Shown: positions 1 through 40,113 of the stretch, one piece after another
How the letters are laid out: each line of letters begins with the position of its first letter
How positions within the stretch are numbered: the stretch's first letter is position 1
Source: Schleiferiaceae bacterium
GTDB lineage: Bacteria > Bacteroidota > Bacteroidia > Flavobacteriales > Schleiferiaceae
NCBI GenBank assembly: GCA_022565875.1
Contig: JAIULY010000006.1
Span: 1-40,113, forward strand
Reading direction: 5' to 3'
DNA length: 40,113 nt
Position numbers and translations under genes: made by a program
Notes under the pieces: generated by a model
Databases searched by the model: none
What the model was told of the DNA's origin: nothing
The model's input: only the letters and a program-made list of their open reading frames with translations

Positions 1-1469
1 CCGGATTTGCCGGTTTATCTGCCGCCACTTCATTAGCCCACAAAGGCTATAAAGTAACACTGCTCGACAAAAACGATCTCCCCGGAGGACGAGCTCGAAA
101 GTTCTCAGAAAAAGGATTTACCTTTGACATGGGACCCAGCTGGTACTGGATGCCTGATGTTTTCGATACATACTTCGAAACTTTTGGCGCCTCGGTGGCG
201 GATTATTACAAGCTCTTGCGTCTAGATCCCTCCTATCGGGTGTTCTTTGGCAAAAATGATATCGCCGATTTAAGCGCTTCTATGGAACACATCTACGCGC
301 TCTTTGAACGCCTGGAGCCAGGTTCTGCGAAAGAACTTGAAGCCTTCTTGAAAGATGCAGCCTATAAATATGAGGTGGGGATTAATGAGTTGGTATACAA
401 GCCAGGAAGATCCGTAATGGAATTCGCTGACTGGCGTGTCATCAAAGGTGCACTCCAGTTAGATTTGTTGTCTTCCATTCAAAGCTCTATCAGAAAACGT
501 TTTAAACACCCCCAACTGCGTCAAATTCTCGAATTCCCTGTGTTGTTTTTAGGTGCAACTCCGGCTGATACGCCTGCTTTGTACAGTTTGATGAATTACG
601 CAGATATGGTTTTGGGTACATGGTACCCAGAAAATGGCATGTTTTCTATCGTTGAAGCCATGGTTGACTTGGCCGAAAAACAAGGCGTGCAGATGAAATT
701 ATCTCACACGGTTCTCGGCTTCGAATATGAGGGAAATACCATTGTGAAAGTGAAAACGAATCAAGGTGATATAGCCGCCGATATTGTTGTTGCAGGTGCT
801 GATTATCACCATGTAGATCAGCAACTGTTACCCGAAAAATTTAGAAATTATTCAGCCAAATATTGGGACAGTCGCAAAATGGCTCCAAGTAGTTTGATTT
901 TTTATTTGGGAGTCGACAAAAAATTAGAAGGTCTGTTGCATCACAGTCTGTTTTTTGATCAAGATTTTGCTAAACACGCTTACGAAATCTATACAGACCC
1001 CCAATGGCCTTCTAGTCCACTGTTTTACGTGTCTGTGCCAAGTAAAACAGATCTAGATACGGCACCCGAAGGTATGGAAAATGTGTTTATCCTCATGCCG
1101 GTTGCGCCAGGTATTGAAGATAGTGAAGAAATTCGCGAGAAATACTACCACCTTATTATGGATCGCTTTGAGGATATCACAGGGCAAGACATCCGGAAGC
1201 ATGTGGTGTACAAGCGCAGTTATGCACATAAAGATTTTATATCCGACTACAACAGCTTTAAAGGAAATGCATACGGCTTAGCCAATACATTAGGGCAAAC
1301 AGCCATATTCAAACCTGCTTTGAAAAATAAAAAGCTCACCAATTTATACTTTACAGGACAATTGACTACGCCAGGGCCAGGTGTGCCGCCTTCACTAATT
1401 TCCGGAATGGTTGTAGCCAAAGAAATTTCAAAAGACTTTAAAATCCAACACTATGAAGCAACTGTTTGA
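1..1469 (+). CDS. crtI: Phytoene desaturase CrtI (5' end cut off by window)
   Basis: FAD-dependent flavin amine oxidase of the CrtI type, which desaturates phytoene towards lycopene in carotenoid synthesis at the membrane. The reading frame is open from base 3, and its first residues, GFAGLSAATSLAHKGYKVTL, are the end of the N-terminal dinucleotide-binding Rossmann motif followed by an LPGGRA flavin-binding segment. The true start therefore lies just left of the window and the ATG at 129 is internal. The C-terminus has the family's second FAD contact, YFTGQLTTPGPGVPPSLISG. The stop lies 17 bases inside crtB, so the two are translationally coupled. The family assignment is firm; whether the product is lycopene or a shorter desaturation product cannot be read from the sequence. 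Confidence 0.95.
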   Translation, partial: GFAGLSAATSLAHKGYKVTLLDKNDLPGGRARKFSEKGFTFDMGPSWYWMPDVFDTYFETFGASVADYYKLLRLDPSYRVFFGKNDIADLSASMEHIYALFERLEPGSAKELEAFLKDAAYKYEVGINELVYKPGRSVMEFADWRVIKGALQLDLLSSIQSSIRKRFKHPQLRQILEFPVLFLGATPADTPALYSLMNYADMVLGTWYPENGMFSIVEAMVDLAEKQGVQMKLSHTVLGFEYEGNTIVKVKTNQGDIAADIVVAGADYHHVDQQLLPEKFRNYSAKYWDSRKMAPSSLIFYLGVDKKLEGLLHHSLFFDQDFAKHAYEIYTDPQWPSSPLFYVSVPSKTDLDTAPEGMENVFILMPVAPGIEDSEEIREKYYHLIMDRFEDITGQDIRKHVVYKRSYAHKDFISDYNSFKGNAYGLANTLGQTAIFKPALKNKKLTNLYFTGQLTTPGPGVPPSLISGMVVAKEISKDFKIQHYEATV

Positions 1470-2289
1470 TTCCGTTTCGCTTCGGACCGCCAAAATGGTA
1501 ACGAACGCCTATAGTACTAGTTTTTCGTTAGGGATATTTTGCTTGGATAAACGTTTTCACGACCCTATTTATGCCGTTTATGGATTTGTTCGTTTTGCTG
1601 ATGAAATTGTTGATAGTTTTCATGACTACGATAAACAACTGTTATTGGATAAATTTGAAGCGGATACCTACGAAGCGCTGCACAATCGCATTTCTTTAAA
1701 CCCGATTTTAAACGCTTTCCAGAACGTTGTACACGAATATCAAATCGATCAATATTTAATTGATACGTTTTTGAAAAGTATGCGCATGGACCTTCACAAA
1801 GAAGTGTACTCACAAGACCAGTACGAGGAATATATTTTGGGCTCGGCGGAAGTTGTAGGTTTAATGTGTTTGCGCGTTTTTTGTGAAAACGATACTCAAA
1901 AATTTGACGAGCTGAAAGATGCCGCCATGAAATTGGGATCAGCTTTTCAAAAAATAAATTTCTTGCGAGATTTGCATACCGATTACAAAGAATTGGGGCG
2001 TGTGTATTTCCCCGGTGTGGCAATGAATGAGTGGAATGATACCACCAAAGCAGCTATAGAAAAAGATATCGATATTGATTTCGCTGCGGGATTTGAAGGC
2101 ATCAAAAAGTTGCCCTCCGGCTCGCAATTCGGAGTTTACATTGCATACGTTTATTACTACGCATTGTTTCAAAAAATAAAGGGCCTACCCGCCAAAAATA
2201 TCTTGAAAGAACGCGTAAGAATCCCGAACAAGAAGAAGTACGGATTGTTAATAGGTTCGTATTTCAAGCACAGTTTTAATATGTTATAA
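1453..2289 (+). CDS. crtB: Phytoene synthase CrtB
   Basis: Head-to-head condensation of two geranylgeranyl diphosphates to phytoene, the committed step of C40 carotenoid synthesis. The 278-residue protein has the two aspartate-rich Mg-diphosphate motifs of squalene/phytoene synthases: DEIVD at residues 50-54 and NFLRDLHTD at 169-177, the latter followed by the typical GRVYFP. The length is normal for bacterial CrtB. The ATG at 1453 overlaps the crtI end by 17 bases, and idi follows after 10 bases, so this is one transcription unit. No lycopene cyclase or hydroxylase gene is visible in the window, so the final pigment cannot be inferred. Confidence 0.95.
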   Translation: MKQLFDSVSLRTAKMVTNAYSTSFSLGIFCLDKRFHDPIYAVYGFVRFADEIVDSFHDYDKQLLLDKFEADTYEALHNRISLNPILNAFQNVVHEYQIDQYLIDTFLKSMRMDLHKEVYSQDQYEEYILGSAEVVGLMCLRVFCENDTQKFDELKDAAMKLGSAFQKINFLRDLHTDYKELGRVYFPGVAMNEWNDTTKAAIEKDIDIDFAAGFEGIKKLPSGSQFGVYIAYVYYYALFQKIKGLPAKNILKERVRIPNKKKYGLLIGSYFKHSFNML

Positions 2290-2299
2290 ATCTACAAAA

Positions 2300-2821
2300 T
2301 TGGAACACGTTATCCTGGTTGACGAGCACGACAACGAGCTCGGGCTGATGGAGAAAATCGAAGCGCACAAAAAAGGCAAGTTGCACAGAGCTTTCTCCGT
2401 ATTTGTTTTTAATGAGAAAGGTCAAATGTTACTTCAGCAACGGGCCTACTCTAAATATCATAGTGGCGGTTTATGGACAAACACCTGCTGCTCGCACCAA
2501 CGTCGTGGTGAGAGTAATATCGATGCGGCAAAGCGCCGCCTGCAAGAAGAAATGGGATTTGTTTGTGACGTCGAGAAAATTTTTGACTTTACTTACTACG
2601 CAGCATTAGACCAAGGTCTTATTGAACATGAATTCGATCATGTATTTATCGGTCATTACAACCAAGACCCACTACCCAATCCGGATGAGGTAGCTGGTTT
2701 TAAGTGGATGACTTTTGAAGAAGTGGAGGAAGACATGAAGCAGAATCCAGATCAGTACACGGCTTGGTTTCGAATTATTTTTGACAAATATGCCAACTTT
2801 GTAAGGCAGCTAAAAAACTAG
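2300..2821 (+). CDS. idi: Isopentenyl-diphosphate delta-isomerase, type I (TTG start)
   Basis: Interconverts isopentenyl and dimethylallyl diphosphate and so supplies the carotenoid pathway encoded just upstream. The 173-residue Nudix-fold protein shows the type I landmarks: catalytic Cys64 in WTNTCCSH (residues 59-66), metal-binding His66, the Nudix-like GESNIDAAKRRLQEEMG segment (70-86), and the Glu109/Glu111 pair in EHEFDHVF. The start is a TTG at 2300: the N-terminus MEHVILVDEHDNELG matches the beginning of E. coli Idi, the next in-frame ATG (codon 17) would remove it, and no ATG lies in frame between the crtB stop and here. The gene begins 10 bases after crtB and ends 4 bases before the pterin gene. 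Confidence 0.93.
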   Translation: MEHVILVDEHDNELGLMEKIEAHKKGKLHRAFSVFVFNEKGQMLLQQRAYSKYHSGGLWTNTCCSHQRRGESNIDAAKRRLQEEMGFVCDVEKIFDFTYYAALDQGLIEHEFDHVFIGHYNQDPLPNPDEVAGFKWMTFEEVEEDMKQNPDQYTAWFRIIFDKYANFVRQLKN

Positions 2822-2825
2822 CAAT

Positions 2826-3236
2826 ATGAAAGTTACAGTTAGTAGGCATGCGCACTTCAACGCCGCGCACAGGCTGCATCATGCGCATTGGTCAGCTGAA
2901 AAAAATGAACAAGTCTTTGGTAAATGCAACAATCCACGCTATCATGGACACAATTATGAACTTATCGTTTCCGTGACAGGTGAGGTAGATCCAATCACTG
3001 GTTATGTAATTGATATGAAGGTGCTTTCTGACCTCATTAAGGCTGAGGTAGAAGACAGATTTGATCACAAAAATCTGAACGAAGAAGTAGAAGAATTTGC
3101 AGAATTGAATCCAACAGCAGAAAATATCGCGGTCGTGATTTGGAACCTGTTGCGCGTTCACCTTAACCCTAATTTCCACCTAAAAGTAACACTTTATGAA
3201 ACTCCAAGAAATTTTGTCGAATACAGCGGTCTCTAG
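2826..3236 (+). CDS. 6-pyruvoyl-tetrahydropterin synthase family protein (tetrahydrobiopterin-type motif)
   Basis: Converts 7,8-dihydroneopterin triphosphate, the product of the next gene folE, to 6-pyruvoyl-tetrahydropterin; the related QueD enzymes make carboxytetrahydropterin for queuosine. Zinc ligands are His15 (FNAAHRL), His40 and His42 (HGHNY). The catalytic set is Cys34, Asp80 and His81 (FDHKNLN). The motif CNNPRYHGHNY has five residues between Cys and HGH, as in animal PTPS (CNNPNGHGHNY), whereas E. coli QueD has three. The C-terminal YETPRN parallels the substrate-binding Glu of PTPS. The tail overlaps the first possible folE start by 41 bases. The family is firm; biopterin rather than queuosine is an inference from motif spacing and folE pairing. 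Confidence 0.88.
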   Translation: MKVTVSRHAHFNAAHRLHHAHWSAEKNEQVFGKCNNPRYHGHNYELIVSVTGEVDPITGYVIDMKVLSDLIKAEVEDRFDHKNLNEEVEEFAELNPTAENIAVVIWNLLRVHLNPNFHLKVTLYETPRNFVEYSGL

Positions 3237-3915
3237 AAATAATGGTTTTCACAAAGATGAAGATATGATTCTAGAGGTTATAGAAAGAATCGGAGATGAC
3301 CACGTTGGTACGTCAAAAGATACGCCCATGCGCCCTGACGCTTTTGACTTGTCTGATGCTCAAAAAATTAAAATGATTTCCGAAAAGTTCAAAGATATCA
3401 TGGAAATAATGGGATTAGACCTTACCGATGATAGCCTCAGTGGTACGCCTATGCGCGTTGCAAAAATGTACATCAAGGAGGTATTCCAAGGTCTAAATCC
3501 GGATAACAAACCTGATATAAAACTCTTTGAGAATAAGTATCAATACAACCAAATGTTGGTCGAAAAGGACATCACCTTACATTCGTACTGTGAGCACCAC
3601 TTTGTGCCAATTTTGGGTAAAGCTCACGTCGCATACATTTCTAATGGATATGTTATTGGTTTGTCAAAAATCAATAGAATCGTGCGGTACTTCGCAAAAC
3701 GCCCACAGGTCCAAGAGCGATTGACTGAGCAAATTGCGCAAGAATTAAAACGCATCCTCAAAACGGATGACGTGGCTGTTTTTATCGACGCGCAGCACCT
3801 TTGTGTCAGCACAAGAGGGGTTGAAGATACGGGAAGCAGTACGATCACTACTCATTTTTCCGGGAAATTCTTGGAAGATCAATCGAAAAATGAGTTTTTG
3901 AAGTATATTGGCTAA
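3196..3915 (+). CDS. folE: GTP cyclohydrolase I
   Basis: Opens GTP to 7,8-dihydroneopterin triphosphate, the first step of folate and biopterin synthesis. Zinc ligands are Cys132 and His135 of CEHHF and Cys203 of HLCVSTRG. DDSLSGTPMRVAKMY and GLSKINRIVRYFAKRPQVQERLT are family signatures. Starting at 3196 gives 239 residues, overlapping the preceding gene by 41 bases. The in-frame ATG at 3265, which removes the overlap and 23 poorly conserved residues, is an equally plausible start. The gene is last in the crt operon, with a strong terminator 90 bases downstream. The enzyme call is firm; only the start is uncertain. Confidence 0.95.
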   Translation: MKLQEILSNTAVSRNNGFHKDEDMILEVIERIGDDHVGTSKDTPMRPDAFDLSDAQKIKMISEKFKDIMEIMGLDLTDDSLSGTPMRVAKMYIKEVFQGLNPDNKPDIKLFENKYQYNQMLVEKDITLHSYCEHHFVPILGKAHVAYISNGYVIGLSKINRIVRYFAKRPQVQERLTEQIAQELKRILKTDDVAVFIDAQHLCVSTRGVEDTGSSTITTHFSGKFLEDQSKNEFLKYIG

Positions 3916-4005
3916 GGTCAAGAATGATGATTATGTAAGCATTTATTTGTAAAGTGTCGCGATATCATCACGGGGCTCGCAAAGATGCTTCAAGTCTAAT
4001 ATTTT

Positions 4006-4038
4006 CAGCGCATTCCTTTGGGGTGCGCTGTTTTTTTT
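4006..4038 (+). terminator. Rho-independent terminator of the crtI-folE operon
   Basis: CAGCGCA (4006-4012) pairs with TGCGCTG (4024-4030). The stem extends inward through two G-U and two C-G pairs to a TTT loop (4017-4019), giving 11 pairs followed by eight T. It lies 90 bases after the folE stop. Confidence 0.9.
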
Positions 4039-4355
4039 ATAATTGTTGAGTCTGATCCGAAAAGGATGATTTCAATCAAAATCGACGCGGAGGGGATTTT
4101 TGGACCGGAGCTAACTAATTGTTAGTGAGGATTCAAAAATCTCCCGACAAGGAAGAGTTTGGCAGAAAGGGACTTTTCGGAGGGGGCTCATTGTTAATGC
4201 GCTCGCGTTACGAAATGCATATAAAGGAGGAGTGCGCCATTGATGCCTTTGAATGAGGTTCGATATTGTTGAGGTTTTAGTAAAGCAAAACACGTGTCAT
4301 TTGTTAAGAATGGTAAAGAGGTATTCCCAATTTTTATTCTTTTAAAAGTTGATAA

Positions 4356-4401
4356 GAAAAACAGCGGCAGCGTGTGACGTTGGCGCTACTGCTGTTTTTT
4401 T
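4356..4401 (-). terminator. Terminator of the glucosaminidase gene (A- and T-flanked)
   Basis: The stem is 4360-4372 with 4384-4396, 13 positions with one mismatch and one G-U. It is flanked by A on the left and T on the right, so it can work in both directions. It lies 34 bases past the minus-strand stop at 4430. Confidence 0.85.
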
Positions 4402-4429
4402 AATGACAATGGAAAAAGTTTTTCCAGTG

Positions 4430-5332
4430 CTACCTTTTTGTGCGTTTCAGCCAAAGCTGCTGCCCTTTTTTGGGTTGCTGCCCAACATCCATTCTGTTTT
4501 TACTGTACAACGACTCTAAACGCATGCCGAGTTTGTGCGCAATTTCGGCCATCGTTTCACCTTCGTTGTTCACGTGATAAAAGTCCATTGGGCCGCTTTT
4601 TCGCTTGCTCTGAAGAAAAATCACATCCCCAGGGTTGATTACTTGATCGTAACGAAACTCATTAAATTTCAATAACCGTTTCACAGATATTTTCATTTCT
4701 AACGCAATAGACTCTAGTGTTTCGCCTTCTTGTATGATGATGTATTTCAAAGAATTGGCGTGCATAAGCACCTCTCGCTCCCCATCTGCATTAGAGGCTG
4801 CTGTTTTTTTCGGCGGACGCAAATCCCCAACAAGATCGTACTGATGGAGATTGTAGTCTTCGATGAGCTTAATCAATTTTTCTGGATATGTTGGACTAGT
4901 AGCGTACCCAGCCTTTTTGAGTCCGTGCGCCCAACCTCTGTAATCAGTGGGATCAAGGTCAAAAAGCGCTGCATACCGTGTGCGATTTCTCAAAAATTCA
5001 GAATGGTCGCGGTACGAGTCTTCCACTTTCTTGTATTTGCGAAAACACTCGTTTTTTTTGTCATCGTCGTGATACACGGTTTTGCCTTCCCAACCCGAGT
5101 GACACTTTATACCAAAGTGATTATTCGCTTTTACCGCTAGACGACTGGTGCCAGCTGCTGATTCCAATATGCCTTGCGCTAATTTGATACTTGCTGGAAT
5201 GCCGTAATCACGCATTTCAGATATCGCCAAATCTTTGTAATAGTCGATATACGTGAGATAGGTGGTGTTGTTTTGGGCTATCGCGAATTGGATGCTCAAA
5301 AAACCAAAGATTACGATGAATTGCTTTTTCAT
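4430..5332 (-). CDS. Secreted glucosaminidase with two LysM domains
   Basis: Predicted peptidoglycan hydrolase (FlgJ/mannosyl-glycoprotein endo-N-acetylglucosaminidase fold) acting in the periplasm or outside. The 300-residue protein begins with a signal peptide (MKKQFIVIFGFLSIQFAIAQ). A glucosaminidase domain at about 25-165 has candidate catalytic Glu57 in LAQGILESAAGTS and the typical NNHFGIKCHSGW and YRDHSEFL segments. Two LysM repeats lie at about 196-241 and 251-296. I chose the ATG at 5332 because the open frame to its left lacks a signal peptide and runs into the neighbouring gene. It lies 34 bases after that gene's stop, so the two probably form an operon. A role in cell separation or wall turnover is inferred. 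Confidence 0.88.
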   Translation of the reverse strand: MKKQFIVIFGFLSIQFAIAQNNTTYLTYIDYYKDLAISEMRDYGIPASIKLAQGILESAAGTSRLAVKANNHFGIKCHSGWEGKTVYHDDDKKNECFRKYKKVEDSYRDHSEFLRNRTRYAALFDLDPTDYRGWAHGLKKAGYATSPTYPEKLIKLIEDYNLHQYDLVGDLRPPKKTAASNADGEREVLMHANSLKYIIIQEGETLESIALEMKISVKRLLKFNEFRYDQVINPGDVIFLQSKRKSGPMDFYHVNNEGETMAEIAHKLGMRLESLYSKNRMDVGQQPKKGQQLWLKRTKR

Positions 5333-5366
5333 GCTGTTGCTTTTTTGTTGTTTTCTTTTGTAAGTG

Positions 5367-6290
5367 CTAATTTTCAATAAATAATGGTGAGGCCTGTTTT
5401 TGCTGTTGCGCATTGTATCCAGCAATACCTTGCAACCCTCCGGTGTGTATGAAAAGAATACGACTGCCTTTCGGGAAGTATCCTACTTCAATAGCGCGTA
5501 TTACCCCAAAAAACGCTTTGCCTGTATAAATGGGGTCGAGCGGAAGTCCTTGTTGGTGCCAGAAATTGATGAAATCTACCAATTCAGGGGTCGTTTTGGC
5601 ATACCCTCCAAACCCGTACTGCGTAAATAGCTCAAGCACCCCATTGGGCTGCGGTGTTAAAGCCAATATGTCTTTTCGAAGAAATGATCCATCCTTAAAC
5701 ACAGGAATACCTATTATCTCTTGATATGGTTCGCAAGAGGCTAAGATACCGGCCGCTGTTGTCCCCGTGCCACAGGCTAAAGTGATATGACTGTAGGAGG
5801 TTGTTGCCTTCGTGATAATATCTTCGCATCCTTTCGCCCCTAATACATTGGCCCCGCCCTCAGGTATGAGATAGAATTCCCCAAAGAGCTGCTGCAACGA
5901 TTGCAAAAACTGAACACTGTCTTTTTCGCGGTAGGCTGTTCTTGAAACAAAGTGCAATTGCATGCCTGCTGCTTGAGCTGCTTTGAGTGTCGCATTCTCG
6001 GTGTAGTGTGCCTCGCCGCGAATAACACCAATACTCCGCAAGCCGAGCTCCTGACAAGCCGCTGCTGTTGCTGCAATGTGATTAGAAAATGCACCTCCAA
6101 AAGTGAGTATAGTGTGGTGATGCTTAGCTAGCGCCTCTTGAATGTTGTGCTGCAATTTATACCACTTGTTTCCCCCATAAATGGCGTGTACGCCATCCTC
6201 CCGCTTTACTGAAACACGAACTTGTTGTGCTTCAAAAAGTGGGTGGTGGATGTCTTCAATTTTTGGTGGATGTAGCCTTAGTACTCGCAA
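5367..6290 (-). CDS. PLP-dependent ACC deaminase / D-cysteine desulfhydrase family protein (TTG start)
   Basis: Fold-type II PLP enzyme of the 1-aminocyclopropane-1-carboxylate deaminase/D-cysteine desulfhydrase family. The Schiff-base lysine is probably Lys42 in GGNKWYKL, the cofactor-ring contact is GGAFSNHIAATAA (65-77), and the phosphate loop is ACGTGTTAAG. The C-terminal IHTGGLQGI is typical of the family. These proteins split D-cysteine to pyruvate, ammonia and sulfide, or deaminate ACC; which substrate is used cannot be told here. The start is TTG at 6290: the frame upstream reaches a stop without an ATG, and a promoter -7 element lies about 26 bases upstream. The glucosaminidase gene follows. 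Confidence 0.85.
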   Translation of the reverse strand: MRVLRLHPPKIEDIHHPLFEAQQVRVSVKREDGVHAIYGGNKWYKLQHNIQEALAKHHHTILTFGGAFSNHIAATAAACQELGLRSIGVIRGEAHYTENATLKAAQAAGMQLHFVSRTAYREKDSVQFLQSLQQLFGEFYLIPEGGANVLGAKGCEDIITKATTSYSHITLACGTGTTAAGILASCEPYQEIIGIPVFKDGSFLRKDILALTPQPNGVLELFTQYGFGGYAKTTPELVDFINFWHQQGLPLDPIYTGKAFFGVIRAIEVGYFPKGSRILFIHTGGLQGIAGYNAQQQKQASPLFIEN

Positions 6291-6315
6291 GTTTTTCCAA
6301 TTGTAATGTGTTGCT

Positions 6316-6323
6316 CAAATATA
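6316..6323 (-). promoter_or_regulatory. Probable -7 element for the desulfhydrase-glucosaminidase operon
   Basis: The minus strand reads TATATTTG, an exact match to the Bacteroidota -7 consensus TAnnTTTG. It would start transcription about 20 bases before the TTG start codon, which supports that start. No TTG is present at -33. Confidence 0.5.
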
Positions 6324-6635
6324 CTCACCTTTAGGTATTCACTTTTGCATGACTATCAAAATCTTTTCAACGGTAACAGCAGACAAATCGTCACTTGGCT
6401 AACTGTGAAAATGGCCTGTAAAATGAAAAGGTAAACATCAGAAACGACTAAAAAAGAATCGGTTGTGCTGACTTGAAGGGACTAATACCTCTTTTGTTCT
6501 TGCCACAAGATGTCGAAAAGCCATAAGGCATTCGTTGGAGTATGTTCCAGTTTGCACAATTTTCGGGTTTAGTAACTCAAAAATCGATTGTTGATTTATT
6601 TCTAAAAATCCGAGCGCCCCCTTTGATTCCCGAAG

Positions 6636-6643
6636 TATATTTG
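6636..6643 (+). promoter_or_regulatory. Probable -7 element for the CAAX-protease gene
   Basis: TATATTTG followed by CC matches TAnnTTTG exactly, 23 bases before the ATG. No TTG is found near -33. Confidence 0.45.
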
Positions 6644-6666
6644 CCGCGTATTCAAATACTTTACAC

Positions 6667-7575
6667 ATGCGCGGACAGCTCAAAGACGCCTCGTTTATTA
6701 CCCAAATTATGGTCCTGATAATGCTGTGCATTCTTTTTGGGGTTGTTTTTTCTTTGCTAGGTGCTTTCACGGCCACTTTGGTCTTTCCTGATGCCAATCT
6801 AAGTTTTGCTCAGTTGTCTAGCGGAGGCTTTAGGGATGTTCCTGCCTTAGTGTTGCAATGGGTGCAACTGTTTAGCGCAACCGGTTTGTTTGTGTTGCCT
6901 CCTTTACTTTTGGCAGCTTTACTTTCTGAACCTGGTGAGGATTTTTTGGCTGTTTCCAAGCCATTACCGCTGACAACCCTCTTTTTATCGGTTGTGATAG
7001 TGCTCGCTTTTTTACCCGTTGTAGATGTATTGACCAATGCCATGTACGCGCTTCCTTTTCCGGAGTCATTAGCGTATTTGAAAGAGCGACTGCTCGCCAA
7101 TGATGCGGCTAATGGCGAACTGGTGGGCGCCATGCTTTCTGGTGACTCTATCTATAAATTGTTGATGAACCTATTGGTTATCGCAGTGGTACCGGCTATT
7201 GGTGAAGAATTGTTATTTCGAGGTACTGTACAACCACTGCTTATTCGCTGGTTAAAACGTCCCTTTTTAGCCATAGTCATTACATCTTTATTTTTTGCTG
7301 TAATGCATCAACAGTTTTTTACTTTCCCTGGACTATTCTTTATTAGTTTAATATTGGGCTATCTCAGATATTGGACAGGAAATCTCAAGGCGGCTATGGT
7401 TACACATTTTGTGAATAATGGCCTGGTTGTAGTTGTTATTTGGTTCACAGGGATGAGCCCAAATGACCCGTTGCCAGTTGAGAATTCATATATCTGGTCG
7501 ATTGCTGGAGTATTGCTTACCGCTGGTATTTTATTTACCATTTACAAAACACACCACCGAAATGCCCACCTATAA
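6667..7575 (+). CDS. CPBP-family intramembrane metalloprotease (CAAX/Abi type)
   Basis: Polytopic inner-membrane protein of 302 residues with about eight hydrophobic segments. The C-terminal half has the three catalytic motifs of the Rce1/CPBP family: EELLFRG with Glu180, Glu181 and Arg185; FFAVMH ending at His214; and HFVNN with His247 and Asn250/251. Bacterial members cleave peptides in the membrane or act in bacteriocin self-immunity; the substrate here is unknown. The gene stands alone, opposite the sufSET operon. The ATG at 6667 fits the preceding -7 element and the first membrane helix. Confidence 0.88.
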   Translation: MRGQLKDASFITQIMVLIMLCILFGVVFSLLGAFTATLVFPDANLSFAQLSSGGFRDVPALVLQWVQLFSATGLFVLPPLLLAALLSEPGEDFLAVSKPLPLTTLFLSVVIVLAFLPVVDVLTNAMYALPFPESLAYLKERLLANDAANGELVGAMLSGDSIYKLLMNLLVIAVVPAIGEELLFRGTVQPLLIRWLKRPFLAIVITSLFFAVMHQQFFTFPGLFFISLILGYLRYWTGNLKAAMVTHFVNNGLVVVVIWFTGMSPNDPLPVENSYIWSIAGVLLTAGILFTIYKTHHRNAHL

Positions 7576-7604
7576 GTTGTGATGGGCAATGTCTAAAGTG
7601 CTGC

Positions 7605-7638
7605 AAAAAAGAAAGTAAGCGTGCAAACACTTACTTTC
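7605..7638 (-). terminator. Terminator of the sufSET operon
   Basis: GAAAGTAAG (7611-7619) pairs perfectly with CTTACTTTC (7630-7638). On the minus strand the stem is followed by six U (7605-7610). It lies immediately after sufT. Confidence 0.85.
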
Positions 7639-7647
7639 TCCGAATTT

Positions 7648-7971
7648 TTAAAGCATCCCCAATTCTAACTTGGCTTCTTCGCTCATCATGTCTTTTGTCC
7701 ATGGTGGATCAAAGGTGATTTCTACTTCTACATCGGCTACCTCGTCTATTGACTTTACCTTTTCTTTTACCTCCTCAGGTAAACTCTCCGCTACCGGACA
7801 ATTGGGAGAAGTCAAGGTCATTAATATTTTCACGTCACAGGCATCGCTCACCTGTACGTCATAAATCAATCCCAATTGATATATGTCAACTGGAATTTCC
7901 GGGTCGTAAATATCGCAGAGAACTTCTACTACTAACTCACCTATTTTCTGTAAATCTTGTTCTGTTTTCAT
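7648..7971 (-). CDS. sufT: SufT-like iron-sulfur assembly protein (DUF59/MIP18)
   Basis: Small MIP18/DUF59-family protein of 107 residues. Such proteins help mature iron-sulfur proteins and often sit in suf operons. Family marks are the YDPEIPVDIYQLGLIYDV segment near the N-terminus and the single cysteine in LTSPNCPVAESLPEEV, followed by ITFDPPWT near the C-terminus. I chose the ATG at 7971, four bases after the sufE stop. The longer frame to 7992 would need a TTG start and would overlap sufE. It is the last gene of the sufS-sufE-sufT unit and is followed directly by a terminator. Confidence 0.9.
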   Translation of the reverse strand: MKTEQDLQKIGELVVEVLCDIYDPEIPVDIYQLGLIYDVQVSDACDVKILMTLTSPNCPVAESLPEEVKEKVKSIDEVADVEVEITFDPPWTKDMMSEEAKLELGML

Positions 7972-7975
7972 GGGG

Positions 7976-8398
7976 TCAATTTTTATTAGCAAAAGCTAAT
8001 GCGTAAAATTTCATTTGCTTTATCATAGATACAAGTCCATTGGCACGGGTGGGGGAGAGGTGCTCCTTCAAACCGATGTCGTCGATGAATTTGGTATCTG
8101 CGGCCAAGATTTCTTCTGGGTTGTGCCCTGAAAAAACTTCAACCATTAAAGCAATTATTCCTTTGGTAATGATGGCGTCACTGTCTGCGGTGAAGAATAG
8201 CTTCCCGTCGTTTTGTGCCGCATGTAGCCACACTCTAGACTGGCAGCCCTTGATGATGTTTTCCTCTGTTTTGTGTTCCTCAGCAATCAGCGGCAGGTTT
8301 TTCCCTAGTTCAATTAGGTGATTGTATTTGTCCATCCAATCGTCAAAAAAGGCAAATTCCTCCGTTATTGTTGCTTGCTTTTCAGCAATGGTTTCCAT
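7976..8398 (-). CDS. sufE: SufE sulfur-acceptor protein
   Basis: Accepts persulfide sulfur from SufS and stimulates its cysteine desulfurase activity during Fe-S cluster assembly in the cytoplasm. The 140-residue protein carries the acceptor cysteine in IIKGCQSRVWL, matching Cys51 of E. coli SufE, and ends with the conserved LSPTRANGLVSMIKQM helix. The ATG at 8398 gives the usual SufE length; the open frame extends to 8449 but only with a GTG start and an atypical N-terminus overlapping sufS. It begins 34 bases after sufS and is followed by sufT. Confidence 0.93.
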   Translation of the reverse strand: METIAEKQATITEEFAFFDDWMDKYNHLIELGKNLPLIAEEHKTEENIIKGCQSRVWLHAAQNDGKLFFTADSDAIITKGIIALMVEVFSGHNPEEILAADTKFIDDIGLKEHLSPTRANGLVSMIKQMKFYALAFANKN

Positions 8399-8432
8399 AA
8401 TTCTTAACTTTATTTGGGTTTTGTAATGCGCA

Positions 8433-9674
8433 TTATAACAACATGGCACAAGCCCGTTTTACAGCGGCCACAAAAGTATCAATTTCTTCAAAGGTGTTGT
8501 AGCAAGCAAATGAGGCACGCACGGTACCTGGAATGTCAAAAAAGTCCATAATGGGTTGGGTGCAATGATGCCCTGTCCGAACGGCAATGCCCATTTGATC
8601 GAGCAAGGTACCTAAATCATAAGGATGGACTCCTTCTACCAAAAAGGATAGCACACTAGCTTTTTCGGGTGCCGTTCCGTAAATTTTCACGCCCGGTACT
8701 TCTTGTAGTTTTTCCGTGGCATACTGCAAGAGTGCGTTTTCAATAGCAGCGATAGTAGCAATGCCGGTCTCGTTGATAAAAGTAAAAGCGGCTCCTAATC
8801 CTATCATCCCAGCTATATTGGGAGTGCCAGCTTCAAATTTGTGGGGAATGTCGGCGTACGTGCTCTTTTCAAAGGTTACCGTGGCAATCATTTCACCACC
8901 TCCTTGATAGGGCGGGAGTTTCTCTAGCCATTCGCGTTTGCCGTACAAAATGCCTACCCCTGTCGGTCCATAGGCTTTGTGTCCACTAATCGTATAAAAG
9001 TCAACGTCTAAAGATTGAACGTCAATCGAAGTGTGTGGCGCTCCTTGTGCGCCGTCTATCAATACGGCTGCACCTACAGCATGTGCTTTTTCAATGATTT
9101 CTGCAATCGGGTTTACGGTGCCCAAAGCATTAGAAATATGATTGACTGCCACAAGCTTGGTTCGTGCATTCAATGCAGCAGCGAAAGTGACCATGTCTAA
9201 TACCCCGCGATGATCCATTGGAATAACGCGCAATTTGGCGCCTGAGCGTTCGCAGGCCATTTGCCAGGGTACAATGTTGGAATGGTGTTCTAATGCGGAT
9301 ACTAAAACCTCATCGCCCGGACGCAAAATGCTCCAAGCAAAACCGTGAGCCACCAAGTTGATGGATTCGGTGCAACCTTTTGTTAAAATTACTTCACCCG
9401 ATTCGCGAGCGTTTATGTGAGTCTGTATGGTTTTTCGAGCGGCTTCAAATGCATCTGTAGCCAACTGACTCAATTTGTGCACGCCGCGATGCACATTGCT
9501 GTTGATGGTTTCATAGTACTTTGAAATAGCATCTATAACCACCTGAGGTTTTTGTGAACTTGCAGCATTGTCAAAATACACGAGTGGCTTGCCATTTACG
9601 GTTTGTTTTAAAATGGGAAACTGCTCTCTTATGCGGTGAATTTGTTCTTGTATGGTGATGCTTTGTGTGTGCAT
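8433..9674 (-). CDS. sufS: Cysteine desulfurase SufS
   Basis: PLP-dependent group II cysteine desulfurase giving sulfur for Fe-S clusters. At 413 residues it has normal length. Landmarks are the N-terminal YFDNAASSQKP, the PLP aspartate in LIDGAQ (206-210), the Schiff-base lysine Lys233 in SGHKAYGPTGVG, and the persulfide cysteine Cys371 in RTGHHCTQP with the short group II loop. The start is the ATG at 9674, 113 bases below a predicted transcription start. It is the first gene of sufS-sufE-sufT. The scaffold genes sufB, sufC and sufD, often linked in this phylum, are not in the window. Confidence 0.96.
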   Translation of the reverse strand: MHTQSITIQEQIHRIREQFPILKQTVNGKPLVYFDNAASSQKPQVVIDAISKYYETINSNVHRGVHKLSQLATDAFEAARKTIQTHINARESGEVILTKGCTESINLVAHGFAWSILRPGDEVLVSALEHHSNIVPWQMACERSGAKLRVIPMDHRGVLDMVTFAAALNARTKLVAVNHISNALGTVNPIAEIIEKAHAVGAAVLIDGAQGAPHTSIDVQSLDVDFYTISGHKAYGPTGVGILYGKREWLEKLPPYQGGGEMIATVTFEKSTYADIPHKFEAGTPNIAGMIGLGAAFTFINETGIATIAAIENALLQYATEKLQEVPGVKIYGTAPEKASVLSFLVEGVHPYDLGTLLDQMGIAVRTGHHCTQPIMDFFDIPGTVRASFACYNTFEEIDTFVAAVKRACAMLL

Positions 9675-9768
9675 TGTTGTAATTTTAATGGGTGTGTCTC
9701 ATCAGTCGCTTACCCAAGGTGACTATTTTTTTTAGCTACAGCCGAGATGTCAACTATGGCTTTTCGGT

Positions 9769-9823
9769 GTGTTTATCATACAGTAAACACTAGCAAACAC
9801 AATCTGTTTGTGGTTCGGTACAA
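9769..9823 (-). promoter_or_regulatory. sufS promoter overlaid by two inverted repeats
   Basis: On the minus strand TTG (9821-9823), 19 bases, then TGTGTTTG (9794-9801), one mismatch from TAnnTTTG at the standard spacing. CAAACA-N5-TGTTTG (9794-9810) covers the -7 element and part of the spacer. GTGTTTA-N8-TAAACAC (9769-9790) spans the expected transcription start. Both are perfect repeats and look like operator sites; the regulator is unknown. Confidence 0.55.
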
Positions 9824-11035
9824 TTAATATTTCCCAACCAACAAGTTAATGTCACTGTAGGGTAGGTCAAACCATTCGCCTATAGAAGCATTGGTCAAAA
9901 CTCCTTTGTAAACATATATACCTTCACGGATATGCTGTTTGTAGCGCAATATACTATCCACCCCACCTTCATCGCCCAAGGCAAGCAGCAGCGGTGCACA
10001 AATGTTGCTTATTGCAACAGAAGCCGTACGCGATACGCGTGAGGCAATATTTGGCACGCAATAATGGATGACATCATAGGTCTTAAAGACGGGCTCGTCG
10101 TGGTTGGTGAGCTCCGAAGTTTCAAAGCACCCACCTTGATCAATACTGACGTCCACAATTACGCTCAATGGTTTCATATGGGCTACCATATCCGTGGTTA
10201 CTACGCAAGGGGTTCTTCCGGTGTTGCTGCGGATGGCTCCAATGGCCACATCGCAACGACTCAGGGCTTTTGCTAGTACTTGAGGATTTAGCACGGAAGT
10301 GTAAACGGGGGCATACAACGTATCTTGGAGGCGCTTCAGTCGGGTTAGCGATTGGTCAAACACCTTTACTACAGCGCCCAAACCTAGCGCTGTTCTTGCG
10401 GCATAAGTGCCCACAGTGCCTGCCCCAATGATGACCACTTCTGTAGGTGGGACGCCAGTGATGCCACCCATCATGTACCCTTTGCCCTCGTGCACATTAC
10501 TTAGGTACTCCGCAGCAATTAAGATAGAGGTACTTCCCGCAATCTCGCTCATACAACGCACAATAGGCAGCATTTCTTCGTCGTCTTGCAAGTGTTCAAA
10601 AGCCAAGGCCGTGATCTTTTTCTCTACGAGTTTTTGAAAATAGGCTCGATCGCGGGCTTTTATTTGCAGCGCAGAAATCAAGGTTTGTTCGGTTTTGAAA
10701 TAGTCGAGCTCATCTATGGAAGGTGGCTCTACTTTTAGTACAATATGACACTCAAAGGCTTCTTTGGGGCTATAGCAAATTTGCGCCCCTGCTTCGCTGA
10801 AGTCTTTGTCGGTAAAACGGGAGCCAGACCCCGCTAGGGTTTCCAAAACAACTTGATGACCGTGATTGACAAGTAAGGCTACAGCATCGGGCGTCAAGGC
10901 AATGCGGTTTTCTTGCATGCAGGTTTCCCTTGGCACGCCAATCTGTAGCTTGCGCTTTTTCTTGCCAATTTCTAGCAGTTCTTCTTGTGGTAATAATACG
11001 GTCTCGTAAAAGGGTTTTACAGTAGGTGTGCTCAT
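9824..11035 (-). CDS. ald: Alanine dehydrogenase family protein
   Basis: Member of the alanine dehydrogenase/pyridine nucleotide transhydrogenase N-terminal family, which in true Ald interconverts L-alanine and pyruvate with NAD. The 403-residue protein has an N-terminal extension of about 30 residues, substrate contacts Arg44 (ENRIALTP) and Lys101 (LKVEPPS), the NAD loop GAGTVG (204-209), and the catalytic aspartate region VSIDQGGCFETS. Where classic Ald has LHLA with its catalytic histidine, this protein reads LQIK (124 is Gln). The ATG at 11035 overlaps the tsaE stop by four bases. The family is sure; alanine dehydrogenase activity is less so. Confidence 0.85.
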   Translation of the reverse strand: MSTPTVKPFYETVLLPQEELLEIGKKKRKLQIGVPRETCMQENRIALTPDAVALLVNHGHQVVLETLAGSGSRFTDKDFSEAGAQICYSPKEAFECHIVLKVEPPSIDELDYFKTEQTLISALQIKARDRAYFQKLVEKKITALAFEHLQDDEEMLPIVRCMSEIAGSTSILIAAEYLSNVHEGKGYMMGGITGVPPTEVVIIGAGTVGTYAARTALGLGAVVKVFDQSLTRLKRLQDTLYAPVYTSVLNPQVLAKALSRCDVAIGAIRSNTGRTPCVVTTDMVAHMKPLSVIVDVSIDQGGCFETSELTNHDEPVFKTYDVIHYCVPNIASRVSRTASVAISNICAPLLLALGDEGGVDSILRYKQHIREGIYVYKGVLTNASIGEWFDLPYSDINLLVGKY

Positions 11036-11463
11036 GGTGTAATGGTATTAAACTGAAATATCCGCCTATTTTCCGCAGTTGTTATCCGCACCAAATGCAG
11101 GTTTTCTGGCAGCAATCGTTCTACTTTTTCGCCCCATTCAATGATGCACTTGTTTCCGGTTTCCAAATAGTAATCCAACCCCATGGCAAGGGCTTCTTCG
11201 TCATCCTCGATGCGGTAAAAATCGAAGTGAAACAAAGTGGCGCCGTTTTCCATCTTGTATTCGTTGACCAATGAAAATGTGGGACTGCTCACCGTGTCGA
11301 CTACGTGGAGTTCTTTGCAAAGGGCTTTTGTTAGGGTGGTCTTGCCGGCACCCATTGGTCCGTGAACCAAGAGAACGGGAAACTCCCATAGCGCAATGAT
11401 TTCTCTAGCAACGCGCCGTAGATCGCCGAGGTTTTCAGATTGAAAAATTTGTGGCGCATGCAT
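11032..11463 (-). CDS. tsaE: tRNA threonylcarbamoyladenosine biosynthesis ATPase TsaE
   Basis: ATPase of the TsaB-TsaD-TsaE complex that makes the t6A37 modification on ANN-decoding tRNAs. The 143-residue protein has the P-loop GPMGAGKTT (35-43), the switch-like SSPTFSLVNEY, and the HFDFYRI and IIEWGEKV segments of the YjeE/TsaE family. It begins two bases after the gpsA stop and overlaps the downstream ald gene by four bases, so it is inside a tight operon. tsaB and tsaD are not in the window. Confidence 0.95.
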   Translation of the reverse strand: MHAPQIFQSENLGDLRRVAREIIALWEFPVLLVHGPMGAGKTTLTKALCKELHVVDTVSSPTFSLVNEYKMENGATLFHFDFYRIEDDEEALAMGLDYYLETGNKCIIEWGEKVERLLPENLHLVRITTAENRRIFQFNTITP

Positions 11464-11465
11464 AG

Positions 11466-12482
11466 CTAAGTGAGTTTTTGCGCAAGTTTCTCCATCACAA
11501 CGCGCGGGTTTTTACCTTCGTACAAAATCTTATACACTGCGTTGGCGATGGGCATTTTTACCTCATAGCGTTTTTTTATTTTGGTCAATAAGGCGGCAGC
11601 ATAATATCCCTCGGCTACCATGCTCATTTCGAGCATCGCTGAGCGAATGGTGTAGCCTTTGCCAATCATGGTGCCGAATAGTCGATTTCTACTGAACTGC
11701 GAATATGCCGTAACTAAAAGGTCACCCAAATAGGCCGTTCCATTGATGTCCCGTTTGATGGGCTTTACGGCTTTTATAAAGCGCTTCATCTCGCGCACGG
11801 CATTGGAAACAAGAACAGCTTGGAAGTTGTCGCCATACCCCAAACCATGGCAAATACCTGCGGCCAAAGAATATATATTTTTCAAAACGGCAGCGTATTC
11901 GGTACCGTAGATGTCGTCAGAAATGGCAACTTTTAAATATTCACATTGAAGCGCATTGGCCATTTGCTCTGCGTGGTGCTGACTAATGCTTGCAACAGTG
12001 AGGTAGCTCAAGCGCTCCATGCTCACTTCCTCTGCGTGTGTGGGGCCGGTGAGTACGCCAATTTGCTCTAACGGTACACCCATTACTTCATTGAAATAAT
12101 CGCCAACAATCAAATTATCGCCAGGTACAATACCTTTGATAGCGCTGAAAATCACCTTGTCTTGCAAGGAGACAGTCAAGGTTTCTAAGGCGGATTTCAA
12201 AAAAGCAGAAGGTATGGCAAAAACTAAGTAATCGGATTGGGCAACCAAACGATTGAGGTCTGTCGTAATGTCTAAATTCTCGGTTTTTAATTCCACAGAA
12301 CTCAAATATCTCGGGTTGTTGTGGTATTTTTTGATGTGCATAACAGAGTCTTCACTGCGCATCCACCAACCGACGTAGTCATGATTGTCTGATAAGACTT
12401 TTACAATGGCTGTTGCCCAGCTTCCTCCACCTATAACGGAAATAACGGGCGGCTTTCCTTTTCTTGCTTGCGTTTCTTCCAT
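11466..12482 (-). CDS. gpsA: Glycerol-3-phosphate dehydrogenase [NAD(P)+]
   Basis: Reduces dihydroxyacetone phosphate to sn-glycerol 3-phosphate, the backbone of phospholipids. The 338-residue protein has the nucleotide motif IGGGSWATA (17-25), the FSAIKG and VLTGPTHAEEV segments of the active site, the catalytic lysine region AAVLKNIYSLAAG, and the C-terminal helices of GpsA. Its ATG shares one base with the TAA stop of the upstream peptidase gene (TAATG), and tsaE starts two bases after its stop, so expression is coupled across the operon. Confidence 0.96.
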   Translation of the reverse strand: MEETQARKGKPPVISVIGGGSWATAIVKVLSDNHDYVGWWMRSEDSVMHIKKYHNNPRYLSSVELKTENLDITTDLNRLVAQSDYLVFAIPSAFLKSALETLTVSLQDKVIFSAIKGIVPGDNLIVGDYFNEVMGVPLEQIGVLTGPTHAEEVSMERLSYLTVASISQHHAEQMANALQCEYLKVAISDDIYGTEYAAVLKNIYSLAAGICHGLGYGDNFQAVLVSNAVREMKRFIKAVKPIKRDINGTAYLGDLLVTAYSQFSRNRLFGTMIGKGYTIRSAMLEMSMVAEGYYAAALLTKIKKRYEVKMPIANAVYKILYEGKNPRVVMEKLAQKLT

Positions 12483-14170
12483 TATAAATTCACTTTTACC
12501 GTTCGTTTTTTGCCGTCGCGCTCTAAGGCAATTTCCACCGCTTGACCTTTCCGTAAGGCGGATAATGCCTGCATGTAGCTGTGCACATCGTGAATCTGCA
12601 TGTCGCCAATTTGTTGAATGATATCGCCGCGCTGCAAACCTGCTTTTTCTGCGGGTTTTCCTTTAGAAACCCCGTCTAAACGCATGCCTTTTCCACTAAA
12701 TACATAATCGGGTACAACACCAAGTGTTACTGAAAATGAAGGGGCCTTGCCACTTTCAGCAGTTTCAGTTTTTGCAAAACTCATTTTGGGTTGTTTGTCA
12801 AATTCAATAATCATGGATTTAACCATGTTAGCCACTAGTTCGATGCCTTCAAAGTTGATTTTCTCTACAGCATCGCTTGGCTTGTGATAGTCTTCATGTG
12901 TGCCTGTGAAAAAGTGTAAAACGGGAATGCCCAAATTGTAAAAAGAGGTGTGGTCAGATGGGCCAACCCCGCTGATGTTTTGTATTCCATTGTACTCGTA
13001 ACAATGTTTAGTTTCTAAAACTTTACTCCAAAGATCAGAGGTTCCCGTACCGTTGATGATAAGAGTTCTTTTTTCGTCCATTCGGCCTATCATGTCCATG
13101 TTGAGCATGTAGTTGATTTTTTCGACCATAATGGTTGGGCTACTAGTCCAAAATTTTGACCCCAAAAGCCCCATTTCTTCTGCTCCAAAAGCAATGAATA
13201 GAATGTTGGTTTCTTTGATCAGTGTGTCGGTTGCAAAATAATTAGCTACCTCAAGCAAGGCGGCAACCCCACTGGCATTGTCATCTGCTCCAAAATGAAT
13301 TTGAGGCTCTCCCCGATAGCGTGAGCTGCTATTGCCATAACCTAAGTGATCGTGATGGGCGCCAACAACAACTGTCAAATCCGCTTGATTATCTTTGTAG
13401 GCAATCACATTGTTCGTGGCAACGGGTTGTTCGGCCATTTTTGTGTTAATGGTCACGTTTTTTCGAGACCACCGCTTGAGGTATTTTGCCGCTTTGGGAT
13501 CTGTTACAAAAACCACGGGTACACTGGTAGTCTTTATTCGTGTGAATTCAGGTGATGGATCTGAAGCGTTTTGATCGGGATTAATCAAAATAATGCCGCT
13601 CGCCCCAAGTGCTATGAGGTCGTCGATGCGCTTTTGCAAACTGGTGTACTCGCGAAAAGCTGAATGGGGGTGAATGCCATCCGGCGAAGAAATGTTTAAC
13701 ACAGCAATCCGCCCTTCCAACGACGTAATGCGCTTGAGGTCGTCGCGTTTTAATTTAGGGGCACGGATACCGTATTTTACACTTTTGGTTTTTCCTGTAA
13801 TGGCATCCTCAGAACTGTATCTAACGGGGTAAAAGTCTGTTTTCACTTCCAATGAGCCTTTTTTGGTCTGCATGGTGGCTAGGTCGTAGTTTACAGGGTT
13901 GAAAACAATAAATCCTTGTAAAAAACTACCATCTTCGCCTTTTGGTTCTAACTGCATCCGTTCAAAATGATCAGCAATAAATGTTGTTGTAAATTGGTCG
14001 CCCGCTGTTCCCGGAGCTCGGCCTTCTGCGTTTTCTGTGGCAATCTGCATCAAGACTTCTTGCATGCGACTCAGCACTTCTGGATCAGAATCGAAACAAA
14101 CATGATTTTGACTGGTACCCAATAAAACCGCAAACAAAAACGCGGCACTAATTACATATTTCTTGATCAT
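12482..14170 (-). CDS. Secreted M28-family aminopeptidase with PA and PDZ domains
   Basis: Exported zinc peptidase of 562 residues. Starting at the ATG at 14170 gives a signal peptide (MIKKYVISAAFLFAVLLG). A PA-like insert lies at about 130-240. The M28 di-zinc centre is His272 and Asp274 (AHHDHLGYG), Asp297 (GADDNASG), Glu331/Glu332 (GAEEMG), Asp359 (NMDMIGR) and His429 (EDYHKPSD). A C-terminal PDZ domain covers about 485-562. The open frame extends to a TTG at 14278, but that TTG is the -33 promoter element, so the longer form is rejected. It is the first gene of an operon with gpsA, tsaE and ald. Confidence 0.92.
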   Translation of the reverse strand: MIKKYVISAAFLFAVLLGTSQNHVCFDSDPEVLSRMQEVLMQIATENAEGRAPGTAGDQFTTTFIADHFERMQLEPKGEDGSFLQGFIVFNPVNYDLATMQTKKGSLEVKTDFYPVRYSSEDAITGKTKSVKYGIRAPKLKRDDLKRITSLEGRIAVLNISSPDGIHPHSAFREYTSLQKRIDDLIALGASGIILINPDQNASDPSPEFTRIKTTSVPVVFVTDPKAAKYLKRWSRKNVTINTKMAEQPVATNNVIAYKDNQADLTVVVGAHHDHLGYGNSSSRYRGEPQIHFGADDNASGVAALLEVANYFATDTLIKETNILFIAFGAEEMGLLGSKFWTSSPTIMVEKINYMLNMDMIGRMDEKRTLIINGTGTSDLWSKVLETKHCYEYNGIQNISGVGPSDHTSFYNLGIPVLHFFTGTHEDYHKPSDAVEKINFEGIELVANMVKSMIIEFDKQPKMSFAKTETAESGKAPSFSVTLGVVPDYVFSGKGMRLDGVSKGKPAEKAGLQRGDIIQQIGDMQIHDVHSYMQALSALRKGQAVEIALERDGKKRTVKVNL

Positions 14171-14246
14171 AAAAACGATATTCTTTTGAAAGTTTGCAAG
14201 TTGACAGCTATTCGCTGTTGCCTCAGTGATGCTTTTAAGCAAGCAA

Positions 14247-14278
14247 CAAATATAATACATCAAAGGCGGAGCGGGCAA
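14247..14278 (-). promoter_or_regulatory. Promoter of the M28 peptidase-gpsA-tsaE-ald operon
   Basis: On the minus strand TTG (14276-14278), 21 bases, then TATATTTG (14247-14254), an exact Bacteroidota -7 match. The leader would be about 70 bases to the ATG at 14170. Confidence 0.65.
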
Positions 14279-14352
14279 TGGAAATCTTAGGCTTATTCGT
14301 CAGGGGTTTCTTAAGTGTTTGTAGGCTTGGCTGAAGTTGCTATTCAAACCGG

Positions 14353-14380
14353 TTTGTGTGGCCATGATAATGTATCTTTG
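14353..14380 (+). promoter_or_regulatory. Promoter of the OsmC-family gene
   Basis: TTTG (14353-14356), 16 bases, then TATCTTTG (14373-14380). Transcription would start only about ten bases before the ATG at 14397, which decides that start over the TTG at 14337. Confidence 0.55.
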
Positions 14381-14396
14381 TGCCAAATTCTTTTTT

Positions 14397-14807
14397 ATGT
14401 CCACCTCAAAACTTGTTTACCGCGAAGGATTGCGAACGGAAGCCATTCACCTCAATAGCCAACAATCCATTATTACTGACGCTCCAATTGACAATCACGG
14501 ATTAGGGCAGGCGTTTTCGCCCACAGACTTGGTGGCAACAAGCTTGGCGAGTTGCATGCTCACAGTTATGGGGATAAAAGCCCGAGACATGGGGTATCCT
14601 TTGCAAGACACCTATGCTGAGGTAGAAAAAGTAATGGCATCTGGCCCAAGGAGAATTTCAGCCATTTACATTCAAATTCACTTTTCATCTAATGCAGACG
14701 AGAAAACACGAACAATTTTAGAGGCTACAGCCTTACATTGTCCAGTTGCAAAAAGTCTGCATCCAGAAATAGAACAGTCCGTCCAGTTTTATTGGCCAGC
14801 TGTTTAA
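14397..14807 (+). CDS. OsmC/Ohr-family protein
   Basis: Probable thiol peroxidase or related OsmC-fold protein reducing organic hydroperoxides in the cytoplasm. The 136-residue protein has the two conserved cysteines of the family: one in SLASCMLTVMG and one in ALHCPVAKSLHP. The segment GLGQAFSPTDLVATSLASC is typical of the YhfA/OsmC branch. The ATG at 14397 is chosen because a promoter lies inside the longer open frame. It stands upstream of pepD with a 49-base gap. Confidence 0.88.
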   Translation: MSTSKLVYREGLRTEAIHLNSQQSIITDAPIDNHGLGQAFSPTDLVATSLASCMLTVMGIKARDMGYPLQDTYAEVEKVMASGPRRISAIYIQIHFSSNADEKTRTILEATALHCPVAKSLHPEIEQSVQFYWPAV

Positions 14808-14856
14808 AACAACTCTAATCCATCACAAAGGGGAATCCAATTAAAACACAAAACAC

Positions 14857-16320
14857 ATGAATAAAATTGCACAACTGGAGCCCGCTGGGCTTTGGAGAAA
14901 TTTTGCTGCCCTCAATGCCGTCCCACGACCATCAAAGCACGAAGAACGCGTGATTGCTTTTATGGTAGATTTTGGAAAACGACTTCAATTGCCCACTCAT
15001 GTTGATGAGGTCGGTAATGTCATTATAGCAAAACCCGCCACAAAAGGTATGGAGGACCGCGAAACGGTAATCCTCCAATCACACCTCGATATGGTGCACC
15101 AAAAAAATAACGATACCGTTTTTGATTTCCATAAAGAAGGCATTCAAATGCTTATCGACGGCGATTGGGTAAAGGCAAATGGCACTACCCTCGGAGCGGA
15201 CAACGGAATTGGAGTAGCAACCATTATGGCACTTTTGGAGTCAGATACTATCCCGCACCCACCGCTTGAAGCCTTATTTACCATAGACGAAGAAACAGGT
15301 ATGACGGGAGCTATGGGCTTAAAAGGGGGCTTGCTTAACGGGAAAATATTGCTGAACCTCGATACAGAAGACGATGACGAATTGACCATCGGCTGCGCCG
15401 GAGGGATAGATACAACAGTATCCCGCCAATTTGAATCACAGCCCATTGCCGATACAGAAACAGTACTACAGCTCACTGTAAAAGGACTTTCTGGAGGGCA
15501 TTCCGGAATGGATATCAACAAAGGTTTGGGTAATGCGAATAAAATAATGAATCGATTGCTTACCACAGCCAATCGCCATACGTCAATTGCTCTAGTTTCC
15601 CTCAATGGCGGTAGCTTGCGAAATGCCATTCCTAGAGAGAGTATTGCAGTTTTTGCCTTGAGTACAGCACACCTGCCCGCTGTTCAAGCCGCCTTTGAAC
15701 ACTGCACCGATATCATTAAAAGGGAGTACGCATTCACAGACCCTAACCTCGTTATTTCCTTGGCCGAACAGCCAAATGCGAAACAAGTAGCCTTGTCCCA
15801 TAGCGATACTTTGGGCGTACTTCATGGAATCAATGCTTGTCCAAATGGCATTATACGATTGACACCCGAATTGTTGAGCGCCGTTCAAACCTCCACTAAT
15901 ATTGCACGTGTGACACTAGAAAACGGCCATTTTGAGGTCTTAATTCTAAGCAGAAGTAGTGTGGATAGTGAGAAAATGGAAGTGACAAAATCTATCGAAG
16001 GCGCTTTTTATGGCATTTCAGCAGAAGTCACACACAGTGGGTCTTACCCAGGTTGGACACCAGCGCCAAAAAGTGCTATTGTAACCATTATGCACAAACT
16101 ATACAACGAACTATATAACGAAGAACCCAAAGTAATGGCTTGTCACGCCGGTTTGGAATGTGGTATTTTGGGGCAAAATTATCCAAAAGTAGACATGATT
16201 TCCTTTGGGCCAAACATACGAGGCGCGCACTCTCCCGACGAACGCGTCCAAATCTCATCCGTTCAACGCTACTGGGATTATTTATTGAAAACGCTGGAGC
16301 GAATTCCTGCGAAAGCATAA
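14857..16320 (+). CDS. pepD: Aminoacyl-histidine dipeptidase PepD (M20C)
   Basis: Cytosolic metallo-dipeptidase (Xaa-His dipeptidase/carnosinase type) of peptidase family M20C. At 487 residues the length matches E. coli PepD. The di-metal site is visible: His76 and Asp78 (SHLDMVHQK), Asp115 (LGADNGIG) and Glu145/Glu146 (IDEETGMTGA), then NLDTEDDDELTIGCAGG with another metal aspartate. The lid domain is at about 190-385 and GAHSPDERV near the C-terminus holds the final metal histidine. A terminator follows directly. Confidence 0.95.
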   Translation: MNKIAQLEPAGLWRNFAALNAVPRPSKHEERVIAFMVDFGKRLQLPTHVDEVGNVIIAKPATKGMEDRETVILQSHLDMVHQKNNDTVFDFHKEGIQMLIDGDWVKANGTTLGADNGIGVATIMALLESDTIPHPPLEALFTIDEETGMTGAMGLKGGLLNGKILLNLDTEDDDELTIGCAGGIDTTVSRQFESQPIADTETVLQLTVKGLSGGHSGMDINKGLGNANKIMNRLLTTANRHTSIALVSLNGGSLRNAIPRESIAVFALSTAHLPAVQAAFEHCTDIIKREYAFTDPNLVISLAEQPNAKQVALSHSDTLGVLHGINACPNGIIRLTPELLSAVQTSTNIARVTLENGHFEVLILSRSSVDSEKMEVTKSIEGAFYGISAEVTHSGSYPGWTPAPKSAIVTIMHKLYNELYNEEPKVMACHAGLECGILGQNYPKVDMISFGPNIRGAHSPDERVQISSVQRYWDYLLKTLERIPAKA

Positions 16321-16324
16321 TTTC

Positions 16325-16360
16325 AAAAAAGCGGTTGTTCAAAAGCAGCCGCTTTTTTTT
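16325..16360 (+). terminator. Terminator after pepD
   Basis: AAAAGCGGTTG (16327-16337) pairs with CAGCCGCTTTT (16346-16356), 11 pairs with one G-U, followed by T through 16360. Confidence 0.9.
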
Positions 16361-16384
16361 GCCGTTAAAAATTGTTAAACGGGC

Positions 16385-16424
16385 TGTCAGTTCATAACTT
16401 AGGAATGTCATTTGCGTTATGACA
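16385..16424 (+). promoter_or_regulatory. Candidate operator upstream of the HtrA gene
   Basis: A perfect inverted repeat TGTCAT-N7-ATGACA lies at 16406-16424, and a third half-site TGTCA sits at 16385-16389, 21 bases (two helical turns) to the left. It is 60 to 100 bases before the htrA ATG. The binding protein is unknown. Confidence 0.4.
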
Positions 16425-16483
16425 AAGACAAAAATAATCAACCAAATTTTTTTTAGTTTAGCAATACTTAAAGCCACTACAAA

Positions 16484-17923
16484 ATGAAAAACACACTTAA
16501 ATTCCTTGGCATCGCCATTCTTGGCGGAATAATAAGTCTCACACTTTTTAAAATGTTTTTCGAACAAGAGAAAAACATCACCATTGTAAATGAGAATCCT
16601 GCAATTCCAGCTCTTCGAACAGGATTGGCTGCGGCGGCAGTAGATTTCACAGAAGCTGCCGAAATGACGGTCAACGCTGTAGTACATGTCAAAACCTCCA
16701 TGCAAACCACAGGCCCGCAGTATTCGAATCCTTTAGAGGAACTGTTCTTTGGGTCGCCTAGAAATCGAGCACCCCGCACCGTTACGGGCAGTGGATCGGG
16801 TGTTATCATTACTGAAAACGGATATATTATAACCAATAACCACGTAATTGATAAAGCTCAAAAAATATTAGTCACCCTCAACGACAACCGCGAATACGAA
16901 GCAGAGGTTATCGGTACCGATCGCGCCACTGATATCGCATTGCTGAAAATCAAAGAAAAAGGACTTCCTTTCTTGTCGTTTTTTAATTCTGATGAGGTAC
17001 GCCTCGGTGAATGGGTGCTTGCGGTAGGTAATCCCTACAACTTGACCTCTACTGTTACCGCAGGTATCGTGAGCGCAAAGGGGAGAAACATTAATATTAT
17101 TCCCGATCAAACAGCTATAGAGTCTTTTATTCAAACAGATGCCGCAGTGAATCCGGGAAATAGTGGTGGTGCTCTAGTAAATGTTAATGGTGATTTGGTT
17201 GGAATTAACACTGCGATTTCTTCACAGTCAGGCTCTTTTGTGGGATATTCTTTTGCCGTGCCTTCCAATATAGTCAAAAAGGTAGTAGAAGACATGATGG
17301 AGTTTGGTTTGGTGCAACGCGCATACCTTGGCGTCAATATTTCAGATATTAGCACACAAATGATGGATGAACTTGACTTGCCACAGAAAAATGGAGTGTA
17401 CGTCAGTGGTATCCTCGACAATGGTGCTGCCGGTGATGCGGGAATCAAGCGAGGCGATATCATTGTAAAGGTAAATAACAGAGAAGTGAAGCGTACCAGT
17501 GAACTCCAAGAAGCTATTGGTCGTCAACGCCCGGGAGATAAGGTTACTGTCGGTGTAATTCGAAAAGGAAAATTACAAGAGTTTGAGGTGCAATTGCGCA
17601 ACAAGCAAGGCGAATTAACCCCGATTGTAACGGATAAAATCGAGGGAGTTGCGCTCCTTGGGGCTACGTTTAAAGAGTTAGACGCCGCCACAAAGAAAAA
17701 AATGGGCGTCACCAATGGAGTTTCGGTTAGTAGTTTGATAGATGGAAAATTGAAACGCGCAGGAGTCACAGAAGGATTTGTGATTTTGAAAATAAATAAC
17801 CAACGTGTAAATACCCCTGATGAAGTTTCAAAAATTGTCAATGGGCTATCCCCAGGCGATGGCTTGCTGATTCAAGGTATTCACGCCAATGGCAAGTCCG
17901 ATTACTTTGCATTTGGAATGTAA
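16484..17923 (+). CDS. htrA: HtrA/DegQ-family periplasmic serine protease
   Basis: Envelope quality-control protease and chaperone. The 479-residue protein starts with a hydrophobic signal/anchor (about 5-25). The trypsin-like domain has His120 (TNNHVI), Asp150 (RATDIALLKI) and Ser227 (NPGNSGGAL). Two PDZ domains follow at about 280-375 and 390-475; the first contains YLGVNISDI and the second resembles a weaker C-terminal PDZ. A putative operator upstream suggests stress control, and two overlapping terminator hairpins lie downstream. The gene is monocistronic. Confidence 0.94.
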   Translation: MKNTLKFLGIAILGGIISLTLFKMFFEQEKNITIVNENPAIPALRTGLAAAAVDFTEAAEMTVNAVVHVKTSMQTTGPQYSNPLEELFFGSPRNRAPRTVTGSGSGVIITENGYIITNNHVIDKAQKILVTLNDNREYEAEVIGTDRATDIALLKIKEKGLPFLSFFNSDEVRLGEWVLAVGNPYNLTSTVTAGIVSAKGRNINIIPDQTAIESFIQTDAAVNPGNSGGALVNVNGDLVGINTAISSQSGSFVGYSFAVPSNIVKKVVEDMMEFGLVQRAYLGVNISDISTQMMDELDLPQKNGVYVSGILDNGAAGDAGIKRGDIIVKVNNREVKRTSELQEAIGRQRPGDKVTVGVIRKGKLQEFEVQLRNKQGELTPIVTDKIEGVALLGATFKELDAATKKKMGVTNGVSVSSLIDGKLKRAGVTEGFVILKINNQRVNTPDEVSKIVNGLSPGDGLLIQGIHANGKSDYFAFGM

Positions 17924-17954
17924 AGTTCAATATATTTCACGCTTTTTTTATATC

Positions 17955-17991
17955 AAAAAGAGCCCTCTTCTCTGCGTTGAGGGCTTTTTTT
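17955..17991 (+). terminator. First terminator hairpin after htrA
   Basis: GCCCTC (17962-17967) pairs with GAGGGC (17979-17984), extended by A-T and one G-U pair in the flanks, followed by seven T. Confidence 0.85.
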
Positions 17992-18005
17992 AAGCCCTTT
18001 TTTTT
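17980..18005 (+). terminator. Second, overlapping terminator hairpin after htrA
   Basis: AGGGCTT (17980-17986) pairs perfectly with AAGCCCT (17992-17998), loop five T, followed by T through 18005. It reuses the right arm of the first hairpin, so only one of the two can form at once. Confidence 0.7.
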
Positions 18006-18069
18006 GGGTGTTTTGAATTGATATAGTATGTTTAATCAGGTATTTGTGGTATTTTAAAATGGAAAGACG

Positions 18070-19410
18070 ATGAATCAAATAGAAAAGTCCTTAACAACAC
18101 TAGATCCCATTTTGCGTTTTGTCAAAAAGAGTTCCTTCAGTTCCTACTTATTGTTTTCCGCAGCCTTCCTGGCGCTTGTTTTAGCAAATTCCCCTGCGCA
18201 TAGTTTCCTACAAGCATTGTTGTCAAAAACCATTGGTTTTACCATTGGTAACTTTGAGGTGTACAAAAGTTTATTGTTGTGGATTAATGATGGCCTCATG
18301 TCTGTGTTCTTCTTTGTTGTGGGTTTGGAGTTGAAAAGAGAACTGATTGCAGGGCAGCTCTCAAACCCAAAGAATGTGGCCATGCCCATTGTTGGTGCCA
18401 TTGGAGGAATGCTTATTCCGGCTATTATTTTTTCGCTATTTACAGCAGGCGGAAGTGCCGACTCGCAAAGTGGGTGGGGAATTCCAATGGCCACCGATAT
18501 TGCTTTTGCTTTGGGGGTTTTGTATTTATTAGGGCCTAAAGTTCCCATACAATTAAAAGTTTTTCTAACAGCTTTGGCTATTATTGATGATATTGGTGCC
18601 GTAAGTGTGGTAGCCTTTTTTTACACCGAACAGATTTCTTTTGTGAGTTTAATTATTGGAGGAAGCATATTGAGTGTCATGTTTCTACTCAATAAGCTCG
18701 GTGTACGTCGGGTACTCATTTATGCGGTTTTAGGAATAGGAGGCGTCTGGTTGGCTTTTTTGCTATCCGGGGTCCATGCTACTATTGCAGCTGTGTTAGC
18801 CGCGTTTGCCATTCCAGCAACACGAGAAATCGACAAAGAAGCCTACCTAACCAACCTCGCGCAATTGCAAACAGATTTGAAAGTAGCAAAGTCTGCCCAA
18901 GCCAATAAATACTTGCTTTCCGCTGATGAGGAAAACATCATTGGTGAAATAACCAGGATTTCAAATGCGTCGATTTCTCCGCTTCAGCGCTTGGAGCACA
19001 GCATGCACAGTTTGGTGTTGTACATTGTAATGCCCATTTTTGCATTGGCAAATGCGGGCGTGGTTATTGACAGCAATTGGTTCTCCATGCTGATGAGTCC
19101 TGTTTCTTTAGGGGTTTTCTTTGGCCTTATATTGGGTAAACTTGTTGGGGTCTTTGGTCTTGCCATGTTGGGAGTTCGGTTGAATTGGTACAAAATGCCA
19201 AAGAACCTCACCAAGCAAATGGTTCTAGGAGTATCGTTTTTGGCAGCCATTGGCTTTACAATGTCATTGTTTATTAATACATTGGCATTCGAGAATCCGA
19301 TGTATATTGAGCAAGCCAAGATGGGGGTTCTTACGGGCTCTTTGGTGGCTGGTTTACTAGGGTATTTTATTTTGAAAAAGGAACTGAGAAAAACTAAAAT
19401 TGAAGCGTAA
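18070..19410 (+). CDS. nhaA: Na+/H+ antiporter NhaA
   Basis: Electrogenic inner-membrane sodium/proton antiporter for pH and sodium homeostasis. The 446-residue protein has about twelve hydrophobic segments and the ion-binding aspartates of the family: Asp143 in MATDIAFALG and Asp173/Asp174 in AIIDDIGAVSV. GLELKRELIAGQLS near residue 85 is an NhaA signature. A hydrophilic insert of about 60 residues (250-310) makes it longer than E. coli NhaA (388). It ends eight bases before a second antiporter gene, so the two are co-transcribed. Confidence 0.95.
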   Translation: MNQIEKSLTTLDPILRFVKKSSFSSYLLFSAAFLALVLANSPAHSFLQALLSKTIGFTIGNFEVYKSLLLWINDGLMSVFFFVVGLELKRELIAGQLSNPKNVAMPIVGAIGGMLIPAIIFSLFTAGGSADSQSGWGIPMATDIAFALGVLYLLGPKVPIQLKVFLTALAIIDDIGAVSVVAFFYTEQISFVSLIIGGSILSVMFLLNKLGVRRVLIYAVLGIGGVWLAFLLSGVHATIAAVLAAFAIPATREIDKEAYLTNLAQLQTDLKVAKSAQANKYLLSADEENIIGEITRISNASISPLQRLEHSMHSLVLYIVMPIFALANAGVVIDSNWFSMLMSPVSLGVFFGLILGKLVGVFGLAMLGVRLNWYKMPKNLTKQMVLGVSFLAAIGFTMSLFINTLAFENPMYIEQAKMGVLTGSLVAGLLGYFILKKELRKTKIEA

Positions 19411-19418
19411 GTAAACAT

Positions 19419-21035
19419 ATGGAAGATCTAAATCCCTTTTATGCGGATGCATTGTGGTTGAGTATTGCCTTTCTCTTTGGATTGATTGCAAAGCGAATAG
19501 GACTGCCGCCCTTGGTAGGGTTTTTGGCGGGAGGCTTTTTAATCAACTTTTTAAACCTACACGATGCCAATCTTGAATCAGCTATTGCACCAATGGCGGA
19601 TATTGGAGTGATGCTGCTGCTGTTTACCATCGGATTAAAGTTAAAAGTAAAGTCGCTCTTTAAAAAAGAAATATTGCTGTCGGCTTCACTGCACATGACC
19701 TTGACAGTGGTTGTTTTGTCGAGTTTGTTGGCGTTGTTGAGTTTTTCAGCGCTGCATCTCTTTGCAGATTTGCCGTTGCATTCATCTGTCGTCATTGCGT
19801 TTGCATTGAGTTTTTCAAGTACGGTTTTTGTCGTCAAAACACTTGAGGCAAGAGGAGAATTTGATTCCTATCACGGGAAGTTAGCCATAGGAATACTGAT
19901 TATTCAAGATATTTTTGCGGTGTTGTTTTTGGCGCTATCAGATAAAAAGATTCCATCGCTTTGGGTGCTGCTACTTCCTGTTATACTTTGGGTGCTCCAA
20001 AAATTATTAAGTAAGTTATTAGACTTACTAGAACACGGAGAGATGGTTCCCGTTTTTGGTTTTTTTGCCACATTTATTGCGGGAGCTTTTAGTTTTTCCC
20101 TTTTGGGATTAAAACCTGATTTAGGAGCACTCATTATGGGGATGCTATTAGTCAATCACCCTCGAGTAAATGAGTTGTATGACCGAATGGCGGAATACAA
20201 GGATTTCTTCCTAATAGCCTTTTTTATCAATGTTGGGTTGGTGGGTCTGCCGACACTTGCCACCATGTCGACTGCACTGATTTTATTACCTCTTATCATT
20301 TTTAAGGGTGTCTTGTTTCTCTTTTTACTTTCTCGATTCAATTTACAGCCACGAACGGCCTATTTGGGAGCATTGAGCTTGAGTAATTTTAGCGAATTTG
20401 GGCTGATTGTTGGGGTAGTGGGATTAAACATGGGTTGGATTACTGAGGAATGGTTGGTTGCGCTAGCACTACTTATGTCGCTTTCTTTTGTAGTGGCAGC
20501 ACCGCTAAATTTGTATTCGCATAGAATATTCAATCACTTTAAAGATTTTATTTTGCGTATCAATAATGTTAAAGATACAGAAGACGCGGAACCTGTTGAC
20601 TTTGGTGGTGCAAGTTATCTTGTAATTGGTTTGGGAAGTGTGGGCAAACCCGCATTTTTGACCCTCCAAGAGCGGTTTGGAGAGAAAGTTTTGGGCCTTG
20701 ATTATGACAGTGATAAAATAAAAACGTTAAAAAACAACGGCGCCAACGTAACTTGGGGCGACCCAACGGATTGTACGCTTTGGGATGCCGTGGATGCGAA
20801 ATCTTTAGATGCGATATTCCTCACCATGAGCGATGTTTCTACAAACTTGAATATTCTTTCTGCCCTACAATCTGTGCAGAATAGAAGTTTTAATGTTTAT
20901 GCACTTTGTCATTACCCAGATCAAAAAGCTATTTATTTACAAAACGGTGTTGATTTTGTTTTCGACTTCAAATCCTATCTAGGAAAGAATTTTGTAGAGC
21001 ACGCATTGGAAAATAGACAGTTGTCTTTGTTGTAA
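19419..21035 (+). CDS. KefB-type CPA2 cation:proton antiporter with RCK domain
   Basis: Monovalent cation/proton antiporter-2 family protein of 538 residues. The first 370 or so residues form about twelve membrane segments with GFLAGGFLIN, MLLLFTIGLKLK and ALSFSSTVFVVK, typical of KefB/GerN-like exchangers, and ILIIQDIFAVLFL with the family's aspartate. A C-terminal RCK/TrkA-N nucleotide-binding domain starts at about 395 with VIGLGSVGKPAF, suggesting gating by nucleotide or redox state. Transport of K+ or Na+ cannot be separated from the sequence. It is translated right after nhaA. Confidence 0.9.
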   Translation: MEDLNPFYADALWLSIAFLFGLIAKRIGLPPLVGFLAGGFLINFLNLHDANLESAIAPMADIGVMLLLFTIGLKLKVKSLFKKEILLSASLHMTLTVVVLSSLLALLSFSALHLFADLPLHSSVVIAFALSFSSTVFVVKTLEARGEFDSYHGKLAIGILIIQDIFAVLFLALSDKKIPSLWVLLLPVILWVLQKLLSKLLDLLEHGEMVPVFGFFATFIAGAFSFSLLGLKPDLGALIMGMLLVNHPRVNELYDRMAEYKDFFLIAFFINVGLVGLPTLATMSTALILLPLIIFKGVLFLFLLSRFNLQPRTAYLGALSLSNFSEFGLIVGVVGLNMGWITEEWLVALALLMSLSFVVAAPLNLYSHRIFNHFKDFILRINNVKDTEDAEPVDFGGASYLVIGLGSVGKPAFLTLQERFGEKVLGLDYDSDKIKTLKNNGANVTWGDPTDCTLWDAVDAKSLDAIFLTMSDVSTNLNILSALQSVQNRSFNVYALCHYPDQKAIYLQNGVDFVFDFKSYLGKNFVEHALENRQLSLL

Positions 21036-21140
21036 AACTTCGCTAATGGATAAGTGAAGGCATTAAAGTATATGATTTTCAGTGAGATGGTTCTGGTAAA
21101 TTAAAAAGTGATTTATCATGGATATAAAAGTAAGTTTTCA

Positions 21141-21184
21141 TACATTTGCAGCCCAAAAAATTGAAGTCGGGCAAAATCTCGACT
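21141..21184 (+). promoter_or_regulatory. -7 element and leader hairpin of rpmE2
   Basis: TACATTTG (21141-21148) matches TAnnTTTG; no TTG is seen at -33. The transcript leader can form AGTCGG (21165-21170) with TCGACT (21179-21184) 15 bases before the ATG, a position where a ribosomal-protein leader could control translation. Confidence 0.45.
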
Positions 21185-21199
21185 GTTAAAGCATTTGTT

Positions 21200-21451
21200 A
21201 TGAAAAAAGGCATTCATCCAGAGAACTATCGTCCCACAGTTTTCAAAGACATGGGAACAGGCGATCAGTTTATTACACGTTCATGTGCAGAAACTAGAGA
21301 CACCATCGAGGTTGATGGCGTTGAATACCCATTGGTGAAAATGGAAATTTCCTCCTATTCACACCCTTTCTACACTGGAAAAGTTAAACTTGTTGATACC
21401 GCTGGTCGTGTGGATAAATTCCGCAACCGTTACGGTAAGTTTAAAAAGTAA
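21200..21451 (+). CDS. rpmE2: Ribosomal protein bL31, type B
   Basis: Large-subunit protein of 83 residues beginning [18 protein letters not shown], the standard start of type B bL31. It lacks the zinc-binding CxxC of type A, so it belongs to the zinc-independent form; it also contains [21 protein letters not shown]. The ATG at 21200 is chosen: the open frame runs further left, but only to a TTG lying inside the promoter -7 element. It is a single-gene unit with its own promoter and terminator. A second, type A copy elsewhere in the genome cannot be excluded. Confidence 0.96.
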
Positions 21452-21485
21452 AAACCGGCACAATTGTGCAAAGACAAAAAAACTG

Positions 21486-21513
21486 CCGCTTCTCAAAAAG
21501 AAGCGGTTTTTTT
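21486..21513 (+). terminator. Terminator of rpmE2
   Basis: CCGCTTCT (21486-21493) pairs perfectly with AGAAGCGG (21499-21506), loop CAAAA, followed by seven T. Confidence 0.92.
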
Positions 21514-21531
21514 ATTCCCCGATTTGTGATT

Positions 21532-21563
21532 AAAAAAGGGAGCTCACGGAGCTCCCTTTTTTT
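21532..21563 (-). terminator. Terminator of the barrel-metallophosphoesterase operon (works both ways)
   Basis: A perfect 14-pair stem, 21532-21545 with 21549-21562, around the three-base loop ACG. Runs of A on the left and T on the right allow termination from both strands. Confidence 0.9.
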
Positions 21564-21582
21564 GTTTTTGGCAATAATTTGG

Positions 21583-23475
21583 TTATGGGGTGACCTCTGT
21601 CAAAATGGCTTCGTCTAGTTTCTCAAATGTCTCAGGATTGATTACTTCCATTTTTACAGTCTCTCCATCTATATGGAAAAAAACCAAGGCGTTCTGCGTG
21701 CTGAAGTTGGAGGCGCTCTCTGTCCATGGCGTTTGTTCCTGTGCGTAATAAGGCGCACCAGCAGCACCATTGTTAATTTGCCAAATGGAACGCTTCCGGC
21801 TGAGTTTCGGTAGCGTCCAGTCTTCTGGGTAAATGGTTGTATTAGGAGTAATTAGTGTCTTAGCATAATTGTGCTCATCACCAGTCAATATGGCGACTAC
21901 CTTTTCTGATTGATTCACAATGACGTCGAGAAGCTCGTCCCGCCTTTCTAGGATACCTTTTTCTAATGGTTTCCCCCCGACATACGAACGATATTTATTA
22001 TTCCCTCGATACCACATGTCATCTGAAACATGGCCCCCGTTAGGAAAAAAGGGTGTGTGCAATGTCAAAAAAATATGCTCCACGGTAGTGTCTTTTTCTA
22101 GTTGAGAAATGGTGTTTTTAAACCATTCCAATTGGGCATCCATGATGTAAGCGTGCAGTCCACCGGATGTCTCTTCCACCAACCGTTTGTTTGGGGCATA
22201 CCAATAATTAGAATTGAGCACAACCACTGCTGTATTGCCATATTGGTAATGAAACACCGTTCTTCTGTAGGGTGGGAAGTTTTGATTGTTTGGGTCTGGG
22301 TCATAAGCGGTGTTGTCTTCTGAAACTAGTCCGTTCTCAGGGTTGACAAAGTTATTCGCAAAAACTACTTCTCCCGACTCCGTGTCATATGGGAAACGAT
22401 CCAATGATATGTAGCCACTGCCTTTTTTTGGGCGAAAACGTCGTGAGAGTGCTTCGTGATTGCCAAAGCTGATATACCACGGAATGCCAAATGCATAGGG
22501 CTCTATTGCGCGCTTCCAGTTGGCGTATTGCAAATTCATTTCATCTGGCGAAATGGAGTAGCCATTAATTAAATCTCCAGAAAACTGAACAAAAGCTACT
22601 TCTTTGTGATGCGCCAAAGCGGCAATTCGTTTCATGATGTAGGCATTTGCACCGTAAATATTGCGCTCACCGCCACCATTGCCAGCGCGCGAATCACTAG
22701 CATAAGCAAAAGAAAAGGGTACTTTTGCTCCAACAGGAGGAGCCGTTTTAAAAGTGTGACATTGTTTGTGCCTGCCAGCAGTAACACAATATTCATAGTT
22801 GGAATCCGCCTCTAGACCAGCGATTGCAACCTCGTAACGCGACTCACCAAATAGCCGATGTGTTTTTCCATTCGCGGAAAGTAGAATGGTGTCGGAGTCA
22901 CGCAGCGATGTTAGAGAAATGACAAGACTTTCAGAGGTTACATTGTGAATAAATGGCCCCTCAACAATTGTGGGAGCTACAGTGAATGGGCCTTTCCCAG
23001 AAAAGGTAACCCGACCGTCGTAAATCATCTCACCTTTTTGATTGACAATTCGGTAGCCTATGGTACCATATCCTTTTTCAGCCCAATTTACCATATCGTA
23101 CTTTTCACTAAATTCTTTTGCAATGGCAATGCTTGCTCGGTGCTTTTTGATGAGAGCTGCGCGTTTAAAGAAAACCGGTTGTGGGTGGACGGTTTCGCCG
23201 TAGGGAATTAATCCAAAGTAAATTCGCCCTTCCTCAACAGCTGGAATTTCAAAACGCAACCCGTCAGCGTCACCGGTAATGGAGCCGAGAACCCCGGTTA
23301 GGGTGTAAGCAGGCGCTTTAGTATCTTCAAGCCACTGCTCGCCATCCACCATAAAAAAAAGCCGACCTTTCTTGTCAGCTTTTAAGTTGGGGTGTAATTC
23401 GATAGGGAGGTTTTCTTGAGCTAAGAGGAGCTGCGTGAGGGCAGCAAAGAAAAACAAGAAAATAGTTGGTTTCAT
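21583..23475 (-). CDS. Exported metallophosphoesterase, purple-acid-phosphatase-like
   Basis: Secreted phosphoesterase of 630 residues with a signal peptide (MKPTIFLFFFAALTQLLLAQ). A fibronectin-III-like N-terminal domain is suggested at about 165-245 (GPFIHNVTSESL to HTFKTAPP), followed by the calcineurin-like domain: Asp261 in YASDSR, Asp301 in SGDLING, Asn339/His340 in SFGNHEA, a later LHTPFF and GDEHNYAK with metal histidines. The first block reads DSR instead of DxH or DxG, so one metal ligand may be replaced. It follows the barrel gene by 12 bases. The substrate is unknown; phosphate scavenging is only an inference. Confidence 0.85.
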   Translation of the reverse strand: MKPTIFLFFFAALTQLLLAQENLPIELHPNLKADKKGRLFFMVDGEQWLEDTKAPAYTLTGVLGSITGDADGLRFEIPAVEEGRIYFGLIPYGETVHPQPVFFKRAALIKKHRASIAIAKEFSEKYDMVNWAEKGYGTIGYRIVNQKGEMIYDGRVTFSGKGPFTVAPTIVEGPFIHNVTSESLVISLTSLRDSDTILLSANGKTHRLFGESRYEVAIAGLEADSNYEYCVTAGRHKQCHTFKTAPPVGAKVPFSFAYASDSRAGNGGGERNIYGANAYIMKRIAALAHHKEVAFVQFSGDLINGYSISPDEMNLQYANWKRAIEPYAFGIPWYISFGNHEALSRRFRPKKGSGYISLDRFPYDTESGEVVFANNFVNPENGLVSEDNTAYDPDPNNQNFPPYRRTVFHYQYGNTAVVVLNSNYWYAPNKRLVEETSGGLHAYIMDAQLEWFKNTISQLEKDTTVEHIFLTLHTPFFPNGGHVSDDMWYRGNNKYRSYVGGKPLEKGILERRDELLDVIVNQSEKVVAILTGDEHNYAKTLITPNTTIYPEDWTLPKLSRKRSIWQINNGAAGAPYYAQEQTPWTESASNFSTQNALVFFHIDGETVKMEVINPETFEKLDEAILTEVTP

Positions 23476-23487
23476 GTATGAGGGTAT

Positions 23488-24897
23488 TTAATCCAAACGA
23501 AAAGCAAGATTGAGTAGGAATGAGGTCCTAGTCCAAGTTTGAAAAGCAGGTTGTGTGATAGGCGCAAAAGGGCGCACCTCTACATCAGAAACAGCCGATG
23601 CTATTGTGCCATTGATTTCAAATTTAGCGCTTCGATAACCGATGCCTCCCGAAATTACTCGAACGATACCGTCGTCAGAAAACTGTTCGTATGGGCTGTT
23701 TGTGAAATTATAGCCACCACGCACAAAGAAGTTGTTTTTACGAGCTTCTCCGCCGATACGGATGTTGTGCACATTGGTTAATTCTTGACGAATGAATTCA
23801 TTTTCACCTCGCAATCCACCAAATTGCTCGAAACTGGTTCTGCCAAAGCGAGCAGCTCCGAAATTTGTAAAGTTGTAATCCAAGCTTAGAAAACCAAACT
23901 TATTGATGATATAAGCTGCGCTCAGCGTTGCGTTTGCAGGCGTAATTACATTGTACGTGCTAGTGATAATAGGAGAAGGGCGAAAGCTATTTAGTTGGTC
24001 AAAATACGTTTCACTTATGGCAAGTATGGACGGCGTGGTTGCCGAAGCGCCTACCCGAAATTGGTGGGTTATTTTGTAAATGATACCTGCCCGTACATTA
24101 AGACCTGTGCCTCGTTGTTCTAGAGTGCTGCGGTAAAACACTTCTTCGGGATTGTCTTGCGCGAAGCCTATTTCGCTGTGAAGCAATTCCTTATCAAATG
24201 TGTAGTTAATGAAATTTAACGTAGCACCCCAATGCAATTTATTGTTGATGGCCTCTGAATAAGTAAGCCCGATTTCACTGCGTCTTCCTCTAGTTTCAAT
24301 GGTTGTTTCTGTATCAAGTCGATCAAAATCAAGGGGGGTAGTATAATTACCGCCTCCCTGGTGCACCAGAAAGCCTGCGTTAAGGGCTTCCCACTGCGCA
24401 TCGGATAGATTATCAGGTAAAATAGCATTGCTAGTAGCTCCATCCACCCAGCTATCTATAATAGAATAATCGGCGTTTTGTGTAGTAATCCTATTCGACA
24501 TTCTGAAGTCAGCCATTCGATTTATCGTCAAGCTAAAGGCACTTTTTTTGTTATTTTTTCGGTCTTCAGATATGGATACATACCCGAAAGAAGGCAGGGA
24601 AAAGCTTGGAACATCTCTGTAATTTGGGGTCCCGAAATAAGTTCCTTCTGAAATATTGTTTTGGATGTTTGTGGTGAACCCAAACTCACTTTGTCTAAAA
24701 ACGGAGGCGCCCGCAGGGTTGACATGAATGGCGGAGTAATCATTACCTAAGGCTCCAAATGCTCCACCGGCACCTACAAATCGCGCCGAACCATGAAGCC
24801 CTGTTTGACTAAATCTGATAATGTCCTCGATTCCTTGTGCCGAAATGGTGGTGCCTATTAAGCCAGCAAAAAGGGATGTAATTATAATTTTTTTCAT
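23488..24897 (-). CDS. OmpP1/FadL-family outer membrane protein
   Basis: Outer-membrane beta-barrel of 469 residues with a signal peptide (MKKIIITSLFAGLIGTTISAQ). The N-terminus GSARFVGAGGAFGALGNDYSAIHVNPAGA is characteristic of the OmpP1/FadL/TodX family of hydrophobic-compound channels, and the sequence ends in aromatic/hydrophobic alternation (SFLLNLAFRLD) as barrel proteins do. Members take up fatty acids or hydrocarbons; the ligand here is not known. It is the first gene of a two-gene unit with the metallophosphoesterase. No convincing promoter was found in front of it. Confidence 0.85.
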   Translation of the reverse strand: MKKIIITSLFAGLIGTTISAQGIEDIIRFSQTGLHGSARFVGAGGAFGALGNDYSAIHVNPAGASVFRQSEFGFTTNIQNNISEGTYFGTPNYRDVPSFSLPSFGYVSISEDRKNNKKSAFSLTINRMADFRMSNRITTQNADYSIIDSWVDGATSNAILPDNLSDAQWEALNAGFLVHQGGGNYTTPLDFDRLDTETTIETRGRRSEIGLTYSEAINNKLHWGATLNFINYTFDKELLHSEIGFAQDNPEEVFYRSTLEQRGTGLNVRAGIIYKITHQFRVGASATTPSILAISETYFDQLNSFRPSPIITSTYNVITPANATLSAAYIINKFGFLSLDYNFTNFGAARFGRTSFEQFGGLRGENEFIRQELTNVHNIRIGGEARKNNFFVRGGYNFTNSPYEQFSDDGIVRVISGGIGYRSAKFEINGTIASAVSDVEVRPFAPITQPAFQTWTRTSFLLNLAFRLD

Positions 24898-24980
24898 GAG
24901 TATAGCGATAATGCAAAAGTCAGTAATCCGTTAGTGTTCCTGAACGACTTGAAATTAACAAATGTTTAAATTTGGAGGTA

Positions 24981-25010
24981 AAAAAAGGCGCTTTCAATTT
25001 TGAAAGCACC
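24981..25010 (-). terminator. Terminator of the low-complexity lipoprotein gene
   Basis: On the minus strand GGTGCTTTC (25010-25002) pairs with GAAAGCGCC (24995-24987), nine pairs including one G-U, followed by six U. Confidence 0.85.
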
Positions 25011-25024
25011 TTATAAATTTGGTG

Positions 25025-26599
25025 TTATCTTCTGCCACCACCACCTCTAGAGGGTGAGGAGCTTCTACTCGGCGCTGAGCTTCTGCTCGGTGCAGCGCTT
25101 CTACTGGGTGCAGCACTTCTGCTTGGTGTAGCTGAGCGACTAGGGGCGCTGCTTCTCGCAGGAGTATAGCTTCTCGTTGGCGCAGCGCTTCTGCTCGGGG
25201 CAGCACTTCTTGAGGGTGCTGTAGATCGTGTTGGAGCAGTAGAACGCTGTGCAGGCGTGTAGCTGTTGTTTGAGCGAGCTGGCGCGGCACTTCTACCTTG
25301 TTGGTAGTTTCTATTGTTGCTCGGCGCAGTAGCTCTTGCTGGCGCAGCTTGTCTGGTGCTGTTGGCGCTTCTATTTACATTCGACTCGTAATAATTTCTC
25401 GGTTGAACCTGGGTTCTCGCGGGAGCAGTTGTACGAGCTGCTTGATTTGTAGCGCGGTTGGCTTGTGTAGCTGTACCTCTTGCAGGTGTTGTTGTTTGCG
25501 TTGGTGTGCGCGCCGCTTGCACAGCTTGGTTTCTAGATGTTTGTGTTGCTACACGACCAGCGGTATTGTTTTGCTGAGCTGTTGCTTGACGTACTCTAGA
25601 GTTTCCAATGGCACCTTGTGTGGTTCCACGGCTGTTGTTAGCTGTTGCGCCGCGGGTAGCTGCGGTATTTCTAGCGTTGGCGTTGTTGCCGCGAGTAGCC
25701 ACAGTGCCTCTGTTTGCGGTAGTATTGCCACGGGTAGTGGCCGTATTTCCGCGTGTGTTTGCTGTTTTATTTGTTCTACCAGCTTGCGTTGTTCTATTAT
25801 TAGCGTAGCGTCCTGGAAGTAAGCCAGCATTTCTGCTGTCGCGGTAGCGTCCCATGTTGGCGTTTTTGTTGTAGCGAGATGCGGGTGCATTTCCTCTGTA
25901 GGCAGTTCTACCGAAGCCACCGCGGGGGCCTGTTGCTCTTCTGTAGCCTCTAAAACCATTGTCGTAGAAACCTCCAGCCCAAAGGCCTTGTTGAAAGCCG
26001 TGGTGGTAGCCCATCATGTAGCCGCCGCCCATTCCCCAGCCGCCCATTCCCCAGCCGGGACCCCAGAATGGATCGTAGAAGCCGCCCATTCCCCAGCGAG
26101 GACCAAAGCCCATTCCGAATCCAGGTCCCCAGAATGGATCGTAGAAGCCGCCCATTCCATAACCGAAACCGAAACCGATGCCGATTCGTGGACGCATTCC
26201 CCAGCCGCCCATTCCAAAGCCTGGCCCCCAGAAAGGATCATAGAAGCCACCCATCATCATGGGATTCATGCCCCAGCCGCCGCCCATCATCATGCCGCCG
26301 CCGCCGTAATAATTGTTGATGATATTTCCTCCTCCAGCAGTTCCCATCGCTTGTTGACGGTTGATGGCAGAGTTGTCATTTGGATCATAGTAGTCAAAAT
26401 CTCCACCTTGGTTGCCTTGCATTTCGGGCTCAATAGGCGTGTTTTTCAAATTACGTGATGCCTGTGCTAGGTTCACACCGCCATAGGTGGGGTCGTGGTA
26501 AATACCATCATCGTAATAATTGTTGACTACACGGTTGCTTGTGGAGCAGCTTATCGCGAAAGCTCCTGCAACTAAGATTAAAAGAATTTGACGTTTCAT
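25025..26599 (-). CDS. Low-complexity lipoprotein with aromatic/Gly repeats and basic Ser/Arg tail
   Basis: Predicted lipoprotein of 524 residues with a lipobox ending at Cys18 (AFAISC). Residues 19-100 are moderately complex and contain two NNYY motifs. Residues 100-205 are Gly/Met/Trp/Phe-rich with three copies of GGFYDPFWGPG at 117-127, 150-160 and 172-182 (spacing 33 and 22, both multiples of 11). Residues 240-410 are rich in Asn, Thr, Arg and Ala with repeated TRGN. Residues 410-520 are a Ser/Arg/Ala/Pro tail built from APSRSAAPSRS units, ending GGGGRR. After residue 260 almost no acidic residues occur. It probably sits on the outer membrane with a disordered, positively charged tail. 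I recognise no defined function; low-complexity proteins of this kind occur in Flavobacteriales. Confidence 0.8.
   Translation of the reverse strand: MKRQILLILVAGAFAISCSTSNRVVNNYYDDGIYHDPTYGGVNLAQASRNLKNTPIEPEMQGNQGGDFDYYDPNDNSAINRQQAMGTAGGGNIINNYYGGGGMMMGGGWGMNPMMMGGFYDPFWGPGFGMGGWGMRPRIGIGFGFGYGMGGFYDPFWGPGFGMGFGPRWGMGGFYDPFWGPGWGMGGWGMGGGYMMGYHHGFQQGLWAGGFYDNGFRGYRRATGPRGGFGRTAYRGNAPASRYNKNANMGRYRDSRNAGLLPGRYANNRTTQAGRTNKTANTRGNTATTRGNTTANRGTVATRGNNANARNTAATRGATANNSRGTTQGAIGNSRVRQATAQQNNTAGRVATQTSRNQAVQAARTPTQTTTPARGTATQANRATNQAARTTAPARTQVQPRNYYESNVNRSANSTRQAAPARATAPSNNRNYQQGRSAAPARSNNSYTPAQRSTAPTRSTAPSRSAAPSRSAAPTRSYTPARSSAPSRSATPSRSAAPSRSAAPSRSSAPSRSSSPSRGGGGRR
26054..26251 (-). repeat. 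Three in-frame repeats encoding GGFYDPFWGPG
   Basis: Near-identical segments at 26219-26251, 26120-26152 and 26054-26086 encode the same 11 residues inside the lipoprotein gene. The similarity extends into neighbouring GMGGWGM codons. Offsets of 99 and 66 bases are multiples of 33, pointing to in-frame duplication. Confidence 0.9.
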
Positions 26600-26626
26600 A
26601 ACTCGTAATTTATGGGGTTATTTATA

Positions 26627-26668
26627 TAGCTTTGCAGCTTACTAAATACAATATTCGTACCAAAGATA
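26627..26668. promoter_or_regulatory. Facing -7 elements for proS (+) and the lipoprotein (-)
   Basis: TAGCTTTG at 26627-26634 (+) and TATCTTTG on the minus strand at 26661-26668 both fit TAnnTTTG. Predicted starts near 26641 (+) and 26654 (-) mean the two leaders overlap antisense for roughly 14 bases. No TTG lies at a good distance for either. Confidence 0.4.
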
Positions 26669-26677
26669 CATTTCTTC

Positions 26678-28153
26678 ATGGCAAAACATCTTACAACTCG
26701 AAAACAGGACTATTCCAAGTGGTATAACGAACTCGTAGTTAAAGCAGATCTAGCTCAAAACTCGGGAGTTAGGGGCTCAATGGTCATCAAACCTTATGGC
26801 TATGCCATCTGGGAAAAACTACAGCAAGAACTCGATCGTCGCTTCAAAGAAACGGGACATGAAAATGCTTACTTCCCACTATTTATACCCAAGTCTTACT
26901 TCAACAAAGAAGCATCGCACGTAGAGGGCTTTGCCAAGGAATGTGCCGTTGTGACACATTACCGATTAAAGAACGATCCAGTTAGCAAAGATATAATTGT
27001 TGATCCAGATGCAAAACTAGAAGAAGAATTAATTGTGCGCCCAACCTCGGAAACGATTATTTGGGATACCTATCGCGATTGGATTCAATCGTACAGAGAT
27101 CTGCCTATCTTGGTCAATCAGTGGGCAAATGTGGTGCGTTGGGAAATGCGTACTCGGCTGTTTTTGAGGACTTCGGAGTTCCTGTGGCAAGAAGGTCATA
27201 CCGCGCATGCTACCGAGCAAGAGGCCATTGAAGAGGCTGAGCAAATGATGAATGTTTATGCTGATTTTGCGGAAAAATTTATGGCAATCCCCGTAATTAA
27301 AGGGGTTAAATCGGTAAATGAACGCTTTGCAGGTGCCATTGAAACGTATTGTATCGAGGCATTAATGCAAGATGGCAAAGCATTGCAGGCTGGTACTTCA
27401 CATTTTTTGGGACAAAATTTTGCCAAGGCCTTCGATGTGAAATTTCAAGATCAAGACGGCAAGGTAAAGCACGTTTGGGCTACCTCATGGGGGGTTTCCA
27501 CACGATTGATGGGCGCTTTGGTTATGACCCACTCCGATGATAATGGTCTCGTATTACCTCCTAATCTCGCTCCTATCCAAGTGGTGATAGTACCTATATA
27601 TAAAGGTATGGAAGAATTGGAGCGCGTTTCGGTGGTCGCCAATGAAATTGTAGCGGAATTGCGTGCATTGGGGATTTCTGTGAAGTTTGACAATAGGGAT
27701 ACCTACAAACCTGGTTGGAAATTCAATGAATACGAACTCAAAGGTGTGCCCATTCGCATTGCTATAGGACCAAGAGATTTGGAAAAAGGCGTTGTGGAAG
27801 TGGCCCGAAGGGATACACTGGAAAAAGAATCGCTTGCTACACAAGGTTTAGGCGGGAAAATTAAAAACCTACTAACCCAAATGCAGCAGAATTTGTATCA
27901 AAAAGCCCTTGACTTTAGGGAAGAAAATACGCATCGCGCCGATTCTTGGGAGGAATTTGTGGATATCATCGAAAACAAAGCAGGGTTTGTTTATGCACAT
28001 TGGGATGGTACGCCTGAAACCGAGGAAGAAATCAAGACCAAGACTAAAGCAACCATACGCTGCATTCCTTTAGATGCAAAAAAAGAGATTGGCAAGTGTA
28101 TTCTAACTGGTAAGCCATCAGAAAGACGTGTTGTTTTTGCTAGAGCCTACTAG
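26678..28153 (+). CDS. proS: Prolyl-tRNA synthetase, archaeal/eukaryote-like type
   Basis: Class II synthetase charging tRNA-Pro. The 491-residue protein is the short form without the bacterial INS editing insertion. Class II motif 2 is visible as [31 protein letters not shown], motif 3 in [10 protein letters not shown], with the proline-site TSE at about 120 (RPTSETIIW). The anticodon-binding domain starts at about 295 (QVVIVPIYK), followed by a C-terminal domain ending in VVFARAY, as in archaeal-type ProRS with its terminal Tyr. The ATG at 26678 gives the usual start. Confidence 0.96.
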
Positions 28154-28180
28154 GTAATCAAGCGAAATTTACATTTTTTT

Positions 28181-28215
28181 GCCCGAGTCAAAATAAACGA
28201 CTCGGGCTTTTTTTT
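28181..28215 (+). terminator. Terminator of proS
   Basis: GCCCGAGTC (28181-28189) pairs perfectly with GACTCGGGC (28199-28207), followed by eight T. Confidence 0.93.
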
Positions 28216-28338
28216 GGTAAATGTAAGCAGAGATTTGATAGTTTTAAAACAGAAAGAAGAAGGTGAAGCGGATGTGTGTTAATTTAATGTATCTGAAATT
28301 CAGCAATTAGCGAAAGGTAAAAAAAATAATTAAAACAC

Positions 28339-28368
28339 TTGCGGGAATTGAAAACGTATGTATTTTTG
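28339..28368 (+). promoter_or_regulatory. Upstream tandem promoter (P1) of tRNA-Glu and rpsT
   Basis: TTG (28339-28341), exactly 19 bases, then TATTTTTG (28361-28368): a full match to the Bacteroidota promoter. It lies about 135 bases before the tRNA. The 28154-28501 interval otherwise contains only the proS terminator and P2. Confidence 0.75.
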
Positions 28369-28437
28369 CCACGCAATAAAAACAAGGGGGTAACACTCTT
28401 GAAAAAGCTGCAAAAAGAAAAAATATTTATTTTTTTG

Positions 28438-28467
28438 TTGCGTATTTGAAAACTTGTTTTAATTTTG
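28438..28467 (+). promoter_or_regulatory. Proximal promoter (P2) of tRNA-Glu and rpsT
   Basis: TTG (28438-28440), exactly 19 bases, then TAATTTTG (28460-28467), again a full match. Transcription would start about 28 bases before the tRNA. CCGTT/AACGG (28473-28485) could form a small hairpin in the leader. Confidence 0.8.
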
Positions 28468-28501
28468 CGCTCCCGTTTAAAACGGTGTTAATTGAAATAC
28501 T

Positions 28502-28573
28502 GGCCCATTCGTCTATCGGTTAGGACATCAGATTTTCATTCTGAAAAGAGGGGTTCGATTCCCCTATGGGCTA
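28502..28573 (+). tRNA. tRNA-Glu (anticodon UUC)
   Basis: 72 bases forming a full cloverleaf. The acceptor stem GGCCCAT pairs with ATGGGCT (first pair G-U). The anticodon stem TCAGA/TCTGA carries the loop TTTTCAT with anticodon TTC. The T arm is AGGGG-TTCGATT-CCCCT. The 3' CCA is not encoded. The rpsT start codon follows 24 bases later with no terminator between, so tRNA and mRNA probably come from one precursor. Confidence 0.96.
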
Positions 28574-28597
28574 CAATCTTTACAGCATAGCAAAACA

Positions 28598-28849
28598 ATG
28601 GCAAATCACAAATCAGCATTAAAAAGAATCCGTCAATCAGAGAAAAGACGCATTCACAATAAATACTATCACAAAACAACTCGTAACGCAATCGCTAAAT
28701 TGCGCACAGCAACGGAAAAGGCTCCAGCAGTCGAGTCACTTCCTAAAGTTGTTAGCATGATTGATAAATTAGCTAAGAAAAACATTATTCATTCGAATAA
28801 AGCGGCAAACTTAAAGTCTAAATTGACGAAGTTTGTAAATAGTCTTTAA
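28598..28849 (+). CDS. rpsT: Ribosomal protein bS20
   Basis: Small-subunit protein of 83 residues, a basic helical protein that binds 16S rRNA. It starts [18 protein letters not shown], the standard bS20 N-terminus, and continues with KAAPxx-like spacing to [22 protein letters not shown], the conserved C-terminal helix. It lies 24 bases behind tRNA-Glu under the same tandem promoters and ends at its own terminator. Confidence 0.97.
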
Positions 28850-28869
28850 TTCCAATGTATTACTTATTG

Positions 28870-28895
28870 AAGTCCCTGTAAGGGACTTTTTTTTT
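28870..28895 (+). terminator. Terminator of the tRNA-Glu-rpsT unit
   Basis: AAGTCCCT (28870-28877) pairs perfectly with AGGGACTT (28881-28888) around GTA, followed by T through 28895. Confidence 0.92.
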
Positions 28896-28908
28896 GTCTT
28901 ATATTTCG

Positions 28909-28935
28909 TTTGTAGCGATAGTTTTTATATTTTTG
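28909..28935 (+). promoter_or_regulatory. Possible radC promoter
   Basis: TTTG (28909-28912), 15 bases, then TATTTTTG (28928-28935). The -7 match is exact but the spacing is shorter than usual. The start codon is 27 bases downstream. Confidence 0.4.
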
Positions 28936-28961
28936 ACGGATAAAACCTTCAAATTTTAAAA

Positions 28962-29651
28962 ATGACAAACGGAACAACCATTAAGCATTGGGGAGAAGCC
29001 GATCGGCCCAGGGAGAAGCTATTGCAACGGGGAAAGGGAGCTTTGACGGATACCGAATTAATTGCTATTTTGTTGGGAACCGGAACGGCCAAAGCCACAG
29101 CCGTGGATATTGCAAAATCTATTCTCCATGCAGTGGACAATGACTTATCAAAGTTGGCGGGTCTCACAGTTGGCGACCTTATGAAGTTTAAAGGGATTGG
29201 TCAGGCAAAGGCCATTACACTAGTTACTGCTTTCGAGCTTGGTAGACGAAAAGAATCTACCGAGGTGAAGTATACCAAAGTTTCTAGTAGTCAAGATGCC
29301 TATGCTGCGCTTTATTCTAATCTAGCTGATTTACAGGTAGAGGAATTCTGGGCTTTGTTTCTCAACCAAGCTAATAGAATCATGAAGAAGGAACGTATTT
29401 CATCTGGTGGTATCACTGCAACTTTGGTAGATGTTCGCGTTATAGTTCGTAAAGCCCTTGAGTCGAACGCTACAGGAATAGTGGTAGCTCACAACCACCC
29501 AAGCGGGTCCTCTTACCCTTCCTCGGCCGATAATACATTAACCATGCAAATAAAAGAGGCTTGTGGATTTCTCAACATCCGTTTGTTGGATCATCTTATT
29601 TTTTTCCACAACAATTACTACAGCTACGCCGACAAAGGGTTATTGCCTTGA
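28962..29651 (+). CDS. radC: RadC/UPF0758 JAMM-domain protein
   Basis: The 229-residue protein has an N-terminal helix-hairpin-helix region (about 1-95, LMKFKGIGQAKAITLVTAFELGRR) and a C-terminal MPN+/JAMM metalloprotease-like domain with the zinc motif AHNHPSGSSYPSSAD (His177, His179, Asp190). The family is named from a radiation-sensitive E. coli allele later shown to lie in another gene, so a repair role is doubtful. Its real activity is not established. It is monocistronic and followed at 29754 by a hairpin. Confidence 0.93.
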   Translation: MTNGTTIKHWGEADRPREKLLQRGKGALTDTELIAILLGTGTAKATAVDIAKSILHAVDNDLSKLAGLTVGDLMKFKGIGQAKAITLVTAFELGRRKESTEVKYTKVSSSQDAYAALYSNLADLQVEEFWALFLNQANRIMKKERISSGGITATLVDVRVIVRKALESNATGIVVAHNHPSGSSYPSSADNTLTMQIKEACGFLNIRLLDHLIFFHNNYYSYADKGLLP

Positions 29652-29728
29652 TTTCTCTTTAATGACGAACTGCTGCTGTTTTTAGAAAACAAGCTCACGA
29701 AAACGATACTCAGGTTCTTGAAATAGTG

Positions 29729-29786
29729 TAATTTTGCCCATGCAATAAAATAGCCGGCTCCATGTTGTGGAGTCGGTTGTTTTTTT
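29729..29786 (+). promoter_or_regulatory. -7 element followed by hairpin and T-run before the glycan operon
   Basis: TAATTTTG (29729-29736) is an exact -7 match, but no TTG sits at -33. CCGGCTCCA (29754-29762) pairs with TGGAGTCGG (29768-29776), nine pairs with one G-U, then T-rich to 29786. The hairpin may terminate radC, or act as an attenuator or end a very short RNA in front of the operon starting at 29828. Confidence 0.5.
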
Positions 29787-29827
29787 GAAATTCTTATTTC
29801 AACGGTTTTTACCATAATATATTTAAC

Positions 29828-31018
29828 ATGCTTGAAGGGGTGCTTCGTTATGCCCAAAACTTTTCGTCAATGTTGGGGGATGCCAACTATAGAAAGTTGC
29901 TTTTCAGTGAGATAAATAAGTATTTCTATCTCAATACCTATATCGACCAAATTGGAGACCCGGAAAAGGACCGTGCGTTGCGGATGGTGATAGCGTGGTT
30001 GGCAACAAGCCAAGACGCCATGCGGGATGATGGATTTGGCACGTTTTATATAAAATCAGGGTGGACTAGCTCCTATCCCGAGACATCGGGCTATATTGTG
30101 CCCACCCTTATTGATTATGCTGGTCTTACGGCGGATACAGATTATATTCATCGAGCCACGCGCTGTTTGGATTGGCTGCATAGCATTCAATTCCGGGAAG
30201 GTGGCTGGCAGAGTGGTTATGTGCATCAGTTGCGTGATGCCGTTGTTTTTAACACTGGGCAAGTCGTGCGCGGTTTGTTGGCTGGTCAGGCATTGGGAAG
30301 ACCTGACGACTTAGCTGTTGCCGCAAAGGCCTGCCATTGGATGGTAAAAGTTCAGCAACCAGAAGGTTATTGGAGCAAGCACAATTTCCTCGGTGTTGCC
30401 AGGGTTTATGATAGTTATGTTGCGGCTCCTATGTTGAAAGTTGCACAGCTTACTTCAGACAAAGCCATTGAAAATGCAGCCCTCAAAAACTTGGAGTGGG
30501 TAGTGTCCCAAAAGCAGCAAGCCAATGGTTGGTTTATCGATTGCGACAACACACGACACAAGAATCATATGCCCATTACTCATACTATAGCCTATACTAT
30601 TGATGGGTTATTGGACAGTGGTTTGCTTTTGGGAAATGACAACTACATTAAAGCAGCTGCATTACCCGCGCAAATTTTAGCAGATCAGTTTTTGGAAAAG
30701 GGGCGCTTGAGCGGACGTTACGATACCAAATGGAACGGACATGAAAGTTTTATTACGACAGGAGGGGCGCAATTGGCTATTATTTGGCTGAAACTCTATC
30801 AATACAATACAAACGACGCGCATTTACTTGCTGCTGCCAAAAAAATGAATGCCCTTTTGGCTGCACTACAAGAACGGTCGGTTGCGGAGTCACCAAATAC
30901 CAAAGGAGCGCTTTTTGGTTCCTTTCCGCTCTGGGGTAAATATGAAGCATTTGGTTTACCCAATTGGGCCAATAAATATTTTGCAGATAGTTTGATGTTA
31001 GAAATGAAATTGCGATGA
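29828..31018 (+). CDS. Alpha/alpha-toroid protein with QW-type motifs, envelope/glycan operon
   Basis: A 396-residue protein of unknown activity without signal peptide. It shows repeated terpene-cyclase/glycosidase-like QxxxGxW motifs: QFREGGW near residue 120, QQPEGYW near 178 and QQANGW near 233, each at the end of a helical repeat, which predicts an (alpha/alpha)6 toroid. A His-rich segment HKNHMPITHTIAYTIDGLL around 245 and YDTKWNGHESFITTGGAQLA around 300 are likely active-site walls. Similar proteins in Flavobacteriales occur in exopolysaccharide loci under uninformative names. The stop overlaps the next start by four bases (ATGA). A glycan lyase, hydrolase or non-catalytic role is possible. 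Confidence 0.75.
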   Translation: MLEGVLRYAQNFSSMLGDANYRKLLFSEINKYFYLNTYIDQIGDPEKDRALRMVIAWLATSQDAMRDDGFGTFYIKSGWTSSYPETSGYIVPTLIDYAGLTADTDYIHRATRCLDWLHSIQFREGGWQSGYVHQLRDAVVFNTGQVVRGLLAGQALGRPDDLAVAAKACHWMVKVQQPEGYWSKHNFLGVARVYDSYVAAPMLKVAQLTSDKAIENAALKNLEWVVSQKQQANGWFIDCDNTRHKNHMPITHTIAYTIDGLLDSGLLLGNDNYIKAAALPAQILADQFLEKGRLSGRYDTKWNGHESFITTGGAQLAIIWLKLYQYNTNDAHLLAAAKKMNALLAALQERSVAESPNTKGALFGSFPLWGKYEAFGLPNWANKYFADSLMLEMKLR

Positions 31019-31950
31019 GAGACTTTTTGAGGAGTATAACCCCTGGAATTGTTTTGAATTGGGTACGCAAAGCTAAAAAAGAAAAGCGCCGACAACTTCT
31101 CAAATCGGCCCAAAAGAATGGAGACATTCTCACTAAATCAGCAATTATATCCGATTTGAAAGCCCTTGGTTTACAAGCTGGCGATACAGTTTTGGTGCAC
31201 GCATCGATGGGGAATATAGGTTTTTTAGAAGAGGGACCTAAGACAGTAGTTGACGCCTTGCTGGAAGTTGTTGGCCCCGCGGGAAATCTGGTAATGCCAA
31301 CCTCTCCCGTAGCAAAATTGCAATACGATTACATGGGAGAAAACCCTGTGTTTGACGTTCGAAACACCCCTTCTGCTATGGGGAGTATATCAGAGTACTT
31401 TCGGGTTTTGCCCGGTGTTGAACGGTCTATGCATCCAACAGAGCCGCTTTCGGCTATTGGGCCCCAAGCCCATTGGCTCACAAAAGATCATTTTGGTGAG
31501 TTGACTCCTTACACCCAAAACTCCCCTTTTTATCGGGTGGCAGAACTAGATGGTAAAATTTTGTTATTAGGAGTTACTGTTTGGGTATCAACTAGCTTAC
31601 ATGTATTGGAAGATGCTGTTCCTGATTTTACTTTCCCTATTTACCACGACACGATATTTGAGGCTCATATTGTAGATGCTGCGGACCAACCTCATACAAT
31701 GAAAACAAAAGTGCATAATCCTGTGATGTCGAACCGCAGAAAATGTGGCGGTTTGCAGTCTGTATTTGATCGTCACGGCATTACTACACATGGGAATGTA
31801 GGAAAAGCAGCTTCCCAAGTGCTGTCTGCCAAAGGAAAGTTGCGAGTGATGGTTGAGGAGTATTGTAAAAACGGAGTAACCATGTACACTCCAGAAGGTA
31901 TTCCTGATTGGCAACCTTTGAAAACTCCAGCGCTATGGCCAAAAGAGTAA
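31015..31950 (+). CDS. AAC(3)-family N-acyltransferase
   Basis: 311-residue member of the aminoglycoside 3-N-acetyltransferase (antibiotic_NAT) fold. Landmarks are VLVHASMGNIG (59-69), the GPAGNLVMPTS strand, RSMHPTEPLSAIGPQAHWL with the catalytic-site histidine, and SPFYRVAELDGKILLLGV. Members acetylate aminoglycosides with acetyl-CoA, but many in polysaccharide loci are thought to acylate amino sugars. Here it is translationally coupled to a toroid protein upstream and a deacetylase-like protein downstream, so a glycan substrate is inferred over drug resistance. An N-terminal basic stretch of about 40 residues precedes the domain. Confidence 0.85.
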   Translation: MRDFLRSITPGIVLNWVRKAKKEKRRQLLKSAQKNGDILTKSAIISDLKALGLQAGDTVLVHASMGNIGFLEEGPKTVVDALLEVVGPAGNLVMPTSPVAKLQYDYMGENPVFDVRNTPSAMGSISEYFRVLPGVERSMHPTEPLSAIGPQAHWLTKDHFGELTPYTQNSPFYRVAELDGKILLLGVTVWVSTSLHVLEDAVPDFTFPIYHDTIFEAHIVDAADQPHTMKTKVHNPVMSNRRKCGGLQSVFDRHGITTHGNVGKAASQVLSAKGKLRVMVEEYCKNGVTMYTPEGIPDWQPLKTPALWPKE

Positions 31951-33242
31951 CGGTTTGCACAACACAAGTAACGCCCCGGGTGCGTTATGTTTTTTCGTTG
32001 CTGCTTCAAGATATATTGGGTTTGGAGGTTACGTATGTTGATACAACTACCGCATTGCCTGCGAGTACTCCCAAAATTCACTATTCAGAAGAAACCGGAG
32101 AGGGGGTGCACGTTTTTCCAGCAGGGCTTCTGTTTCAGAATGATATTTTTGAACCAACCCTCACAACACTGGAATATGAAGGATATTTTGCGTTTTTTCG
32201 AGTGCCTGTAGGCGATTTTCCGTTTGATGTATTTAGTGCGAGTTTTTATTTGGCGAGTCGCTATGAGGAATACCTCCCCCACATTGCGGATGTTCACGGC
32301 CGTTTTAAGGTAGAGAGTAGTTTGGCCTTTAAGCACGGTTTTTTGCGCATGCCCATCGTGAATTTTTGGGCAGAAAAGTTGGGAGAGCTGCTCGTGCAGC
32401 GTTATCCAGACCTTCAACTTTCGCTTCCCAGCTTTTCCTTTGTTTCTACTGTTGATGTAGATAATGCTTTTGCTTTTTACGGAAAGGGAATTTTCAGAAC
32501 AATTGGAGCTATAGGAAAAGATATGCTCGCATTGAATTTTCAGCAGTTGTTTCAGCGGGCAAATACGCTTTTAGGACTGGTAAAAGATCCTTATAATACA
32601 TGGGGTTATCAATTACAAATGCAACAAAAATATCAATATCCAGCCATTTACTTTATTTTATTTGCGCCATTTGCAAAAAATGATCGCAACGCATCGCCCC
32701 AAAGTCATGCTTTTCAGCGATATATTAAAAACGTAAACGATCATGCTCAAGTGGGATTACACCCCAGCTATCAAAGCCATGAACAGGATGAATTACCCCT
32801 GAAGGAAAAAGAGCGTCTGGAAAGGGTTATTAATCAAAAAATCACAGCAAGTCGACAGCATTATCTAAAAATGAACCTTCCTAAAACCCTACGTCAGTTG
32901 CATCACATGGGCATCACGGACGATTATAGTATGGGATATGCTGAATCGCCAGGTTTTCGCGCTAGTTTGTGTACACCTTTCCGTTTTTATGATTTAGAGT
33001 TAGAGACGGAATTGCCGCTGCGTATCCATCCGTTGGTGATGATGGATGTAACTTACATTGACTATCAAAGACTTTCATGTAAAGCTGCGCAAGAAGACAT
33101 TTTGGAATTGTTGCAAATGGCAAAACGATTTAACGGGGAGTTTGTTAGTGTATGGCACAACCGCACCTTCAGCGAAAGCGAGCCAGAGTGGAAGGGATGG
33201 AACAGTGTTTATGAATCAATGATCGCAGCAGCATGTCAGTAG
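31935..33242 (+). CDS. Polysaccharide deacetylase family protein (DUF7033-like N-terminus)
   Basis: A 435-residue protein resembling Bacteroidota polysaccharide-deacetylase proteins. The N-terminal half (FPFDVFSASFYLASRYEEYLPH, HGRF, RMPIVNFWAEKL) is the DUF7033-type domain. The C-terminal half has the NodB-like strand STVDVDNAFAF (metal-binding DxD), VGLHPSYQSH with the HP motif, LPLRIHPLVMMDVT, and WHNRTFSES near the end. The ATG at 31935 overlaps the previous gene by 16 bases; the longer frame would need a TTG at 31908. Removal of acetyl groups from a surface glycan or its precursor is the likely role. Confidence 0.8.
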   Translation: MAKRVTVCTTQVTPRVRYVFSLLLQDILGLEVTYVDTTTALPASTPKIHYSEETGEGVHVFPAGLLFQNDIFEPTLTTLEYEGYFAFFRVPVGDFPFDVFSASFYLASRYEEYLPHIADVHGRFKVESSLAFKHGFLRMPIVNFWAEKLGELLVQRYPDLQLSLPSFSFVSTVDVDNAFAFYGKGIFRTIGAIGKDMLALNFQQLFQRANTLLGLVKDPYNTWGYQLQMQQKYQYPAIYFILFAPFAKNDRNASPQSHAFQRYIKNVNDHAQVGLHPSYQSHEQDELPLKEKERLERVINQKITASRQHYLKMNLPKTLRQLHHMGITDDYSMGYAESPGFRASLCTPFRFYDLELETELPLRIHPLVMMDVTYIDYQRLSCKAAQEDILELLQMAKRFNGEFVSVWHNRTFSESEPEWKGWNSVYESMIAAACQ

Positions 33243-34165
33243 TAAAGTTTGTAGAGGGAAAGGATATCGATTTTGATAAATGGGATGCGGTGATTCAGCG
33301 TGATCCTTATGGTAATATGTATGGTTACTCTTGGTATTTGGATATGATTGTTCCCGAGTGGCACGGCTTGGTTGCCGGGGATTATGAAAGCGTAATGCCG
33401 CTGCCAACAGCCAAAAAGTTTGGTTTGGATTATCTCACTCGTCCGTATGGTGCGCAACAATTAGGTATATACTCTAAAGACCCTATTTCTCAAGAATTGG
33501 TCAATGCATTTTTAAGTGCAATACCCAAAAAATATAAATGGGTAGATATCTACCTCAATCAGCACAATCCTGTTGAAGGAATTTCAGGGAGGGGTATTAC
33601 TGTTACCCCTCAGGTAAATGTAGAATTGAGTTTGGAGGTTCGTTACTCCTCTCTTTTCGAGTCTTATTCTAAACAAACCAAGCGCAACCTTAAAAAGGCG
33701 CAGAAGTTTCCTTTACAGCTTTTTGAACATGACAGCCCAGATGTTTTAGTGAGCTTGTTTCAGCGGAACAAAGGGAAAACGCTAAGCAACTTAACTGAAG
33801 AACATTACAGCAAAATTAAGCACATCATGTATGTCTTAATGCACAAACGAAAGGGATATTTGTGGACCGCATATGATGATAGGAATTCGATTTGTGCTGG
33901 AATTTTTTTCGCGGATATAGGAAATCGTGTGATTTTACTTTTCAGTGCTAATGACGCCTATGGAAAAGAAAGTCACGCCATAACTTGGTTGCTCGATACT
34001 TATTTTCAAGCCAAGGCAGGTGGCAATCAAATTTTTGATTTTGAGGGGAGCAATATTGAGGGACTCAAACAGTTTTATTTGGGCTTTGGTGGAGAAGCGC
34101 TATTGTATCATCGCGTAATACGCAATATCTTGCCTTTTCCATTGCGTTGGTTAAAGTCTAATTAA
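33233..34165 (+). CDS. FemAB/GNAT-like acyltransferase
   Basis: 310-residue protein of the FemAB/acetyltransferase-6 type with two GNAT-like halves. It contains MYGYSWYLDMIVPEWHGLV near the N-terminus, SYSKQTKRNLKKAQKFPLQL in the middle, and IFDFEGSNIEGLKQFYLGFGGE near the C-terminus; the last is a common signature of such proteins in exopolysaccharide loci. FemAB proteins transfer aminoacyl groups to peptidoglycan; relatives in glycan clusters may acylate sugars. It overlaps the deacetylase gene by 10 bases and is the last gene of the operon. Confidence 0.75.
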   Translation: MSVVKFVEGKDIDFDKWDAVIQRDPYGNMYGYSWYLDMIVPEWHGLVAGDYESVMPLPTAKKFGLDYLTRPYGAQQLGIYSKDPISQELVNAFLSAIPKKYKWVDIYLNQHNPVEGISGRGITVTPQVNVELSLEVRYSSLFESYSKQTKRNLKKAQKFPLQLFEHDSPDVLVSLFQRNKGKTLSNLTEEHYSKIKHIMYVLMHKRKGYLWTAYDDRNSICAGIFFADIGNRVILLFSANDAYGKESHAITWLLDTYFQAKAGGNQIFDFEGSNIEGLKQFYLGFGGEALLYHRVIRNILPFPLRWLKSN

Positions 34166-34195
34166 TTAACTTTTTATAAGTTTTACAATAGAGCG

Positions 34196-34897
34196 ATGAA
34201 AGGAAAGTACAGACATTTATTTTTCGATTTGGACCATACGTTGTGGGATTTCGAAAAGAATAGTGAAGAAACGTTAAAGGAGTTGTTCGAGCACTATAAG
34301 TTGTATACAAAAGTCCCCAGCTTTGAAGATTTTCATGCCACTTATATTCGGGTAAATAATGAGAAATGGGCAGCCTACCGAGCCGGTATTTTAGATAAAA
34401 GTACGTTAAGAGCGACGCGTTTTTTGGATACACTTGCCGCGTTTGATGCAGCGGAGGCTCCATTAGCGAAAGCACTAGACGAGCAATACCTATCCCGTTC
34501 ACCCTACAAAACTCATTTGATGCCAAATACCCTTGCCACTTTAGATGTTTTGAGGAGTCATTTTGAGTTGCACATCATCACCAATGGCTTTGTAGAGGTA
34601 CAGCGCACAAAAATTGAAAACTCAGGACTTCAGCCCTATTTTTCAAAGCGTATTTCTAGTGAGGAGGTTGGCGTCAATAAGCCTGATCCTAGGATATTTT
34701 CGCACGCGTTAACGCTTGCTGGTGCGGGAGCGTCAGAGAGTTTGATGATCGGAGATAATCACGAAGCCGATGTGTTAGGCGCTGCAGCTGTTGGTATGGA
34801 TCAAGTGTGGTACAGGTTGCAGGACTCTGGAAAGGAGGAGGTTGCAACTTATATTATTGCAGATTTGGCGGAGCTAGTTGAGCTTTTACGCCATTGA
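34196..34897 (+). CDS. yjjG: YjjG-family HAD phosphatase (noncanonical pyrimidine nucleotidase)
   Basis: Cytosolic HAD-superfamily phosphohydrolase of 233 residues. Motif I is FFDLDHTLWDF (Asp11 and Asp13), motif II is the Thr in IITNGF, motif III is the Lys in KPDPRIF, and motif IV is MIGDNHEADV. The DHTLWDFEKNSEETL start is specific to the YjjG/YfnB branch, which dephosphorylates dUMP, dTMP and noncanonical pyrimidine nucleotides. It lies 30 bases after the glycan operon and may be read through from it, though the function is unrelated. Confidence 0.88.
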   Translation: MKGKYRHLFFDLDHTLWDFEKNSEETLKELFEHYKLYTKVPSFEDFHATYIRVNNEKWAAYRAGILDKSTLRATRFLDTLAAFDAAEAPLAKALDEQYLSRSPYKTHLMPNTLATLDVLRSHFELHIITNGFVEVQRTKIENSGLQPYFSKRISSEEVGVNKPDPRIFSHALTLAGAGASESLMIGDNHEADVLGAAAVGMDQVWYRLQDSGKEEVATYIIADLAELVELLRH

Positions 34898-34984
34898 CAC
34901 AAGAAAAACAAGACCTTGGATAAGCGATAAAGTCAACAAAAAAACTTGTTGCAGAAATTACAAAAATACTGGGGTCAAAATGCC

Positions 34985-34992
34985 TAAATTTG
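34985..34992 (+). promoter_or_regulatory. Probable -7 element of secA
   Basis: TAAATTTG followed by CC matches TAnnTTTG exactly, 34 bases before the ATG. No TTG lies about 19 bases upstream. Confidence 0.5.
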
Positions 34993-35026
34993 CCACCCTA
35001 ATGAAAAGTTGAATAGATAGAAGCTC

Positions 35027-38000
35027 ATGATATCAAAAATTCTCGGAAAACTATTTGGATCCAAAGCCGACAAAGACATCAAACTCATCCAACCTTATTT
35101 GGATGCCATCAATAGAGTGGCCCCAGCGATAGCCAGTCTCAGCAACGATGCACTGCGCAACAAATCCCTTGAGTTTCGCCAGAAAATAGAAGAAGCAACG
35201 AATGCACAAGAGCAAGAGATTGCTGCCTTGCGCGTTGAGATTGATGCTGAGGAAAACATCGATCAAAAGGAGTTACTTTACAATCAGATTGACACCATTA
35301 ACAAAGCTATAGTAGAGACAACGGAAAAGGTTTTGGAAGACATTCTTCCGGAGGCTTTTGCTGTGATGCGCGAAACAGCCAAGCGTTTCAAGGAGAACGA
35401 ATGGGTAGAAGTCACCGCAACAGATTTTGACAGAGCTTTGGCCACTCGCTATGGTCACATCAAAATTGAAGGAGAGAAAGCCCTGTGGCACAACCGTTGG
35501 AATGCCGCAGGTACCGAGTTTGTTTGGGACATGGTGCACTACGATGTACAATTGATTGGTGGTACAGCATTACATCAAGGAAAAATTGCCGAAATGGCAA
35601 CAGGTGAAGGTAAAACCCTTGTGGCCACACTGCCGGTGTATTTGAATGCGCTACCGGGGAAAGGGGTGCATGTGGTGACGGTAAACGACTATTTGGCTAA
35701 GCGTGACTCTGAATGGATGGGGCCCATTTACCAATTTCATGGGTTAAAGGTAGATTGCATCGACAAGCATCAACCCAACTCTAATGAGCGTCGCAATGCC
35801 TATTTAGCAGATATTACCTTTGGAACGAATAACGAATTTGGCTTTGATTACTTGCGTGATAACATGGCCCGAAACCCGGAGGAATTGGTGCAGCGCGGCC
35901 ACAATTATGCCATTGTGGATGAGGTAGATTCCGTGTTGATTGACGATGCGCGTACCCCGTTAATCATTTCAGGGCCTACGCCAAAAGGTGATTTACACGA
36001 ATTTACGGAATTAAAGCCTTTTGTGGTAAAATTAGTGGCTGCTCAGCGTGCCAAGGTTACAGAGGATATATCAGAAGCCAAGCGATTGATAGGTGAAGGC
36101 GATACGGAAAAAGGCGGGTTCATGTTGCTGCGTGCTTATCGCGGATTGCCCAAAAACAAAGCCCTTATCAAGCTGCTCAGTCAAGATGGCATGCGCTCTC
36201 TATTGCAAAAAGTGGAGTCGGTTTACATGCAAGAGCAGAGCAAGAACATGTGGAAAGTAGACCAAGAGCTTTACTTCACCATAGACGAAAAGCACAATCA
36301 GATAGACCTTACTGAAAAGGGCATTCAGTTGTTGAGTGACGATACAGATGCCGACTTTTTTGTAATGCCAGACATTGCAGCAGAGATTTCTGAATTGGAA
36401 GTCAGTGAACTGTCACCGGAAGAAAAGAAAGAAAAGAAAGAAAAGTTTTTGCGTGACTTTTCGGTTAAGAGTGAGCGCATTCACACCATGAATCAATTGT
36501 TGAAGGCGTATACCGTTTTCGAGAAAGATGTAGAGTATGTGGTGATGGACAATAAGGTGAAGATTGTTGATGAGCAAACGGGTCGTATCATGGAAGGGCG
36601 TCGTTACTCTGATGGTCTACATCAAGCCATAGAGGCCAAAGAGAATGTGAAAATCGAAGCCGCTACACAAACCTATGCGACGGTTACGCTTCAAAATTAC
36701 TTCCGAATGTATAACAAACTGTCGGGTATGACAGGTACAGCGGAGACAGAAGCGGGCGAATTTTGGGAGATTTACAAATTGGATGTTGTAGTAATTCCCA
36801 CCAATCGTCCCATAGCCCGCGATGATAGGCAAGATGTTGTTTACAAGACACGTCGAGAGAAATTCAATGCGGTGATTGATGAAATTGAGCAATTGCGCAA
36901 CGCCAATCGTCCGATTCTTGTGGGAACAACGAATGTTGAGGTTTCTGAGTTGCTTTCGCGATCGTTGAAGTTGCGTAAAGTACCGCACAACGTATTGAAT
37001 GCCAAGTTACACCAAAAAGAAGCAGAGATTGTTGCTGTAGCAGGACAGCCTGGAAAGGTAACGATAGCGACCAATATGGCGGGTAGGGGAACAGATATCA
37101 AGTTAGCTGCTGAGAGTAAGGCAGCAGGCGGGCTAGCGATTATTGGAACGGAGCGTCATGATTCACGTCGTGTGGATCGCCAATTGCGTGGTCGTGCGGG
37201 ACGACAAGGAGATCCGGGAAGCTCGCAATTCTTTGTTTCGCTTGAGGATGATTTGATGCGAATGTTTGGCTCTGAACGCATCGCAGGAATTATGGATCGT
37301 CTTGGCTTGGAAGAAGGTGAGATGATACAGCACAGTATGGTGACGAAATCCATTGAGCGCGCCCAGCGAAAAGTGGAGGAAAACAACTTCGGTGTTCGGA
37401 AGCGTTTGCTTGAATACGATGACGTAATGAACTCTCAGCGCGAGGTGATTTACACGCGCCGCAGAAATGCCCTTTTTGGAGAGCGTTTGAGCGTAGATAT
37501 TGCAAATATGATTTATGATACCTGCGAGTCTATTCTAGCAGAATTTCATGAGGCTAGAGATTATCAAGGTTTTGATTTTGAGGTGTTGCGTGTTTTTGGG
37601 TTTCAAACGGTTATTACAGAAGAGGAATTCAATAAGTCTAAAACAAATGAAATTCAGGAAGCGCTTTACGGAAATGCATTGCGAAATTATACCGAAAAGA
37701 ATGTTCGCATAGCGGCTTCGGCTTTCCCTGTAATAAAGAATGTTTACGAAAGTCAAGCACAAAAGTTTATCAATATCGTGGTGCCATTTACGGATGGTGT
37801 CAAGGCCATTCAGGTTGTAACTAATTTAGAGCGCGCCTTTGAAACTGAGGGTAAGCAGTTGATTCGCGATTTTGAAAAGAATATCACTCTAGCGATTATA
37901 GACGATTCTTGGAAAGAGCATTTGCGCGACATGGACGACTTACGTCAGAGTGTGCAAGGAGCTGTATATGAGCAAAAAGATCCCTTGTTAATCTACAAAT

Positions 38001-38362
38001 TTGAGTCGTTTAAGCTGTTTAAGTTATTACTTGAAAAAACAAATAAAGAAGTAGTGAGCTTTTTGTTTAAGGGCAATTTACCAGCTCCGGATGCTTCACA
38101 AGTACGACAAGCGCCTGCTGCAACAAAGCCGGCTCCGCGTTTGAATACCAGCGGTCCAAACACAACCACCACAGCAAGAGGTAATCAGCCACAGCGCCAA
38201 GCACCTCCAAAACAACAGACAGTTGTGAATGACTTGAAAATTAGCCGCAACGAACGCGTAACGATTTTCAATGCTGTAAGTGGGGAGAAGCAAACACTCA
38301 AGTACAAGCAAGCCCAGCCTATGATAGAAACAGGACAATGGCAATTGCTAGATAAATCATAA
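35027..38362 (+). CDS. secA: Preprotein translocase ATPase SecA
   Basis: Motor ATPase driving Sec-dependent export through SecYEG. Walker A is ATGEGKT (191-197), Walker B is [10 protein letters not shown] (297-306), and the C-terminal helicase motifs include [13 protein letters not shown] and [24 protein letters not shown]. At 1,111 residues it is about 200 longer than E. coli SecA, through an N-terminal insert (about 60-170) and one near 330-430, as in other Bacteroidota. The C-terminal zinc tail CxCxSGx8CH is absent; after a Pro/Ala/Gln-rich linker the protein ends [20 protein letters not shown] and a short hydrophobic tail. The gene stands alone with its own promoter and terminator. Confidence 0.97.
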
Positions 38363-38369
38363 ATACAGG

Positions 38370-38403
38370 AACTGGAGGTTGTTATGCAACCTTCAGTTTT
38401 TTT
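38370..38403 (+). terminator. Terminator of secA
   Basis: AACTGGAGGTTG (38370-38381) pairs with CAACCTTCAGTT (38387-38398), 12 pairs with one G-U, followed by T through 38403. Confidence 0.92.
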
Positions 38404-38418
38404 AGCCCCATAGCACAT

Positions 38419-38448
38419 TTTGTGCTCAAGAGTGCTTGGATAACTTTA
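38419..38448 (+). promoter_or_regulatory. Probable promoter of the MFS gene
   Basis: TTTG (38419-38422), 18 bases, then TAACTTTA (38441-38448), one mismatch from TAnnTTTG. The TTTG falls inside a small hairpin AGCACA-TTT-TGTGCT (38412-38426). The leader would be about 90 bases. Confidence 0.45.
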
Positions 38449-38545
38449 GTGTTTTTAATGGGTTTGAAGGTCATTATCTTTTACCAAATCACATTGAGGA
38501 AATAGGTTTAGAACCGCACCGAAAAATCAGTTCATTACAACGAAC

Positions 38546-39733
38546 ATGGCGAAAACCAATAAGCCACTTTTAGTTTTATTTGTCACTATTTTTCTTGATT
38601 TGTTGGGCTTTGGTATTGTGATACCTATTTTGCCCATTTTCGCAAGGGAGTTAGGGGCGAGTGGTTTCTTAATTGGGCTCATTGCAGGCTCGTATAGTTT
38701 AATGCAATTTGGTTTTGCAACTTTTTGGGGAGGTCTCAGTGATCGCATCGGACGACGCCCTGTCATTCTTATAAGTATTGGGATAATGGCGGTATCCTAT
38801 CTCTTTTTCGGATTTGCAACAAGCATAGGAGCGCTCCTTGTTGCTCGCGTTTTAGCCGGTATTGGCGCTGCCAACCTTTCAGCAGCCCAAGCCTATATAT
38901 CTGACATTTCTACCCCAGAAAATAGAACTAAGAATTTTGGTCTCATTGGCGCAGCTTTCGGTTTAGGGTTTATTTTTGGTCCCCCAATTGGTGGGTTTAT
39001 AAAAGAACATTACTCCATCGAGTGGGTAGGGTATTTTACTATGCTGCTTTGTGTTGGGAATTTTGTTTTGGCTTATTTTGCGTTGCCAGAGAGCATTACC
39101 GCCAAGAATAAAACGGCGGCCATATTGACGAATCCGGCAAGAGATATTCTGTTGGGATTAAAGCGCAAAACCATACGAGAATTACTTACCGTAAACTTCA
39201 TCTTTATATCCGCCATGAGTATGATGCATGTGACTGCTACATTGATGTGGGTAGAGCACTATGATTTCTCAGAAGCAGAAGTCGGGTATGTTTTTGCGTA
39301 TATAGGCTTTTTAGCCGTCTTAATTCAAGGGGGGCTTATTGGCTGGTTTAATCGCAAATTTGGTGATTATAATTTATTGATTATCGGAAACATCGCCATG
39401 TGTATTGGTTTGACATTTTTGCCCTTTGTGCCACCTAAATGGTTTATACCTCTGGCGTTGCTGTTGTTGCTGTTTATTTCTTTTGGCAATTCTTTCCTCA
39501 CGCCGACTATCAACGCGTTGATTTCAGACAATGCGGCGAATCATGAAAAAGGAAAGTTACTTGGTACTAACCAAAGTTTGGGGTCTTTAGCCAGAGTTGT
39601 AGGGCCCATTTTAGGAGGAACGCTTTATGGAATACAGTTTCAGATTCCGTATGTTGTGTCGGGAGCTATTATGATACTGAGCGGAGTATTGTCGTATCGA
39701 ATGATAGCCTTGCACAGGAGTCAAGAGGGGTAG
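38546..39733 (+). CDS. MFS transporter, TetA-like DHA1 family
   Basis: Twelve-helix major facilitator of 395 residues in the inner membrane. Motif A is GGLSDRIGRRPVIL (62-75) between helices 2 and 3, motif C-like GAAFGLGFIFGPPIGG lies in helix 5, and the first helix DLLGFGIVIPILPIFA is typical of TetA/DHA1 proton-coupled exporters. Substrates of this branch range from tetracycline to other drugs or metabolites; no regulator gene is next to it, so resistance should not be assumed. It has its own weak promoter. No clear terminator was seen downstream. Confidence 0.87.
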   Translation: MAKTNKPLLVLFVTIFLDLLGFGIVIPILPIFARELGASGFLIGLIAGSYSLMQFGFATFWGGLSDRIGRRPVILISIGIMAVSYLFFGFATSIGALLVARVLAGIGAANLSAAQAYISDISTPENRTKNFGLIGAAFGLGFIFGPPIGGFIKEHYSIEWVGYFTMLLCVGNFVLAYFALPESITAKNKTAAILTNPARDILLGLKRKTIRELLTVNFIFISAMSMMHVTATLMWVEHYDFSEAEVGYVFAYIGFLAVLIQGGLIGWFNRKFGDYNLLIIGNIAMCIGLTFLPFVPPKWFIPLALLLLLFISFGNSFLTPTINALISDNAANHEKGKLLGTNQSLGSLARVVGPILGGTLYGIQFQIPYVVSGAIMILSGVLSYRMIALHRSQEG

Positions 39734-39890
39734 TTGGAGACAGTATTATTGAGTAGTTAGGTATGATGCGTGGCTTGTTTCTTAAAGTTTATGCATATCG
39801 CAGTTTAATCCTTTAAATTTGGGTAGGGAGTTAGGATAGTTTCGATGCTGCGTTGGGGTATTCATGTAATTATTCTTTAGAGGTATCAAT
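39734..39890. other. Interval between the MFS gene and the transposase remnant
   Basis: No gene recognised. TAAATTTG at 39814-39821 fits a -7 element, but nothing is visible for it to drive. GGGGTATTCATGTAATTATT, beginning at 39856, could be the terminal inverted repeat of the insertion sequence, because IS1595-type ends begin with G-rich bases; the other end is outside the window. Confidence 0.35.
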
Positions 39891-40113
39891 TTAAGCGCTT
39901 ATTACAATTTGTTTATTACCAAAGTGTTCATTGCCAACCATCCTAGAAATAAGGTTGTCAAAAATAGTTACCTTGGTTTGAAAACGATTTATTCGATAGC
40001 TAAATTCATTCAAATACCGTGAAATGTGTCAATCATGTAGGAATTGATACTTCGCAACCAAGACTTTAGCTGATGAATTACTGTATTTATTTGAAAGGAG
40101 GTTCCTGTATTAC
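39891..40113 (-). pseudogene. C-terminal remnant of an IS1595-like transposase, frameshifted, cut by window edge
   Basis: Reading the minus strand from the right edge, one frame gives NTGTSF then VIHQLKSWLRSINSYMIDTF and stops at 40010-40012. Another frame continues with RYLNEFSYRINRF, IFDNLISRMVGNEHFGNKQI and VISA before TAA at 39893-39891. Together they match the C-terminal region of ISXO2/IS1595-type DDE transposases as I know it: a VHQLKSWLR block followed by a YLNEFxxRxNR block and a hydrophobic end. The frame change falls at about 40017-40021, where one C appears to be missing (cac-ggt instead of cac-cgg). The piece is too short to stand out as an open reading frame. The upstream part, including most catalytic residues, lies outside the window. 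Confidence 0.72.

Follow-up and report, generated by a model that had tools for sequence, protein, structure and literature searches.

A predicted disordered, Arg-rich lipoprotein encoded beside a FadL-type outer-membrane barrel across class Bacteroidia

A lipoprotein gene on the minus strand of the window (the whole 40,113-nt stretch analysed here: Schleiferiaceae bacterium, GenBank assembly GCA_022565875.1, contig JAIULY010000006.1, positions 1 to 40,113) apparently represents a class-wide, unnamed family rather than a lineage oddity, and it is paired with the gene of a FadL-type outer-membrane barrel that directly follows it. This pairing is well supported; the linkage of the two genes, their joint absence, the selection on the lipoprotein and its composition are computed results. 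A two-gene envelope module is the most economical reading. The features of the locus, in window coordinates, are:

25025..26599 (−), lipoprotein coding sequence, 524 aa with an ATG start, from the open reading frame and its homologues
26546..26599 (−), signal peptide and lipobox, residues 1–18; Cys18 is invariant in alignments A2 and A3, and the structural model has a helix at residues 2–19
26489..26518 (−), conserved acidic/aromatic motif YYDDGIYHDP, residues 28–37; D31, G32 and Y34 are invariant in 32 (A2) and 31 (A3) sequences
26375..26395 (−), second conserved motif DYYDPND, residues 69–75; D69 and Y70 occur in at least 90% of A2
25970..26314 (−), aromatic/glycine zone, residues 96–210, from composition, alignment and motif enrichment
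26219..26245 (−), FYDPFWGPG copy 1, residues 119–127, from repeat positions in protein and DNA
26120..26146 (−), FYDPFWGPG copy 2, residues 152–160, from the same positions
26054..26080 (−), FYDPFWGPG copy 3, residues 174–182, from the same positions
25028..25813 (−), Arg-rich, nearly acid-free tail, residues 263–524, from composition, with P[ST]RS repeats beginning around residue 431
25028..25033 (−), C-terminal Arg-Arg, residues 523–524; of 49 homologues, 40 end in Arg and 3 in Lys
26661..26668 (−), TATCTTTG, which fits the −7 element of Bacteroidetes (TAnnTTTG) and lies 69 nt upstream of the ATG, from a count over upstream regions
23488..24897 (−), FadL-type outer-membrane barrel, the downstream partner; profile matches to TbuX, FadL, TodX and PorV, Foldseek matches to FadL and BamG
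26678..28153 (+), proS, the divergent neighbour (TIGR00408, E 5e-169)

An earlier note on this DNA had described a single lipidated cysteine followed by three low-complexity zones and an acid-poor tail, together making up a large positive, disordered extension. That observation is confirmed, with disorder as a prediction. The lipobox ends at Cys18, and composition separates an aromatic/glycine zone (residues 96–210; Gly 39%, Trp/Tyr/Phe 25%) from an Ala/Thr/Asn/Arg zone (residues 263–430) and a Ser/Ala/Arg/Pro zone (residues 431–524), the APSRS tail, with nine P[ST]RS repeats. From residue 260 onward there are 41 basic residues versus one acidic residue (E405), and the mature protein, with 56 Arg and 3 Lys, has a net charge of +44. 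The 11-residue register proposed for the repeats holds in part: copies of FYDPFWGPG begin at residues 119, 152 and 174, and the spacings of 33 and 22 make the register real as multiples of 11, but there is no tandem 11-mer array. In the DNA, the repeat consists of three copies of a 60-nt block at intervals of 66 and 99 nt; Tandem Repeats Finder reported no 33-nt array in the lipoprotein gene. The O-glycosylation motif D[ST][AILVMT] is absent from the window lipoprotein. Upstream of the gene, TAnnTTTG is the consensus of the Bacteroidetes −7 element, and sites of this type occur in 20 of 51 upstream regions, compared with 4.8 expected from shuffles.

AlphaFold, run with 16 sequences, predicted only the signal-peptide helix and gave pLDDT below 50 for 475 of the 524 residues, which, with so shallow an alignment, is consistent with disorder rather than proof of it. 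Searches for relatives of solved structure returned only compositional matches, such as a CWF21 protein and a feline leukemia virus receptor tail. Pfam and NCBIfam models gave no match to the lipoprotein at E values up to 1; the conserved part is largely composition rather than sequence, so family libraries miss it. Likewise, no function or family name was found for it, in agreement with the earlier note, and a literature search of open-licence papers, which extended to disordered, Arg-rich Bacteroidota lipoproteins, found nothing on the locus.

A protein search among 60 relatives matched 22, all within the window's own family. As composition-biased proteins escape such searches, we used the neighbouring proS as a locator and took the DNA upstream of it from 55 relatives, giving 56 loci with the inclusion of G020, which had no proS match. 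At nearly all of these loci, a gene built to the same plan lies divergent from proS: a signal peptide, usually with the lipobox Cys, an acidic start often containing DG[IVL]Y, an aromatic/Gly middle and an Arg/Ser/Asn tail, in proteins of 263 to 592 aa. No lipoprotein gene was found at proS in G047 and G051, and in G049 the frame of the homologue looks damaged. The homologue in the single-contig genome G003 (L078) has one in-frame TGA that splits the N-terminal half (224 aa) from the tail frame (220 aa).

Among order-level loci, the gap between the lipoprotein and barrel genes is at most 100 nt in 43 of 44, with eight start/stop overlaps, so that the linkage looks like that of an operon. Named genomes were scanned with the barrel of Flavobacterium limi, a relative placed in the window's own order, Flavobacteriales; this yielded 53 Flavobacterium/Bizionia loci, all 53 of which have the order proS, lipoprotein, barrel. 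The conserved context by proS and an OmpP1-like gene raised by the earlier note is supported. We also searched 197 genomes of class Bacteroidia with a profile built only from the N-terminal 95 residues, blind to position and to the tail, leaving out weak matches (E above about 1e-5) because a signal peptide alone can produce such scores. Of the 66 confident matches, 63 are immediately followed by the barrel gene on the same strand, and in the remaining three the barrel lies on another contig; proS adjoins the lipoprotein gene in all 20 class-wide loci that were fetched. The two genes are also absent together: three genomes (G047, G051 and G097) have neither the lipoprotein gene at proS nor, in the whole genome, any match to the barrel. 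Across the class, the barrel is missing from 16 of the 197 genomes. All seven sampled members of family f49 (G127, G164, G196, G223, G248, G271 and G292) are without it, which suggests a family-wide loss. The locus extends beyond Bacteroidia in at least one genome, G062, which keeps the order proS, lipoprotein-like gene, barrel. Tyr/Arg-rich lipoprotein-like genes ('GCYTQLAATERVYYEE') were seen upstream of proS in four genomes outside the class (G062, G067, G106 and G114; L197–L200). On the far side of the barrel, the next gene in the window (21583–23475, minus strand) encodes a metallophosphatase; the same place in many relatives is taken by a protein containing 'SGRIADIAV' that looks BNR/sortilin-like by eye.

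In the 32 lipoproteins of alignment A2, the Cys, Asp31, Gly32 and Tyr34 are invariant and a terminal Arg occurs in at least 90%; across 49 order-level homologues, 43 end in Arg or Lys. The segment conserved family-wide near the Cys is YDDGIYYDP; it and DYYDP both lie no more than about 60 residues from the Cys. In its exact form, the repeat FYDPFWGPG is a local feature of the window, and what relatives share is the wider motif [YFW][DN]P[FWY], which occurs 95 times in the 49 homologues versus 5.9 times after shuffling of the middle zone (300 shuffles, maximum 14); judged from these sequences, FYDPFWGPG is the window's amplified form of that motif. The strict lack of acid is local too, since most relatives' tails contain acidic residues: the family median for the C-terminal half is 4%, and the window protein is the second lowest of 49. 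The order of acidic, aromatic/Gly and Arg-rich zones is found in 37 of 49 homologues versus 10.5 in shuffles. Arg is preferred over Lys, with R/(R+K) of 0.85 in the lipoprotein versus 0.65 in the barrel of the same genome (p 1.7e-11), so the preference is no mutation bias. In Flavobacterium, the median dN/dS values of 0.09 for the N-terminal part, 0.10 for the aromatic zone and 0.18 for the tail indicate that all three zones are kept by purifying selection.

The barrel belongs with the FadL, TodX and TbuX channels by both profile and fold, and it contains an invariant NPA. Its model has a pLDDT of 67 and supports the fold only. Scores against the NCBIfam models for PorV (32.7 bits, cut-off 90) and PorQ (21.5 bits, cut-off 220) lie below the cut-offs.

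The signal peptide, lipobox and invariant Cys identify the window protein as a bacterial lipoprotein, a signal peptidase II substrate; it would lie at the outer membrane. Acidic export signals such as K-(D/E)2, SDDDD and SDDFE send Bacteroidetes lipoproteins to the cell surface (PMC5080379). Taking as the test two acidic residues at positions +2 to +6 after the Cys, a rule derived in few species that may fail in some lineages, we found that all 46 Cys-bearing members at order level lack the signal; the window protein has STSNR at these positions and so lacks the hallmark of a Bacteroidota surface lipoprotein. Without the signal, a lipoprotein is expected by default to be anchored in the outer membrane facing the periplasm, and the arm more likely faces the periplasm than the outside. 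A signal peptide without a lipidated Cys is found in 3 of the 49 order-level members and, outside the order, in G075 and G105, so the lipid anchor is not essential everywhere; such homologues are probably soluble or held by contacts alone. The lipobox Cys is apparently missing in G042, G048, G050, G055, G075 and G105 (L109, L105, L083, L110, L183 and L186, respectively).

Our preferred reading, held tentatively as one that could well be right, is that the lipoprotein is the lipid-anchored partner of the adjoining FadL-type barrel and lays a disordered, polycationic arm on an anionic envelope polymer. The protein would sit in the inner leaflet of the outer membrane, and its conserved N-terminal segment may dock on the barrel from the periplasmic side, or on the machinery that assembles it; linkage to one gene is not proof of binding, and the barrel is a predicted partner. 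Counting against the reading, some Bacteroidia have no barrel, a few homologues have no lipidated Cys, and acidic residues occur in most relatives' tails. The aromatic/Gly zone could self-associate weakly through Tyr/Trp–Arg contacts, and the Arg tail, to judge by its charge, might bind an anionic envelope polymer, either peptidoglycan or LPS phosphates. The pair would then become a non-covalent, multivalent tether or clustering arm. A broader proposal, which we regard as speculative and unlikely as it stands, is that Bacteroidota in general pair such a disordered, lipid-anchored Arg/aromatic 'sticker' arm with a FadL-type barrel of its own, and that it serves as a non-covalent link, or a condensate layer, joining outer membrane and cell wall; this would be an envelope element of a new kind. 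Were the arm indeed to bind the cell wall or condense under the outer membrane, it would open the question of how Bacteroidota organize their outer membrane, in which very large protein complexes abound. Apart from any such role, a barrel–lipoprotein pair is found at one chromosomal place class-wide, including in Flavobacterium, apparently without a name, a curated family or a function.

Other accounts place the arm or its purpose elsewhere. The earlier note's interpretation is supported as regards the lipidated Cys, the three zones, the polycationic and apparently disordered extension and the gene context; on function, the note took the composition to be of a kind that drives condensation or binding to nucleic acid or polysaccharide, and it raised biofilm or matrix formation. 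An outward-facing adhesive or matrix protein, binding eDNA, polysaccharide or neighbours' LPS, would fit the composition, and polycationic, disordered, polyanion-binding lipoproteins do exist at bacterial surfaces, as with the Arg-rich heparin-binding region of NHBA (PMC6104945). That all 46 Cys-bearing members lack an acidic signal at +2 to +6 makes this role less likely, however, and conservation across class Bacteroidia with low dN/dS is unlike that of a variable surface antigen; we consider it unlikely. A condensate or gel scaffold beneath the outer membrane, in which Tyr/Trp/Gly stickers and Arg-rich stretches self-associate in a FUS-like grammar and concentrate the barrel or clients, would agree with the conserved zone order, the use of Arg over Lys and the predicted disorder; composition by itself is no demonstration of condensation, though, and we rate this account as quite unlikely. 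The idea of an unimportant low-complexity open reading frame with drifting composition could draw on the fast divergence of the tail and the wide range of lengths, but dN/dS values of 0.09–0.18 and the conservation of start, end, place and motifs over the whole class already contradict it, through selection and synteny alike, and we give it almost no credence.

The barrel itself suggests two further assignments. The BAM complex of Bacteroidota includes an essential barrel of the FadL family, BamG (PMC12611786), and the top Foldseek match of the window barrel is the BAM barrel of B. thetaiotaomicron (9hiv_F), so the lipoprotein might be an overlooked subunit of that complex. Against this, the TM-score of the window barrel is about the same for BamG as for FadL; a profile of the barrel picks up FadL, TodX and PorV, with BamG not among its matches; and the F. 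limi barrel has no PDB sequence match at E below 1, even though an orthologue within Flavobacterium would be expected at high identity. The PDB copy searched contains the F. johnsoniae BAM complex, whose BamA (9n2d) was found there at E 0, and we therefore reject the identity of the barrel with BamG; the subunit reading as a whole is highly improbable, while an accessory contact of the pair with BAM is possible. An accessory role in the type IX secretion system, suggested by the weak similarity to PorV and by the presence of SprA in nearly all genomes, would require the pair to occur only with SprA. Yet four genomes (G061, G144, G178 and G234) keep the barrel and lack SprA, and the reverse holds in the seven of family f49, where SprA is present and the barrel missing; the pair is thus not tied to that system, and we regard the role as very unlikely.

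The preferred reading, a lipid-anchored partner of a FadL-type barrel, has partial counterparts among known systems. Classical FadL is not known to work with a dedicated lipoprotein; the window barrel, by contrast, has an adjoining lipoprotein gene. In F. johnsoniae, BamG–BamH (PDB 9N2D; PMC12611786) likewise combines a FadL-fold barrel with a lipoprotein, and the fold of the window barrel scores TM 0.54–0.57 by query length against BAM FadL-type subunits. The barrels nevertheless have no sequence match to each other, and BamH is a folded surface lipoprotein, whereas the window lipoprotein is predicted to be disordered and has no export signal. NHBA (Neisserial heparin-binding antigen) is alike in being a lipoprotein with a disordered part and an Arg-rich polyanion-binding region (PMC6104945), a likeness of features; it differs in being surface-exposed with a folded C-terminal barrel. 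FUS-like proteins, with aromatic/Gly and Arg-rich disordered regions, are similar in composition and zone order; they are eukaryotic and cytosolic or nuclear, and the resemblance implies no homology. Similar in gene arrangement, by its description, is Fjoh_4940/Fjoh_4941, a lipoprotein gene beside a FadL homologue for which a functional link has been suggested by the authors who described it (PMC12045153).
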